64,000 nucleotides of DNA from Variovorax sp. (lineage in GTDB: Bacteria; Pseudomonadota; Gammaproteobacteria; Burkholderiales; Burkholderiaceae_C): positions 1 to 64,000 of the forward strand of contig SEGS01000033.1 in the NCBI GenBank assembly GCA_004210915.1, given 5' to 3'. Below the pieces are notes generated by a model that saw only the letters and a list, made by a program, of their open reading frames with translations, did not search any database and was not told the origin of the DNA. Position numbers and translations under genes: made by a program. Positions 1 to 64,000 of the stretch are shown here, piece after piece (the stretch's first letter is position 1; every line of letters begins with the position of its first letter).

Positions 1-611
1 CAGTCCTTGAAGTAGGCATCGCCCGCGTACGGGGTGGCGCCGAATTCGACCAGGTCACCCGAGAGCAGGGCCTGCTCGCCGGGCAGCCAGACGATGGTGT
101 CGCCCTTGGTGTGGCCGCGACCGACCTGCAGCAGCTGCACTTCGAGCTTGCCCAGCCACAGGGTCATCTTGCCGGTGAAGGTCATGGTGGGCCAGGTCAT
201 GCCCGGGGGGACGGTTTCGACGCCGGCGAAGAGGCGCGGGAAGCGGCCGATTTCGCTGGCCTTGTCTTGCTCGCCGCGCTCGACGATGAGGTCCCAGGTG
301 TCCTGGCTGGCGATGATCTGTTGAGGTTGGTAAGCGCTCGCGCCCAGCACGCGCACGGCGTGGTAGTGGGTCAGGACGACGTACTGGATGGGTTTGTCGG
401 TGACTTCACGGATGCGGCGGATGACGTCGGCGGCCATGGCGGGGGTGGCCTGGGTGTCGGCCACGAGCACGGCGTTGTCGCCAATGATGATGCCCGTGTT
501 GGGGTCGCCCTCGGCCGTGTAGGCCCAGGCGTGTTCGGAGATCTGGCTGAAGGTGACCTTCTTTTCTTCGAGGTCGGCCTGGCTGGCGAATTTCTTGGCT
601 GGCGCGCTCAT
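1..611 (-). CDS. MBL-fold metallo-hydrolase (3' part cut by window edge)
   Basis: The first 203 residues are visible, read leftward from an ATG at 609-611; the C-terminus lies outside the window. The metallo-beta-lactamase fold is shown by THYHAVRVLG (H82, H84), a third metal ligand in GRGHTKGD (H167) and an acidic ligand in LLSGDLVEFG (D186). The usual HxHxDH motif is HxHAVR here, so the aspartate and histidine of the second metal site are missing. That variant matches a group of MBL hydrolases related to SoxH and quinoprotein-relay proteins. The gene diverges from the IclR gene at 749. The substrate cannot be read from the sequence. Confidence 0.85.
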   Translation of the reverse strand, partial: MSAPAKKFASQADLEEKKVTFSQISEHAWAYTAEGDPNTGIIIGDNAVLVADTQATPAMAADVIRRIREVTDKPIQYVVLTHYHAVRVLGASAYQPQQIIASQDTWDLIVERGEQDKASEIGRFPRLFAGVETVPPGMTWPTMTFTGKMTLWLGKLEVQLLQVGRGHTKGDTIVWLPGEQALLSGDLVEFGATPYAGDAYFKD

Positions 612-662
612 GGCGGTGTCTCCTGCGGTTGGGAATGTTCGTTGTTCGTCTAAAGCAAATCG

Positions 663-679
663 ATTCGCCCTGAACGAAT
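663..679. promoter_or_regulatory. Candidate operator between divergent MBL and IclR genes
   Basis: The 137-bp gap between the divergent genes holds a short inverted repeat, ATTCG-7 bases-CGAAT. Related TTCGT units occur just upstream at 638-650. IclR proteins usually bind short palindromes between themselves and a divergent target. Assigning this repeat to the adjacent IclR protein is inference. Confidence 0.3.
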
Positions 680-748
680 TGGTGGCAGTGTACCGAGCGA
701 ATCAGTTCATGTCTAATCCCTTCTCCATCAACGAACTTCAGGCAGGCC

Positions 749-1591
749 ATGGCCACTGCGGACAACGAGCGCGCCCAGCGCGGCATCCAGAGCATCGAGG
801 TGGGTGGCCAGCTGCTGCGCGCACTGGTTCACCACGGCCGCCCGATGGCGCTGAAAGACCTCGCGCGGGAGGCCGACATGGCGCCGGCCAAGGCGCACCC
901 GTACATGGTCAGCTTCGGGCGGCTCGGGCTGATCGAGCAGGACCGCGCCAGCGGCCACTATCTGCTCGGACCGCTCGCCCTGCAATTGGGGTTGATCGGC
1001 CTCCAGCAAGCCGACCCGATCCAGATCGCCACGCCGCTGATCGCCGAGCTCGCGCAGCAGACCGGCCAGACCGTGGCCATCGCCGTTTGGGGCGACCGCG
1101 GCGCGACCATCGTGCGGTTGGCCGAATCGCCCTCGCCGGTCCACGTGAACATGCGGCACGGCACAGTGTTCTCGCTCACCAACACGGCTTCGGGACGGCT
1201 GTTTGGCGCTTACCTGGAAGAAGCGACGGTCCGACAAATGCTGGAAGACGAGCGCACGCGCCACAAGCAGCGCGACCGCACCGCGCGCACCGGCATGCCG
1301 CTGCCCGTACCGCCCCCGTCCTGGAAGGGCTTCGAGCCGCAACTGGAGGAAGTCCGCCGCCACGGCCTGAGCCGCTCCGAGGGCGAGATCGTGCCGGGCG
1401 TCAACGCCATGGCGGCGCCGGTGTTCGATGCGAGCGGCGACATCGTTCTGTCGCTCACGGCGATCGGCCCCGCGGGCATCTTCGACACGGCATGGGACGG
1501 GGCCATCGCCCGCGCACTCAAGGGCGCGGCCGCCAGCGTGTCACAGCGGCTGGGCGCTGCTCGCCTGGAGCGCGGGTCGACCCCCAAGTGA
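749..1591 (+). CDS. IclR-family transcriptional regulator
   Basis: A 280-residue protein of normal IclR length. Residues about 12-75 form the winged helix-turn-helix (GGQLLRALVHHGRPMALKDL, then the recognition helix region around APAKAHPYM). The rest is the effector-binding domain, with the typical SPSPVHVNMRHGTVFSL and VNAMAAPVFDASGDIVLSL stretches. IclR proteins regulate catabolic operons by binding small aromatic or carboxylic acids. The divergent MBL hydrolase at 1-611 is the obvious candidate target. The ATG at 749 gives a complete N-terminus. The effector is unknown. Confidence 0.92.
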   Translation: MATADNERAQRGIQSIEVGGQLLRALVHHGRPMALKDLAREADMAPAKAHPYMVSFGRLGLIEQDRASGHYLLGPLALQLGLIGLQQADPIQIATPLIAELAQQTGQTVAIAVWGDRGATIVRLAESPSPVHVNMRHGTVFSLTNTASGRLFGAYLEEATVRQMLEDERTRHKQRDRTARTGMPLPVPPPSWKGFEPQLEEVRRHGLSRSEGEIVPGVNAMAAPVFDASGDIVLSLTAIGPAGIFDTAWDGAIARALKGAAASVSQRLGAARLERGSTPK

Positions 1592-1645
1592 GGGCTGGCG
1601 CCCGTCCGCTCGCTTGCGCTGGGGACGGCTTCCGGCCGTCAGCCC
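1592..1645. terminator. Stem-loop between convergent genes
   Basis: GACGGC (1624-1629) pairs with GCCGTC (1635-1640) around a five-base loop, and GGGCTG (1592-1597) can pair with CAGCCC (1640-1645). It fills the gap between the IclR stop and the stop of the leftward small gene. There is no U-tract, so it is a weak candidate bidirectional terminator. Confidence 0.35.
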
Positions 1646-1646
1646 A

Positions 1647-1868
1647 CTACCCTTTCCGTCCCCCGAACACCAGCAGCGCCGCACCGGCCACGATGGCGGC
1701 AACCCCGGCCCACACCGGGAAGTTGACGGTTTCTTTTTCCTTCACCGACAACTCCAGCGGCCCCAGCTTGGCCTGATGGGTTTCCCTGGTGAAGCTGAAG
1801 CCGCCGAGGCCCAGCCCGGCGATGCCGGCGACGATGAGGACGATGCCGATCAGGCGGGTGGCGTTCAT
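1647..1868 (-). CDS. Small two-helix membrane protein
   Basis: A 73-residue protein with two hydrophobic segments (residues about 5-25 and 50-70) joined by a charged loop containing KLGPLELSVKEKETVNFP. It starts at an ATG (1866-1868) behind a purine-rich stretch. The layout resembles small DUF3185-type membrane proteins, but I do not recognise the family with confidence. It lies 38 bp downstream of the lipoprotein gene of the MCE operon on the same strand and may be its last gene. The function is unknown. Confidence 0.65.
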   Translation of the reverse strand: MNATRLIGIVLIVAGIAGLGLGGFSFTRETHQAKLGPLELSVKEKETVNFPVWAGVAAIVAGAALLVFGGRKG

Positions 1869-1906
1869 GGGAAGTCTCCGTTGGAGTTGACGTGAAAAGA
1901 GCAGTA

Positions 1907-2575
1907 TCAACGCGTCTGGTCGACCCACTGCACGAGTTCGGCCACAGCCGCATCGCTGGCCGCGGCCAGTGCCTTGACGCCGCCGGGCGCGTCGGCGCTG
2001 GCGGCCGGGCGCTGCACCGTGACGAGCTTCTGGCCCAGCACCTGGTCGCCACCCGGCGTGCTGCGCGACAAGGTCGCGCGCAGGCGCACCAGCCCCGTGC
2101 TGGAGGCGGGCCCGTCGAAGTAGTGGCTGAACTCTTCGAGCGAGATGCGCAGGGTGTCGGGCACGCGGCCGGCCGTGCGTGCCAGCGTGGCACTTTCTTC
2201 CGGGCTCAGCACGGTGCGGCGCGTCGCCAGCACATCGCGCAAGCGCTGCCGCAGCAACTGCGCGGGCGCCATGCTCCAGCGCGATTGGCCGTAGGGACGC
2301 AGCGCGTTGTCGTCGGCGTAGCCCAGGCGGTAGAGCAGCTGCGTGCTGTCGAGCCGCGGATTGCTCTCGATCTCGGCCAGCGTGATGGGCGGCAGTGCAG
2401 CGGCCGTAGCGGGCGCGGGCGTGCTGGTCAGCGGGCCCGGGCCGAAGTCGTACAGCGTGGCGCGCACCGGCTTGTCGGGCAAGGCGCCGCAGCCCGCAAC
2501 GAGCAGCGCGGCGGCCAATGCACCTGCGGCGCCGGCAAAAGTTCTTCTGGAAACGGTCATGGTCTTCCCCTTCAT
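1907..2575 (-). CDS. ABC transport auxiliary lipoprotein (PqiC/MCE-partner family)
   Basis: A 222-residue lipoprotein. The N-terminus has a basic segment (SRRTFAG), a hydrophobic run and a lipobox LLVAGC near residues 25-30, so it should be lipidated. The remainder fits the ABC-type transport auxiliary lipoprotein domain (PqiC/YmbA-like), whose members accompany MCE permeases and sit in the outer membrane. Its start overlaps the MlaD-like stop by 4 bp, showing translational coupling. A second ATG five codons in (MTVSRR) is an equally good start and would give a shorter n-region. Confidence 0.87.
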   Translation of the reverse strand: MKGKTMTVSRRTFAGAAGALAAALLVAGCGALPDKPVRATLYDFGPGPLTSTPAPATAAALPPITLAEIESNPRLDSTQLLYRLGYADDNALRPYGQSRWSMAPAQLLRQRLRDVLATRRTVLSPEESATLARTAGRVPDTLRISLEEFSHYFDGPASSTGLVRLRATLSRSTPGGDQVLGQKLVTVQRPAASADAPGGVKALAAASDAAVAELVQWVDQTR

Positions 2576-3558
2576 GGGCGTTCTGCGCGCGCGGCCGGCG
2601 CGCTGAAGCCGGGCTCGCCCGGCCCTGCGGCCACGCCGCCGTCACCGAACAGCAGCGATTGCGGGTTGTCGTTGATGCCATCGGCCGCGCGGCCCAGCCG
2701 GCGCACGGCCCGCGAGGTGTCGTCCGCCACGCGGTTCACGCGCGGCAAGGTGGCGGAGTTGAAGGAGTCGACCGCCTGCGACAGCGCCTTCGTGCCGTCG
2801 GCCAGACCATCGAGCGGCCCATCCGGCGCATTGAGCCGACTCACCGTGCTGTTGAAGTTGTTGGCAGTGCGCGAGACGTCGCCGGCCGCCGTCTTCAGCG
2901 AGGCCATGGTGTCGCTGGTGCGCGCGACCAGCGGCGGCAAGGCAGCCAGTGTCGGGTTGAGCCCCTTCTTGACCGTGTCGTCGAGCGAGCGCGTCAACTG
3001 GTTCGCGCTGGCCGCGGCCTGCGCGATGTTCTCGAGCGCGTCCGCAATGCGCTTCTGGTTGGCATCGCCCATCACCGTGTTGACGCGCTTCGTGACCTCT
3101 TCGACCTGATTGATGATCGCTTCGCCGCGGTCCTGCAATTGCGCGAGCACCGAGGGCTTGAGCGGGATGCGCGGCGGCGCATCGTTGTTGGGCGCGAGGG
3201 CGACCTGCGAGCCGCCCTCGTCGTCGAGCGCGATGAAGGCCAGGCCCGTCACGCCCTGGTAGCTGAGCGTCGCGAAGCTCGACTGCGTGAGCGGCACGCG
3301 CTCGTCGACCGAGATGCGCACCCGCACATTGCCCTTGGTCGTCGGATCGAAATCGATCGAAGTCACGCGTCCCACCGCGATGCCGCGGTAACGCACCACC
3401 GCTTGCGGTTGCAGCCCGCTGACGGCATCGCGCGTGGACAGCTCGTAGATGTTGCGCACCGTGTCGTCGCGCGTCATCCACACGATGATGCCGATGAGCA
3501 CCGCGAGCAGCCCGAGCACGAAGGCCCCGGCGGCCATGGCGTGTGATTTGTTTTCCAT
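2572..3558 (-). CDS. MlaD/MCE-family substrate-binding protein
   Basis: A 328-residue protein with one N-terminal transmembrane helix (about 9-31, FVLGLLAVLIGIIVWM) and an MCE domain at about 40-120 (VVRYRGIAVGRVTSIDFDP, GVTGLAFIAL). A long helical tail follows, typical of periplasm-spanning MCE proteins that carry phospholipids between membranes. It lies between the ATPase gene (5 bp gap) and the lipoprotein gene (4 bp overlap) in a leftward operon. It is longer than E. coli MlaD (about 180 residues) and closer to PqiB/Mce-type organisation. The exact lipid is unknown. Confidence 0.92.
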   Translation of the reverse strand: MENKSHAMAAGAFVLGLLAVLIGIIVWMTRDDTVRNIYELSTRDAVSGLQPQAVVRYRGIAVGRVTSIDFDPTTKGNVRVRISVDERVPLTQSSFATLSYQGVTGLAFIALDDEGGSQVALAPNNDAPPRIPLKPSVLAQLQDRGEAIINQVEEVTKRVNTVMGDANQKRIADALENIAQAAASANQLTRSLDDTVKKGLNPTLAALPPLVARTSDTMASLKTAAGDVSRTANNFNSTVSRLNAPDGPLDGLADGTKALSQAVDSFNSATLPRVNRVADDTSRAVRRLGRAADGINDNPQSLLFGDGGVAAGPGEPGFSAPAARAERP

Positions 3559-3563
3559 GCGGT

Positions 3564-4349
3564 CTACCTCTCGTCGTGCAAGGCTTCCATGGCGCGCTTG
3601 CCGCGGCCGCCAAGGAAGTAGGTTTGGATGAAGGGGTGGTCGAAGGCGATGACCTCGCGCGCGGTGCCGTTGACGATCACCTTCTGGTCGGCCAGCACCG
3701 CGATCCGGGTGCTCAGGTCGAGCAGCGTGTCGAGGTCGTGCGTGACCATCACCACCGTGAGCCCGAGCTCGCTGTGCAGGCCGCGCAACAAGTCGCAGAA
3801 ACTGTCCGACGCTTCAGGGTCGAGCCCGGCCGTGGGCTCGTCGAGCAGCAGCAGCGGCGGGTCCATGATCAGCGCGCGCGCCAGCGCCACGCGCTTGATC
3901 ATGCCGCCCGACAGGTCCGACGGGCTCTTGTTCGCGTGCTGCGGGCCGAGCCCCACCATCTGCAGCTTGACCAGCGCGGCATCGCGGATCAGCGCGTCGG
4001 GCAGCAACTGCAGTTCGCGCAGCGGGAAGGCGATGTTCTCCAGCACGCTGAACGCGGAGAACAGCGCGCCATGCTGGAACAGCATGCCCACGTGGGCCGC
4101 GCCCGAGGCGCTGAGTTCGCCCGGCGCCTGACCCAGCACCTCGACCTCGCCCTTCGTCGGTTTCTGCAGACCGAGGATCTGGCGCAGCAGCACCGTCTTG
4201 CCCGAGCCCGAGCCACCGACCAGCGACAGCACCTCGCCCTGGCGGACCGTGAGGTCGAGGTCGCGATGCACGACCTGCTCTTCGTCGCCCTTGCCGAAGA
4301 CGGTCCAGAGCTTGCGGATCTCCACCACGTTGCGTTCGCTGCTGCTCAT
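3564..4349 (-). CDS. MCE-system ABC transporter ATP-binding protein (MlaF-like)
   Basis: A 261-residue ABC ATPase: Walker A GGSGSGKT, signature LSGGM, Walker B LLLLDEPTAGLD and H-loop VMVTHDLD. The full open frame extends further upstream, but the ATG at 4347-4349 (MSSSERNVVEIR) overlaps the permease stop by 4 bp and matches family start positions. It should drive lipid movement through the MlaE-like permease at 4346-5512. The short C-terminal tail is typical of MlaF. Confidence 0.92.
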   Translation of the reverse strand: MSSSERNVVEIRKLWTVFGKGDEEQVVHRDLDLTVRQGEVLSLVGGSGSGKTVLLRQILGLQKPTKGEVEVLGQAPGELSASGAAHVGMLFQHGALFSAFSVLENIAFPLRELQLLPDALIRDAALVKLQMVGLGPQHANKSPSDLSGGMIKRVALARALIMDPPLLLLDEPTAGLDPEASDSFCDLLRGLHSELGLTVVMVTHDLDTLLDLSTRIAVLADQKVIVNGTAREVIAFDHPFIQTYFLGGRGKRAMEALHDER

Positions 4350-5512
4350 CGGAACCCCACGCCGCGGAACAGCACCGCGAACAGCGCATCGACCAGGATC
4401 ACGATGGTGATCGACGTGACCACCGACGAGGTCGTGCCCTTGCCCAGGCTCTCGGTGTTGGGCTTGACCTTCATGCCAAAGTAGCAGCCCACCAGCGCGA
4501 TCAGGATGCCGAACACCGCGGACTTGGCGGTGGCCAGCACCAGGTTCGACAACGGCACCGCGCGTGGCAGCGCCGAAAGGAAGTAAGCGGGCGAGATGTC
4601 GAGCGCCGCATCGGCCGCGAGCATGCCGCCGGCCAGCGCCGCCATCGACGTCCACAGGCTGATCAGCGGCATCGCGATGGCCAGTGCCAGCACGCGCGGC
4701 ATCACGAGCCGGTAGCCGTGCGGGATGCCCATCACGCGCATCGCATCGAGCTCGTCGGTCACGCGCATCACGCCGATCTGCGCGGTGATCGCCGAGCCGG
4801 AGCGGCCTGCGATCAGCACGGCCGCGAGCACCGGGCCGAGCTCGCGCACCAGCGACAGGCCGAGGATGTTGACGATGAAGGTCTCCGCGCCGTACTGGCG
4901 CAACTGCTGCGACGTGAGGTACGCGAGCACCACGCCGATCAGCAGGCCGACCAACGCCGTGATCGGCAAGGCGGTGGCGCCGAATTGATAGAGGTGCCCC
5001 GAAAAGTCGCGCCACGGTGCGCGGTGCGGCGCGCGGATCAGCCGGCCCACATCCAGTATCAGTTGTCCGATCAGCCCGATGAAATCGCGCGGAACGATCA
5101 GCGCGCGCGGCCCCCGGTGCGAGAAGGCCTTGAAGCGCTCACCCAGTGTCGGCGGCGGCTCGACGGGCATGTCGACCGTGAACTCGGCGACATGCTCGAG
5201 CACGGCTTTGTGCGGCGGGTCCAGCTCGATCTGCGCGGGCCAGGCGCGGCCCCAGTGGTTCCAGAGCAGCTGCGCGCCGATGTGATCGAGCTGATCGACG
5301 GCGCGAAGATCCCAGGCGCGATCGTCGCGGTGCGGCACCTGCCGGAGCGCGGTGGACACTGCGTCCCAGGTCGATGGTTGTGACAGCGCCAGCGCGGTCC
5401 AGCGGCCGGTCAGCGCGGTCCATTCGCGCCCGGCCTCGTCGCGCATCGTCAGCGACGGCAGCGTGCTGTCGGCAGGCGACACGTTGTCAGGCGGCGAAGG
5501 CGGTTGGGGCAT
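4346..5512 (-). CDS. MlaE-family permease with N-terminal STAS-like domain
   Basis: A 388-residue protein. Residues about 20-115 look like a STAS domain (GRWTALALSQPSTWDAV, then WDLRAVDQLDHIGAQLLW). Residues 130-388 are the MlaE permease core with GLIGQLILDVGRL, the LVRELGPVLAAVLIAGRSGSA box and several hydrophobic helices. In E. coli the STAS partner is a separate protein, MlaB; here it is fused to the permease. It is the first gene of the leftward MCE operon, and the promoter should lie in 5513-5725, shared with the divergent mmsA. Confidence 0.92.
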   Translation of the reverse strand: MPQPPSPPDNVSPADSTLPSLTMRDEAGREWTALTGRWTALALSQPSTWDAVSTALRQVPHRDDRAWDLRAVDQLDHIGAQLLWNHWGRAWPAQIELDPPHKAVLEHVAEFTVDMPVEPPPTLGERFKAFSHRGPRALIVPRDFIGLIGQLILDVGRLIRAPHRAPWRDFSGHLYQFGATALPITALVGLLIGVVLAYLTSQQLRQYGAETFIVNILGLSLVRELGPVLAAVLIAGRSGSAITAQIGVMRVTDELDAMRVMGIPHGYRLVMPRVLALAIAMPLISLWTSMAALAGGMLAADAALDISPAYFLSALPRAVPLSNLVLATAKSAVFGILIALVGCYFGMKVKPNTESLGKGTTSSVVTSITIVILVDALFAVLFRGVGFR

Positions 5513-5725
5513 GGCGGCGCGGTGCGCGATTCAGAGGGCAGTGGAAGGCGAACAACGCAGCATCCTAACCGTGGGTTCCCGCGCGGAATACCCGCTTGCA
5601 GGCGCTGCGCAGCGTAGGCCGAATGCGCCTGTACTGCCCGGCCACAGGGGTTTGCGCCGGTTTGCCACAATCGCTGTTTTCAGTCCGCCACACGCACGCC
5701 CGCAGCGAGCACGCAGGAGAACCCG

Positions 5726-7255
5726 ATGACCCGCCCCGCCAAGCCCATCCATCACTTCATCGGCGGCCGCGTTGCAGCACCGTCGTCCAGCCGCACCCAG
5801 GAGGTCACGAATCCCGCCACCGGTGCAGTCACCGGCCACGTGGCGCTGGCCGACGGCGCGGATGTCGATGCGGCCGTGGCTGCCGCGCAGGCGGCCTTCC
5901 CGGCCTGGGCCGACACCCCGCCGATCCGCCGTGCGCGGGTGATGTTCAAGTTTCTCGAGCTGCTCAACCTGCACAAGGACGAGCTCGCCCACCTGATCAC
6001 GGCCGAGCACGGCAAGGTCTTCACCGATGCGCAGGGCGAAGTCTCGCGCGGCATCGACATCGTCGAATTCGCCTGCGGCATTCCCCAGCTGCTCAAGGGC
6101 GACTTCACCGACCAGGTGAGCACCGGCATCGACAACTGGACGCTGCGCCAGCCGCTGGGCGTGGTCGCAGGCATCACGCCCTTCAACTTTCCCGTGATGG
6201 TGCCGATGTGGATGTTCCCGGTCGCCATCGCCGCGGGCAACTGCTTCATCCTGAAGCCCAGCCCGACCGACCCGAGCGCGTCGCTGCGCATGGCCGAGCT
6301 GTTGAAGGAAGCGGGCCTGCCCGATGGCGTGTTCAACGTCGTCCAGGGCGACAAGGTCGCGGTCGATGCGCTGCTGGAGCATCCCGACGTGAAGGCCGTG
6401 AGCTTCGTCGGCTCCACGCCGATTGCCAACTACATCTACGAGACCGGTGCGCGCCACGGCAAGCGCGTGCAGGCGCTGGGCGGCGCGAAGAACCACATGG
6501 TGGTGATGCCCGATGCCGACATCGACCAGGCGGTCGATGCGCTGATCGGCGCGGGCTACGGCTCGGCCGGCGAGCGCTGCATGGCGATCAGCGTGGCGGT
6601 GTTGGTGGGCGATGTGGCCGACAAGCTGCTGCCGAAGCTCATCGAGCGCACGAAGACGCTCAAGGTGCTGGACGGCGAGAACCTCGCGGCCGAGATGGGG
6701 CCGATCGTGACGAAGGCCGCGCACGAACGCATCACCGGCTACATCGCGCTGGGCGAACAGGAAGGCGCGAAGCTGCTGGTCGACGGCCGCGGCTTCGACG
6801 CGACGACGGCGGGCAAGGACAACGGCACCGACACGGCGAACGGCTTCTGGATGGGCGGCACGCTGTTCGACCATGTCACTCCCGCCATGCGCATCTACAA
6901 GGAAGAGATCTTCGGCCCGGTGCTCGGCTGCGTGCGCGTGCACGATTTGAAGGAAGCGGTCGACCTGATCAACGACCACGAGTTCGGCAACGGTGTTTCC
7001 TGCTTCACGCGCGATGGCAACGTGGCGCGCGAGTTCTCGCGGCGCATCCAGGTCGGCATGGTCGGCATCAACGTGCCGATCCCGGTGCCAATGGCTTGGC
7101 ACGGCTTCGGCGGATGGAAGCGCTCGCTCTTCGGCGACATGCACGCCTACGGCGAGGAAGGCGTGCGCTTTTACACGAAGCAGAAATCGATCATGCAGCG
7201 CTGGCCCGAGAGCATCGGCAAGGGCGCCGAGTTCGTCATGCCCACAGCCAAGTAA
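5726..7255 (+). CDS. mmsA: Methylmalonate-semialdehyde dehydrogenase (CoA-acylating)
   Basis: A 509-residue aldehyde dehydrogenase that converts methylmalonate or malonate semialdehyde to propionyl- or acetyl-CoA in valine, inositol and beta-alanine catabolism. Hallmarks are [20 protein letters not shown], the MmsA-specific [14 protein letters not shown] block, the catalytic cysteine in GSAGERCMA (C285) and the C-terminal [19 protein letters not shown]. The start ATG follows a good Shine-Dalgarno (AGGAGA). A strong intrinsic terminator at 7288-7324 separates it from the following GMC gene. Confidence 0.93.
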
Positions 7256-7287
7256 GCATTCCGGAAGGGATCGCGCCCTAAACTGCC

Positions 7288-7324
7288 AAGCCCGAGGCCC
7301 GGACACACCGGCCCGGGCTTTTTT
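7288..7324 (+). terminator. Rho-independent terminator after mmsA
   Basis: An imperfect GC-rich stem, AAGCCCG-A-GGCCCGG against CCGGCCCGGGCTT, is followed by six T residues. It sits 33 bp after the mmsA stop and just before the GMC gene's ribosome-binding site. Confidence 0.8.
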
Positions 7325-7343
7325 CCCTTCTGGAGACAACGCG

Positions 7344-9047
7344 TTGAGCGACACCACTTTCGACTACATCGTCATCGGCGGCGGCACCGCCGGCGCACTG
7401 ATGTGCAACCGGCTCTCGCGCCAGTCGCAAAAGCGCACGCTCTTGATCGAGGCCGGCCGCAAGGACGACTACCACTGGATCCACATTCCGGTCGGCTACC
7501 TGCACTGCATCGGCAATGCGCGCACCGACTGGCTCTACAACACCGAGCCCGACGCGGGCCTCAATGGCCGCAGCCTGCGCTACCCGCGCGGCAAGACGCT
7601 GGGCGGGTCGTCCAGCATCAACGGGATGATCTACATGCGCGGCCAGGCGCGCGACTACGACCAGTGGGCGCAACTCACGGGCGACGATGCCTGGCGCTGG
7701 AGCGAGGTGCTGCCGGCCTTCAAGCAGCACGAGGACCACTACATCGGCGACGACGCGCAGGCCGCGCAGCGCGACGCCAACTTCAGCGCCTACCACGGGC
7801 ACGGCGGCGAATGGCGCGTCGAGAAGCAGCGGCTGCGCTGGGACATCCTCGACGCCTTCGCGCTGGCCGCGCAGGAAGCCGGCATTCCGCACACGACCGA
7901 CTTCAACCGCGGCGACAACGAGGGCGTGGGTTACTTCCAGGTCAACCAGAAGAACGGATGGCGATGGAACACCGCCAAGGCGTTCCTGCGGCCAACCTGC
8001 TACGGCCGGCCCAACTTCGAGATGTGGGTCAACGCCCATGTGACGAAGCTGATCGTCGAGACGCAACCCGACGGCACGCAGCGCTGCACCGGGGTGCAGG
8101 TGTGGGACGGCCACGAGATGGTGACGGCGCACGCCACCGAGCAGGTGGTGCTGTGCGGCGGCAGCATCGGCTCGCCGCAGATCCTGCAGCTGTCGGGCAT
8201 CGGACCGGGCGAACTGCTGCACCAGCACGGCATCGAGGTGGCGGCCGATCTGCCCGGCGTCGGGGCCAACCTGCAGGACCATCTGCAGATCCGCGCGGTC
8301 TACAAGATCAATGGCGCGCCGACGCTCAACGTGCTGGCCTCCACCAGCTTGGGCAAGGCGAAGATCGGCTGGGAGTACCTGACCAGGCGCAGCGGGCCGA
8401 TGAGCATGGCGCCGTCGCAGCTGGGGGCTTTCACGCGCAGCTCGGCCGAGCACGCGCACCCCAACCTCGAATACCACGTGCAGCCGCTCTCGCTCGATGC
8501 CTTCGGCGAGCCGCTGCACAGCTTTCCGGCGTTCACCGCGAGCGTGTGCAACCTCAACCCGACGAGCCGCGGCACGGTGCGCATCAAGAGCAACCGCTAC
8601 CAGGATGCGCCGGCCATCGCGCCCAACTACCTGAGCACCGAAGAAGACCGCAAGGTCGCGGCCGATTCGCTGCGGGTGACGCGCCGCATCGCTGGTCAGC
8701 CCGCGCTGGCGAAGTACCAACCCGAGGAATGGAAGCCCGGCGTGCAGTACCAGAGCGACGAGGATCTGGCGCGCCTGGCCGGCGACATCGCCACCACCAT
8801 CTTCCACCCCGTCGGGACGACCAAGATGGGCGCAGACAGCGACCCGATGGCGGTGCTGGATTCGCGCCTGCGCGTGCGCGACGGCCGCGGCGGCCTGATC
8901 GCGGGGCTGCGCGTGGTCGATGCGGGCGCGATGCCCACCATCACCAGCGGCAACACCAACAGCCCGACGCTGATGATGGCGGAGAAGGCGGCCGCGTGGA
9001 TCCGCGAGGAAGCGCGCAGCGCCCAGACCAGCGCGCAGGGCGTCTGA
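7344..9047 (+). CDS. GMC-family FAD oxidoreductase (choline dehydrogenase-like)
   Basis: A 567-residue flavoprotein. The N-terminal FAD motif is DYIVIGGGTAGALMCNRL, followed by the GMC signature RGKTLGGSSSINGMIYMRG. The C-terminus carries the catalytic histidine in FHPVGTTKMG and the second active-site pair in GNTNSPTLMM. The open frame extends upstream, but a TTG at 7344 lies 5 bp after TGGAGACAAC and directly after the mmsA terminator, so TTG is the probable start. Members oxidise alcohols; the substrate is not evident. The GNAT gene follows after 10 bp. Confidence 0.9.
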   Translation: MSDTTFDYIVIGGGTAGALMCNRLSRQSQKRTLLIEAGRKDDYHWIHIPVGYLHCIGNARTDWLYNTEPDAGLNGRSLRYPRGKTLGGSSSINGMIYMRGQARDYDQWAQLTGDDAWRWSEVLPAFKQHEDHYIGDDAQAAQRDANFSAYHGHGGEWRVEKQRLRWDILDAFALAAQEAGIPHTTDFNRGDNEGVGYFQVNQKNGWRWNTAKAFLRPTCYGRPNFEMWVNAHVTKLIVETQPDGTQRCTGVQVWDGHEMVTAHATEQVVLCGGSIGSPQILQLSGIGPGELLHQHGIEVAADLPGVGANLQDHLQIRAVYKINGAPTLNVLASTSLGKAKIGWEYLTRRSGPMSMAPSQLGAFTRSSAEHAHPNLEYHVQPLSLDAFGEPLHSFPAFTASVCNLNPTSRGTVRIKSNRYQDAPAIAPNYLSTEEDRKVAADSLRVTRRIAGQPALAKYQPEEWKPGVQYQSDEDLARLAGDIATTIFHPVGTTKMGADSDPMAVLDSRLRVRDGRGGLIAGLRVVDAGAMPTITSGNTNSPTLMMAEKAAAWIREEARSAQTSAQGV

Positions 9048-9057
9048 GGCTGCCGCC

Positions 9058-9561
9058 ATGGACGCCGCCGCTGCCGTTCACTTCCGTCCCGCGCGGCGCG
9101 CCGACCTGCCGGCCATCGTGGGCCTGCTGGCGGACGATCCGCTGGGCGCGCAGCGCGAGTCGCCGGGCGAACCACTGGCGCCTGGTTATGGCGCCGCGTT
9201 CGACGCCATCGAGCGCGACCCCCACAACGAACTGGTCGTGGCAGAAGCCGACGACCGGGTCGTCGGCGTGCTGCAATTGACGTTCATCCCCTCCATCACC
9301 TACCGCGGCAGCTGGCGCGCGCTGATCGAGGGCGTCCGGGTGGCAGCCGACCGGCGCTCTGGCGGCCTCGGGCGGGCGCTGTTCGAGTGGGCGATTGCGC
9401 GCGCGCAGGCGCGCGGCTGCCACCTGGTCCAGCTGACATCGGACAAGGCCCGACCCGACGCGATCCGCTTCTACGAACAGTTGGGCTTCGTTGCGAGCCA
9501 CGAGGGCCTCAAACTGAAATTGCCCTTGCCACCGGCTGGCGCAGAGCCTCCGCCAACCTAG
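9058..9561 (+). CDS. GNAT-family N-acetyltransferase
   Basis: A 167-residue single-domain acetyltransferase. Motif A is GVRVAADRRSGGLGRALFEW (acetyl-CoA binding, about 94-113), and the C-terminal DAIRFYEQLGF is typical of the fold. It starts 10 bp after the GMC stop and is probably co-transcribed. The acyl acceptor cannot be predicted. Confidence 0.88.
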   Translation: MDAAAAVHFRPARRADLPAIVGLLADDPLGAQRESPGEPLAPGYGAAFDAIERDPHNELVVAEADDRVVGVLQLTFIPSITYRGSWRALIEGVRVAADRRSGGLGRALFEWAIARAQARGCHLVQLTSDKARPDAIRFYEQLGFVASHEGLKLKLPLPPAGAEPPPT

Positions 9562-9650
9562 CCCGGCGCCCGGGCGCGCTGTTCCGTCCGCGACGCGAAC
9601 GCCGGGTATCCCCCGATGCACTCCGTCGGTGCGCCGCCTAAAGTCGCGGC

Positions 9651-9784
9651 ACTCGCAAACGGGCTCGCCCGTACAGCCGAGGGTCCGAGGAGACAACCCT
9701 TCAGACCAGAAAAAGAACACGCAAGGCTCCGTTCGAGAGCCGACCCCTACTCACAAGGCGCCGCTGGTCGGCGCCTTTTTCTTT
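9651..9784 (+). ncRNA. Candidate structured small RNA or long 3' leader
   Basis: The 287-bp gap between the GNAT and TauE genes has three well-formed hairpins in a row: ACGGG-CTCG-CCCGT (9659-9672), GGCTC-7 nt-GAGCC (9725-9741) and a 9-bp terminator stem (9755-9777). It also holds a purine-rich single-stranded section (9700-9720) that could bind Hfq or a target. A weak -10-like TAAAGT at 9639-9644 would place the 5' end near 9651. The terminator is about 200 nt past the GNAT stop, further than needed for that gene alone. No open frame of note is present. Confidence 0.35.
9755..9784 (+). terminator. Strong rho-independent terminator
   Basis: A perfect 9-bp stem, AAGGCGCCG against CGGCGCCTT, with loop CTGGT and a T-rich tail (TTTTTCTTT). 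It ends transcription coming from the GNAT side or from the candidate small RNA, 64 bp before the TauE start. Confidence 0.88.
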
Positions 9785-9848
9785 GTGGGGCCCCGCCTCG
9801 GCAGCCAGCCACGCCCACCGCGCGCGGGCCGCGGCGACAATCGCCGCC

Positions 9849-10607
9849 ATGGAAATGCTGTTGCTGACGGGCGCATCGCTGCTCGCGGGGTTCGTCGATG
9901 CGATCGTGGGGGGCGGCGGCCTGATCCTGGTGCCGGTGCTGTTCGCCGTTTTTCCCGGCGCGCCGCCCGCGACGCTGCTGGGCACCAACAAAAGCGCATC
10001 GATCTGGGGCACAGCCGCATCGGCGGCCCAGTTCAGCCAGCGGGTGCAGATGCGCTGGGGCGCGCTGTGGCCGGCGGCGTTGCTGGGCTTCGCCGGCTCG
10101 ATGGCCGGGGCCTGGGGCGTAACGGTGTTTCCCGGCGACTTCCTGCGGCAAGCGCTGCCTGTCATCCTGCTGGCGGTGCTGATCTACACCCTGGCGCGCA
10201 AGGACATGGGCCGCCACCATGCGCCGCGTTTCACCGGCCGCGCCGAGACGATGGCCGCCGCCACCGTGGGCTTCGGGATCGGCGTCTACGACGGCTTCTT
10301 CGGCCCCGGCACCGGCAGCTTCCTGGTCTTTTTGTTCGTGCGCTGGCTAGGCTACGACTTCCTCAACGCCTCGGCCTCGGCCAAGCTCATCAACACGATG
10401 ACCAATGCTGCCGCGCTGCTGCTGCTGGCCGCCAAAGGCCACGTCTGGTGGCACTACGGGCTGGTAATGGCGGTGGCCAATGTGGCGGGCAGCTTGCTGG
10501 GCACCCGCGTGGCGCTGAAGCACGGGGCCGGCTTCGTGCGCTGGGTGTTCATCTTCGTGGTGAGCGCGCTGATCTTGAAGACTGCCTACGACGCTTTCCT
10601 GCGCTGA
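9849..10607 (+). CDS. TauE/SafE-family sulfite exporter-like permease
   Basis: A 252-residue membrane protein with about eight hydrophobic segments. Family hallmarks are the first-helix motif GFVDAIVGGGGLILVPVL with LGTNKSAS, and the internal repeat GVYDGFFGPGTGSFLVFLFV with NASASAKLINT. Members export small organosulfur compounds or sulfite, or act as anion permeases. The ATG at 9849 (MEMLLLTG) removes an unlikely upstream extension and places the first helix at the N-terminus. It is convergent with mrdA. Confidence 0.9.
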   Translation: MEMLLLTGASLLAGFVDAIVGGGGLILVPVLFAVFPGAPPATLLGTNKSASIWGTAASAAQFSQRVQMRWGALWPAALLGFAGSMAGAWGVTVFPGDFLRQALPVILLAVLIYTLARKDMGRHHAPRFTGRAETMAAATVGFGIGVYDGFFGPGTGSFLVFLFVRWLGYDFLNASASAKLINTMTNAAALLLLAAKGHVWWHYGLVMAVANVAGSLLGTRVALKHGAGFVRWVFIFVVSALILKTAYDAFLR

Positions 10608-10646
10608 GGCGCCGTCAGGGCTCTCGCCCAACGATCCAGCTCGGGC

Positions 10647-12611
10647 TCAGGGCGCGGGCGCGGCGGGGGTCGCTGGCAGCGCCACCTCCTGCGCCCGCAG
10701 CGGCTTGCCGATCGGCGCACCAGCCTTGCCCAGCTTCACCGCCGCCATGTCGGCCTCGTTCGGGTAAAGGCCGGAGATCCAGTAGTCGAACACCCGGCGC
10801 ACGATGGGGGCCGCATGGGCCGCGCCGAAGCCGGCGTTTTCGACAATCACCGCCACGGCGATCGTCGGATCGGCGGCGGGCGCGTAGGACATGTAGAGCG
10901 AGTGGTCGCGCTGGTGCTCCTCCAGCGCCTTTGCGTTGTAGCGGACGTTGCGGCCCAGGCTCACGGCCTGGGCGGTGCCGGTCTTCCCAGCCGACACATA
11001 GCCCGAACCGGCGAACACGCGGGTGCCCGTGCCGCCCTGTGTGACCGCGACCAGCGCGTTGCGCACGACGTCGATGTGTTTGCGCGCATAGCCCAGGTCT
11101 TCGGCGGGCGGCTGCACCTTGTCGACCACCTCGCCGGTGACGGTGTCCTTGATCGAGAGCACCAGGTGCGGCTTGAACTTGACGCCCGCGTTCGCCAGTG
11201 TGGCGGTGGCCGAGGCCAGCTGCAGCATCGTGAAGTTGTTGTAGCCCTGGCCGATGCCCAGCGAGATGGTCTCGCCCGCGTACCAGCGTTTCTGTTCGGG
11301 ACGCTTGTAGGCGTTGCGCTTCCACTCGGTGCTGGGCAGGGTGCCGCGCAGCTCGCCGCCCAGGTCGATGCCGGTGGCCTGGCCGAAGGTCAGCGGCTTC
11401 ATGAAGTCGTGGATCATGTCCACGCCCATCTCGTTGGCCAGCGAATAGAAGTAGGTGTTGCTCGAATGCTGGATCGCGCGGTGCATGTCGACGCCGCCCA
11501 GCCCGCCTTCGTGGCTGCGAAAGGTGTGGCCGCCGAAGGTGTAGGAGCCGGGGTCGTTGACCACCACGCCCGCCGCGCGCTTGCCGGTTTCGAGGGCCGC
11601 CAGCGCCATGAAGGGCTTGTAGGTCGAGCCCGGCGGATAGGTGCCGCGCAGCGCCCGGTTGAGCAGCGGCTTGTCGAGCGACTCGCTCAGCGCCTGCCAG
11701 CTTTCCGTGTCGATGCCTTCGACGAACAGGTTCGGATCGAAGGTCGGCTTGCTGACGAAGGCCAGCACCTCGCCGGTCTTCGGGTCGATGGCGACCAGCG
11801 CGCCACGGCGTTCGCCGAACATGTCTTCCACCAACTTCTGCAGCTTGATGTCGAGCGACAGCATCACCGTGTTGCCCGGCGTCGCGGGATGGCTGGCGAG
11901 CCGCCGCACGGCGCGGCCACCGGCCGAAGTCTCCATCTGCTCGACACCGGTCTGCCCGTGCAGCGTCTTCTCGTAGCTCTGCTCGATGCCGAGCTTGCCG
12001 ATGTAGTCGGTGCCCTTGTAGTTGGCCTGCTCCTCTTCGTCCCAGTCCTCCATCGCGGTCTTCTCGCGCTGGTTGATGCGGCCGATGTAGCCGATCACGT
12101 GCGCCGCCGTCTCGCCGTGCGGGTAGCTGCGAAACAGCCGCGCCTTGATTTCGACGCCCGGGAAGCGGTAGTGCTGCGCCGCAAAGCGCGCGACTTCCTC
12201 GTCCGAAAGGCGCGTGCGGATCGGCACGGAGTCGAAACTGCGCGAGTCCTCGCGCAGGCGCTTGAAGCGGCGGCGGTCGCGCGGCGTGATGTCGATCACC
12301 TCGGCCAGCCCGTCGATGGTGGTCTCGACGTCGCCCGACTTCGACGGCGTGATCTCCAGCGTGTAGGCCGAATAGTTGGACGCAAGCACCACGCCGTTGC
12401 GGTCCAGGATCAGGCCGCGGTTCGGCACCACGGGCACGATCGCCGTGCGGTTGCTCTCGGCCTGCTCGGCGAGGTCGTCGTGGCGGATCACCTGCAGGTA
12501 GACCAGCCGTGCAGCCAACAGCCCGAAAGCGAACAGGACCACCAGCCCGATGACGATGACGCGGCGCTTGAAGCGCGCGAGATCGGCGGCGACGTTGCGG
12601 ATTTCGGTCAT
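10647..12611 (-). CDS. mrdA: Penicillin-binding protein 2, elongasome transpeptidase
   Basis: A 654-residue class B penicillin-binding protein for side-wall peptidoglycan synthesis. It has an N-terminal membrane anchor (about 18-40), a PBP dimerisation domain and a C-terminal transpeptidase domain. The active-site motifs are clear: SxxK in PPGSTYKPF, SxN in HSSNTYFYS and KTG in SAGKTGTAQ. It is the last gene of the leftward mreB-mreC-mreD-mrdA operon, 52 bp after mreD. The partner SEDS protein RodA, often next, is not in this window. Confidence 0.96.
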   Translation of the reverse strand: MTEIRNVAADLARFKRRVIVIGLVVLFAFGLLAARLVYLQVIRHDDLAEQAESNRTAIVPVVPNRGLILDRNGVVLASNYSAYTLEITPSKSGDVETTIDGLAEVIDITPRDRRRFKRLREDSRSFDSVPIRTRLSDEEVARFAAQHYRFPGVEIKARLFRSYPHGETAAHVIGYIGRINQREKTAMEDWDEEEQANYKGTDYIGKLGIEQSYEKTLHGQTGVEQMETSAGGRAVRRLASHPATPGNTVMLSLDIKLQKLVEDMFGERRGALVAIDPKTGEVLAFVSKPTFDPNLFVEGIDTESWQALSESLDKPLLNRALRGTYPPGSTYKPFMALAALETGKRAAGVVVNDPGSYTFGGHTFRSHEGGLGGVDMHRAIQHSSNTYFYSLANEMGVDMIHDFMKPLTFGQATGIDLGGELRGTLPSTEWKRNAYKRPEQKRWYAGETISLGIGQGYNNFTMLQLASATATLANAGVKFKPHLVLSIKDTVTGEVVDKVQPPAEDLGYARKHIDVVRNALVAVTQGGTGTRVFAGSGYVSAGKTGTAQAVSLGRNVRYNAKALEEHQRDHSLYMSYAPAADPTIAVAVIVENAGFGAAHAAPIVRRVFDYWISGLYPNEADMAAVKLGKAGAPIGKPLRAQEVALPATPAAPAP

Positions 12612-12663
12612 CGGAGGGCGAGCTTAGGTGCGCGGGATCGCCATGGCAAATGGAAGCCCTGCA

Positions 12664-13185
12664 TCACAGGGGGCGGTTCTCGTCGGGCTCGGGCGTGCGC
12701 CGCTGCGGCGCCAGCAGCAACACGCTCGCGAGCGGCCAGAGCGCCGCTTCGATCAATGGCGCGAGCAGCAGGTTCCAGCCCGGAAACACGCCGCCACCGA
12801 TCATGCGGATGCCCAGTTCGATCAGGTGCGATAGCGCAAACAGCGGCAGCAACTGAAACGCTTGCGACGCCACCGGGTACCAGAGCAGCCGCCGGTGGAT
12901 GGTGATCGCGAAGTAGCCCAGCGTGGTGTACGACAGCGCATGCTGGCCGAGCATGGCCGACTGGTGGACGTCCATGAAGAGGCCGAACACGAAAGCCGCG
13001 CCGATGCCGACGCGCGTGGGCTGGTGCACGCCCCAGAACACGATGGCAAGCGCGAGCAGATCGGGCGTCCAGGCGGCGCGCCCGAAGGGAATCATGTTCG
13101 CCAGCATGGCCGCGACCAGGCTGCCCCACATGAACAGCGGGTTCACGGGCAGCAGCAGCTGCTGTTGGCCAGGTCGCATGATCAT
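12664..13185 (-). CDS. mreD: Rod shape-determining protein MreD
   Basis: A 173-residue inner-membrane protein with about five transmembrane segments, including LFMWGSLVAAMLANMI, LLALAIVFWGVHQPTRVGIG and AAFVFGLFMDV. It acts with MreC in the elongasome. The start overlaps the mreC stop by 4 bp (ATGA). Its low sequence conservation is usual; operon position confirms the call. Confidence 0.93.
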   Translation of the reverse strand: MIMRPGQQQLLLPVNPLFMWGSLVAAMLANMIPFGRAAWTPDLLALAIVFWGVHQPTRVGIGAAFVFGLFMDVHQSAMLGQHALSYTTLGYFAITIHRRLLWYPVASQAFQLLPLFALSHLIELGIRMIGGGVFPGWNLLLAPLIEAALWPLASVLLLAPQRRTPEPDENRPL

Positions 13186-14234
13186 GGCGTGCGCCCCGCG
13201 GGTTGGCCTGATGGTTGGCCTGATGGTTGGCCTGATGGTTGGCCCGGTGTCTGGCGCGCGCTCCGGCGCTCGGCGCGCGCATCGGCGCGGGCTTCTGCGG
13301 CATCGGCGCGGCGGTTCCGGGCGGCCGGCACGGCAGTCGCGGCGGCAGCAGCGGCGGCATCGGGCTGGTTGTCGGGGAGGCGGCCGGTCGGCGTCAGCAC
13401 CAGCACATAGCGCGCCGCGGTCACGCGGGCGAACGGCATGCCGTGAATGCGCGCAAAACCGGAATCGGCGCGGCGTTCGATGCGGGTCACGCGGGCCACC
13501 GGCAGGCCCGCCGGGTACACGCCATCGACGCCGCTGGTGGCCAGCAGATCACCCTCCTGCACATCGGTGTTGGCGGCCATGAAACGCAGTTCCATGCCGC
13601 TGCCATGTGCCGAGGTGTCACCGAAGGCCAGGCTGCGCGCGCCGGTGCGGGCGTTCTGCACCGGCACCGACAGGCTCCGGTCGATCACCAGCGTGATCTC
13701 GCTCGTGAACGGCTGCACCTGCGTCACTTGCCCCAATACGCCGTTCTCGTCGATCACGGGCGAGCCGGGCGCGATGCCATGCGTCATGCCCTGGTCGATC
13801 ACGATCTTGCGCGTGTAGGGGTCGGCAGCGTCGTACAACACTTCGGCCGCGCGGCTGGGTGTGACGGTGGCCTCGCGCAACGCGAGCAAGGCGCGCAGGC
13901 GGGCGTTCTCCAGCAGCAGCGTGTCGGCCTGGCTGGCGCGCTGCGCCTGCAGCGCGAGCGACTTGCGCGCTTCGGCTTCGTTGGATTGCGCGGTCTTCAA
14001 GTCCTCGAGATACTGCCCGCCGCCCATCATCAATTGCACCGGCTTGAGCGCCAGCCACTGCACGGGATAAAGCACCGCGCCGACGGCGGTGCGCAAGGGC
14101 TTGATGAGATGGAAGCGTGCGTCGGCCACCATCAGGAACAGCGCGAGCGCGCTGAACAGGGCCAGCTTGCTCAGCGCCGACGGCCCCTGGTTGAACAGGG
14201 GTGGCGCGGAGCGGTCGAGCGTGCCGAGGGGCAT
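13182..14234 (-). CDS. mreC: Rod shape-determining protein MreC with repeat-rich C-terminal tail
   Basis: A 350-residue periplasmic elongasome scaffold. It has an N-terminal transmembrane helix (about 22-40), a coiled-coil stretch (about 75-115, TAQSNEAEARKSLALQAQRA) and the beta-barrel domain with DPYTRKIVIDQGMTHGI and VIDENGVLGQVTQVQP. After about residue 280 a low-complexity Ala/Arg/Asp-rich tail ends in tandem GQPS units encoded by a 12-bp DNA repeat. This tail goes beyond the conserved MreC core and is probably disordered. It lies 82 bp downstream of mreB. Confidence 0.95.
   Translation of the reverse strand: MPLGTLDRSAPPLFNQGPSALSKLALFSALALFLMVADARFHLIKPLRTAVGAVLYPVQWLALKPVQLMMGGGQYLEDLKTAQSNEAEARKSLALQAQRASQADTLLLENARLRALLALREATVTPSRAAEVLYDAADPYTRKIVIDQGMTHGIAPGSPVIDENGVLGQVTQVQPFTSEITLVIDRSLSVPVQNARTGARSLAFGDTSAHGSGMELRFMAANTDVQEGDLLATSGVDGVYPAGLPVARVTRIERRADSGFARIHGMPFARVTAARYVLVLTPTGRLPDNQPDAAAAAAATAVPAARNRRADAAEARADARAERRSARQTPGQPSGQPSGQPSGQPAGRTP
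13201..13248. repeat. 12-bp tandem repeat inside mreC
   Basis: Three exact copies of GGTTGGCCTGAT (plus strand) and a fourth diverged copy lie end to end. On the coding strand each 12-mer encodes Gly-Gln-Pro-Ser, so copy number changes keep frame and only alter the length of the MreC tail. Confidence 0.92.
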
Positions 14235-14316
14235 GGTTCAGGAAAAAGACGCTGCGTCAGATGACAAAAAGCCGACCCTTGCAAGCGCGGGCCGGCTCGA
14301 CGAGGCTATCCGAGAT

Positions 14317-15546
<1,230 letters not shown>

Positions 15547-15575
15547 TTAACTGCGGCGTCATCCCCGTTTTTTCC

Positions 15576-15872
15576 ATGTCACTTTCCGCTTCCGACATCG
15601 CACGCATCGCCAGTCTGGCGCGGCTGCAACTGGCACCCGACGAGAGCGAGCGCATGCTTGGCCAGATCAACGGCTTTTTCAATCTGGTCGAGCGGATGCG
15701 CGCCGTCGACACCGCCGGCGTCGAACCCCTGGCCCATCCCGTGGCCACCGAAGACCTGTCACTGCGCCTGCGCGACGATGTGGCGAGCGAGCCGAATCAG
15801 CGCGAGGCCAACCAGCGCAGCGCGCCCGCCGTCGAACGCGGCCTGTTCCTGGTGCCGAAGGTGATCGAATGA
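15576..15872 (+). CDS. gatC: Asp-tRNA(Asn)/Glu-tRNA(Gln) amidotransferase subunit C
   Basis: A 98-residue GatC of usual size: an N-terminal helix ([20 protein letters not shown]), then [20 protein letters not shown] and the C-terminal FLVPKVIE. It stabilises the GatCAB transamidosome that amidates mischarged tRNA. The ATG at 15576 matches family starts. Its stop overlaps the gatA start by 4 bp. Confidence 0.96.
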
Positions 15873-17353
15873 GCGAGTTGCACCAGAAAAGCGTGGCCGA
15901 ACTGGCCCGCGCCCTGGCCGCCCGCGAAGTGTCGGCCGTCGAGACTGCCGAACACTTTCTCTCGCGCATGAAGGCGCACGAGGCGCTCGGCAGCTTCGTG
16001 GCAGTCGATGCGGACGTCACGCTGGCCCAGGCGCGGGCCGCCGACGCGAAGCTGGCCGCAGGCAACGCCACGCCGCTCGCCGGCGTGCCGATAGCGCACA
16101 AGGACATCTTCGTCACCACTGACTTCCCGACCACCGCTGGCTCGAAAATCCTGGCCGGCTACCGCTCGCCCTTCGACGCCACCGTCGTGCGCAAGCTGGC
16201 CGACGCCGGCACCGTGACGCTCGGCAAGCTCAGCTGCGACGAGTTCGCGATGGGCTCGGCCAACGAGAACGTCGCCGTTTCCGCCGTCGGTTTCGACCAC
16301 GCCGTGCCGGTACGCAACCCGTGGAACCGCGAGCGCATTCCGGGCGGTTCGTCCGGCGCCAGCGCCGCGGTCGTGGCTGCGCGCCTCGCACCCGCGGCGA
16401 CCGGCACCGACACCGGGGGCTCGATCCGCCAGCCCGCATCGTTTTGCGGTGTGACGGGCATCAAGCCGACCTACGGCCGCGCGTCTCGCTACGGCATGGT
16501 GGCCTTCGCTTCCAGCCTCGACCAGGCCGGTCCGATGGCGCGGTCGGCAGAAGACTGCGCGCTGTTGCTTTCGGCGATCTGCGGGCCCGACCTGGACCGC
16601 GATTCCACCTCCATCGATCGGCCGGCCGAGGACTTCTCGCGCGACCTGAACGGCTCCCTCGACGGCCTGCGCATCGGCGTGCCGAAGGAGTTTCTGGGTG
16701 ACGGCGTGGCTCCCGGCGTGCGCGCCGCCATCGAGGCCTCGCTCGCCGAATACGAAAAGCTCGGCGCCAGGCGCGTGGCCGTCACGCTGCCGCGCACCGA
16801 ACTGTCGATCCCGGTCTACTACATCCTGGCCGCAGCCGAAGCATCGAGCAACCTGAGCCGCTTCGACGGCGTCAAGTTCGGCCATCGTGCGAAGCAGTAC
16901 AAGGACCTGGCGGACATGTACGCGAAGACGCGCGAAGAAGGCTTCGGCGACGAAGTGAAGCGCCGCATCATGATCGGCACCTACGTGCTGAGCCACGGCT
17001 ATTACGACGCGTACTACCTGCAGGCGCAGAAGGTGCGGCGCATGATCGCCGACGACTTCCAGAACGCCTTCAAGGACTGCGACGTGATCGCCGGACCCGT
17101 GGCACCGACGGTCGCCTGGAAGATCGGCGAGCACGGTGACGACCCCGTCGCCGACTACCTGGCCGACATCTTCACGCTGCCCGCATCACTCGCCGGCCTG
17201 CCCGGCATGAGCGTTCCCGCAGGCTTCGACAGCGGCATGCCCGTGGGCCTGCAATTGATCGGCAACTACTTCGGTGAAGCGAAGCTGCTCAACGCGGCGC
17301 ACCGCTTCCAGCAGGCCACCGACTGGCACACACGCACGCCGGAGGGCTTCTGA
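15869..17353 (+). CDS. gatA: Asp-tRNA(Asn)/Glu-tRNA(Gln) amidotransferase subunit A
   Basis: A 494-residue amidase-signature enzyme that releases ammonia from glutamine for GatB. The catalytic Ser-cis-Ser-Lys machinery is visible as the lysine in [10 protein letters not shown], the GGSSGASAA loop and the nucleophile in [16 protein letters not shown]. Length and motifs are normal. It overlaps gatC by 4 bp and ends 1 bp before the gatB start. Confidence 0.97.
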
Positions 17354-17354
17354 G

Positions 17355-18881
17355 ATGAGCGAAACCCTTACACAACAAGTCAGCACGTTCGAGCAGATGC
17401 AGGAAGGCCGTCCGACCGGCCCGCTGGTGCGGGGCTATGAAGTCATCATCGGCTTCGAGACGCATGCGCAGCTCTCCACCGCAAGCAAGATCTTCAGCCG
17501 TGCCTCCACGGCGTTCGGTGCCGAGCCCAACACGCAAGCCTGCGCGGTCGACCTCGCCTTGCCTGGCACCTTGCCGGTGATGAACAAGGGCGCGGTCGAA
17601 CGCGCGATCAAGCTGGGCCTGGCGCTCGGCTCGACCATCGCGCCGCGCAGCGTCTTCGCGCGCAAGAACTATTTCTACCCCGACCTGCCCAAGGGCTACC
17701 AGATCAGCCAGTTCGAGATTCCCGTCGTGCAGGGCGGCACCGTGTCGTTCTTCCTCGGCGAAGAGCAGAAGTCCGTGCGCCTCGTGCGCGCGCACCTCGA
17801 AGAAGACGCCGGCAAGTCGCTGCACGAAGACTTCATCGGCCAGAGCGGCATCGACCTCAACCGCGCCGGCACGCCGCTGCTCGAGATCGTGACCGAGCCC
17901 GACATGCGTTCGACCGCCGAGGCTGTGGCGTACGCGCGCGAGCTGCACAAGATCGTCACCTGGATCGGCATCTGCGACGGCAACATGCAGGAAGGGAGCT
18001 TTCGCTGCGACGCCAACGTGTCGGTGCGCAAGCCCGGCCACAAGCTGGGCACGCGGCGCGAGATCAAGAACCTGAACAGCTTCAAGTTCATGCAGCAGGC
18101 GATCGACTACGAGATCCGCTGGCAGATCGAGGAGATCGAAGACGGCCGCGCGATCCAGCAGGCCACGGTGCTGTTCGACCCCGACACCGGCGAGACGCGT
18201 GCGATGCGCACCAAGGAAGACGCGGCCGATTACCGCTACTTCCCCGACCCCGACCTGCCGCCGCTGGTGATCGCGCAAGACTGGATCGACCGAGTGAAGG
18301 CGCAGATGCCCGAGCTGCCGCGCGCGATGGCCGAGCGCTATGTGACGACGCACGGGCTCTCGGCCTACGACGCGGCGCAGCTCACGCAAAGCACGGCAAT
18401 CGCCACCTATTTCGATGCTGCTGCAAGCACAAGTGGCGCCCCTAAGCTTGCGGCGAACTGGGTCCTTGGCGAAGTCGCGGCACTTGCCAATCGACTCGAA
18501 GTCGGCATTGACGATGTCGCGATACCTGTGCCTACCGCTTTGGGAACACTGATCCGTCGCATCTCCGACGGCACGATTTCGCACTCTGGAGCGAAGACAG
18601 CATTTCAGGAAATGTGCATTCGGATCGAAGAGCAGTTCGACGATCTGGCGGCGTTCATTGACGGCATCATCGAGACGAAGAATCTCAAGCAAATGAACGA
18701 CACCGGCGCACTCGACACGATCATCGGCGAGGTGCTCGCCAAGAACGAGAAGAACATCGCCGAGTACCGCGCAGGCAAGGACAAAGCCTTCAATGCGCTG
18801 GTCGGCCAGGTGATGAAGGCGAGTGCCGGCAAGGCGAACCCGGCGCAGGTCAATGCGCTGCTGAAGGCGAAGCTGGGTTGA
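17355..18881 (+). CDS. gatB: Asp-tRNA(Asn)/Glu-tRNA(Gln) amidotransferase subunit B
   Basis: A 508-residue subunit that phosphorylates and amidates the tRNA-bound Glu or Asp. It shows the GatB signature [16 protein letters not shown], the [11 protein letters not shown] segment, the [15 protein letters not shown] box and the C-terminal YqeY-like tail domain (about 360-508). The ATG at 17355 starts one base after the gatA stop. A stretch around 18420-18620 has visibly more A/T than its neighbours but keeps frame. Confidence 0.97.
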
Positions 18882-18887
18882 GCACTG

Positions 18888-18912
18888 CCATCGCGGCCTC
18901 GGGGCGCGATGG
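18888..18912. terminator. Stem-loop between convergent gatB and DUF4124 gene
   Basis: A perfect 8-bp stem, CCATCGCG against CGCGATGG, around a 9-base loop. It lies 6 bp after the gatB stop and 9 bp before the stop of the leftward gene. There is no U-tract, so termination activity is uncertain. Confidence 0.45.
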
Positions 18913-18920
18913 TTACGAGT

Positions 18921-19559
18921 TCAGGGCGCTGACGCAGCCCACAGCGGCTTCAGGCGCGCGCGCTCCTCATCGAAGCGCGCGTTGACGCGCCGTTTCTCGT
19001 CCTGCTGCTCGCCGATGAAACGGTTCTGCACCGCCACGCTTTGCGTGTTGTCGTCGATCTTGCGGCGCACCGAAGCGGGCGCCTTGCTCACGTCGTTCTT
19101 GTAGAACTCGAGTTCGTCGTCGACCTTCTTGCGCTCTTCGGTGAGTTCGGACAGGCGCTTTTGCGCCGCGTGGATCACCGCGTCGATCTGCACCAGCGCC
19201 TCGGTGCGCTCGCGGTCGTGCGCCTTGGCGTTGGGGTAGCGCACCAGCAGGGCACGCTCGCGACGGCGCTCTTCCCGCTCGCGCAGCGCCAGAAGCTGGG
19301 CTTGCCGGTCGCGCTCCTCGCGTTCGGCCAGCTCCCGTGCGGTGTACGTCGGCTCGATGCGGCGCTGCGTGGTGCCGCTCGGGCCGAGCAGGCGCTGCTC
19401 GCGATCGATGCAGTCGGGGATGGGACGGTCGGCCGTGATGGTGCGGCCGCGGGCGTCGGTGCAGGTGTAGATGGAAGCGGCGGCCCCGGCAGGCTGCGCA
19501 TGCACCGGGACCAGGTTGGCCAGGAGCCACACCGCCACGAAGAATGTTTGCTTGTGCAC
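18921..19559 (-). CDS. DUF4124-domain secreted protein
   Basis: A 212-residue protein with a Sec signal peptide (residues 1-22, cleavage likely after VHAQP). A DUF4124-type segment follows at about 28-60, with YTCTDARGRTITADRPIPDC. The rest is a highly charged, Glu/Arg-rich helical and probably coiled-coil region (about 75-205). Such proteins are common in Burkholderiales and have no established biochemical role. It runs leftward, 24 bp after the pyrE stop. Confidence 0.85.
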   Translation of the reverse strand: MHKQTFFVAVWLLANLVPVHAQPAGAAASIYTCTDARGRTITADRPIPDCIDREQRLLGPSGTTQRRIEPTYTARELAEREERDRQAQLLALREREERRRERALLVRYPNAKAHDRERTEALVQIDAVIHAAQKRLSELTEERKKVDDELEFYKNDVSKAPASVRRKIDDNTQSVAVQNRFIGEQQDEKRRVNARFDEERARLKPLWAASAP

Positions 19560-19583
19560 CGCTGTCTGCCCTTCAAGGTCGCA

Positions 19584-20267
19584 TCAGTTCGCGCCGTAGC
19601 GCGCCCGGTACGCGAGAACTCCCTCTCGATGAACGTCGAGCGCACCGTCGGCCCGACTCGAAAGGTAATGTAGCAAGTCATCGAGGTTTGCGATGGCAAT
19701 CACTTCCAGCCCGAGCTGATTGCGGACATATTGCACAGCGCTGTGGTCGACGTCCGCGCCGTTCTCGGTGGCCTTTTCCTGGCGATCGAGCGCAATGGCC
19801 ACCGCGTGCGGCGTGGCGCCGGCCGCGCGGATGGCGGCGATCGACTCGCGCACGGCGGTTCCGGCCGACATCACGTCGTCGACGATCAGCACGCGCCCCT
19901 TGAGCGGCGCGCCGACCAGCGTGCCGCCTTCGCCATGGTCCTTGGCCTCCTTGCGGTTGTAGGCAAAGGGCACGTTGCGGCCGCGCCGCGCCAGTTCGGC
20001 CGCCACGGTCGCGCCAAGCGGAATGCCCTTGTACGCGGGGCCGAAGATCATGTCGAATTCGAGTCCGCTGGCGAGCAGCCGCTCTGCATAGAATTCCGCG
20101 AGCCGCAGCATCTTGGCGCCATCGTCGAACAGGCCAGCATTGAAGAAATACGGGCTCAGGCGGCCGGCCTTGGTCTTGAACTCGCCAAAGCGCAACACGC
20201 CGGATTCGATGGCGAACTGCACGAAGTCCTGCGCCAGCGCGCCCTCACCCTTTTTCACTTCAGCCAT
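19584..20267 (-). CDS. pyrE: Orotate phosphoribosyltransferase
   Basis: A 227-residue enzyme that makes orotidine 5'-phosphate in de novo pyrimidine synthesis. Hallmarks are FKTKAGRLSPYFFNAGLFD, FGPAYKGIPLGATVA, the lysine loop FAYNRKEAKDHGEGG and the PRPP-binding motif VLIVDDVMSAGTAVRES. The ATG at 20265-20267 (MAEVKKGEG) has GAGGA upstream. This start is only 12 bp from the divergent xth start, so its promoter must lie inside xth. Confidence 0.95.
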   Translation of the reverse strand: MAEVKKGEGALAQDFVQFAIESGVLRFGEFKTKAGRLSPYFFNAGLFDDGAKMLRLAEFYAERLLASGLEFDMIFGPAYKGIPLGATVAAELARRGRNVPFAYNRKEAKDHGEGGTLVGAPLKGRVLIVDDVMSAGTAVRESIAAIRAAGATPHAVAIALDRQEKATENGADVDHSAVQYVRNQLGLEVIAIANLDDLLHYLSSRADGALDVHREGVLAYRARYGAN

Positions 20268-20279
20268 CGGGAAATCCTC

Positions 20280-21083
20280 GTGTTCAAACTGACCAGCCTC
20301 AACCTCAATGGCCTGCGTTCGGCAACCACCAAAGGGGTGGCCAACTGGGTGGCCGAACTGGCGCCGGATTGTATTTGCATGCAGGAAATCCGCGTCCAGG
20401 CGAGCGACGTCGCGGGCCGCTTCGAAGAGATGGCCGGGCTCAAGGGCCACTTCCACTTCGCCGAGAAGAAAGGCTATGCCGGCACCGCCATCTACACCCG
20501 CCACGCGCCCAGCGACGTGGTGGTCGGCTGGGGCGATGCCGAGTTCGACGCCGAAGGCCGCTACCTCGAGCTGCGCTTCGACACGCCGCGGCGCAAGCTG
20601 TCGATCATCAGTTGCTACTTTCCGAGCGGCAGTTCGGGGGAGGAGCGGCAGGCCGCCAAGTTCCGTTTCCTCGCGGGCTTCATGCCCTATCTCGCCGCGC
20701 TGAAGAAGACGCGTGAGTTCATCCTCTGCGGCGACATCAACATCGCACACAAGCAAGCCGACCTCAAGAACTGGAAGGGCAACCAGAAGAACAGCGGCTT
20801 CCTGCCCGAAGAGCGCGCCTGGATGACGCGCCTGCTCGATGCCGGCGCCGAGGGCGCGGGCCTGGTCGACGTGTACCGTCACCTGCAGCCCGACACCACC
20901 GACGCCTGCTACACGTGGTGGAGCAACCGCGGCCAGGCCTACGCCAAGAACGTGGGCTGGCGGCTCGACTACCACCTGGCCACGCCCGCGCTCGCCGCGC
21001 TGGCGCGGCACGAGTCCATCTACAAGACGATCAAGTTCAGCGACCACGCGCCGATCACGGTGGACTACGACTTCACCCTGTAA
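20280..21083 (+). CDS. xth: Exodeoxyribonuclease III
   Basis: A 267-residue EEP-family AP endonuclease/3'-5' exonuclease of base-excision repair. Motifs in order: SLNLNGLRSA, CMQEIRVQA (catalytic Glu), YTRHAP, ILCGDINIAH, and the C-terminal WRLDYHLATPAL and FSDHAPITVDYDF (catalytic Asp/His). The start is GTG at 20280, which gives MFKLTSLNLNG, the family N-terminus. The ribosome-binding site is poor. It diverges from pyrE with 12 bp between start codons. Confidence 0.94.
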   Translation: MFKLTSLNLNGLRSATTKGVANWVAELAPDCICMQEIRVQASDVAGRFEEMAGLKGHFHFAEKKGYAGTAIYTRHAPSDVVVGWGDAEFDAEGRYLELRFDTPRRKLSIISCYFPSGSSGEERQAAKFRFLAGFMPYLAALKKTREFILCGDINIAHKQADLKNWKGNQKNSGFLPEERAWMTRLLDAGAEGAGLVDVYRHLQPDTTDACYTWWSNRGQAYAKNVGWRLDYHLATPALAALARHESIYKTIKFSDHAPITVDYDFTL

Positions 21084-21086
21084 ACC

Positions 21087-21103
21087 GGTGCGGCCGTCGC
21101 ACC
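21087..21103. terminator. Stem-loop between convergent xth and dctM
   Basis: A 6-bp stem, GGTGCG against CGCACC, around GCCGT, placed 3 bp after the xth stop and 22 bp before the dctM stop. It has no U-tract. Confidence 0.35.
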
Positions 21104-21125
21104 ACGCCGCGCGCGCCAGCGCTTC

Positions 21126-22427
21126 CTAGATCTGCGAAGGCAGCCACGTGGCCAGTGCGGGCCACATGTAGATCAGCCACGCGAGAAAGAGGATCAGGCC
21201 CCAGTACGGAACCGAGCCCGCAAAGATTTCGCTGACCCTGATGTTGCGGTCCGGAATGGCGGCCTTGACAACAAAAACGCCTATGCCGAAAGGCGGCGTG
21301 AGCACACCGGCTTCGATGACCAGGATGCCGATCAGCGCAAAGACGATCGGATCGATGCCCAACGCCATGGCAACCGGCCAGAAGATCGGGACGGTCAGCA
21401 GCATGATGGAGATGCTGTCGATCATCGCGCCCAGAAAGAACCACACGACGACCATGAACAGCAGTGTCCCGCCCAGGCCCAGGCCCATGGATTCCAGCAT
21501 CGCCTGCACCTCCTGCGGGATGCCGTTGAGCGCAATCAGTTTGCTGTAGATGGTGGCCGTCAGCAGTAAAAGCATGATGGGGGTGACAGTTCGCCCGGAT
21601 TCCACGAAGGCACCGAAGAGCCCACGCAGTCGCATGCCTTTGGCCCAGGCCAGAATCGCCGCGCCGACCAGACCAATGGCGCTGCCCTCGGTGGGCGTGA
21701 AATACCCGAACCAGATGCCGCCCAGGGTGATTGCAATCAGCATTGCGACACCGAGCGATCCACCCAACTGGCTCCGCGTAAGGTCAACGCGTTGTTCGCG
21801 CGGGACTTCAGGGGCGCAAGACGGCCTGAGCTTGGCGTAGACCATGCAGTACACCGCATAGAGCAGGGCGAGCAGTAGGCCGGGGAACACGCCGGCAGCA
21901 AACAACTTGCCCACCGACTGCTCGGTCAGGATGGCCCACACGATCATGAAAACCGATGGCGGGATCAGCAGGCCCAGCACCGAGCTTCCCGCGATGCTGC
22001 CTGTGGCGAAGCTGCGGCTGTAGCCGGCGTCACGCATCGCCGGATAGGCCACGTGACTGAAAGCAGCTGCGGCGGCGACGCCCACGCCTGTCACGGCGGC
22101 GAAGACCGCATTGCCTCCGACGGTGGCTACGGCAAGCCGGCCCGGCACACCGCGCAGCCCGCGATTGACGACATTGAAAAGGTCGCTTGCCGCACCGCAA
22201 TGCGCAATGAGCATGCCCATCACGGTGAAACAGGGAATCACGATGAAGTTGTATTCCTTGATTCCCGACAGCGCAGATTGCTGCAGCAGGTTGATCATGG
22301 GCTCTACACCACCCAGCGCGAAATACAGGCCGAGAGCGGCGGAAGCTGCGAATGCGAAGACGATAGGTACGCCGACGATGACGAGTACGAGCAGCGCGAT
22401 GAGGCCGCTCCACATTTCAAACGACAT
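21126..22427 (-). CDS. TRAP transporter large permease (DctM family)
   Basis: A 433-residue protein with about 12 transmembrane segments. It has typical TRAP large-subunit stretches such as PCFTVMGMLIAHCGAASDL, GSIAGSSVLGLLIPPSVFM and the C-terminal PPFGIGVFVVKA. It forms the sodium-driven translocation subunit with the small DctQ subunit. The ATG at 22425-22427 (MSFEMWSGL) overlaps the DctQ gene by 11 bp; the longer upstream frame is not needed. It is the last gene of the leftward operon. Confidence 0.93.
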   Translation of the reverse strand: MSFEMWSGLIALLVLVIVGVPIVFAFAASAALGLYFALGGVEPMINLLQQSALSGIKEYNFIVIPCFTVMGMLIAHCGAASDLFNVVNRGLRGVPGRLAVATVGGNAVFAAVTGVGVAAAAAFSHVAYPAMRDAGYSRSFATGSIAGSSVLGLLIPPSVFMIVWAILTEQSVGKLFAAGVFPGLLLALLYAVYCMVYAKLRPSCAPEVPREQRVDLTRSQLGGSLGVAMLIAITLGGIWFGYFTPTEGSAIGLVGAAILAWAKGMRLRGLFGAFVESGRTVTPIMLLLLTATIYSKLIALNGIPQEVQAMLESMGLGLGGTLLFMVVVWFFLGAMIDSISIMLLTVPIFWPVAMALGIDPIVFALIGILVIEAGVLTPPFGIGVFVVKAAIPDRNIRVSEIFAGSVPYWGLILFLAWLIYMWPALATWLPSQI

Positions 22428-22947
22428 GGTCTGGCTCCTGTTCCGGCGATTGCTCTTCTTCCTTGGCGCCGAGTCGGCCCCGCACGCCGTCGGCCACGAA
22501 GCCAATGCACACCATGGCGGCAATCACCCAGAGCACCAGGGTTCCGAAACGCAGCGGCCAGGCGGGGATGCGGAAGGCGTCGTTGCCGAAGAACTCACCC
22601 GTGTTCCATCCCGCCAGGGCCGGCTCCCAGGAGGCGATCACCATGGCGATGAAAAAAGCGCCGCCGAGCAGATAAGTCAACGCATTCAGTTGGCTTCTTG
22701 CGGCGGGCGGCAGCAGGTCGAGGAAAAACGTCACCCGCAACAGCTTGCGCTGGCGGATCACGTAGGGAGCCTGCATGAAGGTCAGCAGCACCAGGCCGAC
22801 GCCCGCCAATTCCGAGGTGCCCGCAAAAGGCCTGTTCCAGAGGATGCGGCCAGCTACGTCGTAGCAGATCACCGCGGTCAGCACGATCAGGACGCAGGCG
22901 CCCAGTACGTGCAATCCGAGCAGCGCCCGGTCGATCCATAACTTCAT
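22417..22947 (-). CDS. TRAP transporter small permease (DctQ family)
   Basis: A 176-residue protein with four transmembrane helices and the DctQ pattern (MKLWIDRALLGLHVLGACV, then NRPFAGTSELAGVGLVLLTF). The start at 22947 follows GGAAGAGA at good spacing. An in-frame ATG five codons upstream (22962) and one at 22989 are alternatives. It pairs with the large subunit at 21126-22427. A drug-type MFS gene separates it from the DctP gene, which is unusual. Confidence 0.9.
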   Translation of the reverse strand: MKLWIDRALLGLHVLGACVLIVLTAVICYDVAGRILWNRPFAGTSELAGVGLVLLTFMQAPYVIRQRKLLRVTFFLDLLPPAARSQLNALTYLLGGAFFIAMVIASWEPALAGWNTGEFFGNDAFRIPAWPLRFGTLVLWVIAAMVCIGFVADGVRGRLGAKEEEQSPEQEPDHVV

Positions 22948-22966
22948 CGAGTTCTCTTCCATAACG

Positions 22967-24208
22967 TCACGCGCCCTGCAAATCTTCATCGTTCCCGGCT
23001 GCCGGGCCTGCGCCGGCGGCCAACAGGGTCACGATGCCGGCTCCTACCATCAGCACCGCCACGGCAGCGGTGCGCTCTGTCGACGTCCCGGGCAGCAGTG
23101 CCGCGCAACCCGCGACGACCGCGCCTGCGCCCATCTGCAGCATGCCCACGAGGGCCGACGCCATGCCCGCCTGCGAAGGCACAGCTTGCATAACCACGCC
23201 GAGCGCCGCCGGAAACACCATGCCGTGACCCGTGGCGTAAAGCAGCATGCCGACCACCCAGGTCGAAGGTGTGGGCCACCAGACGCACGAAGCAATCACC
23301 AACGCACCAAGGCCCGCCAAAGCGCCGCCCCTGACGCATTGCGCCAGCCCACTGGTGCGCCGGGCGCGGCCGGCCACCCATGCACTGCCCGCCAAAAAGC
23401 CCAGGTAGGTGCCGCCGAGTACCCACGCAATGCCCTGCCCATCCATCCCGGTCGAATCTCGCAGCGCCGACGGGCCTTGCGCAATCAACAGGAAGAAGAC
23501 AGAGCTGATCGCAGCGAAGCCGAGTGCCACGCAGCGCTGTGTTCGCAGCCGCCAGATGACGCCCAGGACCTCCCAGCCGGGTGCGGCGGTCTCTGCGGGG
23601 CGCGTCTCCTTGTGGCGCGTGATCGCGACAAGCCCCACCAACGCAACCAGCGCGGGTACCACGCCCAACGCGACACGCCAGCTGCCGCCCCACGTCAGCA
23701 GCCACCAGCCCAGAATCGGTCCGATGGCAGGCATCAGCGCGAACGCCAGAGAGATGATCGCCATGCCGCGCTGCAGGGAGCGCCCACCGCACAGGTCTCG
23801 CAGCGTGGTGCGCGGTACGACCAGCGCCACGCTCAAGCCCAATCCGGTGACCAGTCGCCCGAGCAACAGGGCTGCCGCGCCGGTGGACATCGCGGCCACC
23901 ATGCTGCCACACAGAGCAAGCGCCAGCCCCCAAGCCAGCGTGCCACGGCGCCCCCACCGGTCGGCACCGATGCCGGCCAGCGGCTGCCCAGCAGCGAGCC
24001 CCAGCACGTAGAGCGCCAACGCGGCTTGCGCCTGAAACGGCGAAAGCTGAAGCCCTTCGCGCAGTGCAGCGTCCAGCGGCACCATCACATTGAGCCCCAG
24101 CGGCGGCAGGCACGCGATGGCAAAGAGCCAGATCAACCATGACCCGATCGAGCGTTGGGGCACCGGAAGGGCCACCGCGTCGTCGTGCCGCTCACAGCGG
24201 ATAGTCAA
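22967..24208 (-). CDS. MFS transporter, Bcr/CflA-like efflux family
   Basis: A 413-residue, 12-helix major facilitator. Motif A is GADRWGRRG between helices 2 and 3; the fourth-helix region LVVPRTTLRDLCGG and the 12-helix layout suggest the drug:H+ antiporter (Bcr/CflA) group. The frame opens with a TTG at 24208, overlapping the DctP stop by 17 bp; a GTG at 24175 is an alternative. It sits inside the TRAP operon between dctP and dctQ, so export of a related acid or pathway by-product is possible (inference). Confidence 0.85.
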   Translation of the reverse strand: MTIRCERHDDAVALPVPQRSIGSWLIWLFAIACLPPLGLNVMVPLDAALREGLQLSPFQAQAALALYVLGLAAGQPLAGIGADRWGRRGTLAWGLALALCGSMVAAMSTGAAALLLGRLVTGLGLSVALVVPRTTLRDLCGGRSLQRGMAIISLAFALMPAIGPILGWWLLTWGGSWRVALGVVPALVALVGLVAITRHKETRPAETAAPGWEVLGVIWRLRTQRCVALGFAAISSVFFLLIAQGPSALRDSTGMDGQGIAWVLGGTYLGFLAGSAWVAGRARRTSGLAQCVRGGALAGLGALVIASCVWWPTPSTWVVGMLLYATGHGMVFPAALGVVMQAVPSQAGMASALVGMLQMGAGAVVAGCAALLPGTSTERTAAVAVLMVGAGIVTLLAAGAGPAAGNDEDLQGA

Positions 24209-25244
24209 TTGGGAATGTGTAGCCGGCTTCCTTCATGAAGCGCACGTAGGTCTTGAGGACCTCCGTCGCAGGTTGCCCCTTGCCATCCAGTTCCTTGGCG
24301 GCTTTGCCGGGCAGATCCTTGAGCAGTTCGGCCCAGCGCTTCTTCTCAACGTCGGGCAAGGTATTGACCTTCACGCCCGCGGCCGTGGCGCGCGCCTCGA
24401 CCTCCATGTCACGCTTCTTGCTGATCTCGGCCACCCGCATCGCGGATTCCTCGGCCACCTGATCGATGATGACCACGACGTCCTTGGGCAGTTTGGCGCG
24501 CGTGTCCAGATTCATGAACGCCACGAGGGTGCTCAGCGAGCCAAATCCGGTCTTGTTGAAGACCTTGGCCACTTCCTGCAGCTTGAACGCTTCCAAGCCC
24601 GAGATATAGAACAGGCTGCCGTCAGCCAGCCCGTTTTGCAGGGCCTGGTAGTGCTCGCCGATGCCAAGGGTGACGGGCGCCGCGCCCAGCGGGATGAACA
24701 ACGGCGCGTTGGTGCCAGCGAGCGCGATGCGCTTGCCCTTGAGCTCGGCGATGGTGTTCCAGTCGAACTTGGTCGTGACGCCGTACGCCTCGGAGGTCAT
24801 CGCACCGATCACGTAGCTGTTGTAGGGCTTCATGCTGGCCTGAAGTGCCGGCACCTCCTTGATCATGCGATTGGAGACCTTCTGCTGCAACACGGGGTCC
24901 GGCGAGGTGAAAGGCACGTAGGCGCTGTAGTTGAGGAGCCCGGCACGCGACTGCTCGAAGCCGATGGGCGACAACCCGATGTCCAGCGTGCCCTTCTGCA
25001 CTGCCTCGATCACGCCATCGACCTTGGCAACGCTGCCGCCCCAAGCCTTGATGAAACGGACGTTGTGCCCCGTCTTTTCCTTGACCCGTTTGGTGACCTC
25101 GGCCGCGAAGTACGTGTCGTAAACACCCACATAGGTCAGCCCTGTCGGATGGCCGCCGCCCATGCGCAGCGTAAAGCTGTCGGCATGCGCCGCCATGGCC
25201 GCCGCGCCGAGTACGGCAAGGATCGTTAGGTTTCTGGCTTTCAT
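24192..25244 (-). CDS. TRAP transporter substrate-binding protein (DctP family)
   Basis: A 350-residue periplasmic protein with a signal peptide (about 1-22, ending AAHADS). The mature part fits DctP proteins: LRMGGGHPTGLTYVGVY, a solvent-exposed KRVKEKTGHNVRFIKAWGG, and the ELKGKRIALAGTNAP segment of the binding site. The ATG at 25242-25244 lies after a purine-rich leader, 22 bp from the hydrolase stop. The ligand is probably an organic acid; the sequence does not identify it. Confidence 0.92.
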   Translation of the reverse strand: MKARNLTILAVLGAAAMAAHADSFTLRMGGGHPTGLTYVGVYDTYFAAEVTKRVKEKTGHNVRFIKAWGGSVAKVDGVIEAVQKGTLDIGLSPIGFEQSRAGLLNYSAYVPFTSPDPVLQQKVSNRMIKEVPALQASMKPYNSYVIGAMTSEAYGVTTKFDWNTIAELKGKRIALAGTNAPLFIPLGAAPVTLGIGEHYQALQNGLADGSLFYISGLEAFKLQEVAKVFNKTGFGSLSTLVAFMNLDTRAKLPKDVVVIIDQVAEESAMRVAEISKKRDMEVEARATAAGVKVNTLPDVEKKRWAELLKDLPGKAAKELDGKGQPATEVLKTYVRFMKEAGYTFPIDYPL

Positions 25245-25266
25245 CGTTTGTCTCCGTCTGGAATCG

Positions 25267-26082
25267 TTATGGGTTTGGCTCGGCCAGCAGGGCCTCGTAG
25301 GCCGAGGGGTTGAGCACATGCGGGTAATGTCCGCCGGTGGGCATGCTCACATGCCGAGCCCCGGGGTATTGCCTTCGCAGCCGCTCGCGAACACTCGGGG
25401 GAATCAAAGGGTCATCGTCGCAGTCGAGCACAGTGATGGCGGTGTCCGGCAGCGGCAGCGGTGGGCAGGGCCTGGACCGTACCACCCCGAGGAAACGCGC
25501 TTGCAGATTCATTGGGCTCTGGCGCTCGGCCAGCATCACCTCCTGAAGCTCCTGCAGTGGCGCGGCCGGCGCAGCGCGCACGCGCTTGAGCCACTCTGCA
25601 TGCAGTTCTTGCGCGCTGATGCTTTCCACGAAGGCCTGGTCAAACATCGGGTTGGCGGCCAGGTCCGTCCCGTCCACGAAGCCGTTGCCCAGTACCAGCG
25701 CGGTCAGGTTCGCCGGGTAGTGCAGCGCATAGAACTGCGCCCAGTAGGCAGAGAACGACGAGCTCACGACACGATGAGGCGCCAATGCCAGGTGGCTCGC
25801 CACCTGCGCCAGACCGCGCGCCAGCCCGGTCGGATCGGCAAGTGCGGGATAGGTCACGGCGACCAGCCGTTGCCGGTCGCCCAGCGCCAACAGCGTTCGC
25901 ACGAACATCGCGCTGTCGCCCACGGAGCCTGGCAGCAGGACGGTGGCGGGATCCGGTCCACCCGTGTCCAGCCATCGCCACTCATGGCCATCGACCACCA
26001 GCGATTGCCATGGGTAGCGCGCTTCGAGCCGTGCCAGAAGCGTCCGCATCGAAGGCTCAGAACTTGCCGTCAGCATCGACAT
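25267..26082 (-). CDS. Alpha/beta-hydrolase fold protein
   Basis: A 271-residue hydrolase-fold protein. An oxyanion-side loop VLLPGSVGDSAMF precedes a nucleophile elbow VVSSSFSAYWAQ, where the flanking glycines of GxSxG are replaced by serines. The candidate acid is in ITVLDCDDDPLIPP and the catalytic histidine in PTGGHYPHVLN. The substituted elbow recalls maspardin-like proteins, so catalysis is not certain. The start at 26082 overlaps the cupin stop by 26 bp; ATGs at 26076 and 26049 are alternatives. It is the second gene of the TRAP operon. Confidence 0.82.
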   Translation of the reverse strand: MSMLTASSEPSMRTLLARLEARYPWQSLVVDGHEWRWLDTGGPDPATVLLPGSVGDSAMFVRTLLALGDRQRLVAVTYPALADPTGLARGLAQVASHLALAPHRVVSSSFSAYWAQFYALHYPANLTALVLGNGFVDGTDLAANPMFDQAFVESISAQELHAEWLKRVRAAPAAPLQELQEVMLAERQSPMNLQARFLGVVRSRPCPPLPLPDTAITVLDCDDDPLIPPSVRERLRRQYPGARHVSMPTGGHYPHVLNPSAYEALLAEPNP

Positions 26083-26620
26083 AGCCCTTGCTTCGCAGTT
26101 CGTCCATGGCCTCGGGCGAGAATTCGGCCTGCGGCGCGTTGCCCCCGATCACAAACAGAAGCCAATGGGTCGTGTCGGGCTCTTCGAAGGTGATGTTTTC
26201 AAAGCGTCGCTGCACCCCTGGAGGGAACGAGATCACGTCCCGCGGCCCGAGTTCGAAGGCCTCCTCCTTGCCATCGACTTCCCACGAGCAGCGCCAGCGA
26301 CCGCTCAGCGGCATGAAAGTCTCGTTCGTGTCGTGGTTGTGCATCATCGGGCCCTTGCCCGGCGACGTTTCGCACATGCCCATATTGAAGCCTTCGTTGA
26401 TCTTGATGGCCGCGTTCTCGGCAGACTTCGAACCAACAGGCGAATGCTTGTCCTTGTCCCCCTCCGGTGGCTGAAAGCCGATCACGTTGTACAAGGTGCG
26501 AACGGCGCTCGGATAGCGACTGTCGGGCAGGCCGCCGTCGGAGCCTTTGAGCTCACTGAACAGCGCGACGCGCTTGCGCATCTCTTCGCGGGTGACTCGG
26601 ATGGTCGGGATTTTTCCCAT
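26057..26620 (-). CDS. Cupin-domain protein
   Basis: A 187-residue protein with one cupin barrel in the second half. Motif 1 is the metal-binding MMHNHDTNETFMPLSG (His, His, Glu); motif 2 is around ISFPPGVQRRFEN. The first 60 residues are charged and not recognisable. Cupins include dioxygenases, isomerases and sensors. As the promoter-proximal gene of an operon with a hydrolase and a TRAP importer, it probably acts on the imported compound. The start is ATG at 26620 behind GAGGAGCC. Confidence 0.85.
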   Translation of the reverse strand: MGKIPTIRVTREEMRKRVALFSELKGSDGGLPDSRYPSAVRTLYNVIGFQPPEGDKDKHSPVGSKSAENAAIKINEGFNMGMCETSPGKGPMMHNHDTNETFMPLSGRWRCSWEVDGKEEAFELGPRDVISFPPGVQRRFENITFEEPDTTHWLLFVIGGNAPQAEFSPEAMDELRSKGYVDADGKF

Positions 26621-26765
26621 GGCTGGCTCCTCGGGTGTCGTGGAAAAAGTATCGGCGCGCGACGCACGCTGCGCGGCGACTGAACGCGGGTCACTTGCTT
26701 GTCTCGTGCCCGCTTGTACGAGAACAAATTAGAGGCCGCGGATGCCCGAAGGGCAATTGGCCAGG

Positions 26766-26782
26766 TCGATAGCCGTTATCGG
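26766..26782. promoter_or_regulatory. Candidate LysR-type operator
   Basis: A perfect inverted repeat, CGATA-GCCGT-TATCG (26767-26781), contains the T-N11-A pattern (T26766, A26778) expected of LysR sites. A second TATCGAT lies 4 bp further on. It is between the divergent cupin operon and the LysR gene, about 70 bp before the LysR start and 145 bp before the cupin start. Confidence 0.5.
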
Positions 26783-26849
26783 TGTATCGATGGGCACAAT
26801 CAAGTCGCAACCAAAGGGGTCGACGAGGGCCTCGAGACGAGGAGACCCC

Positions 26850-27761
26850 GTGCGATTGCGTGACGCCGACCTGAACCTGCTTGTGGCTTTTGACGCGCTC
26901 ATGCGCGAGTGCCACGTGACCCGCGCGGCCAATCTGCTGGACATCAGTCAATCGTCGATGAGCCTGGCCTTGGCCAAGCTGCGCGTGATGTTCAACGATC
27001 CGCTGCTGATCAAGTCCGGCAATGCGCTCATTCCCACCGTGAGGGCGCGCGATCTCATTCCGCAGGTGGAACAGGTCCTAAGCAGTGTCGACTTGCTGAT
27101 GCACGAACAGGCGCCCTTCGACCCGGCGCATGCCAACCAGGTCATCACGATGATCGTGGTCGACTACATCGACTTCATCGTGATGCCCACGCTGATGGCT
27201 GCGCTCGAGCGGGAAGCGCCCGGCGTCTCACTGCGCTTGATCAACCCCAACCCCCGCCGTCTGGGTGAGATCATGAGCCGGGGAGACATCGACCTCGCCT
27301 TGTCGTACTTCCCCACCCCGCCCGAGAACATCCGTACACGCCCGCTGTTCGCGGACCGGCTCGTGGGCGTAGCGCGCAGCGCCCATCCGATGTTCGAGCG
27401 ACCGCTGTCGCTCGAAAAATTCTGCGAGTTCGGGCACGTGGCCATCGAGCCCGGGGAGGGTGCCACGATGTACAACGCACTGGTCGACGACGCGCTGGCC
27501 AACGTCAACATGAAACGACGCATCGTGCTGTCCAAGCCCACCTTCCTCGGCGTGCCGTTCGTGATCGCCAAGACCGACCTGATTGCAACGCTGCCCGAGC
27601 GTCTGGTGCAGCGTTTCACCGACATGGCACCCGTGCGCATCTTCCAGCCCCCGTTGCCGCTGGAGGCTCTCAACGTCGTGTTGATGTGGCACGACCGCAC
27701 GCACAACAACCCGCTGCATCGCTGGCTTCGCGAACTGCTCGCAAAACTGTTCGCGCGGTAG
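26850..27761 (+). CDS. LysR-family transcriptional regulator
   Basis: A 303-residue regulator. The N-terminal helix-turn-helix is DLNLLVAFDALMRECHVTRA followed by ANLLDISQSSMSLALAKLR, close to the NodD/PcpR/NahR-like branch. The C-terminal periplasmic-binding-like domain spans about 95-300. I choose GTG at 26850 because GAGGAGA lies 5 bp upstream, the length is then normal, and the operator at 26766-26782 stays outside the gene. It is divergent from the cupin-TRAP operon, its likely target. Confidence 0.9.
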   Translation: MRLRDADLNLLVAFDALMRECHVTRAANLLDISQSSMSLALAKLRVMFNDPLLIKSGNALIPTVRARDLIPQVEQVLSSVDLLMHEQAPFDPAHANQVITMIVVDYIDFIVMPTLMAALEREAPGVSLRLINPNPRRLGEIMSRGDIDLALSYFPTPPENIRTRPLFADRLVGVARSAHPMFERPLSLEKFCEFGHVAIEPGEGATMYNALVDDALANVNMKRRIVLSKPTFLGVPFVIAKTDLIATLPERLVQRFTDMAPVRIFQPPLPLEALNVVLMWHDRTHNNPLHRWLRELLAKLFAR

Positions 27762-27817
27762 CTCCGGCCTGAGCATGGCCCCGCGAACCTGCGCTAGGCG
27801 GGCCTCTCCTCCTCGCC

Positions 27818-28666
27818 TCAACCCCGCTTCGCTGCCCGGTACAGCCGCTCGACCTTCGGCAGGTTCGCTTCGAGGATGCGGATGCGGTCGGTGCCGCTCG
27901 GGTGGGTCGAGAGAAAGCTCAAACCGCCCTGGCTCTTCGACGCCGTGGCCATCTTCTTCCACAGTGACACCGACGCCTTCGGGTCGAAGCCCGCCCGCGC
28001 CGCAAGGTCGAGACCCACCAGGTCGGCGTCGGTCTCGTCGTTGCGGCTGAACTTGAGCGTGATGAGCTGTGTGGCGCCGCGCGCGGCCAGGTCGCCGGCC
28101 TGCCCCAGCCCCAACATGGCCGCGCCGATTTGCAGCGCCGCGCCAGTGCCGACGTTCTTGGCCAGGCGCGCCCGCGCATGTTCGCGCAGCGCGTGCGCCA
28201 TCTCGTGGCCCATCACCATCGCCACCTCGTCCTCGCTGAGTTTCAGCTGGTCGAGGATGCCGGTGTAGAAGGCGATCTTGCCGCCCGGCAGGCAGAAGGC
28301 GTTGACCTGCTTGCTGCCGATCAGGTTGACCTCCCACTTCCACTCGCGCGCGCGCTCGTTCCACGGCGCCGCGAAGGGCACCAGCCGCTGTGCGATCGCG
28401 CGCAAGCGCTGCAACTGCGCGTTGCCGTCACCCGCCAGCGCGCCCTTGGCCCTGGCCTGCGCAAGCATCTGGCTGTACTGCTGCGTGCCGGCTTGCTCGA
28501 TGTCGGCCACGGGCACGATGGTGCGCGCCATCGACGGCTTGCCGACCTCGACCTGCGCGAGCGCCGGGCCCGCCAGCGCGGTGCCGGCGGCCGCGAGCAG
28601 GAAGGCGCGGCGGGCTTGCCAGGGGCCGGTGGCGGGCGGGGAGCGGCGTTCGCAGAGGGTGCACAT
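27818..28666 (-). CDS. M48-family metallopeptidase
   Basis: A 282-residue zinc peptidase with a signal peptide (about 20-38, RRAFLLAAAGTALAGPALA). The catalytic motif is MVMGHEMAHALREHAR (HExxH). The third zinc ligand is the glutamate in SRNDETDADLVGLDLA, and NAFCLPGGKIAFYTGIL is the family-typical upstream block. It resembles periplasmic BepA/LoiP-type proteases that care for outer-membrane proteins. It diverges from the AmpG-like gene at 28725. Confidence 0.9.
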   Translation of the reverse strand: MCTLCERRSPPATGPWQARRAFLLAAAGTALAGPALAQVEVGKPSMARTIVPVADIEQAGTQQYSQMLAQARAKGALAGDGNAQLQRLRAIAQRLVPFAAPWNERAREWKWEVNLIGSKQVNAFCLPGGKIAFYTGILDQLKLSEDEVAMVMGHEMAHALREHARARLAKNVGTGAALQIGAAMLGLGQAGDLAARGATQLITLKFSRNDETDADLVGLDLAARAGFDPKASVSLWKKMATASKSQGGLSFLSTHPSGTDRIRILEANLPKVERLYRAAKRG

Positions 28667-28724
28667 GGGCGCGGATCATAAGAACAAATCACCGGCTGGC
28701 GGCGCTCATGGACAATCGCGGCCC

Positions 28725-30071
28725 ATGTCCGTCCCGTCCGCCCCGTCTGCCGAAAGCGCCACTTCCGCCGTGCCCTGGCGCGACACGCTCAAGGTCTATC
28801 TGGAGCCCGCCACCTGGCGCATGCTGGCGCTGGGCTTCTCGGCCGGCCTGCCGCTGCTGCTGGTGCTGGGCACGCTGAGTTTCCGGCTGCGCGAGGCGGG
28901 CATCGACCGCACGACCATCGGGTACCTCAGCTGGGTCGGGCTGGCCTACGGCTTCAAGTGGGTGTGGGCGCCGCTGGTGGATCGGCTGCCGATCCCGCCG
29001 CTGACCACGCTGCTCGGCCGGCGGCGCGGCTGGCTGCTGCTGGCGCAGCTGATCGTGATCACCGGCATCGTCGGCATGGCCTTCACCGACCCGCGCGCCG
29101 GGCTGCCGCCACTGATCTGGTGCGCGCTGCTGGTGGCCTTCGGCTCGGCCACGCAAGACATCGCACTCGACGCCTTCCGCATCGAATCGGCCGAGACGCG
29201 CAAGCAGGCCGCGCTGGCCGCCGCCTACCAGACCGGCTACCGCCTCGCAATGATCTGGGCCGGCGCCGGCGTGCTGTGGATCGCGGCCTGGGCCGAAATG
29301 TCGGTGGCCGAGGCCGCCACCGCCGGCTACCAGAACGGCGCCTGGAAGACGGCGTACCTGGTGATGGCCGCATCCATGGCGGTAGGCGTGATCACGGTGC
29401 TGCTGTCGCCCGAGCCGCAACGGCGCGAACTGCCCCGGCCGAAGAACATGGCCGAGTGGCTGCAGAGCGTGCTGATCGAGCCCTTCGCCGACTTCATCCG
29501 CCGCTACCGCTGGCAAGCGGTGCTGATCCTCTCGCTGATCGCGGTCTACCGCATCAGCGACGTGGTGATGGGGATCATGGCCAACCCGTTCTATGTGGAC
29601 ATGGGCTTCACCAAGGACGAGGTCGCCACGGTCAGCAAGGTCTACGGCGTGGTGATGACGCTGGTCGGCGCCTTCGTCGGTGGCGTGCTGTCGATGCGGC
29701 TGGGCGTGATGCGCGTGCTGATGCTCGGCGCCGTGCTCAGCGCCGCCAGCAACCTGCTGTTCGCCTGGCTGGCCTCGCGCGGGCACGACCTTTCGGCGCT
29801 GGTGCTGGTCGTGTCGGCCGACAACCTGGCTGGCGGCATTGCGTCGGCGGCGTTCATCGCCTACCTGTCGAGCCTGACCAACGTGAGCTACTCGGCCACG
29901 CAGTACGCGCTGTTCAGCTCGCTGATGCTGTTGCTGCCCAAGTTCATCGCCGGCTATTCAGGCGCATTCGTGGATGCGTTCGACTACCCGACCTTCTTCA
30001 CCGCGACCGCCCTGCTGGGCGTTCCCGTGCTGCTGCTGGTCGCGCTGGCCGCGCGTTCGAGCAGGAAATGA
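28725..30071 (+). CDS. AmpG-family muropeptide MFS permease
   Basis: A 448-residue protein with about 12-14 hydrophobic helices. The AmpG pattern is clear: LALGFSAGLPLLLVLGTLSFRLRE, DRTTIGYLSWVGLAYGFKWVWAP, and FGSATQDIALDAFRIES. AmpG imports anhydro-muropeptides for cell-wall recycling. The ATG at 28725 (MSVPSAPSAE) is preferred to the much longer frame opened upstream, which overlaps the divergent M48 gene. Confidence 0.9.
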   Translation: MSVPSAPSAESATSAVPWRDTLKVYLEPATWRMLALGFSAGLPLLLVLGTLSFRLREAGIDRTTIGYLSWVGLAYGFKWVWAPLVDRLPIPPLTTLLGRRRGWLLLAQLIVITGIVGMAFTDPRAGLPPLIWCALLVAFGSATQDIALDAFRIESAETRKQAALAAAYQTGYRLAMIWAGAGVLWIAAWAEMSVAEAATAGYQNGAWKTAYLVMAASMAVGVITVLLSPEPQRRELPRPKNMAEWLQSVLIEPFADFIRRYRWQAVLILSLIAVYRISDVVMGIMANPFYVDMGFTKDEVATVSKVYGVVMTLVGAFVGGVLSMRLGVMRVLMLGAVLSAASNLLFAWLASRGHDLSALVLVVSADNLAGGIASAAFIAYLSSLTNVSYSATQYALFSSLMLLLPKFIAGYSGAFVDAFDYPTFFTATALLGVPVLLLVALAARSSRK

Positions 30072-30114
30072 CTGACGCGCCGCGCACGCGCCAACTGGTA
30101 GGCTTTCGCTTCCA

Positions 30115-31353
30115 ATGGTCGCCCGGCGACCTGCACCGTCCCACCTGAATCCGCCCACCGTGCCTTCACGCATTCCTCCCCTCCAGGTCAGCGCGTTCAC
30201 CGCCACCTCCGCCGTCGGCGCCGGCAAAGCCGCCCTCGTCTCGGCGCTCGAACAATCCCGCAGCGGCCTGCGCGTCAACGATTTCGGCGACGCACCGCTG
30301 CCAACATGGATCGGCCGGGTCGAGGGGCTGGAAGAGATGCGCTTGCCCGAGGCGCTGGAAGGCTGGGATTGCCGCAACAACCGGCTGGCCTGGCTGGGGC
30401 TGCAAGCCGACGGCTTCATGGAAGCGGTGGCCGCAGCCCGTGCCGCCTACGGGCCGGCGCGCATCGCCCTGATTCTGGGCACGTCCACTTCGAGCATCGG
30501 CGAGACCGAACTGGCGTACACCCAGCTCGACGCCGACGGCAACTTCCCGCCCGCACAGCAGCGCCCGCGCCTGCACACGCCACATTCGCTCGGCATGTTC
30601 GTGCAGCAGGCCTTGGGTCTTGAAGGCCCTAGCGAAACGATTTCGACCGCCTGCTCGTCGAGCGCCAAGGTCTTCGCCTCGGCGGAGCGCCTGATCCGCC
30701 TCGGTCTGGTCGACGCAGCCGTGGTCGGCGGCGTCGATACCCTGTGCGGCAGCGTGCTGTTCGGCTTCAACTCGCTGGAGCTGGTGTCGCCCGAGCCGTG
30801 CAAGCCTTTCGACGCAACCCGCGGCGGCATCAGCCTGGGCGAGGCCGCGGGCTTCGCGCTGCTCGAGCGCGGCCGCGGTGCGCTCGAATTGCGCGGCTAC
30901 GGCGAGGCCAGCGATGCGCACCACATGTCGACGCCGCATCCCGAAGGCCTGGGCGCCGAGCGCGCGCTCGACGACGCGCTGGCGCGCGCCGGTGTGGCGC
31001 CCGAGGCCATCGACTACATCAACATGCACGGCACGGCCAGCATGAAGAACGACGAGGTCGAGGGCGCACTGGTGGCGCGCCGTTTCCCTGAGCGCACCCA
31101 TGCGAGCTCGACCAAGGGCTTCACCGGCCACACGCTGGGCGCGGCGGGCATCGTGGAAGCGGTGATCAGCCTCCTGGCCGTGGAGCGCGGCCTGAAGCCG
31201 GGCACGGTGAACACGACGCAGCTCGATGCCAGCTTCGGCCCGCAGATCCAGCTGGCGCCCGCGCACGGCGAGGTGCAGTACGCGCTGTCCAACTCCTTCG
31301 GCTTCGGCGGCAACAACTGCTCGCTGGTGTTCGCGAAGGGGTCGGCCGCATGA
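30115..31353 (+). CDS. Beta-ketoacyl-ACP synthase (FabF-like, aryl-polyene type)
   Basis: A ketosynthase of 412 residues with a complete catalytic triad: Cys in STACSSS (C180), His in NMHGTASMKNDE (H305) and His in STKGFTGHTLGAAG (H339), ending in the glycine-rich FGFGGNNCSLVF. It should perform decarboxylative chain extension on acyl carrier protein. The start is uncertain: ATG at 30115 has no clear ribosome-binding site, and GTG at 30160 is an alternative. It overlaps the next gene by 4 bp. Partners indicate an aryl-polyene, dialkylresorcinol or xanthomonadin-like product (inference). Confidence 0.87.
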   Translation: MVARRPAPSHLNPPTVPSRIPPLQVSAFTATSAVGAGKAALVSALEQSRSGLRVNDFGDAPLPTWIGRVEGLEEMRLPEALEGWDCRNNRLAWLGLQADGFMEAVAAARAAYGPARIALILGTSTSSIGETELAYTQLDADGNFPPAQQRPRLHTPHSLGMFVQQALGLEGPSETISTACSSSAKVFASAERLIRLGLVDAAVVGGVDTLCGSVLFGFNSLELVSPEPCKPFDATRGGISLGEAAGFALLERGRGALELRGYGEASDAHHMSTPHPEGLGAERALDDALARAGVAPEAIDYINMHGTASMKNDEVEGALVARRFPERTHASSTKGFTGHTLGAAGIVEAVISLLAVERGLKPGTVNTTQLDASFGPQIQLAPAHGEVQYALSNSFGFGGNNCSLVFAKGSAA

Positions 31354-32192
31354 CCGCCGCGATGACCGCGCCAACGCCTCCGGCAGCGCCCGTAGCCATG
31401 CCCACGCTCTACATCGAAGGCCCTGCCTTCTGGTCGCCCAACCTGCCCGGCTGGGACGTGGCGCGCGCCGCGTTCCGGGGCGAAGGCGAGGCGGTTGATC
31501 CACCGGCCAAGCGCCCGGCGCCGCAGGTGCTGGCGCCCGCCGAGCGCCGCCGCGCGCCCGACACCGTGGCGCTGGCGCTCGAGGTGGCCGCCGCGGCGGT
31601 CGCCAGCGCGGGCCGTGCGGCCGCGGATCTGCCGTGCGTGTTCGTCTCGGCGCATGGTGACCTGTCGATCAACGACTACATGTGCAGCACGCTGGCCACG
31701 CACCCGACACAGCTCTCGCCGACCAAATTCCACAACTCGGTGCACAACGCGGCCGTGGGCTACTGGACCATCGGCACCGGCTGCATGGCGGCCAGCAACT
31801 CCATCGCTGCCTACAAGACCAGCTTTGCGGCCGGTCTGCTCGAGGCCGCGACGCAGTGCGCCGCCGACCAGACGCCGGTGCTGCTGGTGGGCTACGACAT
31901 TCCTGCCGTGGGTGCACTGGCCTCGGTCACGACCAGCCGCGGGCTGCTGGCGGTGGCGATGGTGATCGCGCCGGCGCGCAGCGCAAGGACCGTGGCCGCG
32001 TTCGATGCGTCGCTCGTGCCGGGCGCCAGCACGCCGCCTGCGCTGCAGGCGCCGGTCTCGCAGACGTTGACTGCCAATGCCATGGCCGACGCCCTGCCGC
32101 TCTATGAAGCGCTGGCACGCGGCGAAGCCGCGACGCTGGCCTTGCCCCTCTCCCCTTCTCTCTCACTCGAGCTGCGGCTGAACAAGCCCTGA
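31350..32192 (+). CDS. Beta-ketoacyl synthase chain-length-factor-like protein
   Basis: A 280-residue protein resembling the N-terminal half of a ketoacyl synthase (Ketoacyl-synt_2 type). It has SPTKFHNSVHNAAVGYWTIGTG, where the active cysteine region reads TGCMAASNSIAAYKT. It lacks the two C-terminal histidines of true ketosynthases. Proteins of this kind pair with a FabF-like partner in aryl polyene and xanthomonadin clusters and set chain length. It overlaps the ketosynthase by 4 bp and ends 5 bp before the flavoprotein. Confidence 0.82.
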   Translation: MTAAMTAPTPPAAPVAMPTLYIEGPAFWSPNLPGWDVARAAFRGEGEAVDPPAKRPAPQVLAPAERRRAPDTVALALEVAAAAVASAGRAAADLPCVFVSAHGDLSINDYMCSTLATHPTQLSPTKFHNSVHNAAVGYWTIGTGCMAASNSIAAYKTSFAAGLLEAATQCAADQTPVLLVGYDIPAVGALASVTTSRGLLAVAMVIAPARSARTVAAFDASLVPGASTPPALQAPVSQTLTANAMADALPLYEALARGEAATLALPLSPSLSLELRLNKP

Positions 32193-32197
32193 ACGCC

Positions 32198-33868
32198 ATG
32201 GACCCTGTCGCCAGAAAACACGACGTCATCATCATGGGCGGCGGGCTTGCCGGCCTGACGCTCGCCATCCAGTTGCGGCAGCGCTTCGATGACATCGATG
32301 TGCTGGTGATCGAGCGGCGCGCGCATCCGGTGCCGCACGCGGCGCACAAGGTCGGCGAATCGTCCGTGGAGATCGGCGCGCATTACTTCGACACGGTGCT
32401 CGGGCTGAAGGAGCACATGCAGACCAAGCAGCTGCGCAAGTTCGGCTTCCGCTTCTTCAACAGCGAAGGCAAACGGGATTTGGACCAGGTGACCGAGATC
32501 GGCGCCCGCCGCTTCCTCCGCGTGCCGAGTTACCAGATCGACCGCGGCATCTTCGAGAACTTTCTCGCGGAAGAAGCGGTGCGCCTCGGCGCCAGCGTCG
32601 TGGACGACGCCATGGTCCGGCAGATCGACCTGGCTGGCGACGCCGCCAACGCCGGCGGGAGCAGTGGCGTGCGCGACAGCCAGCCGCTGCATCGCGTGAC
32701 CTGGACGCAAGGCGAAGCCACCCACACCGCCGAAGCGCGCTGGATTGTCGATGCCTGCGGCCGCGCGGGCCTCATCAAGCGCAAGCTCGGCCTGGCCGAG
32801 GCCAACGCGCACGATGTCAACGCCGCGTGGTTCCGCATCGGCGAGCACATCGATGTCGACCAGTGGGTCGACAACAAGGACTGGCGCGCGCTTTGCAATC
32901 CACAGTCGCGCTGGCTCTCGACCAACCACATGTGTGGCACCGGCTACTGGACCTGGCTGATCCCGCTGGCATCTGGCTCGCATTCGGTGGGCATCGTGGC
33001 CGACCCCAAGCTGCATCCGCTGGAGACCTACAACACCTTCGAGAAGGCGATGGACTGGCTCCAGAAGTGGCAGCCTTCGGTGTTCGACAAGCTCGATGGC
33101 AAGCGGCATCTGCTGCAGGACTTCCTGTTCCTGCGCCACTTCTCGCACGGCTGCAAGCAGGTGTTCTCGGGCCAGCGCTGGGCGCTGACCGGCGATGCGG
33201 GCCTGTTCCTCGACCCCTTCTATTCGCCGGGCAGCGACTTCATCGCGATGAGCAACTGCTACATCACCGACCTGATCGCACACGACCGCGCCGGCGAGTC
33301 GATCGAGGCACGCGCCCAGCTCTATGACCAGCTCTACCACTCGTTCTACGAGAGCACGCTGGCGCTGTACCAGGACCAGTACCCGATCTTCGGCGACCCC
33401 GAGGTGCTGCCGGTCAAGGTGATCTGGGACTACACCTACTACTGGGCCGTGCTGGCGCAGATCTTTTTCCACAACCGGCTCACCGATCTGGCCATGCTCG
33501 GCAGCGTGAAAGAAGAACTGCAGCACTGCCAGAAGCTCAACATTGCGATGCAGAACTTCCTGCGCGCCTGGTCGGAGCGCACCACCAAGCGCAACCCGGC
33601 GGTGATGCTCGACCACGCAGGATTGCCCTGGTTCGTCGATCTCAACAGCAGCCTCTACGACACGCTCGACGATGCGGCCTTCCGCCAGCGCCTGCGCGAC
33701 GGGACCGACCTGCTGCGCCGCCTGGCGACGGAAATCTACGACCGCTCCGAGGCGCACCGGCCCGAACCCGAGGGCATGTTGCTGCGCGCACTGGTCGACC
33801 AGAAGATGACGACGGCGCCAGCGGCTGCGGCCCAGGGCACGCTGCTTTTCGAGGCGCTGCAGCACTGA
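32198..33868 (+). CDS. Flavin-dependent halogenase-like oxidoreductase
   Basis: A 556-residue flavoprotein. The FAD motif is IIMGGGLAGLTLAIQL (14-19 glycine box) and the second FAD site is LTGDAGLFLDPF. The halogenase signature WxWxIP is present as WTWLIP (251-256) and the FxxPxxSxG motif as FLDPFYSPG (337-345). A lysine in LRKFGFRFF (K81) sits where the chloramine-forming lysine of PrnA lies. The glutamate before that serine in tryptophan halogenases is Tyr here, so a tryptophan substrate is unlikely. It is the third gene of the polyketide-like module; halogenation or plain hydroxylation are both possible. Confidence 0.83.
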   Translation: MDPVARKHDVIIMGGGLAGLTLAIQLRQRFDDIDVLVIERRAHPVPHAAHKVGESSVEIGAHYFDTVLGLKEHMQTKQLRKFGFRFFNSEGKRDLDQVTEIGARRFLRVPSYQIDRGIFENFLAEEAVRLGASVVDDAMVRQIDLAGDAANAGGSSGVRDSQPLHRVTWTQGEATHTAEARWIVDACGRAGLIKRKLGLAEANAHDVNAAWFRIGEHIDVDQWVDNKDWRALCNPQSRWLSTNHMCGTGYWTWLIPLASGSHSVGIVADPKLHPLETYNTFEKAMDWLQKWQPSVFDKLDGKRHLLQDFLFLRHFSHGCKQVFSGQRWALTGDAGLFLDPFYSPGSDFIAMSNCYITDLIAHDRAGESIEARAQLYDQLYHSFYESTLALYQDQYPIFGDPEVLPVKVIWDYTYYWAVLAQIFFHNRLTDLAMLGSVKEELQHCQKLNIAMQNFLRAWSERTTKRNPAVMLDHAGLPWFVDLNSSLYDTLDDAAFRQRLRDGTDLLRRLATEIYDRSEAHRPEPEGMLLRALVDQKMTTAPAAAAQGTLLFEALQH

Positions 33869-33873
33869 GCGCC

Positions 33874-33906
33874 CGCCGCGCGACTGCGTTGTGGCGCGCG
33901 GCGTTT
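33874..33906 (+). terminator. Candidate terminator after halogenase-like gene
   Basis: A perfect 9-bp stem, CGCCGCGCG against CGCGCGGCG, with a 12-base loop, starts 6 bp after the stop codon. It is followed by only three T residues, so efficiency may be modest. Confidence 0.55.
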
Positions 33907-33920
33907 ACGTCAACTTTACG
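33904..33920. promoter_or_regulatory. Candidate OmpR-type direct-repeat box
   Basis: TTTACG occurs twice (33904-33909 and 33915-33920) with an 11-bp period, one helical turn, 45 bp before the response-regulator start. OmpR/PhoB-family proteins bind such direct repeats. Autoregulation by the regulator at 33965 is inference. Confidence 0.35.
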
Positions 33921-33964
33921 AGGCGTTCAATCCGCCTTGCCACCCACCGGCGACGATCCCTTCC

Positions 33965-34678
33965 ATGAGCACCCCCCAACTCCTGATGATCGAAGACGAC
34001 GCCCGCCTGGCGCAGATGGTCGGCGAGTACCTGACGCAGTCGGGTTTCGGCTTCGTCCACGCCGGCGACGGCGCGAGCGGGCTGGCGCAGCTGCAGGAGC
34101 GCGCACCAGACCTCGTCATCCTTGATCTGATGCTGCCCGACACCGACGGGCTGGACGTGTGCCGCCGCATCCGGGCGCTGCCTGGCGCGCTGTCGAAGGT
34201 CTCGGTGTTGATGCTCACGGCCAAGGGCGACCCGATGGACCGGATCATTGGCCTGGAGATCGGCGCCGACGACTATCTGCCAAAGCCTTTCGAGCCGCGG
34301 GAGCTGCTCGCGCGCATCCGCGCCGTGCTGCGTCGCCGCGGTGAAAGCGCCGCCGACAAGCCCAGCGCCGAGGTCATGCGTTTCGGCACGCTGGAGATCG
34401 ACCGCAACGCGCGCACGGTGACTGTCGGCGGCGCGTTGGCGGACCTCACCTCGTACCAGTTCGACCTGTTGGTCGCGATGGCAGAGCGTGCCGGTCGCGT
34501 GCTCACGCGCGACCAGATCATGGAAGCCGTGCGCGGTCGCGAGCTCGAAGCTTTCGACCGCTCCATCGACGTGCACATGGGCCGCATCCGCGCCGGCATC
34601 GAAGTCGACGCCAAGAACCCCAAGCGCATCCTGACCGTGCGCGGCGTCGGCTACGTGTTTGCCAAGCAGCAGGACTGA
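33965..34678 (+). CDS. OmpR-family response regulator
   Basis: A 237-residue regulator. The receiver domain (1-120) has the acidic pocket IEDD, phospho-acceptor D54 in VILDLMLPDTDG, the conserved threonine in LMLTAKGD and lysine in YLPKPFEP (K107). The C-terminal winged helix (about 135-235) includes LTSYQFDLLVAMAERAGRV and the final TVRGVGYVFAK. Its stop shares a base with the start of the downstream kinase gene, forming a co-translated pair. The RstA-like type is possible; the signal is unknown. Confidence 0.93.
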   Translation: MSTPQLLMIEDDARLAQMVGEYLTQSGFGFVHAGDGASGLAQLQERAPDLVILDLMLPDTDGLDVCRRIRALPGALSKVSVLMLTAKGDPMDRIIGLEIGADDYLPKPFEPRELLARIRAVLRRRGESAADKPSAEVMRFGTLEIDRNARTVTVGGALADLTSYQFDLLVAMAERAGRVLTRDQIMEAVRGRELEAFDRSIDVHMGRIRAGIEVDAKNPKRILTVRGVGYVFAKQQD

Positions 34679-35859
34679 TGTTCGGCCTGTACCGGCGCCA
34701 CCTGTACGTCCGCATCTGGCTGGCGGTGGTGGCCGGCGTCTTCATCCTCACCCTGACCGCCAACTGGATCGTCCGCGTCGCGGCCGAGAACGAGCGCGAG
34801 CGCCTGTCGGCCGTGCCGCGGGACGTGGTCGTTCTCGACGATGGCGGCCGCGCTGTCGGCTCGGGCAAAGCGCTGCGCGTGCCCGGCCAGGGGCTCGAAT
34901 TCGACGTGACGCTGGGCGACGGCCGATCGATGTCCTTGCGCGTGGCGCCGCGCGACCGGCAGGCCTATAGCGGCATGGCGCCGTGGCGCACGCCTTTCGG
35001 ACTCGGCTGGATGATCGCGCTGGTGGGCGTGGCCGTGGCGCTGGGCGTCTATCCGATCGTGCGTCAGCTCACGCGGCGGCTGGAGGCACTGCAGCGCGGC
35101 GTGCAGCGCTGGGGCGAGGGCGACCTGTCGGTGCGCGTCGAACAAGATGGCGAGGACGAGGTGGGCGACCTGTCGAACCGCTTCAACGCCGCGGCAGCCC
35201 GCATCGAGCAGCTGGTGCGCTCGCACAAGTCCTTGCTGGCGAACGCCTCGCACGAGCTGCGCTCGCCGCTCACCCGCATCCGCATGGGGCTTGAATTGAT
35301 GGGCGACCGTCCGAGTCCCGGCGCCCGCGAGGAGATCGCGCGCAACATCGGTGAGCTCGACCAACTGATCGACGAGATCCTGCTGGCCAGCCGGCTCGAC
35401 GCCAGCGAGGCCGACATGGGCACCATCGAGTCGGTCGACCTGATGGGTCTGGCGGCCGAGGAATGCGCGCAGGTCGGTGCCGAGCTCGACCTGGCCGAAG
35501 GCACCGACAGCGCCGCGCTGACCGTACCGGGCGTCTCGCGGCTGCTGCGGCGCGCGATCCGGAACCTGCTGGAGAACGCGCGTCGCTATGGCGCGGGCGA
35601 GATCAGCGTCGAGCTCGGCAGCGGGCCCGATGGCAGTGCGACGGTGCGCGTGAGCGACCGCGGTCCGGGCGTGCCGGAAGCGTTGCGCGATCGCATCTTC
35701 GAGCCCTTCTATCGCCTGCCGGGCGCCAGCGAACGGCATGGCGGCGTGGGCCTCGGGCTGGCGCTGGTGAAATCGATCGCCGAGCGCCACGGCGGCGGTG
35801 TGCGATGCGAAGCGCGCCCCGGCGGCGGTGCAAGCTTCGTGATCCGCCTGCCCCGCTGA
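34678..35859 (+). CDS. Sensor histidine kinase
   Basis: A 393-residue membrane kinase with two transmembrane helices (about 10-30 and 103-125), a short periplasmic loop, a HAMP domain (RQLTRRLEALQRGVQRWGEG and beyond) and the DHp H-box LLANASHELRSPLTRIRMGL. The ATPase motifs are N-box IRNLLENARRYG, G1 VSDRGPGVP and G2 GGVGLGLALVKS. It is coupled to the regulator at 33965. The small periplasmic part (about 70 residues) leaves the stimulus open. Confidence 0.93.
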   Translation: MFGLYRRHLYVRIWLAVVAGVFILTLTANWIVRVAAENERERLSAVPRDVVVLDDGGRAVGSGKALRVPGQGLEFDVTLGDGRSMSLRVAPRDRQAYSGMAPWRTPFGLGWMIALVGVAVALGVYPIVRQLTRRLEALQRGVQRWGEGDLSVRVEQDGEDEVGDLSNRFNAAAARIEQLVRSHKSLLANASHELRSPLTRIRMGLELMGDRPSPGAREEIARNIGELDQLIDEILLASRLDASEADMGTIESVDLMGLAAEECAQVGAELDLAEGTDSAALTVPGVSRLLRRAIRNLLENARRYGAGEISVELGSGPDGSATVRVSDRGPGVPEALRDRIFEPFYRLPGASERHGGVGLGLALVKSIAERHGGGVRCEARPGGGASFVIRLPR

Positions 35860-35914
35860 CCCACGCTCCGGGCGCCCGTGCGGCCTGCAGGGCCGCACCT
35901 AGAATCCCCGGGCT

Positions 35915-37070
35915 ATGAAGAGATCGTTCATCGTCCGCCCCGCGGCCGCGTTCTGGGGGGCGGTGGTGTTCATGCCGGTCGGCGTCAACTACCTCGCAGC
36001 GGTGCTGTTGCTCGTCACCTTGCTGGCTGCCGGCGATCTGCGCGAGCGCGCGACCCGCCTGCGCGCGAGCCCGCTGTGGTGGCCGGTTGTCGCTTACGTG
36101 GTGTGGACGCTGGTGGTGCTGGCCTTGCGGCCTCACTACCCGCAGACGCCCTCGAACCTGGTGCACGGCCTGCGCATCGCGGCCACGGTGCTGATGGCGA
36201 TGGCGCTCACGCGCGACGAAGCGCTGTGGGCCTTGCGCGCCTTCCTGGCGATGGCGCTGTTCAACATGCTTGGCCGCCACCGCGGCCATCTACGCCTTGT
36301 CGCAAACCGGCACACGGCGGCCGTGGCAGATCATGCCGGCCCTCGGCGTCGTGCTCGGCGTGATGGCCATCATCACCTTCAGCCTGCCGTCGCGCACTTC
36401 GCTGCTGGGCTTGCTGATCGTGATTCCGGCCGCGTGCCTGCACCAGTGGCGTCGGCAGTGGAAGGCGCTGGCGCTCGCCCTGCTGCTGGGTGGCGCCGTG
36501 CTGGCCGCGGGCATCTGGCAATCACCGGGCGTGCAGCAGAAATTTGCACTGGGCGTGCAGGAGATCGCTGCGGCGCAAGGTGGCGCGGTGTCGGAAGGCA
36601 GCTGGGTGGTGCGCTACTACATGTACCGCGACACGGCCCGCATGGTCATCGACCAGCCGCTCGCCGGCTGGGGCATCGGCGGCTGGACCGAGCAATGGCA
36701 CCTGCGCGGCCCGCAGCTGCTGGCCGACTACAACATGCCGCACAACGACTTCCTCTGGATGGGCGCACAGGCGGGCGTGCCCGGCGCGCTGGCGCTGCTC
36801 GCGATCCTGCTGGTCGGCCTCTGGCAATGCTGGCGACGCGACGACCTTGCCGGCCGCTACGGCTTTGCAGCGATGCTGATCCTGCTCATTGCCACCAGCG
36901 CCAACTCGGCGCTGCGCGACGCCCAGATCGGCCTGAGCATCCTGTGGATCGCGATGGTCTATCTGCGCCTGGTGCTGACGCCCGATGCGCCCTGGCGCGA
37001 CCTGTGGCCGCGCCGTGCGGCGGAGCCCGGGCCGCTCAGTGCCGGTGCCCCACCGTCTCCCCGGCCTTGA
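35915..37070 (+). pseudogene. O-antigen ligase/polymerase-like protein, frameshifted
   Basis: Two frames together make one O-antigen-ligase-like membrane protein of about 385 residues. The first (from ATG 35915) runs to about 36269 with helices up to MALFNML. The second frame continues as AATAAIYALSQTGTRRPW to the stop near 37070. A single extra base in ATGCTTGGCC (about 36266-36272) explains the break; ATGCTGGCC would restore the frame. The second part has the Wzy_C-like region with a periplasmic loop and YNMPHNDFLWMGAQAG, the family His motif. This could be a true mutation or a sequencing error. The end overlaps the convergent zinc-finger gene by 35 bp. Confidence 0.8.
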
Positions 37071-37296
37071 GCCGGTAGACGGTGCCGCAGTACGGGCACT
37101 TGGCTTCGCCCGTGCGCGCGACGTCCAGGTACACCTTGGGGTGGGTGTTCCAGATCTTCATGTCGGCCTTCGGGCTGGGGCAGAACACGCCGCCCTGGTC
37201 GTTCAAATCAGCGGCGGCAAGCTCGACCAGCGAGCGGCGGTCGGCCGACTTCACCTGATCGACGAGGGGGCTCGGTGTGCGGGAGGAGGAGCTCAT
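37036..37296 (-). CDS. CHCC-type zinc-finger domain protein
   Basis: An 86-residue protein with the NDUFS6-like zf-CHCC pattern: VFCPSPKADMKIWNTHPKVY (Cys, His) followed by AKCPYCGTVYRL (CxxC). Such small proteins are found beside ilvE and LPS or ADP-heptose genes in betaproteobacteria; their function is unclear. It lies 2 bp after the ilvE stop on the same strand, so it is probably co-transcribed with it. Confidence 0.88.
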   Translation of the reverse strand: MSSSSRTPSPLVDQVKSADRRSLVELAAADLNDQGGVFCPSPKADMKIWNTHPKVYLDVARTGEAKCPYCGTVYRLKAGETVGHRH

Positions 37297-37298
37297 GG

Positions 37299-38252
37299 TC
37301 AGACTTTCGTGAGCCAGTGGGCGTACTTGGGATTCTTGCCGTTCACGATATCGAAGAACGCGCTCTGGATCTTCTCGGTCACGGGGCCGCGCGAGCCGCC
37401 GTCGCCGCGGTTGCCGATCTCGATGCGGTCGAGTTCACGGATCGGCGTCACTTCGGCAGCCGTGCCGGTGAAGAAGGCCTCGTCCGCCACGTAGACCTCG
37501 TCGCGCGTGATGCGCTTTTGCACAAGCTCGATGCCAAGGTCCTTGCAGATGTGCAGGATGGTGTTGCGCGTGATGCCGTTGAGCGCGCCGGCCGACAGAT
37601 CTGGCGTGTAGACCACGCCGCCCTTGACGACGAACACGTTCTCGCCCGCGCCTTCGCTGACGAAACCGCTGGCGTCGAGCAGCAGCGCTTCGTCGTAGCC
37701 GTCGTCGAGCGCTTCCATGTTGGCGAGGATCGAGTTGGTGTAGTTGCTCACGGCCTTGGCTTGCGTCATCGTGATGTTGACGTGGTGGCGCGTGTAGCTG
37801 GAGGTCTTCACGCGGATGCCGCGCTTGAGGCCTTCTTCGCCCAGGTAGGCGCCCCAGGACCAGGCCGCCACCATCGCGTGGATCTTGTTGCCTTTGGGGC
37901 TGACGCCCAGCTTCTCGGACCCGATCCACACCAGGGGGCGCAGGTAGCAGCTTTCGAGCTTGTTCTCGCGCACGACCTGCCTCTGCGCGTCGTTCAGCTG
38001 TTCCTGCGTGAAGGGGATCTTCATGCGCAGGATCTTGGCGCTGTTGAAAAGGCGTTCGGTGTGCTCGGCCAGGCGGAAGATCGATGTGCCGCCGTCCGCC
38101 GTCTTGTAGGCACGCACACCTTCGAAGGCGCCGCAGCCGTAGTGCAGCGTGTGGCTCAGCACATGGATCTTAGCGTCGCGCCATTCGACGAGTTCGCCGT
38201 CCATCCATATCTTGCCGTCACGGTCGTCCAATGCGGGGGGCTGCGCGCTCAT
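37299..38252 (-). CDS. ilvE: Branched-chain amino-acid aminotransferase
   Basis: A 317-residue fold-type IV PLP enzyme for the last step of Val, Leu and Ile synthesis. It has the N-terminal WMDGELVEWRDAKIHVLSHTLHYG, the arginine-containing GCGAFEGVRAY, the PLP-lysine region TMTQAKAVSNYTNSILANME, and LLDASGFVSEGAGENVFVV. Length is standard. It diverges from rdgC; the promoter is expected in 38253-38376. Confidence 0.95.
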   Translation of the reverse strand: MSAQPPALDDRDGKIWMDGELVEWRDAKIHVLSHTLHYGCGAFEGVRAYKTADGGTSIFRLAEHTERLFNSAKILRMKIPFTQEQLNDAQRQVVRENKLESCYLRPLVWIGSEKLGVSPKGNKIHAMVAAWSWGAYLGEEGLKRGIRVKTSSYTRHHVNITMTQAKAVSNYTNSILANMEALDDGYDEALLLDASGFVSEGAGENVFVVKGGVVYTPDLSAGALNGITRNTILHICKDLGIELVQKRITRDEVYVADEAFFTGTAAEVTPIRELDRIEIGNRGDGGSRGPVTEKIQSAFFDIVNGKNPKYAHWLTKV

Positions 38253-38278
38253 TTTTGTTTCCTTTGGGCCGGGGGAAG

Positions 38279-38300
38279 TCGCAAAAGCTTGCGATTTTAC
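38279..38300 (-). promoter_or_regulatory. Inverted repeat and -10-like element upstream of ilvE
   Basis: TCGCAA-AAGC-TTGCGA (38279-38294) is a perfect 6-bp dyad next to TAAAAT on the minus strand (38294-38299), one mismatch from the -10 consensus. It sits about 30-45 bp before the ilvE start. No clear -35 was found. Confidence 0.35.
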
Positions 38301-38376
38301 GGCGGGGTCGCGCGGCCGGCCGAGCGCCCGGCGCCGACAATGGCCGGTTGTGCCAACCAGTGATCAAAGGGTTTCA

Positions 38377-39354
38377 GTGTCCGTATTCAAGAACGTCATC
38401 GTCTATCGCATCGAACCATCGTGGTCGCAAACGCTGACCGAGGCCGAAGAGGGATTGGGCCAGCTGCGCTTCGTGCCCTGCAGCCCCTCGCAGGAAAAAT
38501 CATCCGGCTGGACCGAGCCGCGCGGCCAGGAACATGGCCCGCTGGTCGAATCCATCGACGGCCAGTGGCTGCTCGAATTCATGATCGAAAGCAAGGCGCT
38601 GCCGGCCTCGGTCGTGCGCCGCAAGCTCGACGAACGCTGCGCGCAGATCGAGGCCACCACCGGCCGCAAGCCCGGCAAGAAGGAGAAGAAAGATCTCAAG
38701 GAAGACATCACGCACGAGTTGCTGCCGCTGGCGTTCACGCGGCATGCCCGCGTCGCGGTGTGGATCGATCCCGCCGAGCGGCGGCTGGTCGTCAACAGTT
38801 CCAACGCGGCGCGCGCCGACGAGGTCGTCACCAGCCTGGTGAAGGCACTCGACGGCTTCGGCGTGTCGGCCTTCAACACGCAGATCGAGCCGGCCACCGC
38901 GATGTCGGGCTGGCTGGCGAGCCAGGAGCCGCCCGCCGGCTTCACGATCGACCGTGAATGCGAGCTCAAGGCCAGCGACGAATCGAAGTCGGTGGTGCGC
39001 TACGCCAAGCACCCGCTCGACATCGAAGAGGTGCGTCAGCACATCGCCGACGGCAAGCGGCCGACGCGGCTGGCCATGACCTGGAGCGACCGCGTGTCCT
39101 TCGAGCTGACCGACACGATGCAGATCCGCAAGATTGCCTTCCTCGAAGGCACGCTCGACAAGGGATCGTCGACCGGCTCGAAGGAAGACAACTTCGACGC
39201 CGATGCCGCGATCGCGACCGGTGAACTCGGGCAGTTGCTGCCGGAACTGTGGGACGCGCTGGGCGGCGAGATGGCGTTCGCCGCCGCGGCGGACTCATCG
39301 GCCGCACCGGACGAACGCCCCGTCGACGCCGAGGTCGAAGACGCGCCGTTCTGA
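38377..39354 (+). CDS. rdgC: Recombination-associated protein RdgC
   Basis: A 325-residue ring-forming DNA-binding protein that limits RecA activity. Typical features are MSVFKNVIVYRI at the N-terminus, FVPCSPSQEKSSGWTEPRG, KKEKKDLKEDITHELLPLAF and RLAMTWSDRVSFELTD. Start is GTG at 38377, matching the family N-terminus; the longer frame would run into ilvE's leader. Length is close to the usual 300-310, with a short acidic C-terminal tail. Confidence 0.95.
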   Translation: MSVFKNVIVYRIEPSWSQTLTEAEEGLGQLRFVPCSPSQEKSSGWTEPRGQEHGPLVESIDGQWLLEFMIESKALPASVVRRKLDERCAQIEATTGRKPGKKEKKDLKEDITHELLPLAFTRHARVAVWIDPAERRLVVNSSNAARADEVVTSLVKALDGFGVSAFNTQIEPATAMSGWLASQEPPAGFTIDRECELKASDESKSVVRYAKHPLDIEEVRQHIADGKRPTRLAMTWSDRVSFELTDTMQIRKIAFLEGTLDKGSSTGSKEDNFDADAAIATGELGQLLPELWDALGGEMAFAAAADSSAAPDERPVDAEVEDAPF

Positions 39355-39503
39355 CGGCGTGCAGCCGAGGTAGACCGAAGGTTCTCTTTGGCGTTTTCAA
39401 ACCACACCGGGGCGAGAACTAAGGATTTAGCCCCACGAAGATTGGGATTTTCTGCGTGAAGAAATGCACAAGCTGCATGTACCGTTTCGTTTTGAAACAT
39501 TAC

Positions 39504-39525
39504 ATTGCAATTGTCAATTTGCTTT
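39504..39525. promoter_or_regulatory. AT-rich dyad upstream of the GTPase-Roadblock module
   Basis: The 183-bp gap after rdgC is markedly richer in A/T than its surroundings from about 39464. It contains an imperfect dyad, GCAATTG next to CAATTTGC, just upstream of the AGGA ribosome-binding site (39527-39530). This is the only sizable gap before the four-gene module and probably holds its promoter. No confident -35/-10 pair was found. Confidence 0.3.
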
Positions 39526-39537
39526 CAGGACGCGCTG

Positions 39538-40206
39538 ATGACCGACTTCCATTCGACCGCCACGGCCCCCCGACCGACTTTGGGGTTCGCGTTGGAAGGC
39601 ATGTCGGGCCGCGAAGAATTTCTCTTCAAATCGATCGTCCGGTTGCTCGACCACCGCACCGTGCAGCACTGGGTCTACCAACCGGTAGCGCCCGACCTGC
39701 GCGTGATCGGCGAGGGCGCTGACCATCCCGCGCGGGCCGAGAGCCCGCTCAAGCTCACGCTCAGCGCCGCACCGCAACAGCGGCCGCATTGCCTTGCGTT
39801 TCCCCTCCGGGCCGATGCGCTGGAAGCGGAACTGAACCTTCTGGGTGCCGAACACATTCAGGCGCAGCGCGACATCGATCCTCCGATGCGCTTGCTGCGC
39901 TGGCCACCGCAGGAGCTTCTGGACTCCGCCGAGCGCCTGAAGCTGGCAGCCCTGATGGTCGCGGGCCCGTTCACACGGGACCGGCTACAACAGCGTGCCG
40001 GACTGCCGTCCGATGTGTGTGCTGCCTTCTTCGCGGCATTGCGCGAAGCCGGCATGCTGGTTCCCGTTGCCGGCAGCGCCGCGACGCCGGACACGGCGCC
40101 TGCGGCGCTGGCCGCCGCGTCACGTGCGCCAGAGGCGCCTTCGCGCGCCGGCCTGTTCACCCGGATCCGGCATCGCCTCGGTCTCCTGCCGACGGCGCGC
40201 GCATGA
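39538..40206 (+). CDS. Uncharacterised protein with C-terminal winged-helix-like domain, GTPase module
   Basis: A 222-residue protein of unknown family. Residues 1-115 are mixed alpha/beta and could be a degenerate receiver-like or regulatory domain (FALEGMSGREEFLFKSIVRL, AFPLRADALEAELN). Residues about 120-180 look like a small winged helix (SAERLKLAALMVAGPF then DRLQQRAGLPSDVCAAFFAAL). The last 40 residues are an Ala/Pro linker and a basic tail. ATG 39538 has AGGA 7 bp upstream. The stop overlaps the GTPase start by 4 bp. Position and fold suggest a role like DUF742 proteins of actinobacterial conservons (inference). Confidence 0.7.
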   Translation: MTDFHSTATAPRPTLGFALEGMSGREEFLFKSIVRLLDHRTVQHWVYQPVAPDLRVIGEGADHPARAESPLKLTLSAAPQQRPHCLAFPLRADALEAELNLLGAEHIQAQRDIDPPMRLLRWPPQELLDSAERLKLAALMVAGPFTRDRLQQRAGLPSDVCAAFFAALREAGMLVPVAGSAATPDTAPAALAAASRAPEAPSRAGLFTRIRHRLGLLPTARA

Positions 40207-40745
40207 GCGAACACAAGATCCTGTTCACCGGCACCGCCGGCGCCGGCAAGACCACCGCGATCGGCGCGATCAGCGAGGTGGCGCCGGTCCGCACCGATGT
40301 ACGCAACACCGATGCCACGGTGCTCAAGGCCACCACCACCGCGGGCCTGGACTACGGCGAGCTCACGCTCGACAACGGCGAGAAGCTGCGCCTGTACGGC
40401 ACGCCGGGTCAGCAACGCTTCGACTTCATGTGGAAGATCCTGGCGCGCGGCGCGCTCGGCCTCGTGATCCTCATCGACAACAGCCGCGCCGACCCGCTGG
40501 CCGATCTCGATGTCTACATCGGAGGCTTCCGCGCGCTGATCGACGAGGCGGCCTGCGTGGTCGCGGTCGGCCGGCTCGACACGCATCCCACGCCGAACCT
40601 CGAGCAGTTCGCCACGCGCCTGCTGACCCACGGTGTGCTCTGCCCGGTGCTGCCGATCGACGTGCGCGATCCGGCGCAGGTGGCCCAACTGCTGGACCTG
40701 CTGTTGATTCAACTCGAAACGCGTACGGAGAACTGCCTCTCGTGA
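40203..40745 (+). CDS. Small Ras-like GTPase of the Roadblock module
   Basis: A 180-residue GTP-binding protein. G1 is GTAGAGKTT (residues 10-18), the switch I threonines are in KATTTAGLDYGE, and G3 is YGTPGQQRF (65-73). The G4 motif NKxD is degenerate (GRLD, 123-126), so guanine specificity may be weak. It resembles the conservon GTPase CvnD and MglA-type regulators. It overlaps both neighbours by 4 bp, the next being a Roadblock protein, a usual regulator of such GTPases. Confidence 0.87.
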   Translation: MSEHKILFTGTAGAGKTTAIGAISEVAPVRTDVRNTDATVLKATTTAGLDYGELTLDNGEKLRLYGTPGQQRFDFMWKILARGALGLVILIDNSRADPLADLDVYIGGFRALIDEAACVVAVGRLDTHPTPNLEQFATRLLTHGVLCPVLPIDVRDPAQVAQLLDLLLIQLETRTENCLS

Positions 40746-41128
40746 ACCCGACCACCCCTCACCTCCAGCTGATCTCGCAGGGCGCGGTCGACCTGATCAT
40801 GAAGGAGATCGGTCACGTGAAGGCCTGCCTGGTATCGACCGAGGACGGCTTCGAGGTGGCCTCGTGCATCCGCAACGACGCCGACCTCGCGCGCTTGTCG
40901 GCGATGGCGAGTTCGATGGCCGCGCTGGCCGCGATCGCTGGAGAAGAAAGCCGCATCGGCGAGACGAACAACGTGGTCATCCAGGCCGCCGGGGGCCACA
41001 TCGTGATGATGCAGGCCCGCCGCGCCGACGTGACGCTGGTGCTCAGCATCGTGACGGGCAGCGAGGCCGTGATGGGCCAGATCCTCTACTTCGCACGGCA
41101 GACCGCGCGCGCACTGGAAAGCGCATGA
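40742..41128 (+). CDS. Roadblock/LC7-domain protein 1
   Basis: A 128-residue protein that is essentially one Roadblock/LC7 domain: VKACLVSTEDGFEVAS, the helix ARLSAMASSMAALAAIAGEE, then GGHIVMMQARRADVTLVLSI. Family members (MglB, CvnB) dimerise and act as GTPase regulators. GTG at 40742 overlaps the GTPase stop (GTGA), so translation is coupled. Confidence 0.88.
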   Translation: MNPTTPHLQLISQGAVDLIMKEIGHVKACLVSTEDGFEVASCIRNDADLARLSAMASSMAALAAIAGEESRIGETNNVVIQAAGGHIVMMQARRADVTLVLSIVTGSEAVMGQILYFARQTARALESA

Positions 41129-41250
41129 CCACGCGCCCAAGCCGGCGCCGTCGCCGCCCCACGGGCTGAGCACACCGACATGCAGCGTCTGCGGTTCTGT
41201 CGCCGCGGCAGCCGCTGCTTTCAACCTGGCGCAGAAGGAAGGAATACGAA

Positions 41251-41610
41251 ATGGCGAATGTCAAACAATCGATGGAAGACTTGCTGACGATCGACGGTGC
41301 CATGTGCGCCGCACTGGTCGACTCTGGCAGCGGAATGATCCTGGGCCAGCTCGGCTCGGGCGTGGACCTCGAAGTGGCCGCCGCAGGCAACACGGAAGTG
41401 GTGCGGGCCAAGCTCAAGACGATGAAGGCTCTGGGCCTGAACGATGCGATCGAGGACATCCTCATCACCCTGGGCCGCCAGTACCACATCCTGCGGCCTA
41501 TCGCGACCAAGGAAGGCCTGTTCATCTACCTCGTGCTGGACAAGACCAAGTCGAACCTGGCGATGTCTCGCCGCAAGGTGCAGGAAGTCGAACGCGAACT
41601 GGTGATCTGA
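41251..41610 (+). CDS. Roadblock/LC7-domain protein 2
   Basis: A 119-residue second Roadblock-type protein: MCAALVDSGSGMILGQLGSG, the helix NTEVVRAKLKTMKALGLND, then RQYHILRPIATKEGLFIYLVL. It differs strongly from the first copy. It has its own strong ribosome-binding site (AGAAGGAAGGA) after a 122-bp gap, so it could be made in different amounts. The C-terminal helix LAMSRRKVQEVERELVI is charged and could mediate contacts. Confidence 0.82.
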   Translation: MANVKQSMEDLLTIDGAMCAALVDSGSGMILGQLGSGVDLEVAAAGNTEVVRAKLKTMKALGLNDAIEDILITLGRQYHILRPIATKEGLFIYLVLDKTKSNLAMSRRKVQEVERELVI

Positions 41611-41632
41611 TTTCGCACACGCCGACGCAGGG

Positions 41633-42100
41633 TCAGCGCGGCCCTTCGTCGGCGGGCGTGCTTTGCATCGCGGGAGCGGCCAGCATGACCGGATCCGCCG
41701 CGACTTCGGGCCGGGTCAGCTGCCAGCTGCGCAACTTGCCATCGACGAACTCTCCCTCCACCCAGGATTCGCCGGCGTCAGTCCAGCGGTAGACCTCGGG
41801 CTGCGCGTCCTTGACCGAGCGCAACTCGCCGAGCGAACGCGTCATCGCCACCACGTGCAGCAGCGTCATCTTCGGCTTGAGCTTGGCGTTGAGCATCACC
41901 GCGCTGGCGACATGGCCGACCGGCCGGTCGGCGGCCCGCTGCAGCACCTGCATCGTGCGCGTGAAGTGCAGCAGCAGGAACATCACGATGCCCCCACTCA
42001 CCACCGCCACGCCTGGCCATCCGTAGTTGTTGTAGCCCACCGCGAGCAGGATCAGTCCACCGAGCGGGACCATGAGCTTCTGGAAATTCATGGCGGACAT
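41633..42100 (-). CDS. Uncharacterised membrane-anchored protein
   Basis: A 155-residue protein with two N-terminal hydrophobic segments (about 10-22 and 30-45, with VPLGGLILLAVGYNNYG and GGIVMFLLLHFTR). A cytoplasmic part follows with VASAVMLNAKLKPKMTLLHV. I do not recognise the family. Start at 42100 (MSAMNFQKL) or three codons later; the longer frame is unlikely. It is convergent with the Roadblock gene and diverges from the lipoprotein at 42238. Confidence 0.6.
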   Translation of the reverse strand: MSAMNFQKLMVPLGGLILLAVGYNNYGWPGVAVVSGGIVMFLLLHFTRTMQVLQRAADRPVGHVASAVMLNAKLKPKMTLLHVVAMTRSLGELRSVKDAQPEVYRWTDAGESWVEGEFVDGKLRSWQLTRPEVAADPVMLAAPAMQSTPADEGPR

Positions 42101-42237
42101 TGTCGCCGCGCCCGGGTAGCCACAGCCGCTACCACCGGGTGCGCGCGTTGCTACCGCGCGCGAAAACGCGCGTGCGCTGCACGTTGCCGCGCGCACATTT
42201 CGCCGCACGGGCATCTGCCCGGGTCACCGGTGAATGT

Positions 42238-42702
42238 ATGAAGCACTTGTCTTCGCGTCCTCTTTCTCTCGTTCGTCTTTCGGCCGTCGCTGCGCTTGCT
42301 GCGGCCGCCCTCAGCGGCTGCTACGTCGTGCCACTGCACACGCCGCCGCCGCAGGTGCAGCATGGGCCCGTCGCGGTGATGCCAGCAGCCCCCGTGTCCC
42401 AGACCTTCACCGCGCGGCTCTATCCGTCCAATGCCGAGGCCACCGCCTACGGCACGATCGTCGGCACGGTGACCAACGACCTGAACGGGCGCGGCTATTT
42501 CAACGCAGTGATCGGCGGCGAACAATTTCAGGGTGAGGCGACGCGTGTCGCGGGCAACAGCCAGCGCAGTGGCGTGGCCAATGCCAGCGGCACGCGCGGC
42601 GGCATGCTCAGTTGCCGCTACACGATGAACTCGAGCACGCTGGGCACGGGCAGTTGCATGCTGAACAACGGCCCGTCCTTCACGATGCACGTCGGCGGCT
42701 GA
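42238..42702 (+). CDS. Putative lipoprotein
   Basis: A 154-residue protein with a lipoprotein signal (LVRLSAVAALAAAALSGC, lipobox LSGC about residues 25-28). After a Pro-rich linker there is a compact domain with YGTIVGTVTNDLNGRGYF and a cysteine pair in MLSCRYTMNSSTLGTGSCML. The function is unknown. It is convergent with the BCCT gene. Confidence 0.72.
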   Translation: MKHLSSRPLSLVRLSAVAALAAAALSGCYVVPLHTPPPQVQHGPVAVMPAAPVSQTFTARLYPSNAEATAYGTIVGTVTNDLNGRGYFNAVIGGEQFQGEATRVAGNSQRSGVANASGTRGGMLSCRYTMNSSTLGTGSCMLNNGPSFTMHVGG

Positions 42703-42705
42703 AGT

Positions 42706-42724
42706 CCGCGCGAGGTGCGCGCGG
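42706..42724. terminator. Stem-loop between convergent lipoprotein and BCCT genes
   Basis: A perfect 7-bp stem, CCGCGCG against CGCGCGG, with loop AGGTG, lies between the two stop codons. It has no U-tract. Confidence 0.4.
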
Positions 42725-42726
42725 GA

Positions 42727-44244
42727 TCAGTCCTTGACCAGCGCGCGCACCTTGCGGCGCAAGGCGCGTTCGCGCTGCTGCTCGGCGTTCCAGTCGTCAC
42801 GGATCCCCCAGGTCACCGAGATCGCCATCAGCAGCAGGACCCCTGCGAAGGGAAGCGCGAACACGATCGTCGCCGTCTGGATGGCCTTCAACCCCCCGGC
42901 CAGCAGCAGGCTCAGCGCGATGGCGGCAACCAGCACACCCCATATCACCTTGACGCGCGCCGGCGGATTCGGATCGCCGCCCGTGCTCATGGTGCCCAGA
43001 ACCAGGGTGGCCGAATCGCCCGAGGTCACGAAGAAGACGAACACCAGCATCGTGGCCACGACCGACATCAGGCCGCCCCAGGGCATGGCATTGAACATCA
43101 CGAACATCGTGCTCGAAACGTTGGCCTTGGCGGCTTCGACCAGTGGCACACCGCCGAAGATCTCGAAATTGAGCGCCGCGCCGCCAAACACGGCGAACCA
43201 GACGAACCCGACCAGCGTGGGCGCGAGCACCGTGCCCAGGATGAACTGACGAATCGTGCGCCCGCGAGAGACACGCGCGATGAACATGCCCACGAACGGC
43301 GACCAGGCAAGCCACCAGGCCCAGTAGAAGATGGTCCAGTCACCCACCCACGAATCGGTACGGAAAGGCGACATGCGCAAACTCATTCGCACGAAGTCGG
43401 ACAGGTAAGCGCCCAGCGTGTTGGTCAGCGTTTGCACGATCGCGATCGTGGGGCCGAAGAGAAACACCGTGAGCGCCAGCAGGCCGGCCAGCCACAGGTT
43501 GCCGATCGACAGCCATTTCACGCCGCGTTCGACACCGGTCACTGCGGAGCCGATGAACAGGGCTGTCGTCACCACGATGATGGCCGACTGGACCCAAGGC
43601 GTGACCGGCAGACCAAAGGCCGCCTGCAAGCCGCTGTTGATCTGTGTCGCGCCCATGCCGAGTGATGCCGCCACGCCGAACGCCGTCGCGACCACGGCCA
43701 GCACGTTGAACGCAGGAGAGAGCCGCTGGACGAAGCGCCATGGCAGGGCTTCGGTGGCCGAGCTCACGAGCGGCAGTGCCTTGCGCCGGAAGCTGAAAAA
43801 AGCGATGGCCAGACCCACGATGCCGTAGATGGCCCACGGGTGCAGCCCCCAATGGAAAAACGCGTAGCGCATGGCCGCGGTCGCGGCTTCCGGTGTGCCC
43901 GGTGTGATGCCGGGCGGCGGCGCGCCGTAATGAGAGATCGGCTCGGCCACGCCCCAGAAGACGAGCCCGATGCCCATGCCTGCGGCGAAGAGCATCGAGA
44001 ACCAGGCACCGATGGAAAACTCGGGTTCGTCGTCCTCGTCGCCAAGCTTGAGATCGCCAAAGCGGCTCATCGCCAGGAAGAAAGCCAGCACCACCAGCCC
44101 GAGCACCAGCCAGAGGTAGAACCAGCCGAAGTTGCGCGTGATGTGGACCAGCGCCGTGCTGAACACGCTGTCTAAAGTGGCGGGGGACACCAGCCCCCAG
44201 ATGACGACGGCGGCAATCAGCCCCGCGGATGCAAGCAGTTGCAT
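42727..44244 (-). CDS. BCCT-family betaine/choline/carnitine transporter
   Basis: A 505-residue, 12-helix transporter. Family hallmarks are GAWFSMLFAAGMGIGLVFWGVAEP, the HWGLHPWAIYGIVGL stretch and FYWAWWLAWSPFVGMFIARV with the Trp-rich binding site. It imports quaternary ammonium compounds such as betaine or carnitine, driven by sodium or protons. The start at 44244 (MQLLASAGL) has GAGGGAGAG 5 bp upstream, better than the ATG 17 codons earlier. Its upstream leader (44245-44437) contains strong hairpins. Confidence 0.92.
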   Translation of the reverse strand: MQLLASAGLIAAVVIWGLVSPATLDSVFSTALVHITRNFGWFYLWLVLGLVVLAFFLAMSRFGDLKLGDEDDEPEFSIGAWFSMLFAAGMGIGLVFWGVAEPISHYGAPPPGITPGTPEAATAAMRYAFFHWGLHPWAIYGIVGLAIAFFSFRRKALPLVSSATEALPWRFVQRLSPAFNVLAVVATAFGVAASLGMGATQINSGLQAAFGLPVTPWVQSAIIVVTTALFIGSAVTGVERGVKWLSIGNLWLAGLLALTVFLFGPTIAIVQTLTNTLGAYLSDFVRMSLRMSPFRTDSWVGDWTIFYWAWWLAWSPFVGMFIARVSRGRTIRQFILGTVLAPTLVGFVWFAVFGGAALNFEIFGGVPLVEAAKANVSSTMFVMFNAMPWGGLMSVVATMLVFVFFVTSGDSATLVLGTMSTGGDPNPPARVKVIWGVLVAAIALSLLLAGGLKAIQTATIVFALPFAGVLLLMAISVTWGIRDDWNAEQQRERALRRKVRALVKD

Positions 44245-44285
44245 GAACTCTCCCTCGATGACATGGCCGATGATGTTTTCGGCCG

Positions 44286-44326
44286 CCTGCGCCAAAAGGG
44301 GCGCAGGGCCGACGCAGGCGCGTCGG
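44286..44326 (-). promoter_or_regulatory. Tandem hairpins in the BCCT leader
   Basis: Two adjacent perfect stems: CCTGCGCC (44286-44293) with GGCGCAGG (44300-44307), and CCGACGC (44309-44315) with GCGTCGG (44320-44326). They lie 40-80 nt upstream of the BCCT start, inside the probable untranslated leader. They match no riboswitch I know; a translational or attenuation role is speculative. Confidence 0.35.
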
Positions 44327-44437
44327 AACTCAGGCCCGCAGCCGCGGATGGCTGCAGGATGGATCGCGTGGGCCGATCAACGGCAAACGCGCCCGATCCG
44401 GTGGGCCGCGACGGGCACGCGTGGAGCGGGACCGGGC

Positions 44438-44443
44438 ATTATA
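44438..44443 (-). promoter_or_regulatory. Consensus -10 element, likely BCCT promoter
   Basis: TATAAT on the minus strand is a perfect -10 hexamer, rare in such GC-rich DNA, about 194 bp before the BCCT start. The -35 region is poor. It would give a leader of about 185 nt carrying the hairpins at 44286-44326. Confidence 0.5.
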
Positions 44444-44468
44444 GAAAGTGACCCCTGCGAAGGGCTGC

Positions 44469-45851
44469 TCACTGCAGCCGGCGGACCGCTTCCATCGCCT
44501 CTTCGACGCGCTCCACCGCATGGATCGTCAGCCCCTCGATGGGCTTCTTCGGCGCATTGGCCTTCGGCACGACCGCCACGCTGAAACCGAGCTTGGCGGC
44601 TTCCTTCAGGCGCTCCTGCCCACGCGGCGCAGGCCGCACTTCGCCCGCGAGCCCCACTTCGCCGAACGCGATGAAGCCCTTCGGCAGGGGCTTGCCGCGC
44701 AAGCTGGAGGTGATCGCGAGCATCACCGCGAGGTCGGCTGCAGGTTCACTGATGCGCACGCCGCCCACCGCGTTGACGAACACGTCCTGGTCCATGCAGG
44801 CCACGCCGGCGTGGCGGTGCAGCACGGCCAGCAACATGGCAAGGCGATCTCTATCGAGTCCGACGGACAGGCGCCGCGGGCTCGGGCCGCCGCTGTCGAC
44901 CAGCGCCTGGATCTCGACCAGCATCGGCCGCGTGCCTTCGAGTGTGACCAGCACCACGCTGCCGGGCACCGGCTCGGCATGCTGGCTCAGAAAGATGGCG
45001 CTTGGGTTCGCCACGCCCTTGAGGCCGCGCTCGGTCATCGCGAACACACCGATCTCGTTGACGGCGCCAAAGCGGTTCTTGATCGCGCGCACCAGCCGAA
45101 AGCTCGAATGCGTATCGCCCTCGAAGTACAGCACGGTGTCGACCATGTGCTCGAGCACGCGGGGCCCGGCCAGCGCGCCCTCTTTGGTCACATGGCCCAC
45201 CAGCACCACCGCCGAGCCACTGGTCTTGGCGAAGCGCGTGAGGTGCGCCGCGCATTCGCGCACCTGCGCCACCGAACCAGGCGCCGAGGTGAGTTGGTCG
45301 GAGTACACGGTCTGGATCGAATCGATCACCGCGATGGCGGGCCGCGTTGCATCGAGCGTCGCGATGATCTTTTCCAGCTGGATCTCGGCCAGCACCTGCA
45401 CCTGCGAATGGTCGAGCCCGAGCCGCCGCGAACGCAGCGCGACCTGCGCGCCGCTTTCCTCGCCCGTCACATACAGCGCGTTCTGCCCGGCGCGTTGCAA
45501 CGCATCGACCGCCTGCAGCAGCAGCGTCGACTTGCCGATGCCCGGATCGCCGCCGATCAGCGTGACGCCGCCCGACACGATGCCGCCACCGAGCACGCGG
45601 TCAAGCTCATCCAGGCCGGTCGGCGTGCGTGCCACGTCCGACGCCTCGATCTCCGACAGCGTCGCCAGCTCCGAGGCGCCTGCCAGCGAGGCGAACTGCG
45701 TGCCGAAGCGGTTGTTTGCCAGGCCGCTCGCAGGCCCCGCCACCTGTTCGATCAACGAATTCCAGGCGCCGCACGCGGGGCATTTGCCCAGCCACCGCGG
45801 GCTGGTGCCGCCGCATTCGCTGCAAACGTAAGTGGATTTTTCCTTTGCCAT
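44469..45851 (-). CDS. radA: DNA repair protein RadA
   Basis: A 460-residue branch-migration helicase. It has the N-terminal four-cysteine zinc finger (CSECGG and CPACGAW), Walker A GGDPGIGKST, the RadA-specific KNRFG motif in IKNRFGAVNEIGVF and a C-terminal Lon-protease-like domain (about 285-460). The ATG at 45849-45851 (MAKEKSTYVC) is the conserved start; the frame extends 25 codons further but that is not conserved. It lies 16 bp after the LysR stop on the same strand. Confidence 0.96.
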   Translation of the reverse strand: MAKEKSTYVCSECGGTSPRWLGKCPACGAWNSLIEQVAGPASGLANNRFGTQFASLAGASELATLSEIEASDVARTPTGLDELDRVLGGGIVSGGVTLIGGDPGIGKSTLLLQAVDALQRAGQNALYVTGEESGAQVALRSRRLGLDHSQVQVLAEIQLEKIIATLDATRPAIAVIDSIQTVYSDQLTSAPGSVAQVRECAAHLTRFAKTSGSAVVLVGHVTKEGALAGPRVLEHMVDTVLYFEGDTHSSFRLVRAIKNRFGAVNEIGVFAMTERGLKGVANPSAIFLSQHAEPVPGSVVLVTLEGTRPMLVEIQALVDSGGPSPRRLSVGLDRDRLAMLLAVLHRHAGVACMDQDVFVNAVGGVRISEPAADLAVMLAITSSLRGKPLPKGFIAFGEVGLAGEVRPAPRGQERLKEAAKLGFSVAVVPKANAPKKPIEGLTIHAVERVEEAMEAVRRLQ

Positions 45852-45867
45852 CGGGGGAGTGTAGGTG

Positions 45868-46809
45868 TCACCCTGCGTGCTGCCGCTGCGAGGCAAACTG
45901 CGTGGCCAGCATGGTCGCGAAGGCATCCGCCGCAGGCGACAACGAGACGCCGCGCCGCATCACCACGGCAATGTTTCGCACCACCGTCGGTCGCACGAGG
46001 CGGCGCGCCACCAGGCCTGGATAGCTGGCGTGCGTCAGGATCGATGCGGGAAGAACCGACACGCCCAAACCGCTTGCCGTCATCGCAAGCGCAGTGCCAA
46101 GCAGCGTCACCTCGTGCGCGATGCGCAACTCGACGCCGGCCTCGATCGCCGCACGATCGATGCTGCCGCGTACCCCGTAGCCCGGCTTGACCGTGATCAA
46201 CGGGTGTTCTGCGAGCCGCTTCCAGGAAACCTGCGTCGATCCGGCCAACGATGCTGCGCGATCCAGAACGACGCTCAGGTGATCACGCACGAACACACGC
46301 TCCTCGAGGCCCGCCACCTTGCCGTCCAGGGTGCCGACGCCGAAGTGAACATGGCCGCTCTGTATGCGTTCGACGAACTGTCCCGGCGCGCAATCGTCGA
46401 TGGTCACCTGCACATCCGGGTGTGTCTCCAGAAACTGCACCATGGCGCGCGGCATCATGGTCTGGGCGATCGTGGAGGTCGCGGCGATACGCACGCGCCC
46501 ATGCTGCCCGGACGCCATGTCGCCCATGTGGGTCCCCAGCATGCCGAGTTCGTCGAGCACGCGCTCGGCATGCACGATCGCCTGCTCCGCAGCCTCGGTG
46601 CGGCGCAACGACCGCGTTGTGCGATCGAAAAGGCGAACGCCCAGCCGTTGCTCGAGTTCGCGCAGCAGCACGCTGATCGCGGGCTGCGTCAGCGCAAGCT
46701 GAGCTGCGGCGCTCGACAACTGCCCACTGTGATAGACGGCAACAAAAGCCCGCAGTTGACGAACAGAGGGCACGCCATTGAGTGATAACGGTTTTTTATG
46801 AATCGGCAT
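45868..46809 (-). CDS. LysR-family transcriptional regulator
   Basis: A 313-residue regulator. The helix-turn-helix is RQLRAFVAVYHSGQLSSAAA then LALTQPAISVLLRELEQRLG, and the substrate-binding domain spans about 100-300. It diverges from the FAD monooxygenase at 46881 with a 71-bp gap holding a candidate operator, so control of that monooxygenase and the following Bug gene is likely. Confidence 0.92.
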   Translation of the reverse strand: MPIHKKPLSLNGVPSVRQLRAFVAVYHSGQLSSAAAQLALTQPAISVLLRELEQRLGVRLFDRTTRSLRRTEAAEQAIVHAERVLDELGMLGTHMGDMASGQHGRVRIAATSTIAQTMMPRAMVQFLETHPDVQVTIDDCAPGQFVERIQSGHVHFGVGTLDGKVAGLEERVFVRDHLSVVLDRAASLAGSTQVSWKRLAEHPLITVKPGYGVRGSIDRAAIEAGVELRIAHEVTLLGTALAMTASGLGVSVLPASILTHASYPGLVARRLVRPTVVRNIAVVMRRGVSLSPAADAFATMLATQFASQRQHAG

Positions 46810-46810
46810 T

Positions 46811-46827
46811 GAATCTTCACTTTATTC
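46811..46827. promoter_or_regulatory. Candidate LysR operator upstream of the monooxygenase
   Basis: GAAT-9 bases-ATTC forms a short AT-rich inverted repeat in the 71-bp gap between the divergent LysR and monooxygenase genes. It starts 2 bp from the LysR start codon, so binding would also repress the regulator. Confidence 0.3.
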
Positions 46828-46880
46828 CAGGCGCGCATCGTCCTCTAATGGTCCCGACATCACGGAGACATGGATATCAG

Positions 46881-48542
46881 ATGAATGAAGAACGCCTGGA
46901 GGCACGCGTGCTGGTGGTCGGCGCCGGCCCGGTCGGGCTCACGCTGGCGATGGACCTTGCCCAGCGTGGCATCGACGTACTCGTTGCCGAGATTCGCCAC
47001 CGTGGCGAGCCACCGAATGTGAAGTGCAATCACGTCGCGGCGCGCTCCATGGAGATCTTCCGGCGCCTGGGCGTCGCTTCCCGCTTGAGGGACAGCGGCC
47101 TTCCGGACGACTACGCGAACGACGTGGCCTACCGCACCACGGTGACGGGCACGGAGCTCTCTCGCATCCCGATCCCCGCACGGCGCGATCGCTACACCAC
47201 CACAGGCGGCCCCGACACCGACTGGCCGACCGCGGAACCGCCGCACCGGATCAACCAGATCTTTCTGGAGCCCGTGCTGTTCTCGCACGCCGAGAGCACG
47301 CCCGGCCTGCGAATCCGGAACCGCCTGCGCGTCGACGCGGTGAATCAGGACGACGACGGCGTCTCGGTAGAAGCGACCGACCTCGACAACGGCCGGGCGG
47401 TCCACGTTCGGTGCGAATACCTGATCGGTTGCGACGGCGGGCGCTCGATGGTTCGCAAGAGCATCGGAGCCCAATTGCACGGGACCGATGTCGTCGGACG
47501 CGTGCAGTCCACCTATTTCCGCGCGCCGGCATTGCTTGGCCTGCTGCAGCACCCACCGGCATGGGCCACGTTTGCGCTCAACCCGCGGCGTTGCGGCAAC
47601 GTCTATGCGATCGACGGCCGCGAGACCTGGCTTCTCCACAACTACCTGCACGCGGACGAAACCGACTTCGAGTCCGTCGACAGGGACTGGGCCATCCGGC
47701 AGATTCTCGGCGTCGGCCCGGACTTCGAATACGAAGTCATCTCCAGAGAGGACTGGGTCGGGCGGCGGCTGGTGGCAGACCGGTTCCGCGACCGCCGGGT
47801 CTTCATCTGCGGAGACGCATCGCATCTCTGGATTCCGATGGCCGGGTACGGCATGAACGCCGGCATTGCCGACGCGATGAATCTCTCATGGCTTCTCGCC
47901 GCGCGGCTCCAGGGCTGGGCGGGGCCGGTCGCGCTCGATGCCTACGAGGCGGAACGACAGCCGATCACCGAGCAGGTATCGAAATTCGCAATGAACCATG
48001 CGCTGGCGCTGCAACGCCAGCGCGAAGGCGTGCCGGCCGACATCGAGGCGCTCGGTCCGCAGGGCGACGCCGTGCGCGCCGCGACGGGCCAGGCCCTGTA
48101 CGACCTCAACGTTCAGCAGTACTGCTGCGGCGGGCTGAACTTCGGCTACTTCTACGATGCCTCGCCCATCATTGCGTACGACGGAGCGTCCGCACCCGGC
48201 TATTCGATGGCCAACTTCACGCCCTCAACAGTCCCCGGCTGCCGAACGCCCCATGTCTGGCTGGCCGACGGCCGCTCGCTGTACGACGCGCTGGGACCGG
48301 GCTACGCGCTGTTGCGGACAGACCCGTCGATCGACGTCAGCCCGCTCGTCGCAGCGGCGGCCCGCCGTGGTGTCCCGCTGACGGTGCTCGACCTGTCCTC
48401 CGATGAGGCGGGCGACGTCTACGACCGGGCGCTCGTTCTGTCCAGGCCCGACCAGCACGTCGCCTGGCGAGGCGACGCGCTGCCGGACGACCCGGTGGCC
48501 CTGATCGATCGGCTCCGTGGCGCCGCATCGCACCCGCAATAA
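46881..48542 (+). CDS. FAD-dependent aromatic-ring monooxygenase (PheA/MhpA-like)
   Basis: A 553-residue class A flavoprotein hydroxylase. It has the GxGxxG box RVLVVGAGPVGLTLAMDLAQ, the CDGGRSMVRK DG motif and the GD motif FICGDASHLWIPMAGYGMN. A thioredoxin-like C-terminal domain follows (about 430-553). Relatives hydroxylate phenols, 3-hydroxyphenylpropionate or chlorophenols with NAD(P)H. ATG 46881 (MNEERLEARV) begins the conserved part; ATG 46848 is possible. It is followed after 18 bp by a Bug binding protein and then the hpa operon. Confidence 0.88.
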   Translation: MNEERLEARVLVVGAGPVGLTLAMDLAQRGIDVLVAEIRHRGEPPNVKCNHVAARSMEIFRRLGVASRLRDSGLPDDYANDVAYRTTVTGTELSRIPIPARRDRYTTTGGPDTDWPTAEPPHRINQIFLEPVLFSHAESTPGLRIRNRLRVDAVNQDDDGVSVEATDLDNGRAVHVRCEYLIGCDGGRSMVRKSIGAQLHGTDVVGRVQSTYFRAPALLGLLQHPPAWATFALNPRRCGNVYAIDGRETWLLHNYLHADETDFESVDRDWAIRQILGVGPDFEYEVISREDWVGRRLVADRFRDRRVFICGDASHLWIPMAGYGMNAGIADAMNLSWLLAARLQGWAGPVALDAYEAERQPITEQVSKFAMNHALALQRQREGVPADIEALGPQGDAVRAATGQALYDLNVQQYCCGGLNFGYFYDASPIIAYDGASAPGYSMANFTPSTVPGCRTPHVWLADGRSLYDALGPGYALLRTDPSIDVSPLVAAAARRGVPLTVLDLSSDEAGDVYDRALVLSRPDQHVAWRGDALPDDPVALIDRLRGAASHPQ

Positions 48543-48560
48543 ACCCTCCAAGGAGACTTC

Positions 48561-49547
48561 ATGAATCGACGTCATTTGCTGCACCGCCTTGCCATGTTGT
48601 CCGCGGCGACCTGCGCCGCAGGTCCCGAGGCCGTGCTTGCGCAGGAAGACCGGCCCATCACCATCGTCGTTCCCTATGCGCCGGGCGGAACGACCGATAT
48701 GCTGGGCCGTCTGATCGCCCAGCAGATGGGAAGCGCGCTGGGCCGCACGGTCATTGTCGAGAACAAGCCCGGGGCTGGCACCGCCATCGGCGCCAGCCAA
48801 GTGGCACGCGCGACACCGGATGGCACCAGCTTGCTGATCGCCACCAGCACGACGCTTGCCATCAACCCCTGGCTCTACAAGAAGCTGTCCTATGACCCGG
48901 CCCGGGATTTCGCGCCGGTAAGCATGATCGGGGCCGTGCCACTCATGGTCGTCGTCCATCCGTCGGTCCCCGCCCGATCGCTGGCCGAGTTGGTCACGCT
49001 GGCGAAGGGCAAGCCGGAGAGCATGAGCTACGGCTCGGCCGGCAATGGCAGTCCGCAGCATCTGGGCGCCGAGATGTTCAAGTCCACGGCGGGTGTCAAC
49101 CTCACGCATGTGCCGTATCGGGGCAGTGCGCTCGCCCTTGCCGACCTGCTTGGTGGGCAGTTGCAGGTCATGTTCACCGACATCGCGCCTGCGCTCCAAC
49201 ACGTGCGAAGCGGCAAGTTGCGCGCGCTCGCGGTCACTTCGCGCAAACGGCAATCGGTGGTGCCGGAAGTGCCCGCGGTGGCCGAGACCGGGATCGCCGG
49301 TGCGGAGGGCTTCGAGGCCGTCGCATGGCAGAGCGTTGTCGCTCCTGCGGGCACACCGGCGGCGCTCATCGAGCGCTACAGCGTCGAGATCGGAAAGATC
49401 ATCGCGCAGCCCGACCTGCGCAGCCGCCTGGAGCGCGACGGGTTCGAGCCCGGCGCCAGTTCGCCCGCAGAGCTGTCCGCCTACATCCAGAGCGAAACGG
49501 CGCGGTGGGGGAAGGTGGTGCGCGCCTCCGGCACCACCATCGATTGA
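48561..49547 (+). CDS. Bug/TctC-family periplasmic binding protein
   Basis: A 328-residue tripartite-tricarboxylate-type binding protein. It has a signal peptide (1-27, ending VLAQE), then ITIVVPYAPGGTTDMLGRLI, VIVENKPGAGTAIGASQV and the ligand-loop segments GNGSPQHLGAEMF and HVPYRGSALALADLLGG. Start ATG follows AAGGAGA. It lies 18 bp after the monooxygenase, so its ligand may be that enzyme's substrate. No TctA/TctB membrane genes are nearby. Confidence 0.92.
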   Translation: MNRRHLLHRLAMLSAATCAAGPEAVLAQEDRPITIVVPYAPGGTTDMLGRLIAQQMGSALGRTVIVENKPGAGTAIGASQVARATPDGTSLLIATSTTLAINPWLYKKLSYDPARDFAPVSMIGAVPLMVVVHPSVPARSLAELVTLAKGKPESMSYGSAGNGSPQHLGAEMFKSTAGVNLTHVPYRGSALALADLLGGQLQVMFTDIAPALQHVRSGKLRALAVTSRKRQSVVPEVPAVAETGIAGAEGFEAVAWQSVVAPAGTPAALIERYSVEIGKIIAQPDLRSRLERDGFEPGASSPAELSAYIQSETARWGKVVRASGTTID

Positions 49548-49599
49548 TCCGGCCGATCCCGCTGCACGGGTTATCCCGAGGCGGGCAGGCCAGCGATTC

Positions 49600-49615
49600 A
49601 TTTAATATATTAAAT
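49600..49615. promoter_or_regulatory. 16-bp perfect palindrome, likely HpaR operator
   Basis: ATTTAATATATTAAAT is a perfect palindrome and a pure A/T island in very GC-rich sequence, immediately upstream of the MarR-family hpaR. MarR regulators bind such AT-rich palindromes, and it contains -10-like TATATT and TAATAT. Repression of hpaR-hpaG1 by HpaR at this site is inference. Confidence 0.65.
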
Positions 49616-49630
49616 ACTTTGAGCCACCTA

Positions 49631-50065
49631 TTGAGCACACCCTTCACCCACCGCAATCTCCCGCGCCTGTTGCTGCAGGCGCGCGAGGCCGTGATGGCGC
49701 ACACGCGGCCCGGCCTGCGCGAGCACGCACTGAGCGACCAGCAATGGCGCGTGCTGCGGGTGCTCGGCGAACATGGCGCCGTCGAAACCGGGCGGGTGGC
49801 GCGCGAGGCGTTCATCCTCGGCCCGAGTCTGACCGGCGTGCTCGCGCGCATGGAGCGCGACGGGCTGATCCAGCGCACGCGCGACCCTGCGGACCAGCGC
49901 CGCACGGTGGTCGAAGCGACGGCGCAGGGCCGCAAGCTGGTGCGGCGGCTGTCTTCCGGCATCGAGGCGCACTACCTCTGGATGGAGCAGTCGCTGGGCA
50001 AGGCCAAGCTGGCGCAGCTCTACACGCTGCTCGACGAACTGATCGCCCTGGAGCAACCGTCATGA
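49631..50065 (+). CDS. hpaR: MarR-family regulator of homoprotocatechuate degradation
   Basis: A 144-residue MarR-type winged helix. It has NLPRLLLQAREAVM at the N-terminus, LSDQQWRVLRVLGEHGAVE, the recognition region LGPSLTGVLARMERDGLI and the wing RDPADQRRTVVEATAQG. Similarity to HpaR plus the adjacent hpa genes gives the name. There is no ATG before the conserved N-terminus. TTG at 49631 (MSTPFTHRN) or 49619 is the likely start, only 4-16 bp from the palindromic operator, so the leader is very short. The stop overlaps hpaG1 by 4 bp. Confidence 0.85.
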   Translation: MSTPFTHRNLPRLLLQAREAVMAHTRPGLREHALSDQQWRVLRVLGEHGAVETGRVAREAFILGPSLTGVLARMERDGLIQRTRDPADQRRTVVEATAQGRKLVRRLSSGIEAHYLWMEQSLGKAKLAQLYTLLDELIALEQPS

Positions 50066-50691
50066 GCGCCTTCCTGCCGCGCGGCACCGTCTATGGCGTG
50101 CTGCTCAATTTCCGCGCCGAGCTTGACGCGATGGCCGCGCAAATGCACCAGCCGCCTTACCAGGCACCGCCGAAAGCGCCGGTGCTGTACGTGAAGACGG
50201 CCAACACCTGGAGCCCGCACGGCAGCGCGATCACGATGCCGGCCGGCGTGCCCGAGCTCGAAGTCGGCGCCACGATCGCGATGGTGATCGGCGCCGACAA
50301 CGACATCGAGGGCTTCGTATTGATGAACGACCTGTCCATCCCGCATGCGAGCTTCTTCCGCCCACCCGTGAAGTTCAAGTGCGTCGACGGCGTGCTCGGC
50401 ATCGGACCGGCCACACGCGATGCGCAGACCGTGGCCGATCCGGCCGCCTTCCGGCTCGAGGTGCGCATCAACGGCGCACTGAGGCAGTCGGTCGACTTCG
50501 CCGCGCTCGTGCGCGACGCGTCTCAACTGCTCACCGATGTCGGCGCCTTCATGACCCTCGGGCATGGCGACGTGCTGATGCTCGGTTGCGACGCAGGCCG
50601 ACCGCTGGCGCGCGCTGGCGACCGTATCGAGATCTCCTCGCCGGGCTTCGAGACGCTGATCAACACGCTGGTTCAGGAGGCCGCCGCATGA
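50062..50691 (+). CDS. hpaG1: Fumarylacetoacetate-hydrolase-family HpaG N-terminal-type subunit
   Basis: A 209-residue FAH-fold protein corresponding to the N-terminal half of E. coli HpaG, which acts as decarboxylase/isomerase on 5-oxo-pent-3-ene-1,2,5-tricarboxylate. Visible are LYVKTANTWSPHGSAITMP, the acidic GATIAMVIGADNDIEGFVLM and MTLGHGDVLMLGC. The substrate-side glutamates of the HpaG2 half are not obvious in this half. It is translationally coupled to hpaR and separated from hpaG2 by a repeat element. Confidence 0.85.
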   Translation: MSAFLPRGTVYGVLLNFRAELDAMAAQMHQPPYQAPPKAPVLYVKTANTWSPHGSAITMPAGVPELEVGATIAMVIGADNDIEGFVLMNDLSIPHASFFRPPVKFKCVDGVLGIGPATRDAQTVADPAAFRLEVRINGALRQSVDFAALVRDASQLLTDVGAFMTLGHGDVLMLGCDAGRPLARAGDRIEISSPGFETLINTLVQEAAA

Positions 50692-50696
50692 GCGCC

Positions 50697-50770
50697 GCGC
50701 CGGGCCGCCCCAAGCAAGCTCGCGCCCCCTCGGGGGGCAGCGAGGACACGAAGTGCCGAGCGTGGGGGCA
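50697..50770. repeat. GC-rich palindromic intergenic repeat (Comamonadaceae type)
   Basis: The segment starting CCGCGCCGGGCCGCCCC and ending near GCGTGGGGGC folds into a nested hairpin: CTCGC and GCCCCC pair with GGGGGC and GCGAG around a TCG loop (50719-50745), and outer CGCCCC pairs with GGGGGC. I recall near-identical elements in many intergenic regions of Comamonadaceae. Here it separates hpaG1 and hpaG2 and ends at the hpaG2 ribosome-binding site. No second copy was noticed in this window. Confidence 0.65.
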
Positions 50771-50773
50771 GAC

Positions 50774-51535
50774 ATGAAACACGCCCGCGTCGTCTTCGAA
50801 GGTGCGGCGCATGACGCCGCCGAGCGCGACGGGCAGCTGCTGCTGGCCGATGGCCGCACTGCCGCCTTCGATGCGGTCGACTGGCTGCCACCCTTCGCAC
50901 CTACACCGCGCCCGCGCACCATCCTCGCGCTCGGCCTCAACTACGCCGACCATGCGAAGGAGCTGGCCTTCAAGGCGCCCGAGGAACCCCTTGTCTTCGT
51001 GAAGGGCGAACGCACGCTGACCGGCCACCGGCAGCGCACGCACCGCCCGGCCGGCGTGCAGTTCATGCACTACGAATGCGAGCTCGTCATCGTGATCGGC
51101 AAGACGGCGAAGAAGGTCCGGCGCGATGATGCGTACGACTTCATCGGCGGCTACACGGTCGCCAACGACTACGCGATCCGCGACTACCTCGAGAACTGGT
51201 ACCGCCCCAACCTGCGCGTGAAGAACCGCGACACCTGCACGCCGATCGGCCCCTGGGTGGTCGATGCGAAGGACATCGTCGACCCGATGAACCTGGCGTT
51301 GCAGACCACGGTGAACGGCAAGGTCACCCAGTCGGGCAGCACGCGCGACATGATCTTCGACGCGCCCTTCCTCGTCGAATATTTCAGCCGCTTCATGACG
51401 CTGCAACCCGGCGACCTGATCCTCACGGGCACGCCGGACGGCGTCGTCGATTGCCAGCCCGGCGACGTGGTCGTGACCGAGATCGAGGGCATCGGCGCGC
51501 TCGTCAACACCATCGAAGGACATCCGCATCCATGA
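50774..51535 (+). CDS. hpaG2: 2-hydroxyhepta-2,4-diene-1,7-dioate isomerase / OPET decarboxylase
   Basis: A 253-residue FAH-family enzyme corresponding to the C-terminal half of HpaG. Core motifs are ALGLNYADHAKEL, LVFVKGERTLTGHRQ, the metal-binding QFMHYECELVIVIG, and YTVANDYAIRDYL. ATG 50774 (MKHARVVFEG) lies just after GGGGGCAGAC from the repeat; an upstream ATG at 50753 would translate repeat sequence and is rejected. The stop overlaps hpaE by 4 bp. Confidence 0.9.
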   Translation: MKHARVVFEGAAHDAAERDGQLLLADGRTAAFDAVDWLPPFAPTPRPRTILALGLNYADHAKELAFKAPEEPLVFVKGERTLTGHRQRTHRPAGVQFMHYECELVIVIGKTAKKVRRDDAYDFIGGYTVANDYAIRDYLENWYRPNLRVKNRDTCTPIGPWVVDAKDIVDPMNLALQTTVNGKVTQSGSTRDMIFDAPFLVEYFSRFMTLQPGDLILTGTPDGVVDCQPGDVVVTEIEGIGALVNTIEGHPHP

Positions 51536-52989
51536 GAGTCGATCACCTGATCAACGGGCAGTCGGTCGCAGGCACCAACTACTTCGAGACCGTCAATCCC
51601 GCCACGCAGGAGGTGCTGGCCGAGGTCGCTTCGGGTGGCGAGGCCGAGGTGCATGCGGCCGTGGCCGCGGCAAAGGCCGCGTTCCCGAAGTGGGCCGGCC
51701 TGCCCGCGACCGAGCGCGCGAAGCTCATGCGCAAGCTCGGCGACCTGATTGCGAAGCACGTGCCCGAGATCGCGCAGACCGAGACCAACGATTGCGGCCA
51801 GACCATCTCGCAGACGGGCAAGCAGCTGGTGCCGCGCGCGGCGGACAACTTCCACTACTTCGCGGAGATGTGCACGCGGGTCGACGGCCACACGTACCCC
51901 ACACCAACGCACCTGAACTACACGCTGTTCCACCCGGTCGGCGTCTGCGCGCTCATCAGCCCGTGGAACGTGCCCTTCATGACGGCGACGTGGAAGGTCG
52001 CGCCCTGCCTGGCTTTCGGCAACACCGCCGTGCTGAAGATGAGCGAACTCTCGCCGCTCACGGCCGCGCGCCTGGGTGCGCTCGCGCTCGAAGCCGGCAT
52101 TCCGCCTGGCGTGCTGAACCTCGTGCACGGCTACGGCAAGGAGGCTGGTGAGCCGCTGGTGGCGCATCCGGACGTGCGCGCGATCTCCTTCACCGGATCG
52201 ACCGCCACCGGCAACCGCATCGTCAAGAGCGCAGGCCTCAAGAAATTCAGCATGGAGCTCGGCGGCAAGAGCCCTTTCGTGATCTTCGACGATGCCGACC
52301 TCGATCGCGCGCTCGACGCCGCCGTGTTCATGATCTTCAGCAACAACGGCGAGCGCTGCACCGCGGGCTCGCGCATCCTCGTGCAGAAGTCGATCTATGC
52401 CGACTTCGCGGCGAAGTTCGCCGAGCGCGCCAGACGCATCACCGTCGGCGATCCGCTCGACGAGGCCACCATCGTCGGCCCGATGATCTCGCAGGCGCAC
52501 CTGGCCAAGGTGCGCAGCTACATCGAGCTGGGCCCGAAGGAAGGCGCGACGCTGCTGTGTGGCGGGCTCGACACGCCGGCCTTGCCCGACCGCGTGAAGC
52601 GCGGCAACTTCGTGCTGCCCACGGTGTTTGCCGACGTCGACAACCGCATGCGCATCGCGCAGGAAGAGATCTTCGGCCCGGTCGCCTGCCTGATTCCGTT
52701 CGACGACGAGGCCGACGCGATCCGGCTGGCCAACGACATCGCCTACGGCCTCTCGAGCTACGTGTGGACCGAGAACATCGGTCGCGCGCACCGCGTGGCC
52801 GCCGCGGTCGAGGCCGGCATGTGCTTCGTCAACAGCCAGAACGTGCGCGACCTGCGCCAGCCCTTCGGAGGCACCAAGGCGTCGGGCACGGGCCGCGAAG
52901 GCGGCACCTGGAGCTACGAGGTCTTCTGCGAACCGAAGAACATCGCGGTGTCGATGGGGTCGCACCACATTCCGCACTGGGGCGTGTGA
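51532..52989 (+). CDS. hpaE: 5-carboxymethyl-2-hydroxymuconate semialdehyde dehydrogenase
   Basis: A 485-residue aldehyde dehydrogenase. It has LISPWNVPFMTATWKVAPCL, the catalytic Glu in FSMELGGKSPFVIFDDAD, the nucleophilic Cys in SNNGERCTAGSRI and the C-terminal QPFGGTKASGTGREGG. In the hpa pathway it oxidises the semialdehyde made by HpaD. ATG 51532 overlaps hpaG2 by 4 bp. Confidence 0.93.
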   Translation: MRVDHLINGQSVAGTNYFETVNPATQEVLAEVASGGEAEVHAAVAAAKAAFPKWAGLPATERAKLMRKLGDLIAKHVPEIAQTETNDCGQTISQTGKQLVPRAADNFHYFAEMCTRVDGHTYPTPTHLNYTLFHPVGVCALISPWNVPFMTATWKVAPCLAFGNTAVLKMSELSPLTAARLGALALEAGIPPGVLNLVHGYGKEAGEPLVAHPDVRAISFTGSTATGNRIVKSAGLKKFSMELGGKSPFVIFDDADLDRALDAAVFMIFSNNGERCTAGSRILVQKSIYADFAAKFAERARRITVGDPLDEATIVGPMISQAHLAKVRSYIELGPKEGATLLCGGLDTPALPDRVKRGNFVLPTVFADVDNRMRIAQEEIFGPVACLIPFDDEADAIRLANDIAYGLSSYVWTENIGRAHRVAAAVEAGMCFVNSQNVRDLRQPFGGTKASGTGREGGTWSYEVFCEPKNIAVSMGSHHIPHWGV

Positions 52990-53046
52990 AACGCCGGCAG
53001 CCGTCCAGCGCCACGCCAGTCACGACAACCACAGCGAGACACGCAC

Positions 53047-54039
53047 ATGAACGAAATCCTCCAGCGCCGCCGGCTGCTACAAGCTGCGGCGTCCCTGATC
53101 GCATGGCCTGCTCTGACACCGATCCAGGCCCACGCGCAAGCCGGCTGGCCCGCCAAGCCCGTGCGCCTGGTGGTGCCCTTCACGCCCGGCGGCACCACCG
53201 ATTTCGTCACGCGGCTGGTCGGTTTCGAGCTGGGCAAGACGCTGGGTCAGCCCGTGCTGGTCGAGAACAAGCCGGGCGCGGGCACAGTGATCGGGGTCGA
53301 CATGGTGGCCAAGGGACCGGTCGATGGCAGCAGCTTCGTCACGGTCGCCAACAGCTTCACCGCCAACCAGACGCTCGTGCGGAAGTTGCCCTACGACACG
53401 CTGATGGACCTGCGCCCGGTCGCACTCATGGGCATGTCGGAGCATGTGCTGGCCACGCACCCGGGCAGCGGCCTGAAGACGGTGGCCGACCTGCGCAGCC
53501 TGGCGCGCAGCAAACCGGCATCGCTCAGCTATGCGTCGTTCGGCAACGGCACCTCGGCACATCTCTCCGGCGAGCTGCTCAAGCAGCAGATGGGCATCGA
53601 CCTGGTGCACGTGCCGTACAAGGGCCAGGGTCCGGCGCTGGCCGATCTGCTCGGCGGGCAGGTCACCGTCATGTTCGGCAACTGGCCGGAGTTCCGCGGG
53701 CACATCCAGAGCGGCAAGCTGGTCGCGCTGGGCATGGCCACGGCGCGACGGTCGCGCTATGCGCCCGACGTGCCGACGCTGACCGAGCAGGGCGTGCCGA
53801 TCGAATCAAACTCCTGGAACGGCCTGCTCGCACCGGCCGCCACGCCCGATGCGGTGGTCGCCCGCATGAACGCCGAAGTCAACAAGGCGCTGGCGAGCCC
53901 GACGGTCGCCGAGGCCTTCGAGAAAGGCGGCATCGCGTCACTGTCGGGTACGCCCGAGCAGTTCGCCGCGTTCATCCGCAGCGAGATCGCAAAGTACGCC
54001 GAAGTGATCCGCAAAGGCGGCATCACGACCGAAGGTTGA
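53047..54039 (+). CDS. Bug/TctC-family periplasmic binding protein in the hpa operon
   Basis: A 330-residue Bug protein with a signal peptide (about 1-30, ending QAHAQAG). Mature motifs are VRLVVPFTPGGTTDFVTRLV, PVLVENKPGAGTVIGVDMV and VHVPYKGQGPALADLLGG. It is inserted between hpaE and the dioxygenase genes, so 4-hydroxyphenylacetate or a related acid is a reasonable ligand guess. Confidence 0.92.
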   Translation: MNEILQRRRLLQAAASLIAWPALTPIQAHAQAGWPAKPVRLVVPFTPGGTTDFVTRLVGFELGKTLGQPVLVENKPGAGTVIGVDMVAKGPVDGSSFVTVANSFTANQTLVRKLPYDTLMDLRPVALMGMSEHVLATHPGSGLKTVADLRSLARSKPASLSYASFGNGTSAHLSGELLKQQMGIDLVHVPYKGQGPALADLLGGQVTVMFGNWPEFRGHIQSGKLVALGMATARRSRYAPDVPTLTEQGVPIESNSWNGLLAPAATPDAVVARMNAEVNKALASPTVAEAFEKGGIASLSGTPEQFAAFIRSEIAKYAEVIRKGGITTEG

Positions 54040-54056
54040 GCACGAGGCGCCGCCCC

Positions 54057-54392
54057 ATGAGCCTGTACGCGATGCAGAAATTCCTGTTTGCACTGAACCG
54101 CGACACCGAGGTGCAACGCCGCTACAAGGAAGGCGGCGCGGCGCGCGCGGCCGTGCTCGACACCTGCGACCTGACGGGCGAGGAACGCGAGGCCATCGAC
54201 GCCGGCGACATCGGCAAGCTCTATGTGCTGGGCTGCAACGGCCAGCTGTTGATGCACTTCGCGCCGCTGCTGGGCATCGCCTGGGCCGACTACCTGGAAG
54301 CAATGCGCGAAGGCGTGCGCAAGTACGGACCGGTGCGCGCCGGGATCTATGCGATGACGACTTCGACCGAAGACAAGGTGGCTGGCGTATGA
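54057..54392 (+). CDS. LigA-like small subunit of extradiol dioxygenase
   Basis: A 111-residue protein with the LigAB alpha-subunit pattern: AMQKFLFALNRDTEVQRRYK, DLTGEEREAIDAGDIGKLYV and GCNGQLLMHFAPLLGIAWADYL. In protocatechuate 4,5-dioxygenase LigA caps the active site of LigB. It overlaps the LigB-type gene by 4 bp. E. coli HpaD works without such a subunit, so this is a two-component variant. ATG 54057 was chosen from a much longer overlapping frame. Confidence 0.83.
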   Translation: MSLYAMQKFLFALNRDTEVQRRYKEGGAARAAVLDTCDLTGEEREAIDAGDIGKLYVLGCNGQLLMHFAPLLGIAWADYLEAMREGVRKYGPVRAGIYAMTTSTEDKVAGV

Positions 54393-55216
54393 GTCTGGTT
54401 TTTGCCGGCGTCTGCAGCCACGCCCCGGGCATCACCGGCCGCGCGCACCTGGCCGACCCGACGGTCAAGGACGCGGTCCATGCGCAGTTCCATCGCTTCG
54501 GTGCAGCGATGCGCGCGACGAAGCCCGACGCGCTGATCGTGATCGCGGCCGAGCACTTCGCCAACTTCTTCATGAACAACATGCCGGCCTATGCGATCGG
54601 CATGGCCGACAGCTACGAGGGGCCGATCGAAGACCCGAAGTGGCTGGGCATCGAAAAGACGAGGATTCCCGGCGACGCAGCGCTGTCGCAGCGGCTGATC
54701 CGCGAGGTGATGCAGACGGTCGACGTGGCGTATGCGGAAGAGTGGAAGTTCGACCACGGGATCATGGTGCCGCTGCACTTCCTCACGCCGCAGTACGACC
54801 TGCCGGTCATCCCCGTCAACATCAATTGCCAGGGACCGCCGCTCACGCCGCTGCACCGCGCATGGGCGTTCGGCGAAGCGCTGCGCTGCGCCTGCGATGC
54901 GGCGCCAGAGCGCATCGCGCTGGTGGGCACGGGCGGCCTCTCGCACTGGCCGGCGACGCCCGATTCGGGCAAGGTCAACGAAGCCTGGGACGCCGCCTTC
55001 ATGGACCGCTGGTGCGCCAATGATCGCGATGCCCTGCTGTCGCCAGAGGCTTACGGCGACGAGGCCACCTACCGCGAAGCGGGCCAGGGCGGCTTCGAGG
55101 TCCGGACCTTCCTCACCGTGGCCGCCGCAGCGCGCGGCAAGGGCGAGATCCTGCACATGCAAGCCATTCCGATCTTCGCGGTGAGCTGCACGGCCGCCAC
55201 GATGTCGGTGGAGTGA
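54389..55216 (+). CDS. hpaD: Class III extradiol dioxygenase, homoprotocatechuate 2,3-dioxygenase type
   Basis: A 275-residue LigB-family enzyme expected to cleave 3,4-dihydroxyphenylacetate. Iron ligand candidates are the His in GVCSHAPGI (H10-12 region), AEHFANFF and the Glu/His of the C-terminal half. WKFDHGIMVPLHFLTP and GTGGLSHWP carry the conserved catalytic histidines. Length is near E. coli HpaD (283). Coupled to the LigA-like gene upstream and 8 bp before hpaF. Confidence 0.86.
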   Translation: MSLVFAGVCSHAPGITGRAHLADPTVKDAVHAQFHRFGAAMRATKPDALIVIAAEHFANFFMNNMPAYAIGMADSYEGPIEDPKWLGIEKTRIPGDAALSQRLIREVMQTVDVAYAEEWKFDHGIMVPLHFLTPQYDLPVIPVNINCQGPPLTPLHRAWAFGEALRCACDAAPERIALVGTGGLSHWPATPDSGKVNEAWDAAFMDRWCANDRDALLSPEAYGDEATYREAGQGGFEVRTFLTVAAAARGKGEILHMQAIPIFAVSCTAATMSVE

Positions 55217-55224
55217 GCCGCGCC

Positions 55225-55632
55225 ATGCCGCACCTCGTGATCCTCTACACCCCGAGCATCGAAGCAGAGACCGACATGTCCGCGCTGTGCCGCACGCTCG
55301 CCGACAGCATGCTGGACCAGCGCGACGACGCGGACAAGCAAGTGTTCCCCACCGGCGGCACCCGTGTGCTGGCCTACCCGGCCGTGCACTTCGCGGTGGC
55401 CGACGGCAGCGGCGACCATGCTTTCGTCTACCTCAACCTGCGCATGGGCGCGGGCCGCAGCGCCGCGGTGCACCAGCGCATCGGCGATGCGCTGCTCGCA
55501 GCGGCGAAGCAGCACTTCGCGCCCGTCTTCGACACCCGCCACATCGGCATCACGCTGCAGATCGACGAGAGCCCCGGACAGGTGTTCGACGGCAAGCACA
55601 GCAACCTGCATCCGCTCTTCAACAAGCCCTGA
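55225..55632 (+). CDS. hpaF: 5-carboxymethyl-2-hydroxymuconate delta-isomerase
   Basis: A 135-residue tautomerase-superfamily isomerase. ATG 55225 is chosen over GTG 55213 because it leaves proline as residue 2 ([10 protein letters not shown]), the catalytic N-terminal proline of this family. Other features are [20 protein letters not shown] and [13 protein letters not shown]. It converts the muconate made by HpaE for HpaG. Confidence 0.9.
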
Positions 55633-55642
55633 GACTCCTTCC

Positions 55643-56443
55643 ATGCTGACCCCCGACGTCATCCGGCAACTGGCCGCCGAACTGCACGAGAGCGAGCGCT
55701 CGCGCGTGCAGGTGCGGCATTTCTCGCAGCGTTTCCCGCAGATGACCATTGAGGACGGCTATGCGGTCTCGCGCGAATGGGTGCGCAGCAAGATCGCTGC
55801 GGGCCGTGTCATCAAAGGCCACAAGATCGGTCTCACATCGCGCGCCATGCAGGTGTCGAGCCAGATCACCGAGCCCGACTACGGCACGCTGCTCGACGAC
55901 ATGTTCTTCGAGCAGGGCGACATTCCGTTCGCCCGATTCATCGCGCCGCGGGTCGAGGTCGAACTGGCCTTCGTGCTTGGCCGCGCGCTGCAGGGCCCGA
56001 ACGTGACGATCACCGATGTGCTGGCCGCCACCGACTACGTGGTGCCGGCCATCGAGATCATTGACGCGCGCATCGAGCAGTTCGACCGCGACACGCGCGC
56101 ACCGCGCAAGGTGTTCGACACCATCGCCGACAACGCGGCCAATGCGGGCGTGGTGCTGGGCGGCCGGCCCGTGAAGCCGGACGCGGTCGACCTGCGGTGG
56201 GTCGGCGCGCTGCTCTACAAGAACGCGGTGATCGAGGAGTCGGGCGTGGCCGCCGCGGTGCTCAACCATCCGGCCACCGGCGTCGCCTGGCTGGCCAACA
56301 AACTCGCGCCCTGGGGCGAGCGGCTGGAGGCCGGCGAAGTCGTGCTGGCCGGCTCGTTCACGCGCCCCACCGCGGCCGTGGCCGGTGATGTGTTCCATGC
56401 CGACTACGGCCCGCTCGGCGCCATCGCCTTCCGTTTTGTCTGA
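55643..56443 (+). CDS. hpaH: 2-oxo-hept-4-ene-1,7-dioate hydratase
   Basis: A 266-residue FAH-like hydratase (MhpD/HpaH type): [40 protein letters not shown], the metal-binding [16 protein letters not shown] and [19 protein letters not shown]. It hydrates the dienoate to 4-hydroxy-2-oxoheptanedioate, the HpaI substrate. ATG 55643 lies 10 bp after the hpaF stop. Confidence 0.92.
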
Positions 56444-56450
56444 GGTTCCC

Positions 56451-57102
56451 ATGCACACACCCGTCAATACTTTCAAGCAGGCCCTGCAGGCCGGCCATGC
56501 ACAGATCGGCCTCTGGGTCGGGCTGGCCGACGGCTACGCGGCCGAGCTGCTGGCCGGCACCGGCTACGACTGGCTGCTGGTCGATGGCGAACATGCGCCC
56601 AACGACGTGCGCTCGGTGCTGGCGCAGCTGCAGGGCATCGCCAGCGCCTGGTCGGCTGGTGCAGGCCATGCGCTACCCGCCCGAAGGCATCCGCGGCATG
56701 GGCAGTGCGCTGGCGCGCGCCTCGCGGTGGCAGGCCTACCCGAACTACCTGCACGAGGCCAACGCGCAGACCTGCCTGCTGGTCCAGGCCGAGACGGTGG
56801 AGGCGATGAAGAACCTCGACGCCATCGCGGCGACGCCCGGCGTCGATGGCGTGTTCATTGGCCCGGCCGACCTGTCGGCGTCGATGGGCTTCGTCGGCCA
56901 GTCGAACCACCCCGAGGTGCAGGCCGTGATCGCCGACGGCATCGCGCGCATCCTGCGGGCAGGCAAGGCGCCGGGCATCCTGGCGACGACCGAGGAGCAG
57001 GCACGCAAATGGCTGGACGCGGGCGCGCTGTTCGTCGCGGTGGGCGTCGACACGATGCTGCTGGCGTCGGCGGCGCGGCAGCTGCTGGCGCGCTACCGGT
57101 GA
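56451..57102 (+). pseudogene. hpaI: 4-hydroxy-2-oxoheptanedioate aldolase, deleted and frameshifted
   Basis: From ATG 56451 the frame gives a normal HpaI start ([20 protein letters not shown], catalytic-base region [10 protein letters not shown]) up to QLQGIAS near 56645. It then leaves frame. A second frame resumes HpaI at [20 protein letters not shown] through the metal-binding [10 protein letters not shown] and [12 protein letters not shown] to the stop at 57102. Compared with E. coli HpaI from memory, about 110 nt (roughly 38-40 residues, including the active-site Arg of VVRPxWN) are missing at 56641-56670. The deletion length is not a multiple of three. As written it cannot make active aldolase. 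Confidence 0.85.
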
Positions 57103-57152
57103 GGCGGCGCGGACAGCGACGCGGACTGCCGCCGCAAAGCCGAAAAATAGTG

Positions 57153-57260
57153 ATGAAGTTGAACGAACGTGGCGTAAACGCGGGGGTACCAACCGGCCCC
57201 CTGCTGGAAAAATACGGCATCACCGTGCGCCGGGCCCTGCAAGACGCCGTGACCTGTTGA
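57153..57260 (+). other. Short open frame of unclear status
   Basis: A 35-residue frame ([15 protein letters not shown] onwards, ending [10 protein letters not shown]) fills most of the gap between broken hpaI and the next Bug gene. It has no clear ribosome-binding site and no family I know. It may be a decayed gene fragment or chance. Confidence 0.2.
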
Positions 57261-57288
57261 ATCACCACTTTCCATCCTGGAGACTTCC

Positions 57289-58284
57289 ATGAACTTCACC
57301 CGTCGCCACCTGCTGCAGACCACCGGCGCCTCGGCCCTGCTCGCCAGCATCGGCCAGCAGGCCTTCGCGCAGGCCGCCGCACCGATCGAGACCACCACCG
57401 TCGTCACCGGCTTCGCGGCCGGCGGCACCTCCGACACCATCTGCCGCCGCCTGGCGCAGAAGCTCTCGCCGGCGTTCGCCAAGGCGGCCGTGGTCGAGAA
57501 CCGCACCGGCGCGGGCGGCCAGATCGCCATCGGCTACGTCAAGGGCCGGCCGGCCGACGGCAGCGCGATCCTGCAGACGCCGACGTCGATGCTCACGATC
57601 TATCCGCACATCTACAAGAAGCTGCCGTACGACCCGCAGGCCGACCTCACGCCACTGTCGCTGGGCTGCGTGTTCGACTTCGGCTTCGCGGTCGGCCCGT
57701 CGGTGCCCGCCAGCGTGACCAACATCGCCGAGTTCCTGGCCTGGGCCAAGGCCAACCCCGCCGGCGCAAACTTCGGTTCCCCGGCGGCTGGCTCGACGCC
57801 GCACTTCATCGGCGCGCTGATCGGCCAGCATGGCAACGTGGAACTCAAGCACGCGGCCTACCGCGGCACGCAGCCGGCCATGTTGGACCTGCTGGGCGGG
57901 AACATTTCGGCGGTGTCGGGCCCGATCGGCGACCTCACGCAGCATCTGCCCAGCGGCAAGATCCGCATCCTCAGCGTCTCGGGCAGCAAGCGCAACCGCT
58001 TCGCGCCACAGGTCCCGACGCTGGTCGAGCAAGGCATGCCCGACATGGCGCACAGCGAATGGTTTGCCTTCTTCCTGCCCGCCAAGGCACCGGCCGAACT
58101 GGTCGCCCGCCTCAACGGCCATGTGCGCACCGCGCTGGCGTCGCAGGACGTGATCGACGGGTTGGCGGGCTTCGGGCTGGAAGCGATGTCCTCCTCGCCC
58201 GCCGAGCTGGCCGACCTGATCAAGAAGGACACCGCCAAGTGGGGCCCGATCGTGAAAAAGGTCGGCTTCACCGCAGAGGGCTGA
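57289..58284 (+). CDS. Bug/TctC-family periplasmic binding protein
   Basis: A 331-residue Bug protein with signal peptide (RRHLLQTTGASALLASIGQQ, cleavage near AFAQA). It has TTTVVTGFAAGGTSDTICRR, AAVVENRTGAGGQIAIGYV and KHAAYRGTQPAMLDLLGG. The ATG follows CTGGAGACTTCC. It starts a small group with the aldolase-family and ketopantoate-reductase-family genes that follow, with gaps of 4 bp each. Confidence 0.92.
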   Translation: MNFTRRHLLQTTGASALLASIGQQAFAQAAAPIETTTVVTGFAAGGTSDTICRRLAQKLSPAFAKAAVVENRTGAGGQIAIGYVKGRPADGSAILQTPTSMLTIYPHIYKKLPYDPQADLTPLSLGCVFDFGFAVGPSVPASVTNIAEFLAWAKANPAGANFGSPAAGSTPHFIGALIGQHGNVELKHAAYRGTQPAMLDLLGGNISAVSGPIGDLTQHLPSGKIRILSVSGSKRNRFAPQVPTLVEQGMPDMAHSEWFAFFLPAKAPAELVARLNGHVRTALASQDVIDGLAGFGLEAMSSSPAELADLIKKDTAKWGPIVKKVGFTAEG

Positions 58285-58288
58285 TGAC

Positions 58289-59086
58289 TTGAATACCTCC
58301 ATCCACCCCGACGAGCGCGCAGCGCGCGTTCAGCTCGCGGCCTGCTACCGCATCTTCGCGATGCTGGGGTGGACGGAGATGATCTACAACCACATCACGG
58401 TGCGCCTGCCCGAGGGCGTGACGGGCGGCGCGGCGAACGATGGTGGCGATGGTGGCAACGGCGGCAACAGCGCCGCGCAGTTCCTCATCAACCCGTTCGG
58501 ACTGCACTACAGCGAGGTCACGGCCAGCAACCTGGTGAAGATCGACGCACAGGGCCGCGTGCTCGACGGTTCGGCGCACCCGGTCAACCCGGCCGGCTTC
58601 ACGGTGCATGCCGCCATCCACAACGGGCTGGCCGGCGCGCACTGCGTGATGCACACCCACACCACGGCCGGCGTGGCGGTGGCCTGCCTCGAAGGCGGGC
58701 TGCAACAGACCAACTTCTACACCGCACAGCTGCACGGCATGGTGGCGTACCACGACTTCGAGGGCATCACGATCCATGCCGACGAAGGACCGCGCCTGCT
58801 GCAGAGCATCGGCAGCCGCAACGCCGTGATCCTGCGCAACCACGGGCTCCTGGCCTGGGGCCACACGCTGCCGCAAACCTTCGCCATTCTCTGGACGCTG
58901 CAGCGCGCCTGCGAAATCCAGATGGCCACCTTTTCGATGGGCCGCGCGATCCCCGTGAGCGAAGAGATCGCTGCCCGCTGCACGCGCGATGCGCTGCAGT
59001 TCAGCCCGGCGCATGGCGCGGGGCAGGACGTTTTCAACGCGCTGGTGCGCCAGGTCGACCGGCTCGACGCCAGCTACAAGAACTGA
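58289..59086 (+). CDS. Class II aldolase/adducin-family protein
   Basis: A 265-residue zinc-dependent aldolase-fold protein. The N-terminal NHITVRLP region, the metal ligands in HCVMHTHTTAGVAVA (HxH) and a third in VILRNHGLLAWG identify the family. The start is TTG at 58289, 4 bp after the Bug stop, with AGAGGG upstream. A Gly/Asn-rich insert (GGAANDGGDGGNGGNSAAQ, about residues 45-65) interrupts the usual SxR-P-loop. Substrate unknown; relatives act on sugar phosphates or 4-hydroxy-2-oxo acids. Confidence 0.85.
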   Translation: MNTSIHPDERAARVQLAACYRIFAMLGWTEMIYNHITVRLPEGVTGGAANDGGDGGNGGNSAAQFLINPFGLHYSEVTASNLVKIDAQGRVLDGSAHPVNPAGFTVHAAIHNGLAGAHCVMHTHTTAGVAVACLEGGLQQTNFYTAQLHGMVAYHDFEGITIHADEGPRLLQSIGSRNAVILRNHGLLAWGHTLPQTFAILWTLQRACEIQMATFSMGRAIPVSEEIAARCTRDALQFSPAHGAGQDVFNALVRQVDRLDASYKN

Positions 59087-59090
59087 CTCC

Positions 59091-60074
59091 ATGAAGATCT
59101 GCATTTACGGCGCCGGCGCCATCGGCGGCTGGATCGGCGTGGCGCTGGCGCAAGCCGGCGAGCGCCTGAACGTGGTGGCGCGCGGCGCCACGCTGGAGGC
59201 GCTGCAGCGCGACGGCCTTTCCCTGATGCGCGGCGACATCCGCACGCGCGCGCCGGTGAACGCGGTGGCCGATCCCGCGGCGCTGGGCGTGCAGGACCTG
59301 GTCATCGTCGCGGTGAAGGCGCCAGCGCTGGCCGGCGTGGCCGAACACATCGCGCCGCTGCTGGGCCGCGACACGATGGTGCTGGTCGCCATGAACGGCG
59401 TGCCATGGTGGTTCCTGCAAGGCGGCTTCGGCGGTGCGCAAACCGGCAAGCGGCTCGCCGCGGTCGACCCCACCGGCGCCATCGCGGCGGCGATTCCCGA
59501 GCGCCATGTGATCGGCGGCGTGGTGCATGTCAGCTGCTCGCTCGACGCGCCGGGCGTGGTGCGGCACCACTTCGGCAACGGACTGATCATCGGCGAGCCC
59601 TCGGGCGAAGCGACGCCGCGCGTGCAGGCGCTGCATGCGCTGCTGGTGCGTGCCGGCATCGACACCACGCTGTCGCCACAGATCCAGAAGGACGTCTGGT
59701 TCAAGCTGTGGGGCAACATGACGGTGAACCCGATCAGTGCGCTGACCGGCGCCACCACCGACCTCATCATGGGTGACGACCTGGTGCGCGGCTTCATCTC
59801 GGCGGTGATGCTCGAGGCCAAGGCCATCGGCGCGCGCATCGGCATCGCGATCGAACAAAGCCCCGAAGACCGCCACGCTGTCACGCGCAAGCTCGGCGCC
59901 TTCAAGACGTCGATGCTGCAGGACGTGGAGGCAGGCCGCGCGGTCGAGCTCGATGCGCTGGTGACCGCCGTGCGCGAACTGGGCGAACTGACCGGCGTGC
60001 CGACGCCCTTCACCGACACGCTGCTCGGCCTCGCGCGCCTGCAGGCACGCGGCCTGGGTCTTTACCCGGACTGA
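59091..60074 (+). CDS. 2-dehydropantoate 2-reductase family protein
   Basis: A 327-residue NADPH-dependent ketoreductase of the PanE/ApbA family. N-terminal Rossmann motif is ICIYGAGAIGGWIGVALA. The catalytic lysine-containing helix is QIQKDVWFKLWGNMTVNPIS, and TSMLQDVEAGRAVELDALV is typical of the C-terminal domain. Given its neighbours (aldolase family, Bug binding protein) it probably reduces a 2-oxo acid in catabolism and is not the pantothenate enzyme (inference). Confidence 0.85.
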   Translation: MKICIYGAGAIGGWIGVALAQAGERLNVVARGATLEALQRDGLSLMRGDIRTRAPVNAVADPAALGVQDLVIVAVKAPALAGVAEHIAPLLGRDTMVLVAMNGVPWWFLQGGFGGAQTGKRLAAVDPTGAIAAAIPERHVIGGVVHVSCSLDAPGVVRHHFGNGLIIGEPSGEATPRVQALHALLVRAGIDTTLSPQIQKDVWFKLWGNMTVNPISALTGATTDLIMGDDLVRGFISAVMLEAKAIGARIGIAIEQSPEDRHAVTRKLGAFKTSMLQDVEAGRAVELDALVTAVRELGELTGVPTPFTDTLLGLARLQARGLGLYPD

Positions 60075-60167
60075 CGGCAGCCCAGCGGCCGCCTCGGGGC
60101 AACGGCCGCGCTTTACGCCACCGGCCCGGCGTGCTGGAATGGCCGCCTCGCCACCGCCGGGGCCGCC

Positions 60168-61013
60168 ATGGACTTTCACCACCCGCTCGTGCGCAGCGTG
60201 CTGCTGCCGCTGGTGCTCGCGCTCGTCGCCACCGGTGTGTTGCGCTTCACCGCAGGATCGCGCTGGGCCGGCGCGGGCCTGGGCGTGGCGCTGCTCGCCG
60301 CAGCGCTGGCGGTCGTCGGCTGGCAGCCGCGTCCGGGTTCGCTGACGGAGAAGCTGCCCTGGGTCGTGATCGCTGCAACGCTGCTGGCCCTGCTGCTGGA
60401 AGCGGTGCGCGCGTCTCGTTGGTTGCAGTGGATCGTTGCCAGCGCGGCCTGGGCGCTGGCGCTCGCGGCCCTGGGCGTCGCTTCGCTGCCCGCGGGCGCG
60501 CTGACCTGGGTCATCGGTGCCGCCGCCCTCGCCGCGGTGCTGCATGCGCGCGACGACAACGCCGATGCGCCCGCGCTGCTGGCCGTGGCCGGCTTCGGCC
60601 TGGCGGCCGTGGCGATGACGGCCGCCTCGCTGCTCCTCTTTGAGCTGGCGCTGGGTGGCGCGGTCGCAACGGCGGGCATCGCGCTGTGGCTCTGGCCGCA
60701 GCCGCGCATTGCCTTCGGTGCGGCCGGCCGCGTGGTGGCGGTGCTGACCTGGCTGGCGCTCGCGCACGCCACGGCGCGCCTGACGCAGGCGCCGCATACG
60801 GCGTTGGCGCTGCTTGCGCTGGTGTTTGCGGTCGGCCCGCTGATGACGTGGTGGCACCCGGCCGCGCCGGCCTGGGCGTCGCCGCTGTGGCGCGCCGCGG
60901 TCGCGGCCTTGCTGGCCGTGGGCGGGGTGGCGCTCACCGTGCGTGCCGTCGACGCACCTGCGCCCGCGCCCGGCGCCGCACAAGAGGATCCGTACTACAC
61001 GCCACGCTGGTAG
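60168..61013 (+). CDS. Uncharacterised multi-helix membrane protein
   Basis: A 281-residue protein that is almost entirely hydrophobic Ala/Leu-rich helices, about nine, such as VRSVLLPLVLALVATGVLRF and WLQWIVASAAWALALAALG, with a short polar C-terminus EDPYYTPRW. ATG 60168 is the first in frame. I do not recognise the family. Extreme GC and Ala content make homology hard to judge by eye. It stands alone, 94 bp after the reductase gene. Confidence 0.65.
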   Translation: MDFHHPLVRSVLLPLVLALVATGVLRFTAGSRWAGAGLGVALLAAALAVVGWQPRPGSLTEKLPWVVIAATLLALLLEAVRASRWLQWIVASAAWALALAALGVASLPAGALTWVIGAAALAAVLHARDDNADAPALLAVAGFGLAAVAMTAASLLLFELALGGAVATAGIALWLWPQPRIAFGAAGRVVAVLTWLALAHATARLTQAPHTALALLALVFAVGPLMTWWHPAAPAWASPLWRAAVAALLAVGGVALTVRAVDAPAPAPGAAQEDPYYTPRW

Positions 61014-61155
61014 GCGCTGCTAGCATGCGCCGCATCTGCAGCCAACCCGATGCGGATTCCGGCCCGGATGCGGGCGGCAGGTCTTCACCGGAGTTCGTCG
61101 TCTGAGCGCCCTCACCAACCCGCTTTCCGCCCCCGCTTCGGCATCGCTGAGCGCA

Positions 61156-62043
61156 GTGACTCCCGGCCCGCTTGCGCCGCGCGATGCCGCCGCCCTGTGG
61201 CCGCTGTGCCTGGCCATCGCCGAACGCCACCGCCAGGGGTGGCCGCCGGCCGGGCCTGAACTCCCGCTGGCCTGGTCACCGGCGGGCGGCTATGCGCTGC
61301 CACCCGGTTGGAACGCCGACGCCTGCACCTTGTTCGAGTTGCTCAAGCCGCTGCTCGACCGCCATGAGGTAGACGCCGGCTGGACCGTCGGCCAGTTGGG
61401 CCAGAGCCTGGACGGCTGCATCGCCACGCACAGCGGCGACTCGTGCTTCGTCAACGGTCCCGAAGGCCTGGTGCACGTGCACCGGCTGCGCGCGCTGTGC
61501 GATGCGGTCATCGTCGGCGCGGGCACGGCTGCACTCGACAACCCCCAACTCACCACGCGCCGCGTGACCGGGCCCAACGCCACGCGCGTGGTGCTCGACC
61601 CTTCGCTGCGCGTGCCGGCCACTGCGCGCGTCTTTCATGACGATCAGGCGCCGACGCTGCTCGTGTGCAACGAAGACCGGCGCGCCGAGGCCGAGGCACG
61701 CTTCGGCGCCGCGCGCGTCGTCGCCGTGCCGCGCCACACGCAGGCCTTCTGCCTGGCGCTGCCCGACGTGGTGAAGGCGCTGCACGCACGCGGCTTGCGC
61801 CGGTTGTTCGTGGAGGGCGGCGGCGTCACCGTGTCGGAGTTCGTGCGCCAGGGTTGCCTCGACCGCCTCCATCTGATCGTGGCGCCGGTCGTCATCGGCG
61901 ACGGCCAGCGTGGCCTGAGCGTGCGCCCGGCCACCGCCATGCGCGATGCGCTGCGCCCGCCCGCGCGCACCTTCACGCTGGGCCAGGATGTGCTGTGGGA
62001 CATGGATCTGCGGGCAGAGGCGGTGCCGAATCCGCGTTTGTAA
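61156..62043 (+). CDS. RibD C-terminal-domain reductase
   Basis: A 295-residue protein whose residues about 75-290 match the RibD C-terminal/dihydrofolate-reductase-like fold. Motifs are VGQLGQSLDGCIA, ALCDAVIVGAGTAALDNPQLTT, TRVVLDPSLRVP, LRRLFVEGGGVTVSEFV and HLIVAPVVIGDG. There is no deaminase domain, so it is a stand-alone pyrimidine-reductase-like enzyme. The first 70 residues are unfamiliar. GTG 61156 is the first plausible start; the ribosome-binding site is poor. Confidence 0.82.
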   Translation: MTPGPLAPRDAAALWPLCLAIAERHRQGWPPAGPELPLAWSPAGGYALPPGWNADACTLFELLKPLLDRHEVDAGWTVGQLGQSLDGCIATHSGDSCFVNGPEGLVHVHRLRALCDAVIVGAGTAALDNPQLTTRRVTGPNATRVVLDPSLRVPATARVFHDDQAPTLLVCNEDRRAEAEARFGAARVVAVPRHTQAFCLALPDVVKALHARGLRRLFVEGGGVTVSEFVRQGCLDRLHLIVAPVVIGDGQRGLSVRPATAMRDALRPPARTFTLGQDVLWDMDLRAEAVPNPRL

Positions 62044-62107
62044 GTATTCCGGCGCGTTTGTAGGACGCCATCCTTCTGCAGGGCACCGGCAAAATTCACA
62101 GCCGAAC

Positions 62108-62121
62108 TTAACTTGGGTTAA
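62108..62121. promoter_or_regulatory. Inverted repeat upstream of Crp/Fnr gene
   Basis: TTAAC-TTGG-GTTAA is a perfect 5-bp dyad touching the first possible ATG (62121) of the Crp/Fnr-type gene. Its spacing is like an FNR-class half-site pair. It would be an autoregulatory site if translation starts at 62166. Confidence 0.35.
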
Positions 62122-62165
62122 TGCGGCAACGCGCGTTTTGCCTCACGCTGCACGACCTTGATGCC

Positions 62166-62897
62166 ATGCAAACCAGCGCCGTTCTCCTCAACCGCACGAC
62201 CGAACTCGCGGATGCCGAACGGCGCCGGCTCGAAGCGGCGATTTCCGGCGTGCAAACGTTTCGGGCCGGGCAGATTGCGGTGCGCCAGGGCGTGCCGATC
62301 AACATCAGCCTCTTGCTGGTCGATGGTTTCATGACGCGGCACGTCGACGCACCCGATGGCAAGCGGCACCTCGTCGGGGTGCACGTGCCGGGAGATTTCG
62401 TCGACCTTCACGCGTTCCCGTTGAAACGGCTTGATCACGATGTCGGCGCATTGACGGATGTGACTGTCTGCGTTTTCACACACGACGATCTCGAGAAAGT
62501 CGTGTGCGATGACATCGATCTGGCCAGACGTCTCTGGTTCATCACCATGCTGGACGCTGCCCAGCATCGGCAGTGGATCTACCGCCTCTCCAGTCTTTCG
62601 GCGCTGCAGCGCGTCGCGCATTTTCTTTGCGAGGTGAATGCGCGGCTTCTGGCGGTCGGGTTGTCGGATGGAAATAGCTTTGCCCTGCCGATGACGCAGT
62701 CGGATATCGGCGAAGTCTGCAGCCTGACGAACGTCCATGTCAGCCGTGTTCTGCGCAACCTGCGCGAGATGGGCCTGTGCCAATTTCGTTCCTCGCATGT
62801 CGAGATCCTCAACCTGGCCGGGCTGGCAGAAATTGCCTTGTTCGAGCCTGGATACCTGTACCTCAATCCGCGCCTGGCAGCCCGGGCGGTGGCGTGA
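62166..62897 (+). CDS. Crp/Fnr-family transcriptional regulator
   Basis: A regulator of 243 residues from ATG 62166 (MQTSAVLLN), or 258 from ATG 62121. The N-terminal cyclic-nucleotide-binding-like barrel (about 15-125) has LLVDGFMTRHVDAPDGKRHL and HVPGDFVDLHAF. The C-terminal winged helix (about 150-225) has FALPMTQSDIGEVCSLTNVH followed by VSRVLRNLREMGL. No FNR-type iron-sulfur cysteine cluster is visible, so it is not a classical FNR. The later start is preferred because it leaves the dyad at 62108-62121 upstream. Two small genes follow. Confidence 0.88.
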   Translation: MQTSAVLLNRTTELADAERRRLEAAISGVQTFRAGQIAVRQGVPINISLLLVDGFMTRHVDAPDGKRHLVGVHVPGDFVDLHAFPLKRLDHDVGALTDVTVCVFTHDDLEKVVCDDIDLARRLWFITMLDAAQHRQWIYRLSSLSALQRVAHFLCEVNARLLAVGLSDGNSFALPMTQSDIGEVCSLTNVHVSRVLRNLREMGLCQFRSSHVEILNLAGLAEIALFEPGYLYLNPRLAARAVA

Positions 62898-62910
62898 ATC
62901 GGAGCTTTTC

Positions 62911-63135
62911 ATGAACGACCGGGACACTGCAATTCAACCCCGCACAGACGCCGGGATCGCCACCGCTGTCGAAGGTGTCGTGGTGCTCGATGGGCCCGAT
63001 GGTGTGGCCGTGACCATGACCGCCGACGCAGCCACCCGAACGGCCAACAGCCTGCACGCGGCCGCAGACGAAGCACGTCGCAACCCTCCGCAGGCAGTTG
63101 CTCCTCACGACCCTCCATCTCCGGGCTCGCCGTGA
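62911..63135 (+). CDS. Small hypothetical protein
   Basis: A 74-residue acidic protein with a central VVVLDGPDGVAVTMTADAA and helix RTANSLHAAADEARR, ending Pro-rich. ATG 62911 has GGAGC 8 bp upstream. It follows the Crp/Fnr gene by 13 bp and may be co-transcribed. The family is not known. Confidence 0.55.
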   Translation: MNDRDTAIQPRTDAGIATAVEGVVVLDGPDGVAVTMTADAATRTANSLHAAADEARRNPPQAVAPHDPPSPGSP

Positions 63136-63177
63136 GTCATCGCAATTCGATGAAGGGGCTAGCCCGGGATCCACGCG

Positions 63178-63432
63178 ATGCGTCTCTATCCTGGTAAGAC
63201 CGCCTCGCCACCGGCGCCACAAAAATGGTCACTGGCATTCGAGCCGCATCGGGAGGGGTCGGCCGCGCAGTGCGTCGGCGTTCTTTCGAAAGACGGCATC
63301 GTCAGATGCCGCCTTTCGATCTTCCGTGACGACATGGATGAAGACGCCGTGCGTCGCGCCATCGCCGAGAAAGCGCGGGCGTGGATCCTGCGGCATCCGG
63401 AAGGTGACGTGGGCGGCCCGGCCATCGATTGA
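63178..63432 (+). CDS. Small hypothetical protein
   Basis: An 84-residue protein with SLAFEPHREGSAAQCVGVLS, a beta strand VRCRLSIFRDDM and an amphipathic helix DEDAVRRAIAEKARAWILRH. No family is recognised. It could form a pair with the gene at 62911. Start ATG 63178 has a weak ribosome-binding site, so the call is tentative. Confidence 0.5.
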   Translation: MRLYPGKTASPPAPQKWSLAFEPHREGSAAQCVGVLSKDGIVRCRLSIFRDDMDEDAVRRAIAEKARAWILRHPEGDVGGPAID

Positions 63433-63477
63433 CCGTGCCGGCCGGCTGCGCGCTCATCGGCGCCGGCCGTGGATCGC

Positions 63478-64000
63478 CTACTCGGCCTCGATGCCGGCGG
63501 CCTTCACGATCTGGCCCCACTTCTGCGACTCGCCCGTCTGGAACTTCGCCATCTCGTCCGGGGTGGTCGTGAACACTTCGGTGCCGGTCGGTTCGTAGAA
63601 CGCCGTCTTTGCGGCATCGCTCTTCGCGGCCTTGACCAGCAATTCGTTCAGGCGCTTCACCACGGCGGGCGGTGTGTTCGCCGGCGCGTAGGCGGCGAAC
63701 CAGTAGCCCATCGAATAGCCCTTCACACCCGCTTCGGCGATGGTCGGCACGTCTGGCGCCAGCGGCGAGCGCCTGGCGCTCGACATGCCCAACGCGCGCA
63801 GCTTGCCGGCCTTGACCTGCGGCAAGCCCGTGGCCGTGTCGGTGATCATCATGTTGATCTGGCCGCCCAGCAGATCGGTCACGGCCAGCGTGTTGCTCTT
63901 GTAGGGCACATGCAGCAGCTTGATGTCGGCCATCTGCTGCAGCAGTTCGCCGGCCATGCGGCTGGACGAGCTGCCACTGCCGAAGCTGTACTTGCCCGGC
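63478..64000 (-). CDS. Bug/TctC-family periplasmic binding protein (N-terminus outside window)
   Basis: The last 174 residues of a Bug protein are visible, read leftward from the window edge: SFGSGSSSSRMAGELLQQM, HVPYKSNTLAVTDLLGGQIN, then LRALGMSSARRSPLAPDVPT and the C-terminal FQTGESQKWGQIVKAAGIEAE. The frame stays open to 64000, so the internal Met at 63957 is not the start. This is the fourth such protein in the window. Confidence 0.9.
   Translation of the reverse strand, partial: PGKYSFGSGSSSSRMAGELLQQMADIKLLHVPYKSNTLAVTDLLGGQINMMITDTATGLPQVKAGKLRALGMSSARRSPLAPDVPTIAEAGVKGYSMGYWFAAYAPANTPPAVVKRLNELLVKAAKSDAAKTAFYEPTGTEVFTTTPDEMAKFQTGESQKWGQIVKAAGIEAE

Follow-up and report, generated by a model that had tools for sequence, protein, structure and literature searches.

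Group 3 MglA systems of beta- and gammaproteobacteria were outlined in 2014 by Wuichet and Sogaard-Andersen (PMC4316618), who, in the available part of their paper, describe a protein with a receiver-like N-terminus and a wHTH-like C-terminus together with MglA and one or two MglB proteins. For the mycobacterial conservon, the accessible passages of PMC13015309 and PMC9769811 report MfpD as a GAP and MfpC, the DUF742 protein, as the likely GEF of the GTPase MfpB; as far as these passages go, the GEF role of MfpC is left open in PMC9769811, and the legend of Figure 1 in PMC13015309 has the GAP and GEF labels swapped. Excerpts of these papers, and of PMC11112851, PMC13343842 and PMC9481161, underlie the comparisons made here. 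Group 3 switches are present in many beta- and gammaproteobacteria, and the accessible text of the literature that we searched, in which few subscription papers were covered, held no biochemistry on them.

Here we describe a module in a 64,000-nucleotide stretch of Variovorax sp. contig SEGS01000033.1 (the window). The module has the make-up of a Group 3 MglA system, and the suggestion in the first-pass annotation that such an arrangement was not yet described in this group is not borne out, as the same architecture can be found in the portion of PMC4316618 at hand. What is new is that protein D is highly conserved, has relatives in distant bacteria and matches no Pfam or NCBIfam family over cut-off, and the interest of the locus lies in this protein and in the hypothesis that protein A is an exchange factor.

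Operon layout and GTPase motifs

Four rightward genes, A to D, occupy positions 39538 to 41610 (Table 1), just as first annotated, and the overlaps between A and B (ATGA) and between B and C (GTGA) are indeed 4 bp each, while a gap of 122 bp separates C from D. The order is A-GTPase-Roadblock-Roadblock. No CvnA sensor kinase was found in the operon, in line with the kinase having been called missing; the gene upstream of A, on the same strand, is rdgC, and a class IV aminotransferase gene lies upstream on the opposite strand. A scan of 39300-41760 returned no promoter-like or terminator-like sites. A 14-codon frame at 41126 starts at the position where a further gene, E, starts in the sister loci, and may be a relic of E or chance.

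Table 1. Genes of the module in the window
Gene	Product	Coordinates	Strand	Basis and remarks
A	222-aa protein	39538..40206	+	pseudo-receiver ~12-114, winged helix ~131-176 (model)
B	Ras-like GTPase, MglA-family type	40203..40745	+	GTPGQ in G3, non-canonical G4, D-V-R in G5; tree
C	MglB/CvnB-like Roadblock protein	40742..41128	+	GTG start, Asp-Gly pair kept
D	second Roadblock-fold protein, separate highly conserved family	41251..41610	+	structure

The identification of a Ras-like GTPase and two divergent Roadblock proteins holds, by motifs for B, by PF03259 for C and by fold for D. Across the 83 loci compared (80 kept relatives, the two sister modules L007 and L008, and the window), the P-loop residues G10, G13, G15 and K16 of B are invariant; the G-P-G-Q positions of G3 are kept in 83/83, with T67 in 80 and Ser in 3. 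In G2, T45 (82/83) and T46 (83/83) occupy the Group 1 Arg-Thr positions, the choice of which Thr is the G2 Thr being our own assignment, and a Thr thus replaces the Arg finger; an Arg at position 44, two before T46, is found in 21/83 and is unexplained. The G4 motif deviates from [NT]KxD (G-R-L-D in the window), and G5 holds a DAR-like motif with its Arg, D153 and R155 being present in 67/83. B has neither an Arg next to the G2 Thr nor TVPGQ, the hallmarks of Group 1, and its motif pattern matches the one printed for Groups 2 and 3 in the available part of PMC4316618. The gene content is also that of Group 3, with a receiver-like/wHTH-like first protein beside the GTPase and, within four genes, one or two genes of the MglB type.

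Copies, gene order and distribution

The window's genome contains two further B genes, 69% and 58% identical, and both sister modules have the order A-B-C-E-D. At L007:9838-11880, the sister module is preceded on its own strand by a PAS-HisKA_3 kinase gene, and a gene for a LuxR-type response regulator lies beyond the kinase gene on the other strand. At L008:6638-8350, A and an adenosine deaminase gene form one uninterrupted 570-aa frame, whose deaminase part matches PF00962 at 8e-90 over residues 23-339; the joined frame may reflect a fusion or an assembly artefact.

Searched with B, named genomes yielded 84 relatives, of which 80 were kept; they come from Variovorax, Polaromonas, Delftia, Undibacterium, Massilia, Ottowia, Pseudomonas and Tahibacter, and also from Methylococcales, Thiotrichales, Acinetobacter and others. 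The resulting 83 loci all contain B because B was the query, and a divergent A, C or D may have escaped detection in some, as in Acinetobacter. Their gene orders were ABCD in 41, ABCED in 17, AB in 11, ABCE in 5, ABD in 3, ABC and BC in 2 each, and BD and DBC in 1 each. A stands beside B in 79/83 of these loci found through B, and the gene order, whose conservation in related genomes the first-pass annotation had made a test of its reading, is conserved in Burkholderiales. The module is accessory: D was found in 22/61 genomes of the genus sample and a D match in 63/200 of the family sample, with fused and distant forms counted, and an A profile match in 54/274 of the class sample, some of them through the winged helix alone. 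The 40 clusters of neighbouring ORFs listed were judged by eye; the widest consist of antisense or overlapping frames of the module genes, one that we read as LysR-like spans 22 loci in 12 groups, and a neighbourhood that we read as dnaE-like marks one lineage.

In a tree of 92 B rows, midpoint-rooted, with L107, L094 and fragments left out and with no published Group 3 reference among the rows, the window pairs with Variovorax L020 (97/84), and each of this genome's three copies falls into a lineage of its own. The beta- and gammaproteobacterial rows are united (91/99, midpoint root), apart from the conservon and the Thermus/Deinococcus rows. The omitted L107, a Neisseria gonorrhoeae record, has its A and B matches in separate frame pieces and C in one frame, and these pieces may be broken genes or record errors. 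On a Thermus oshimai plasmid (L108), a GTPase-Roadblock pair adjoins DUF4388, protoglobin and EAL genes.

Roadblock proteins C, D and E

Protein C is a Roadblock protein of the MglB/CvnB type, matching PF03259 at 4e-6, five CvnB proteins in hhalign at 95.9%, and two archaeal Roadblocks and cvnB5 in a profile search at 1.8e-14 to 7.6e-13. All 68 of 68 C proteins have the Asp-Gly pair singled out in the portion of the 2014 paper available (PMC4316618). The E gene, in 22/83 loci, encodes a further Roadblock-like protein, with a Roadblock as its top PDB profile match (0.0026) and hhalign values of 93.7% with D and 2.8% with C.

Protein D has a Roadblock fold, by structure and weakly by sequence, with a Robl_LC7 match in 1/36 D proteins at 0.0046. 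An ordinary copy of C it is not, since hhalign gives 27.6% for D with C against 93.7% for D with E, and D found no match in the conservon Roadblock (0.3%). In our reading of the alignments, the Asp-Gly pair of C corresponds to Ser-Gly in D, and D would therefore be expected to be non-catalytic as a partner. D is the most conserved part of the module, the divergence among this genome's three copies being 24-30% for D, 33-44% for B, 65-67% for C and 74-79% for A.

A tblastn search with D against plasmid records gave 28 records, including Streptomyces (9), Hymenobacter (5), Deinococcus (3) and Nocardia (1). Among the six neighbourhoods opened, A and B lie beside D in one, a full Comamonas module, and the A and B profiles found nothing in the other five (Streptomyces, Deinococcus and Methylomagnum plasmids), where the D relatives are 53-60% identical to D. 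An 11-row D alignment has 27 invariant columns. Pfam gave no family at E 0.01 for the five relatives without A and B, and NCBIfam gave nothing over cut-off for the six plasmid relatives. Two of the Streptomyces plasmids (L122:2038-4375 and L127:2031-4363) have two D-like genes and one C-like gene together, without A or B, and the complete ABCD module of the Comamonas odontotermitis plasmid (L126) is annotated hypothetical-GTPase-roadblock-hypothetical. A D-like domain also forms the C-terminus of Burkholderiales proteins of ~440 aa, which occur two per locus in 4/4 loci fetched (L110-L113) and, in the two inspected (L110 and L113), near genes for NadA, quinolinate phosphoribosyltransferase and ClpB; their N-terminal region is unnamed, and a Pfam scan of four of these proteins gave no family over cut-off.

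A full-text search on orphan or stand-alone Roadblocks found no description of a D-type family in the text accessible to it. The available part of PMC4316618 mentions orphan MglB proteins of Actinobacteria that form a small clade, and these could be the same family as stand-alone D. A broader proposal, which we consider rather unlikely, would have D found a separate, trans-phylum Roadblock-fold family with a GTPase-independent activity of its own (e.g. ligand binding or scaffold assembly), recruited by Group 3 modules as the subunit for output or docking that they have in common, with A as an exchange factor regulated by its pseudo-receiver. If D is such an independent trans-phylum family, a number of hypothetical proteins would acquire a fold, and a partner that can be tested.

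Protein A, the proposed switch and its alternatives

The structure model of A agrees with the degenerate receiver-like domain and winged helix that the first reading had seen in this gene: a trimmed pseudo-receiver is followed by the winged helix and by a short basic C-terminal helix (206-213), where model confidence is low. The phospho-acceptor Asp and the conserved Lys are replaced in the window by Gly58 and Phe88, and the A proteins have Asp58 in 26/73 and Lys88 in 3/73, all positions being taken from model and alignment. On this model, A appears to be without the features of a phosphorylatable response regulator. Foldseek returned nothing for A at E<=0.001; metalloprotease rows from E 0.008 upward, with probability up to 1.00, were judged spurious because the rows at the top of the list span ~50-70 columns with a TM-score of 0.21 or less.

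The idea that A substitutes for DUF742 fared less clearly. In hhalign, the C-terminus of A scores 88.0% with a set of 12 DUF742 proteins and 56.9% with five ArsR controls, but the winged helix alone is nearly tied (84.8 vs 78.3), so that on sequence the kinship is suggestive only. Pfam DUF742 matched 0/60 A proteins at E 0.1 and nothing in the window's genome, and an HMM of the A C-terminus, run on the 430 ORFs from 12 conservon loci, picked up no DUF742 protein.

The reading that we prefer, and for which the case is evenly balanced, is a Group 3 MglA-type switch with B as the switch, C as a GAP-type partner, D as a second Roadblock subunit and A as an input protein and activating exchange factor. 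In the roles that we infer, B would act as a molecular switch; C would turn it off as a GAP-type Roadblock, perhaps with D; D would pair with C, or would dock the switch on a shared partner; A would promote nucleotide exchange on B through its winged helix and C-terminal helix; and the pseudo-receiver would sense through protein contact, not phosphorylation, and gate the GEF activity. What the sequences show directly is the set of genes and their order, the predicted folds, the motifs and the conservation of the module as a unit; the output of the switch may lie in polarity, in pili or in gene expression. The GAP role of C and the GEF role of A are carried over by analogy from MfpD and MfpC of the mycobacterial conservon. 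Further points count against this reading: mfpC is found in Actinobacteria only, according to the accessible passages of PMC13015309, and correlated distances are also expected from shared ancestry alone. If A is an exchange factor, the 2014 idea of a transcription regulator would be replaced by that of a small operon encoding a GEF-GTPase-GAP cycle.

The transcription-regulator idea, proposed in the available text of PMC4316618, holds that A binds DNA and regulates transcription under the control of the GTPase/Roadblock switch; we regard it as possible, if on the unlikely side. The layout of a receiver plus wHTH fits it, as do the matches of A proteins to TrmB (17/60) and to an ArsR-type NCBIfam model (9/60) and a PDB profile match to SmtB at 0.0075. 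The third helix of the HTH is, however, slightly acidic on average in A (mean -0.63, n=73; -1 in the window) against +1 to +2 in ArsR (n=5), a weak point that disappears over the whole 24-residue HTH, where the groups overlap (A mean -0.68, window +1; ArsR -1 to +1); the DUF742 third helix (0 to +1, n=5) is no nearer to A in charge. The Trp-Pro ahead of the winged helix, invariant in a 60-row A alignment, and the conserved basic terminal helix both lie outside the HTH, which also speaks against DNA binding. The position of A beside the GTPase in nearly every locus suggests a protein partner, and is compatible with DNA binding.

A further alternative, which we think unlikely, concerns the output and fits either role of A: the switch would govern polarity or type IV pili, as MglA/MglB do in Myxococcus. 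MglA precedents favour it, and so does Snodgrassella, whose mglA is of Group 3 and in which, by the accessible part of PMC11112851, orphan mglB variants alter colony edges and gut colonisation; it is by analogy with this variant that a motility role might be proposed. The Group 1 hallmarks are nevertheless missing from B, and none of the 40 neighbour clusters listed held an evident pilus gene. PilM is present in 60/61 genus genomes, and its co-occurrence with D (22/61) is therefore no test of a pilus role. That the module is a conservon relic with its kinase lost is very improbable, for all that its parts are alike and that one of the three copies (L007) has the kinase and LuxR-type regulator nearby, as the beta/gamma GTPase rows group together apart from the conservon rows, the gene order differs, and no kinase was evident among the neighbour clusters listed.

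Set against the described systems, the switch read here as Group 3 resembles Myxococcus MglA/MglB with RomR/RomX and MglC/RomY in having a GTPase, one or more Roadblock partners and a receiver-bearing regulator, but the Myxococcus GTPase is of Group 1, with the Arg finger and TVPGQ that B does not have. To our knowledge, RomR is not a receiver-wHTH protein. The label conservon-like is apt as a likeness and fails as membership: as in conservon/AGPS operons (CvnA-D, MfpE-B), a GTPase, a Roadblock protein of the CvnB type (C) and a winged-helix protein share one operon, whereas here there is no CvnA kinase, A has an extra pseudo-receiver and the genes are differently ordered. Closest is Group 3 MglA, in the first protein, the MglA-type GTPase, the number of Roadblock genes and the beta- and gammaproteobacterial hosts; where the Group 3 text has one or two MglB, the module has a D-type Roadblock without a Pfam match and, in 22/83 loci, an E-type gene, and the second MglB of Group 3 may correspond to D or E.
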